Shown here one piece after another: positions 1 through 8,917 of a stretch of 8,917 nt of DNA. The stretch covers positions 1-8,917 of the forward strand of contig CAMGET010000033.1 in the NCBI GenBank assembly GCA_946055175.1. The letters run 5' to 3'. A model generated the notes under the pieces. That model saw only the letters and a list, made by a program, of their open reading frames with translations, did not search any database and had not been told where the DNA came from. The position numbers and the translations under genes were made by a program. The stretch comes from an uncultured Roseburia sp. (GTDB lineage Bacteria > Bacillota > Clostridia > Lachnospirales > Lachnospiraceae). Numbering within the stretch: position 1 is the stretch's first letter; every line of letters starts with the position of its first letter.

Positions 1-361
1 GCATATAGCGCCTCAGTTGTGACTTCACACGAGCCTGAAGCTCCACCAGATTAAATGGCTTTGTCACATAGTCATCCGCTCCCACCGTAAGCCCTAATAT
101 CTTATCCGTATCTTCGCTTTTAGCGGTCAGCAGAATCACCGGAACATTACTGATTTCACGGATTCGTGTCATGGCAGTAATACCGTTCATCTCCGGCATC
201 ATGATATCCATTAACACCAGATGAATCTCCTGCGTCCGAATAATATTCAATGCTTCCTTTCCGTTATAAGCCTCAAAAACCTGATAGCCGTCTGCAGTCA
301 GGTATATTTTCAGTGCAGAAACGATGTCCTTTTCATCATCGCATACTAGTATGTTATACAT
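1..361 (-). CDS. Response regulator receiver domain, OmpR/PhoB-like (3'-partial)
   Basis: This is the N-terminal 120 residues of a two-component response regulator; the rest, presumably a winged-helix DNA-binding domain, lies beyond the left edge. A partner histidine kinase would phosphorylate it in the cytoplasm to change transcription. The receiver fold is complete. The acidic pocket is D8-D9 in ILVCDDE, the phospho-acceptor is D52 in LVLMDIMMP, and the switch residues are T79 in VILLTAK and K101 in YVTKPF. The sequence GADDYVTKPFNLVELQARV is typical of VanR/PhoB-type OmpR-family regulators, but the family call rests on the receiver alone. The ATG at 359-361 is preceded by AGAGG with a 6-base spacer. 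No histidine kinase gene is in view; it may lie to the left. The adjacent leader contains a GC-rich palindrome, described separately. Confidence 0.9.
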   Translation of the reverse strand, partial: MYNILVCDDEKDIVSALKIYLTADGYQVFEAYNGKEALNIIRTQEIHLVLMDIMMPEMNGITAMTRIREISNVPVILLTAKSEDTDKILGLTVGADDYVTKPFNLVELQARVKSQLRRYM

Positions 362-390
362 GGTTAACCTCTTTCTGTCTCATAGATTAT

Positions 391-412
391 GCCGCAGGCT
401 TAAGCCCGCGGC
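391..412 (-). promoter_or_regulatory. GC-rich 22-bp near-perfect palindrome upstream of the response regulator
   Basis: The arms GCCGCGGGC and GCCTGCGGC (minus strand) flank TTAA, giving a 9-bp stem with a single G-U wobble in RNA. It lies 29 bases upstream of the response-regulator ATG in otherwise AT-rich DNA. No U-run follows on either strand, so it does not look like an intrinsic terminator for the helicase gene. It could be an operator (perhaps autoregulatory) or a stable hairpin in the 5' leader. The structure is visible; the role is inference. Confidence 0.45.
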
Positions 413-438
413 GTGTGCACGTTTATGAGTATGTTATT

Positions 439-466
439 ATTGTATCGGAATCTTTATGAAGTAAAA
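439..466 (-). promoter_or_regulatory. Possible sigma-A promoter of the response regulator gene
   Basis: On the minus strand TACAAT (439-444) is a good -10 hexamer. A poor -35 candidate, TTTTAC (461-466), lies 16 bases upstream of it. If used, the palindrome at 391-412 would fall in the 5' leader. The 135-base stretch 362-496 between the response regulator and the helicase holds nothing else recognisable. Confidence 0.3.
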
Positions 467-496
467 AGATGGGAAAATATTAAGATTTGATGAAGT

Positions 497-2089
497 TTAT
501 TTCTGATTTGCCGGCTCAATACTTACAGAACGTCCCTTAATCTTCGCATTTTTCATGGCTTCTAACACGGTTCTTCCATATTCTCTTGGTACTTCTACGA
601 AGGTATATTTGTCATACATATCAATGGCACCTACTACCTTGCCCGGAATCTTGGATTCGCCGGCAATCATGCCCAAAATATTGCTTGGCTTCAAGTGATC
701 TTTCTTGCCCACATTGATAAAAAGACGCACCATGCCCTCTTCTGCACCGGTATCGCCCCAGTCTTCTTCCTTATCCTCATCATTTGATAGATTCACCTGG
801 CCTAAGGCCTGCTTCAAGAAAGCCGCAGCAATATCCATTGCTGTGTAATCTGCCTCATTTATCTGACGCTCAATGATTTCTATCATATCTTTTAAGTTTT
901 CATTTTCGATGATACCTGCAATTTCTTCCATTACTTTTTCTGCTTTAATCTGCGCCACATCATCCGTAGACGGAATCGGCATTGCAAGAATCTTCGTTTT
1001 ACAGTAACGCATGATGTCTTTGAGCTTATAAACTTCCTTCCCCTTGATAAAAGTAAAGGCACGTCCGGTTCTGCCTGCCCGTCCGGTTCGTCCGATACGG
1101 TGTACATAATACTCGTCATCCTGTGGAATGTCATAGTTAAATACCGCTTCCACGTCATCCACATCGATTCCTCTGGCAGCCACATCTGTAGCAATCAAAA
1201 TCTCAACACGACCGCTTCGGAATGCCTTCATCACACGGTCACGCTGCACCTGTTTCATATCACCATGCAACCCCTCTGCCAGATAGCCGCGGTCTTTTAA
1301 AGCATCCGTCAGCTCGTCCACCATTTTTTTCGTATTGCAAAAAACCAGGGAAAGCTTAGGATTGTAATAATCTAGCAAGCGGGTCAAAACCTCCGTCTTG
1401 TCCTTCCGTTTTACATCATAATAGTACTGCTCGATACTTGGAACGGTTAGTTCCTTTTTTACCACCTTAATGTTCACTGCATCATGCTGATATTTTTTGG
1501 TGATATCTAAAATTGGCTTTGGCATGGTCGCCGAAAAAAGGACTGTCTGTCGTCCTTCCTGCGGAATATATTCCAAAATCGTCTCAATGTCCTCTCGAAA
1601 GCCCATGTTTAGCATCTCATCTGCTTCATCAAGTACGATAGTATTCACAGCATCACAGCGAATGGTTTTTCTGCGGAGATGGTCCATCACGCGCCCCGGT
1701 GTACCGATAATAATCTGGGCACCGCCTTTTAAAGCCTTAATCTGTCTGGTGATATCCTGCCCACCGTAGACCGGCAACACCTTAATTCCGTGCATATATT
1801 TTGCAAGTTTGCGGATTTCTTCGCACACCTGAATTGCCAATTCTCTCGTTGGGGATAAAATAAGTACCTGTGTTTTTTTACTGTTTACATCTACCTTGTG
1901 CAACACAGGAATCCCAAAAGATGCAGTTTTTCCGGTTCCTGTCTGTGCTTGTCCTATCACATCGGCACCTGACATCACCGCAGGTATCGCTCTGCTTTGG
2001 ATTGGGGTTGCCTCCTCAAAGCCCATTTCCTTAATTGCGCGCAGTACCTGTGGGTATAAATTTAATTCGTCAAATCTTACTGTTTCCAT
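497..2089 (-). CDS. ATP-dependent DEAD-box RNA helicase, CshA/DeaD type with DbpA-like C-terminal RNA-binding domain
   Basis: A 530-residue cytoplasmic RNA helicase that uses ATP to unwind short RNA duplexes, most likely in ribosome assembly, mRNA turnover or cold adaptation. All family motifs are intact: a Q-motif region around residues 6-36 (F6, then ATPIQ), Walker A AQTGTGKT (48-55), PTRELA (80-85), GG (109-110), TPGR (130-133), DEAD (154-157), SAT (186-188), motif IV around VFCNT (249-253), ATDVAARGID (300-309) and HRIGRTGR (330-337). A helical linker with an acidic stretch (about 436-451) leads to an RRM-like DbpA C-terminal domain at about 453-525 (VRLFINVGKKD...). In E. coli DbpA this domain binds 23S rRNA hairpin 92, but DeaD/CsdA and Bacillus YxiN carry related domains, so no single gene symbol is given. 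The ATG is preceded by GAGG at a suitable distance. The 158-base leader upstream contains two inverted repeats. Confidence 0.96.
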   Translation of the reverse strand: METVRFDELNLYPQVLRAIKEMGFEEATPIQSRAIPAVMSGADVIGQAQTGTGKTASFGIPVLHKVDVNSKKTQVLILSPTRELAIQVCEEIRKLAKYMHGIKVLPVYGGQDITRQIKALKGGAQIIIGTPGRVMDHLRRKTIRCDAVNTIVLDEADEMLNMGFREDIETILEYIPQEGRQTVLFSATMPKPILDITKKYQHDAVNIKVVKKELTVPSIEQYYYDVKRKDKTEVLTRLLDYYNPKLSLVFCNTKKMVDELTDALKDRGYLAEGLHGDMKQVQRDRVMKAFRSGRVEILIATDVAARGIDVDDVEAVFNYDIPQDDEYYVHRIGRTGRAGRTGRAFTFIKGKEVYKLKDIMRYCKTKILAMPIPSTDDVAQIKAEKVMEEIAGIIENENLKDMIEIIERQINEADYTAMDIAAAFLKQALGQVNLSNDEDKEEDWGDTGAEEGMVRLFINVGKKDHLKPSNILGMIAGESKIPGKVVGAIDMYDKYTFVEVPREYGRTVLEAMKNAKIKGRSVSIEPANQK

Positions 2090-2114
2090 ATTTCCTCATT
2101 TCTGTGTTATGTAA

Positions 2115-2139
2115 GGCAGCTTTCTTAGCGAAAGCGGCC
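2115..2139 (-). promoter_or_regulatory. Stem-loop in the leader of the DEAD-box helicase gene
   Basis: On the minus strand the arms GGCCGCTTTC and GAAAGCTGCC can form a 10-bp stem with one C-U mismatch around the loop GCTAA. It ends 25 bases before the helicase start codon and is not followed by a U-run. It is therefore better read as a leader hairpin than as a terminator for the upstream gene. DEAD-box helicase mRNAs in other bacteria often carry long structured leaders; control by this one is inference. Confidence 0.4.
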
Positions 2140-2154
2140 ATTTTGTTATAAAAA

Positions 2155-2239
2155 GCAATCGATAAAAGTATTTTACATAATAGGAGGGATTTCAATCGTT
2201 GGCTTCTTCTCTTCGGTAAAAATGTGAAGCATCGATTGC
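2155..2239 (-). repeat. 9-bp perfect inverted repeat spanning the GGDEF/DEAD-box intergenic region
   Basis: GCAATCGAT (minus strand, 2231-2239) and its exact reverse complement ATCGATTGC (2155-2163) are separated by 67 bases. The second arm is followed at once by TTTTT. The intervening bases include a weak promoter-like pair, TTGAAA (2190-2195) and AATACT (2167-2172), spaced by 17. The long-range pairing could form a terminator or attenuator-like structure, or the two half-sites could bind a protein. Neither can be decided from sequence alone. Confidence 0.3.
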
Positions 2240-2247
2240 GAATTTTA

Positions 2248-3879
2248 CTATATTGTATTCGCATCCTCCGATTGTGTGACTGTCTCTGACATCCAAATAT
2301 TTTCTGAATTCAGGTTCCCCATACATATATTGTTTCTGCACTGCTTCTTCACGCGGTATAGCATTGCATCTGCCGTATGCAGATAATCCCAGCTTTTACT
2401 GTCTGCTGTCGGTATGTCAAAGCAGATACCCTGTGTAATCGTGACAACCGGCAAAGCCATAGAGTAGCGGTGCTCTATCTGCAAATCCATAATGTTTTGG
2501 CGCAGTTTTTCTGCCGCCTGTCTAACCTTGTCCTTTGGCATATCCTCATAAATAACGATGAATTCATCCCCACCATAGCGTGCACAGAAAATATGCTCAT
2601 TCTGCATCCGTTTCAGTTCGTCTGCAATCGCCGCAATGCACTTATCACCGGCCTGATGTCCGTAATTGTCATTGTACTGCTTGAAGTAATCAATATCCAA
2701 AATCTCCATTGCCAGTGAAATCCCGCTCTTTCTGCAGCGCTCAAACACTTTTTCGGAATATTCATTCAGGCGGTATCTGTTAGGAAGCCCTGTCAGCTGG
2801 TCCGTTTCAGATTTACGGACAAGGCGTTCATTCGCTTCTTCCACCATACGGCGCTGTTCATTGGCACGCTCCAGTGAATTTCGAATATTCATAATGCTTA
2901 CCATCATGTAACGGTTTTCACGCTCCATGATTTCCGTAAGCTCATAATGCAATCCTGCTGCCTGTAAAAAGCCCGCATTTTCTCCGATGGAACGATAATA
3001 CTTAATCTTTAGAGAAATGATTTTTCTCTGCAGGTTTACAATCCTGGCCCGTTTTGTCAAATCCTCTAAAATCGTAAGAATTTTCCATAAAACATCATCT
3101 CTTTTTATTTCCAGTAGCAATCGACATACGTCATACAAATCATCGAAGTTATCCATAACAACAAAGTCTTCATTTACCCGGTTGTTAATTTCCTCGATAC
3201 ATGCATCTCTTGCCGCAACCCTTTCCATCCGATGATAATAATATGCTTTAAAGCACAACACACAAAGCATTTCAATATTATCTAAGTAAGGTACGCACTC
3301 TTCATCCAACAGGTTGCAATAGTTCCCTGCTTCCTCATTTTTCCCCGCCAATAAGCAGCAACGCCCAATCCCGATATAAATACAGGTCAGAAGTGTCCTA
3401 TAGTCTTCGGCTTCTTTATGCGCACTGGTATATTCATAGCCCTTTTTAAAATATGGCTGTGCCTCCTTATACTGCCCATTATTTAAGTACAGTGTTCCCA
3501 GATTTAGGTGAATCATATTCTGAATATCGGGAATTCCACATTTTTTGCAGTAATTTAAGCCGGTCAGATAATAATCCATGGCAACAGCTACATTTCCTCT
3601 GTTTGCAGCAGTAATTGCCATCAGATTATAGGATCTCGCCAGTAATTCCCATTGACCGGTCTCATCAAGGTAACCAATCGCTCTGGTGATATATTTAAAC
3701 AGGTTTTCCCCATCATTTAAGCCATAATGGGTCTCGCCACAGTAATAATATGCAAATCCTAACAGTGTCTTATTGTCCTTCTCTTTCGCGTATTTTTCAA
3801 TCTGTCTGCAATATCCTAGTGTAAGCTCTGCATCCACTCCGCGATTCTTTAAGACACCCTCAATCCAATCATTTACCAT
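2248..3879 (-). CDS. Diguanylate cyclase: TPR repeats, coiled coil and GGDEF domain
   Basis: A 543-residue protein that should condense two GTP into cyclic di-GMP. It has no signal peptide or membrane helix, so it is predicted cytosolic. Residues about 40-195 hold TPR-like helical repeats (for example SYNLMAITAANRGNVAVAMDYY and LNLGTLYLNNGQYKEAQPYF). Residues about 315-360 are a coiled coil rich in E, R, N and Q. The GGDEF domain follows from TDQLTGLPNR (about 359-368): metal site DIDYFK (395-400), active-site GGDEF (436-440), and ADAMLYRVKK near the end. All catalytic residues look intact, so activity is likely. The RxxD product-inhibition site is absent; N427 and I430 occupy the key positions. 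The start at 3877-3879 is preferred over two upstream ATGs in the same frame. It has the SD AAGGAGG (3888-3894), and a strong promoter overlaps the upstream ATGs, whose -10 would lie inside the longer reading. The TPR part probably senses a protein or peptide partner. Confidence 0.92.
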   Translation of the reverse strand: MVNDWIEGVLKNRGVDAELTLGYCRQIEKYAKEKDNKTLLGFAYYYCGETHYGLNDGENLFKYITRAIGYLDETGQWELLARSYNLMAITAANRGNVAVAMDYYLTGLNYCKKCGIPDIQNMIHLNLGTLYLNNGQYKEAQPYFKKGYEYTSAHKEAEDYRTLLTCIYIGIGRCCLLAGKNEEAGNYCNLLDEECVPYLDNIEMLCVLCFKAYYYHRMERVAARDACIEEINNRVNEDFVVMDNFDDLYDVCRLLLEIKRDDVLWKILTILEDLTKRARIVNLQRKIISLKIKYYRSIGENAGFLQAAGLHYELTEIMERENRYMMVSIMNIRNSLERANEQRRMVEEANERLVRKSETDQLTGLPNRYRLNEYSEKVFERCRKSGISLAMEILDIDYFKQYNDNYGHQAGDKCIAAIADELKRMQNEHIFCARYGGDEFIVIYEDMPKDKVRQAAEKLRQNIMDLQIEHRYSMALPVVTITQGICFDIPTADSKSWDYLHTADAMLYRVKKQCRNNICMGNLNSENIWMSETVTQSEDANTI

Positions 3880-3887
3880 GTTTGCGG

Positions 3888-3894
3888 CCTCCTT
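3888..3894 (-). promoter_or_regulatory. Ribosome binding site deciding the GGDEF protein start
   Basis: AAGGAGG on the minus strand lies 8 bases before ATG 3877-3879. The ATGs at 3952-3954 and 3925-3927 lack a comparable SD, and the promoter -10 overlaps or follows them. The 25-residue N-terminal extension is therefore unlikely to be made. Confidence 0.85.
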
Positions 3895-3925
3895 TTCCTG
3901 TTGCCGGTCTACTTCTCCGCCCTTC

Positions 3926-3954
3926 ATTATAACGTAGATGTTCCATGGTTTCAA
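3926..3954 (-). promoter_or_regulatory. Sigma-A promoter of the TPR-GGDEF gene
   Basis: TTGAAA (3949-3954) and TATAAT (3926-3931) are separated by exactly 17 bases, 11 of 12 matches to the vegetative consensus. Transcription would begin near 3919, leaving a leader of about 40 bases with the SD. The gene would thus be expressed in growing cells independently of the sporulation genes upstream. An 8-bp direct repeat (CATGGTTT on the plus strand, 3944-3951 and 3968-3975) brackets the -35 and might be an operator. Confidence 0.8.
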
Positions 3955-3974
3955 GGAAAAGGCGCCACATGGTT

Positions 3975-4778
3975 TTACTCAAAATATGCGATTGGGTCTA
4001 CCGGTTCCCCATCCTTTTGTAATTCAAAATACAGATTGCTACCCTCAACAGAGAAATACTTTGTCGGCTCACTTACATAACCGATGACATGTCCCGGTTC
4101 CAGATAATCGCCCTCTTCGAAATTCAGTTCCTTTAGCTGGCCATAAATTGCCTGATAGCCGTCTCCCAAATCTACAGTTACTGTCGTTCCTGTCACTTCA
4201 TTCTGAGAAATGTCTGTAATTTTTCCTTGCGCCACTGCATACACCTTACTGTTTACATCACCGGCAATAATAATTGCAGGATTATACTTGTATTGGTCTA
4301 AGGTTGCATAGTAGATGGTTGCATCCATGCTATAATTCATGATGACATTTCCTTCCAGAGGCCAAATCATTCCCTCCTCTTTTGGGAAATGCAGGCTCGG
4401 TGTATTTGACGTAACACTTTTTGCAGGCGCCTCTGCTAACACTTCCGGTTCTTCAATAATTTCTCCGGCAATTTCATCGGATGGTTCTATCACAGCCTTT
4501 TCCTCTACGGATGGAATCAGTTCCTCTACCTTTCTGTCCACCGCCCCGTTATTTTTGGGTGGTACAACGGAAGATGCATGTTCTGCTTCCTCCTGTTTTT
4601 CTGCCACTTCACTTCCCTGATTAGCAATCTCCGACAGCTCCTGTTCCAGTCTTTCCCGCTCTTTTTCCTGATTGTGGCTATATAAAGCCGTCATTCCAAA
4701 TGCCGCAAAAAGTACAAGGGCGCCGGCAATGATATACTGTTTTCTGAACCAAAAATCGAATACCTTGTTTCTTCTCAT
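3975..4778 (-). CDS. spoIIQ: SpoIIQ-like engulfment protein with degenerate LytM/M23 domain
   Basis: A 267-residue, type II-oriented membrane protein. It has a basic N-terminus, one transmembrane helix at about 14-33 (QYIIAGALVLFAAFGMTALY), a long Glu-rich, probably disordered linker (about 35-127), and a LytM-like domain (about 130-267). SpoIIQ is made in the forespore and pairs across the intermembrane space with SpoIIIAH from the mother cell to drive engulfment and build the feeding channel. The fold is recognisable from WPLEGNV, VYAVAQGKI, GYVSEPTKYF and YFELQKDGEPVDP. The catalytic set is gone: HxxxD is Y165 and I169, the YxHL histidine is Q214, and HxH is N248-L-Y250. It cannot be an active Zn endopeptidase despite the family name. 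Its place directly downstream of spoIID, as in many Clostridia, supports the identity. ATG 4776-4778 is chosen over an in-frame GTG three codons upstream because AGGTGA sits 5 bases before it, while the GTG has no properly spaced SD. Confidence 0.85.
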   Translation of the reverse strand: MRRNKVFDFWFRKQYIIAGALVLFAAFGMTALYSHNQEKERERLEQELSEIANQGSEVAEKQEEAEHASSVVPPKNNGAVDRKVEELIPSVEEKAVIEPSDEIAGEIIEEPEVLAEAPAKSVTSNTPSLHFPKEEGMIWPLEGNVIMNYSMDATIYYATLDQYKYNPAIIIAGDVNSKVYAVAQGKITDISQNEVTGTTVTVDLGDGYQAIYGQLKELNFEEGDYLEPGHVIGYVSEPTKYFSVEGSNLYFELQKDGEPVDPIAYFE

Positions 4779-4809
4779 AACCTTCACCTTCCATAGTTTT
4801 TTATGACTA

Positions 4810-4838
4810 TAGTGTTTCCGGTTTTTATGTATTTATTC
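4810..4838 (-). promoter_or_regulatory. Sigma-F-like forespore promoter of the spoIIQ-like gene
   Basis: GGAAACACTA (minus strand, 4810-4819) matches every specified position of the sigma-F -10 consensus GGNRANAMTN. GAATA (4834-4838), 14 bases upstream, matches 4 of 5 positions of the -35 GYWTA and overlaps the spoIID stop codon. spoIIQ is a known sigma-F gene in Bacillus and Clostridioides, so position and consensus agree. Initiation would be near 4803, giving a leader of about 25 bases. The consensus comes from Bacillus; its use here is inference. Confidence 0.6.
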
Positions 4839-5732
4839 TTTGATTGTGACTCCTTTATAAAAGTATGTTAAAATTTCCTTATAACTGTATCCTGCTTCCG
4901 CCAGATGCTTTGCCATACTCTGGCTTAGCCCGAACCCGTGTCCCTGACCTAAGGTTACAATCCGCACATCACCGTCAAGCAATGTTAATTCCAAGCAGGC
5001 CGAAGGAAGATTCAGTCTCTTTCGAAAAGTCTCCCCATCATAAACAGTTTGTCCCACCAGGACTTCCAGTACATATCCCGCCGAATCTCTCGCTGTTATC
5101 GTTACATCTGAACTATTTTGCAGTTCTTCTTCCGAGAATAGTAACTTCATCTGTTTTAAAAAGTCTTCTTCTGTCCAGAAAAAAACATTCAGATAGCCTT
5201 CCGCAGTAGTGTCTTCATGGCAGGCGGCACTGCTTAAGTAGGGCATCACATTACTCTTGTAATATTCCCCCATGTCTCTTGTATTTCCGGCACTTGTCTG
5301 ATGATAGGCTGCATAGATGTACTTGTCCTTGTACTGTAGCGTTTCTCCCTCCGTCTCTTTTATGAGTGCCGAAAGTTTTTCATAACAGGCTGCATATTCG
5401 CTCCCCCAGAGTGTCTGCAGTTCTTCCACTTCAAATCCCTGCGGTTCTTCTTCTCCCGCTTCCCTTGCCGCCATCAGATTTGTTCTTGCAATTACACTCT
5501 GTGCCTTAATACATTCCTCCGGCATCTGAATGCTGATTTCCTTTGCCACAATAAGAGGCAGCTTTGCTTCCACTTCTGCAATTTTACTTCCCGGCCTGTT
5601 CATAAGTAAGTCTTCGATTCGAAGTCGTCCCATGAAAGTAGTAAGAAAAACCGGCAGTACACAAAGGAAAATCAATAAAATTAGAAATATATTTACTTTT
5701 TCTTCTAATGTTTTTTTTCTCTTTCTACGCAT
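4833..5732 (-). CDS. spoIID: Stage II sporulation protein D (peptidoglycan lytic transglycosylase)
   Basis: A 299-residue membrane-anchored enzyme that cleaves glycan strands (after stem-peptide removal by SpoIIP) so that the mother-cell membrane can migrate around the forespore. A basic N-terminus (MRRKRKK) is followed by one membrane helix at about 14-33, with the catalytic domain outside. The family signature is clear. AKEIS supplies the conserved Glu (E65, by alignment with the usual SEMP motif), and PEECIKAQSVIARTN (71-85) stands for the common EALKAQAVAARTY. AYHQTSAGNT (142-151) and GQGHGFGLSQ (262-271) are conserved substrate-groove motifs. The KEIS and CIKAQSV variants are slightly divergent but keep the key residues, so the enzyme is probably active. 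The ATG has a GGAGG SD with a 7-T spacer. The SD lies in the 3' arm of the terminator hairpin of the preceding operon. The SpoIIQ-like gene begins 54 bases downstream. Confidence 0.93.
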   Translation of the reverse strand: MRRKRKKTLEEKVNIFLILLIFLCVLPVFLTTFMGRLRIEDLLMNRPGSKIAEVEAKLPLIVAKEISIQMPEECIKAQSVIARTNLMAAREAGEEEPQGFEVEELQTLWGSEYAACYEKLSALIKETEGETLQYKDKYIYAAYHQTSAGNTRDMGEYYKSNVMPYLSSAACHEDTTAEGYLNVFFWTEEDFLKQMKLLFSEEELQNSSDVTITARDSAGYVLEVLVGQTVYDGETFRKRLNLPSACLELTLLDGDVRIVTLGQGHGFGLSQSMAKHLAEAGYSYKEILTYFYKGVTIKE

Positions 5733-5735
5733 AAA

Positions 5736-5777
5736 AAAACCTCCGTGTCTTCACATTATATGTGACACGAAGGTTTT
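5736..5777 (-). terminator. Intrinsic terminator of the rsmA operon, overlapping the spoIID leader
   Basis: Read on the minus strand, AAAACCTTCGTGTC pairs with GACACGGAGGTTTT (14 bp including one U-G). An inner ACAT/ATGT stem surrounds the loop ATA, with the 3-base bulge GAA on the 3' side. The 3' arm runs into a run of seven T (5733-5739) that ends directly at the spoIID ATG. It lies just after the stop codon of the NPYQ-repeat membrane protein. The 3' arm contains the spoIID SD (GGAGG, 5740-5744), and the loop contains a -10 element. Confidence 0.88.
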
Positions 5778-5783
5778 CCATTC
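5755..5783 (-). promoter_or_regulatory. Sigma-E-like promoter of spoIID, buried in the terminator hairpin
   Basis: CATATAAT (minus strand, 5755-5762) matches the sigma-E -10 CATACANT at all but one position. GAATGGA (5777-5783), 14 bases upstream, is a partial match to the -35 KMATATT (first four positions). No vegetative -35 lies at 17 bases, so a sigma-A promoter is less likely although TATAAT is present. Initiation near 5748 would give a leader of roughly 16 bases that lacks the 5' arm of the hairpin, leaving the SD free. spoIID is a sigma-E gene in Bacillus. Confidence 0.5.
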
Positions 5784-5789
5784 AGATTT

Positions 5790-6464
5790 TTAATAAACGA
5801 TTCTCATTGCCATCTCCATTGCCTTGGCAAACACAACGCATACTCCTGCAAATGAAATCAAATAGCAACATACAGTAAAAATGATTGGCACGGTCTTCTT
5901 TTTCTTCAAAAGATGTGCTCTCCAGATAAAGTATGCCGGGCGTAGGAAAATTGCAAATAAAATAGCTCCCGTAATTTTACAATTTGCTTTCGATAGCTGC
6001 ACAATATCAAGTACTAGAAATACAACCGTTACCCAGAATATAACATCACTCAGATAAGAGAGTACCATATAGCCCGGTGTCATCACCAACTGTTCCACTA
6101 TGGTAAATAAATCTTCGAGTCTCTCTGCATAAGCATAGCTATTGCTGGTCAGTACAAAGAGGATAAATGTGATAACCGATGATGCACCAACCAGTGCCAT
6201 TGCAACATTTGCAAAGATGTTCTTAGCCTCTTTTTTTGGCTCTTCATACGGCGTATACTGCTGATACGGATTCTGTTGGTATGGATTTCCCTGGTATGGA
6301 TTTCCCTGATATGGATTTTCCTGATACGGATTTCCCTGATACGGATTCTGCTCCGTGCTATCCTGCTCCTCCTGCATCTGCTGCTGGTAAGCAGTTCTTC
6401 CATACTTTGTACTTGGACGCTGTTCTGTTACTTCTTCTTCGTTGTTTTGATTCATTTCTTCCAT
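5790..6464 (-). CDS. Four-helix membrane protein with N-terminal NPYQx repeats, function unknown
   Basis: A 224-residue protein I do not recognise. The first 80 residues are hydrophilic and rich in Q, E and N, and include six tandem pentapeptides NPYQ(G/E/Q) at residues 40-69, followed by YTPYEEPKK. Four hydrophobic segments follow at about 82-106, 133-157, 165-182 and 191-213. A basic cluster KKKK (187-190) precedes the last helix and the C-terminus is short. The repeats resemble the Pro/Tyr/Gln-rich cytoplasmic tails common on small Firmicute membrane proteins of unknown role; they may bind partners or be purely structural. It is the last gene before a strong terminator and starts 18 bases after rsmA, so it is probably cotranscribed with it. 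The ATG has GGGAG 8 bases upstream. An in-frame ATG at codon 4 is a possible alternative. Base composition resembles the neighbours. Confidence 0.8.
   Translation of the reverse strand: MEEMNQNNEEEVTEQRPSTKYGRTAYQQQMQEEQDSTEQNPYQGNPYQENPYQGNPYQGNPYQQNPYQQYTPYEEPKKEAKNIFANVAMALVGASSVITFILFVLTSNSYAYAERLEDLFTIVEQLVMTPGYMVLSYLSDVIFWVTVVFLVLDIVQLSKANCKITGAILFAIFLRPAYFIWRAHLLKKKKTVPIIFTVCCYLISFAGVCVVFAKAMEMAMRIVY
6258..6347 (-). repeat. Six tandem 15-bp units encoding NPYQx
   Basis: The unit on the minus strand is close to AAYCCRTAYCAGGRA and encodes Asn-Pro-Tyr-Gln plus G, E or Q. Third-position variation (AAT/AAC is rare here; CCA/CCG, TAT/TAC vary) shows the copies are not all newly duplicated. 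The array could change length by slippage without breaking the frame. It also creates long open frames on the opposite strand and in the other frame, which are artefacts. Confidence 0.9.
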
Positions 6465-6482
6465 GATAATATCTCCCTTACT

Positions 6483-7367
6483 TTATCTTTCTTTTTTATC
6501 GGCAAGCTTTTTCCCTACTATATTACTTAGTTTCGCAAATTCTTCTAAGGTCAGTGTCTCACCGCGAATTGTTGCCGGAACACCCAGTTCTTCAATGCTT
6601 TCCTGTATTTCTGTCTTTGAAAGCGGAATGTCCGGTGCATTGCCAAGTCCGTTTGCCAGTGTTTTTCTGCGCTGATTAAAGGATGCACGAATCAATCGGA
6701 ACATCAATTTTTCATTCTCTACCTGCACCGGTGGAGCACTATGTCTGGTCAGTCGAATAACGGCACTTCCCACATTCGGTCTAGGCATAAAACAGTTTGG
6801 CGGAACATTTGCCACAATTTCCGGTTTTGCATAATACTGCACCGCCAGAGATAATGCGCCATAATCCTTGGTTCCCGGTCCCACCTGCATGCGGTCTGCC
6901 ACCTCTTTTTGCACCATAATTGTAATGCTGTCAATCGGCACATGACTTTCAAATAAGCCCATGATAATGGGCGTCGTAATATAATATGGCAGATTAGCAA
7001 CAACCTTTATCGGTCTGCCTCCGTTTTTTTCCTGCGCCAGGCGGTTAATATCCACCTTTAAAATATCCTCGTTGATAACCTCCACGTTATCATATGCACT
7101 TAATGTATCCGCAAGAATCGGAATTAGGTTTTTGTCGATTTCCACCGCAGCCACTTCTCTTGCATTCTCACAAAGATACTGTGTCATGGTTCCGATTCCG
7201 GGACCGATTTCTAAAACAAAGTCATCCTTTGTAATATGAGACTCTTCTATAATCTTATCCAGTACATGGGTATCAATCAAGAAATTTTGTCCGAATTTTT
7301 TCTGAAAATTAAAATTGTATTTCTGCAAAACCGCAATGGTATTTGCCGGAATTCCTAATGTTGCCAT
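6483..7367 (-). CDS. rsmA: 16S rRNA (adenine1518-N6/adenine1519-N6)-dimethyltransferase RsmA (KsgA)
   Basis: A 294-residue SAM-dependent enzyme that dimethylates two adjacent adenines in the 3' hairpin of 16S rRNA late in small-subunit assembly; its loss gives kasugamycin resistance. Family signatures are all present: KKFGQNFL (23-30), SAM motif I LEIGPGIGT (52-60), the acidic residue in AAVEIDK (73-79), INEDILK (98-104), motif IV NLPYY (125-129), FMPRPNVGSAV (193-203) and RASFNQRRKTL (228-238). Length is normal for the family (about 270-300). The related Erm rRNA methylases are excluded by the FxPxPxVxS and FNQRRKTL segments. The ATG has GGAG 5 bases upstream. The preceding gene ends 11 bases before it, and the next begins 18 bases after it, so it sits inside an operon. 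Confidence 0.97.
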   Translation of the reverse strand: MATLGIPANTIAVLQKYNFNFQKKFGQNFLIDTHVLDKIIEESHITKDDFVLEIGPGIGTMTQYLCENAREVAAVEIDKNLIPILADTLSAYDNVEVINEDILKVDINRLAQEKNGGRPIKVVANLPYYITTPIIMGLFESHVPIDSITIMVQKEVADRMQVGPGTKDYGALSLAVQYYAKPEIVANVPPNCFMPRPNVGSAVIRLTRHSAPPVQVENEKLMFRLIRASFNQRRKTLANGLGNAPDIPLSKTEIQESIEELGVPATIRGETLTLEEFAKLSNIVGKKLADKKER

Positions 7368-7378
7368 ATGTTCTCCAT

Positions 7379-7789
7379 TTATTTTGCAAGCTTTTCATCA
7401 AACAGTCTGTCTAAAAATTCCTGATACAGCTGCTGATAGGTTTCTCCGTAAATTCGGGCGATGTCTCCACCCTTCCCACCATTCATCTGGGATTCTTCGA
7501 AAATTGCAAACGCAGTCTCATAAAGTTCCGGATTTTTGTCATAAAACACTTCCGTCAGCCCGTCCTGAAACGTAAACTGTGCTTCCTGTGATAAGTTTTC
7601 CTTAAAATCAGCCTTCGATATACAGCCATTTTCTTCATAATCAGACAAAAAAATGTGTCCTGCTGCCGAAGTCACAAAATCCTCGAAGGCTTCCTTTACA
7701 TCTTCATAAGTCACCGGAACATAGTTTTCATTCCAATAGGCATCAAATGTTTCTCTGTCCGGGAACTGTGCAAAAATTTCACTTTCCAT
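7379..7789 (-). CDS. Hypothetical 136-residue acidic soluble protein
   Basis: I do not recognise this family. The protein is acidic, predicted mostly helical, and has no signal peptide, membrane helix or cysteine pair. Visible stretches include FPDRETFDAYWNENYVPVTY near the N-terminus, an acidic central part, a Gly-rich GGKGGD around residues 103-108, and an amphipathic C-terminal helix ending LDRLFDEKLAK. The start is placed at ATG 7787-7789 because AGAGG (7798-7802) lies 8 bases upstream. A GTG 11 codons earlier is in frame but overlaps the end of the upstream gene and lacks an SD. It starts 19 bases after the methyltransferase gene and ends 11 bases before rsmA, so it is very likely cotranscribed with both. 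Confidence 0.75.
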   Translation of the reverse strand: MESEIFAQFPDRETFDAYWNENYVPVTYEDVKEAFEDFVTSAAGHIFLSDYEENGCISKADFKENLSQEAQFTFQDGLTEVFYDKNPELYETAFAIFEESQMNGGKGGDIARIYGETYQQLYQEFLDRLFDEKLAK

Positions 7790-7808
7790 TTCTCTTACCT
7801 CTGTTTTT

Positions 7809-8917
7809 TTATATCTTACCACTTTCTTTCAAAAGTGTATATAAAGTTGGCGTTACGTGGAATTCTTCCATGACTTTTTCCACTTCCGTAAGATATTTTT
7901 TCTTAACGGCTGTCGGAACAACCGGTTTACGGATGGCACGAATCAAAATATTTTTTGGTGTGTGGGCAAAATCCACAAATTCCAAAAGCTGTGTTTTATA
8001 ACCGCAGCACTCCAACAGGTTCGCACGGATGGCATCCGTTGTAAGCGCTGCGAAACGCTCTTTTACAATACCATATCTGGTCAAAAGCGACAAGTCATCC
8101 GTCTGCATCTGCTTATTTAACTCATGCTGACAGCACGGAACCGAAAAAATCATCTTAGCATTCCAGCAGACTGCATTAAAAAGTGCAAAATCGGTAGCCG
8201 TGTCGCAGGCATGCAGGGTGACAACCATATCCACATCAAAGGGTGCTTTAAAGCCATTGATATCGCCCAACTCAAAGTGCAGATTCTCATAGCCATATTT
8301 TCTGCGGTTTCGTTGCATTTTTTTATTACATCTGCCTTTAAATCCAGTCCCAGCATCTGCGCCTTCATGTGACGCACTTCCGTAAAATAGTAATACATGA
8401 TGAAAGTCAGATAGGACTTTCCACAGCCGAAATCGATGATGTGGATTTCATCCTTTTGATAATCTCTGATACCGTCGTCAATCATTTCGATGAAACGGTT
8501 AATCTGCCGGAATTTATCGTACATGGATTTGACTACTTTTCCCTCTTTGGTAAATACCCCCATATCCACTAATGGTGGAATGACCTGGCCTTCTTTTAAA
8601 ATATAATTCTTTTGGCGGTTGTGGTCTTCATATGAAAAATCAGCGGTCTGTGCTTTTCCTTCCGGTACCTGCATCGTTTTGTCCTGCCCGATGTGAGGTG
8701 ATTTTTTTGTTTTATAGGTAATTTTGCCTTTTTTTGATAACAACAGAATATGCTCTTTTTCGGTGTCCCACGCATTCACCTGCAAGTACGCATCCGCAAC
8801 CGTTTCCAATAAATATTGCTCAAGGTCTTTCTGCTCTACGTTATCGTGAAACACCTGCTTCTCGGTGTATTTTGCTGCCTGAAAGTACTCCTTTTTTCGT
8901 TCAATGACGATTTTTTT
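7809..8917 (-). pseudogene. SAM-dependent methyltransferase (Methyltransf_32-like), frameshifted and 5'-partial
   Basis: Two reading frames together give one class I methyltransferase; its start lies beyond the right edge, since the frame is open to 8917. The first part (8917 to about 8300) includes YFQAAKYTEKQVFHDN, a linker VIPPLVDMGVFTKEGKVV, SAM motif [14 protein letters not shown] (8854-frame residues 139-151) and [18 protein letters not shown]. The second frame (about 8300 to 7809) continues [32 protein letters not shown] and [13 protein letters not shown], ending [11 protein letters not shown]. The order of motifs ([24 protein letters not shown]) resembles the Methyltransf_32 family that includes Trm13/METTL25-type proteins. 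The substrate is unknown; RNA is a reasonable guess from that kinship and from rsmA nearby. The join needs one extra base at the AAAA run 8298-8301. It may be a true lesion, a sequencing error, or rescued by slippage. It heads the visible operon. GTG 8852-8854 is internal, not the start. Confidence 0.8.
8298..8324 (-). other. Frameshift site with nearby A7 slippery run
   Basis: On the minus strand the frame reads ATA AAA AAA TGC AAC GAA ACC GCA GAA AAT and then departs from the family pattern. Reading GAA AAA TAT GGC (one more A at 8298-8301) restores it. The A7 run at 8318-8324 is in the phase A AAA AAA expected of a -1 slippery heptamer. A -1 slip there, or one extra A added by RNA polymerase, would also join the two frames, replacing about nine residues (MQRNRR in place of CNETAE). 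Confidence 0.7.

Follow-up and report, generated by a model that had tools for sequence, protein, structure and literature searches.

In phage T4, long early transcripts covering gene e and the I-TevI gene bury the Shine-Dalgarno (SD) sequence in a helix, and late promoters lying in the region of the 5' strand of that helix give rise to RNAs without this strand, which are well translated (PMC3014915, as far as the available part of that paper describes it). In Bacillus subtilis, sigG (spoIIIG) stands behind another operon, and a long hairpin has been proposed to block translation of the RNA reading through from PspoIIG, a hairpin that cannot form in the RNA started at PsigG (PMC5942855, in excerpt). 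As for spoIID itself, in Clostridioides difficile it belongs to the sigma-E regulon and has a sigma-E promoter (PMC3789822, likewise in excerpt).

Spore formers must silence wall hydrolases and other spore genes during growth, though these genes may lie directly behind active ones. A compact leader that blocked read-through at the level of both transcription and translation, and that was opened only by a developmental polymerase, would explain how spore genes can stand in dense clusters. Here, we analyze a candidate for such a leader in a stretch of 8,917 nucleotides from an uncultured Roseburia sp. (referred to as the window throughout). In our judgement it is quite probable that the leader of spoIID in the window acts as a lock against read-through, with the SD placed in the 3' arm of a hairpin, a sigma-E-like -10 motif placed in its loop, and opening brought about by a start at the internal promoter. 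Namely, we infer that RNA arriving from the gene upstream would either end in the seven T of the U-tract or keep its SD folded away from ribosomes, and that sigma-E polymerase would use the promoter inside the hairpin and start near position 5748, yielding a short RNA that lacks the 5' arm and would be translated. The lock would be a double one, consisting of termination or SD masking of the read-through RNA, and it would be released by the internal start.

The spoIID leader in the window

Read on the minus strand, the leader has the order AAAACCTTCGTGTC-ACATATAATGTGAA-GACACGGAGGTTTT-TTT-ATG, in which the 5' arm AAAACCTTCGTGTC starts 12 bases past the stop codon of a 224-aa open reading frame (ORF) and forms 14 bp, one of them G-U, with the 3' arm GACACGGAGGTTTT (Table 1). 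The loop of 14 nt carries CATATAAT, and the run of seven T is made up of the last four T of the 3' arm and the next three, up to the ATG at 5732. A preliminary description of this DNA had named the 14-bp stem, the SD in its 3' arm, the seven T as the spacer and CATATAAT in the loop, all of which direct reading confirmed. It had also proposed that the SD is folded away in read-through RNA and free in the short RNA, and the folding prediction agrees with an SD that is buried in the former and mostly free in the latter, the unpaired probability of the SD in the window being 0.001 in the read-through RNA versus 0.70 in the predicted short RNA, whose 5' leader is 16 nt long. According to RNAfold, the leader RNA, i.e. 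the minus strand, folds with -23.9 kcal/mol (z -4.4), a value equalled by 0 of 200 shuffles, while the plus strand of the same DNA gives a weaker fold of -16.4 (z -3.2; 2 of 200 shuffles equal). What the preliminary description did not contain is GAATGG at 5783-5778, 15 nt ahead of CATATAAT; the putative promoter spacer thus coincides with the 5' arm.

Table 1. Positions of the leader elements and of the genes around them in the window
Feature	Position	Strand	Basis
Putative -35 region GAATGGA	5777..5783	-	Read directly; final A also opens the 5' arm; sigma-E use putative
5' arm AAAACCTTCGTGTC, identical with putative promoter spacer	5764..5777	-	Sequence, fold, covariation in the genus
-10-like motif CATATAAT in loop	5755..5762	-	CATATANT in 26/26 genus leaders; sigma-E use putative
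Predicted transcription start, about 7 nt past the -10 motif	5748..5748	-	Predicted from motif position only
3' arm GACACGGAGGTTTT	5736..5749	-	Sequence and fold
SD of spoIID, GGAGG, within 3' arm	5740..5744	-	Position ahead of ATG 5732
Seven T between SD and ATG, also a terminator-like U-tract	5733..5739	-	Sequence
spoIID, 299 aa, ATG 5732-5730	4833..5732	-	TIGR02669 and Pfam PF08486, above their cut-offs
224-aa ORF, presumed source of read-through RNA	5790..6464	-	No family match
rsmA (ksgA), head of presumed vegetative operon	6483..7367	-	TIGR00755, 4.7e-82, above cut-off

In the window, the 14-bp stem is followed directly by the T run, which is the arrangement by which intrinsic terminators are recognized. 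A terminator scan of the window that allowed loops of 3-8 bases only did not report the spoIID leader hairpin, since its loop of 14 nt exceeds the limit of 8. Concerning the gene itself, its product also matches TIGR02870 (169.7 bits, 9e-50), below the curated cut-off of that family of 234.75.

Two further observations concern other parts of the window. At 4788-4840 on the minus strand, upstream of an M23/SpoIIQ-like gene, there are GAATA and GGAAACACT, about 25 bases apart at most, which resemble a sigma-F promoter. In addition, the frames 7809-8318 and 8150-8854, both on the minus strand, overlap and look like a single methyltransferase gene split by a frameshift or an assembly error, the second of these methyltransferase-like frames matching Methyltransf_32.

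Conservation and covariation in the genus

Out of 62 genomes of the genus searched with the SpoIID protein, 53 gave some match, with a spoIID of the window's kind in 28 of them and weaker matches only, in longer SpoIID-domain proteins, in the remaining 25. Two of the six relatives with a name are uncultured Roseburia sp., and in one of these two SpoIID is 88% identical. We note in passing that genomes of the genus without this spoIID can carry spoIVA, yabP, dpaA and longer SpoIID-domain proteins. Contig ends truncate two of the 28 leaders, which leaves 26 readable ones; their start codons were picked for an upstream GGAG where present, with one TTG start set by hand, and three near-identical pairs are kept separate in the 26 and single in the alignment used below (A1).

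In all 26 readable leaders, the SD is paired in the predicted fold with bases 5' of the CATATA motif, and CATATANT, whose position 7 is variable, stands between the arms. The layout they have in common runs from GAATG or a variant through a CT-rich 5' arm, CATATANT, the SD-bearing 3' arm and a T run to the start codon. The longest T run has between 4 and 7 T, with 6 or 7 in 21 leaders, and at the -35 place, as judged by eye, 20 leaders have GAATG, 2 have GAATA or GAATC and 4 have TCATAA. A sigma-E promoter would have a -10 of the CATA type and a -35 at a suitable distance; the leaders have CATATANT throughout and mostly GAATG at the -35 place, with a spacing of 15 nt in the window. This GAATG differs from the TCATAAA found before spoIIIAA, which counts against the putative sigma-E reading. 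The letters of the sigma-factor consensus motifs were not found in the available part of PMC7438776. Going by the motif only, the promoter is placed in all 26 leaders such that its RNA would lack the 5' arm. A reading of the -10 element as a vegetative TATAAT was ruled out, since position 7 of CATATANT varies among the leaders of the genus.

How specific is this layout? When the motif was required, a gap-free helix test was passed by 22/26 leaders versus 10/520 shuffles, and a relaxed version, in which 3 G-C pairs are required and not 4, by 26/26 versus 15/520. As a control, other starts in the same loci passed the relaxed test in 0/132 cases with the motif and in 17/132 without it. The element was recovered by a covariance model built from 22 leaders in 27 out of 28 genomes with this spoIID, the 28th leader being cut; one of the matches lies on a separate contig, with a SpoIID-like start after it. 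The predicted exposure of the SD follows the same lines, in that its unpaired probability is below 0.2 in the read-through RNA of all 26 leaders and has a median of 0.76 in the short RNA, where it exceeds 0.5 in 20 of 26, an exposure which is moderate. As a separate observation, in five genus loci CCATCC/GGATGG arms surround an A+T-rich stretch before the gene that follows spoIID, and these may form a related leader hairpin.

The pairing is also reflected in covariation. In alignment A1, 94.7% of the cells are paired, where shuffles give 89.0% and slid versions 51.8-73.1%, and 6 of 12 pairs have changed on both sides, a number which 0 of 500 shuffles reached and below which the slid versions stayed. 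On the tree of 25 SpoIID proteins, 10 of whose 22 inner branches are well supported, one counts 13 changes between Watson-Crick pair types, six of them at one pair. Judged by this covariation, the hairpin structure is maintained by selection in the genus. Moreover, there are 34 G-U cells among the pairs and 3 A-C cells, and therefore it is the RNA of the minus strand that is indicated, with the fixed SD and T run adding to the excess. The preliminary description had looked to compensatory changes in relatives for support and to the absence of the stem from close relatives with the gene order retained as evidence to the contrary; in the genus, compensatory changes are present and no readable spoIID leader was seen to lack the stem, all 26 having retained both the hairpin and the -10-like motif.

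The layout in the family and before other genes

For the wider search, the family was taken as Lachnospiraceae, which includes Roseburia. SpoIID was matched in 217 of 299 genomes, and 110 leaders, one per genus, were read, namely the 30 best-returned of the 217 and 80 of the next-ranked having frames of 280-376 aa. Nine of these loci are without a usable SD, and in several others the start falls within the domain; all of them were counted as misses; in every set other than the spoIID leaders of the genus, starts were chosen by SD score. The first helix test was passed by 29/110 family leaders versus 61/2200 shuffles, and the relaxed test by 39/110 versus 102/2200. The strict test, which asks for a T-rich spacer, was passed by 26/110 and failed by 84/110, and the design is for this reason not universal in the family. 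The leader sequences differ widely between genera, and the 26 strict leaders fold with a mean of -23.3 kcal/mol with their own arms versus -14.9 with arms swapped between genera, an advantage which is partly due to the fact that these 26 had been selected for a hairpin. A looser pass/fail version of the swap was non-discriminating, as 464 of 650 swaps still passed. In other families of the class, 6/30 and 3/40 spoIID leaders (9/70) passed the relaxed test, most of them lacking a U-tract; one further case in another family, with a long loop, was noted by eye.

That the same design stands before several other sporulation genes was unforeseen by the preliminary description. The covariance model was trained on spoIID leaders alone, and the matches it gave elsewhere are weak, with E values between 2e-6 and 0.04. 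The 44 best of them (E up to 0.009, with antisense matches to spoIID leaders excluded) lie before dpaA in 11 cases, yabP in 5 and spoIVA, as judged by eye, in 9, with 19 before other genes or none. In the genus, we examined the best 30 of 56 matching genomes for yabP, of 56 for dpaA, of 53 for spoIVA and of 61 for spoIIIAA, as well as, for family spoIVA, the best 30 of 106. With the motif required, the relaxed test was passed before spoIVA by 21/30 of these best-scoring genus loci (two with poor start calls kept as misses) versus 27/600 shuffles, and by 23/30 genera among the best-scoring family loci versus 57/600; before dpaA, two loci whose starts were not found being excluded, it was passed by 18/28 versus 27/560. 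An alignment of the family spoIVA leaders (A2) misplaced the 5' arms, and was hence left out of the pair counts. For yabP, 24/30 loci passed without the motif requirement versus 172/600 shuffles and 1/30 with it, since the motif there is mostly AATATA and CATA occurs in 1/30 only. This yabP count is the weakest of the set, because SD-covering hairpins without the motif are not rare, being found at 17 of the 132 control starts mentioned above, in 35 of 149 genes of a relative and in 8 of 30 spoIIIAA leaders. Namely, in 240 kb of that one relative, 2/149 genes pass with the motif and 35/149 without it, and in the strict test without the motif 2/151 starts do so versus 6/1510 shuffles, one of the two being yabP, in a stretch that was picked by hand. 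The promoter motif of spoIIIAA is similar, and before this gene the relaxed test was passed by 3/30 loci with the motif and 8/30 without. As to predicted SD exposure, the unpaired probability in the read-through RNA is below 0.2 in 5/23 spoIIIAA leaders, and that in the short RNA of dpaA has a median of 0.50.

The window's own genome has the layout before spoIVA (TIGR02836, below cut-off on a cut piece) and spoIIID (TIGR02844, above cut-off), and, as judged by eye, before yabP; dpaA was not found in this genome, which is 68.5% complete. We take spoIID, spoIVA, spoIIID, yabP and dpaA to be mother-cell genes. On balance, we incline to the view that the Lachnospiraceae share a module against read-through, in which the promoter is placed within an SD-burying, often terminator-like hairpin ahead of the gene, in most cases a mother-cell sporulation gene (the five just named) and in some a vegetative one, with the promoter spacer forming the 5' arm and the SD lying in the 3' arm. 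If this is true, a single element of 50 bases shields a developmental gene from the transcription of its neighbours, and it would provide a sequence signature by which genes under such a developmental lock could be found in gut bacteria that have been little studied, as well as a compact insulating promoter design.

Several observations lie at the edges of this picture. Weak model matches also occur before eno, glyA, the beta-phosphoglucomutase gene and thiT and, by eye, before dnaE-like and response-regulator-like genes. Six leaders of non-sporulation genes have a hairpin over the SD, and four of the six have a TATAAT-like motif in the loop or at its edge; because SD hairpins and TATAAT-like motifs precede genes of the eno/glyA type, the layout may extend beyond sporulation genes. 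Three thiT-type leaders, one confirmed as thiT by TIGR02357 and two similar by eye, have an SD-burying hairpin that is possibly the expression platform of a riboswitch. Finally, in three leaders (L070, L327 and L328) the promoter motif lies inside the hairpin and the SD outside it; these hairpins cannot mask the SD for that very reason, and a translational lock leaves them unexplained.

Alternative readings and known systems

The alternative that fares best, though we regard it as unlikely, is that the hairpin is no more than an intrinsic terminator belonging to the upstream gene and brought close to spoIID by the compactness of the genome, with no translational role for the bases it shares with the SD and the promoter. 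It would account for the 14-bp stem and the seven T that follow it, for the long T runs in most genus leaders, and for L070, L327 and L328, where the hairpin holds the promoter and not the SD. A terminator serving only the upstream gene is, however, disfavoured by the neighbourhood, since one would not expect it to accompany spoIID across changed neighbours. What lies upstream in the genus is mostly a membrane protein gene behind rsmA and in two loci rsmA itself, and C-terminal tails resembling that of the 224-aa ORF are seen by eye in 10 of 15 loci compared. In the family, the upstream gene is often that of a carbohydrate phosphorylase (two by Pfam, more by their tails, by eye) or another ORF. 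We had expected murA upstream of spoIID in the family, which was wrong, as ten upstream ORFs compared with Pfam gave 2 carbohydrate phosphorylases, 2 RsmA and 6 without a match. In other words, the hairpin accompanies spoIID despite the changed upstream gene, with the SD still in its 3' arm, and because the neighbour varies we assign the element to spoIID. The strict design was found in 24/80 family leaders with a co-directional upstream ORF and in 0/14 with an opposed one, 16 being undecided (Fisher p 0.018, with crude ORF calls and relatedness ignored).

What is more, there are leaders in which the SD is buried without a good U-tract, among them three family spoIVA leaders, reading GGGGGTATCTTTATG, three yabP leaders and four spoIID leaders, all of which a terminator by itself would not explain. 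As several leaders thus keep the buried SD with a short or missing U-tract, SD masking is probably retained more constantly than termination.

We consider it very improbable that the hairpin is instead a regulated switch, i.e. a riboswitch or the target of a small RNA or a protein, acting on a longer sporulation transcript, rather than a passive lock. SD-burying hairpins with a U-tract behind them commonly serve as expression platforms, and thiT-type leaders are among the weak model matches, both of which can be counted in favour of a switch. Against it, an Rfam search at gathering score gave 0 matches in the window, and the alignable element is about 50 nt long, the stretch from -110 to -58 of the genus leaders having a mean identity of 27% in an ungapped comparison. 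Least probable of all is that a protein binds the inverted repeat as a DNA operator overlapping the sigma-E promoter, with the RNA folding incidental, for although the repeat is nearly symmetrical and encloses the promoter motif, G-U cells far outnumber A-C cells in the genus (which constraint on the SD and T run could explain in part) and the arm sequences vary by gene and genus, unlike those of a shared operator.

Returning to the lock against read-through, its separate elements have counterparts in described systems. The logic of masking the SD in read-through RNA is known from T4 gene e and from sigG, and its use as a module shared by several genes was not found in the open PMC literature searched, as judged from listings alone. 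Like an intrinsic terminator, the spoIID leader has a G+C-bearing stem followed directly by a U-tract behind the upstream gene; it differs in that its loop of 14 nt contains a promoter motif, and in that SD and spacer are provided by its 3' arm and U-tract. The preliminary description had drawn the parallel to T4 gene e, and drawn it accurately as far as the available text of PMC3014915 goes: the logic is the same, and e codes for a lysis enzyme. Gene e, however, is a phage gene with a viral late promoter, and a terminator U-tract is not mentioned in that text, whereas the spoIID leader has a sigma-E-like motif, a promoter spacer identical with the 5' arm, and a layout that recurs before several genes of the host. 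The nearer parallel is sigG of B. subtilis. According to the excerpt of PMC5942855, sigG is read by sigma-F and sigma-G, its hairpin has 20 or more pairs, and an intrinsic terminator is not described there; leaders of the spoIID type, on the other hand, are carried by spoIID, spoIVA, spoIIID, yabP and dpaA of the Lachnospiraceae.
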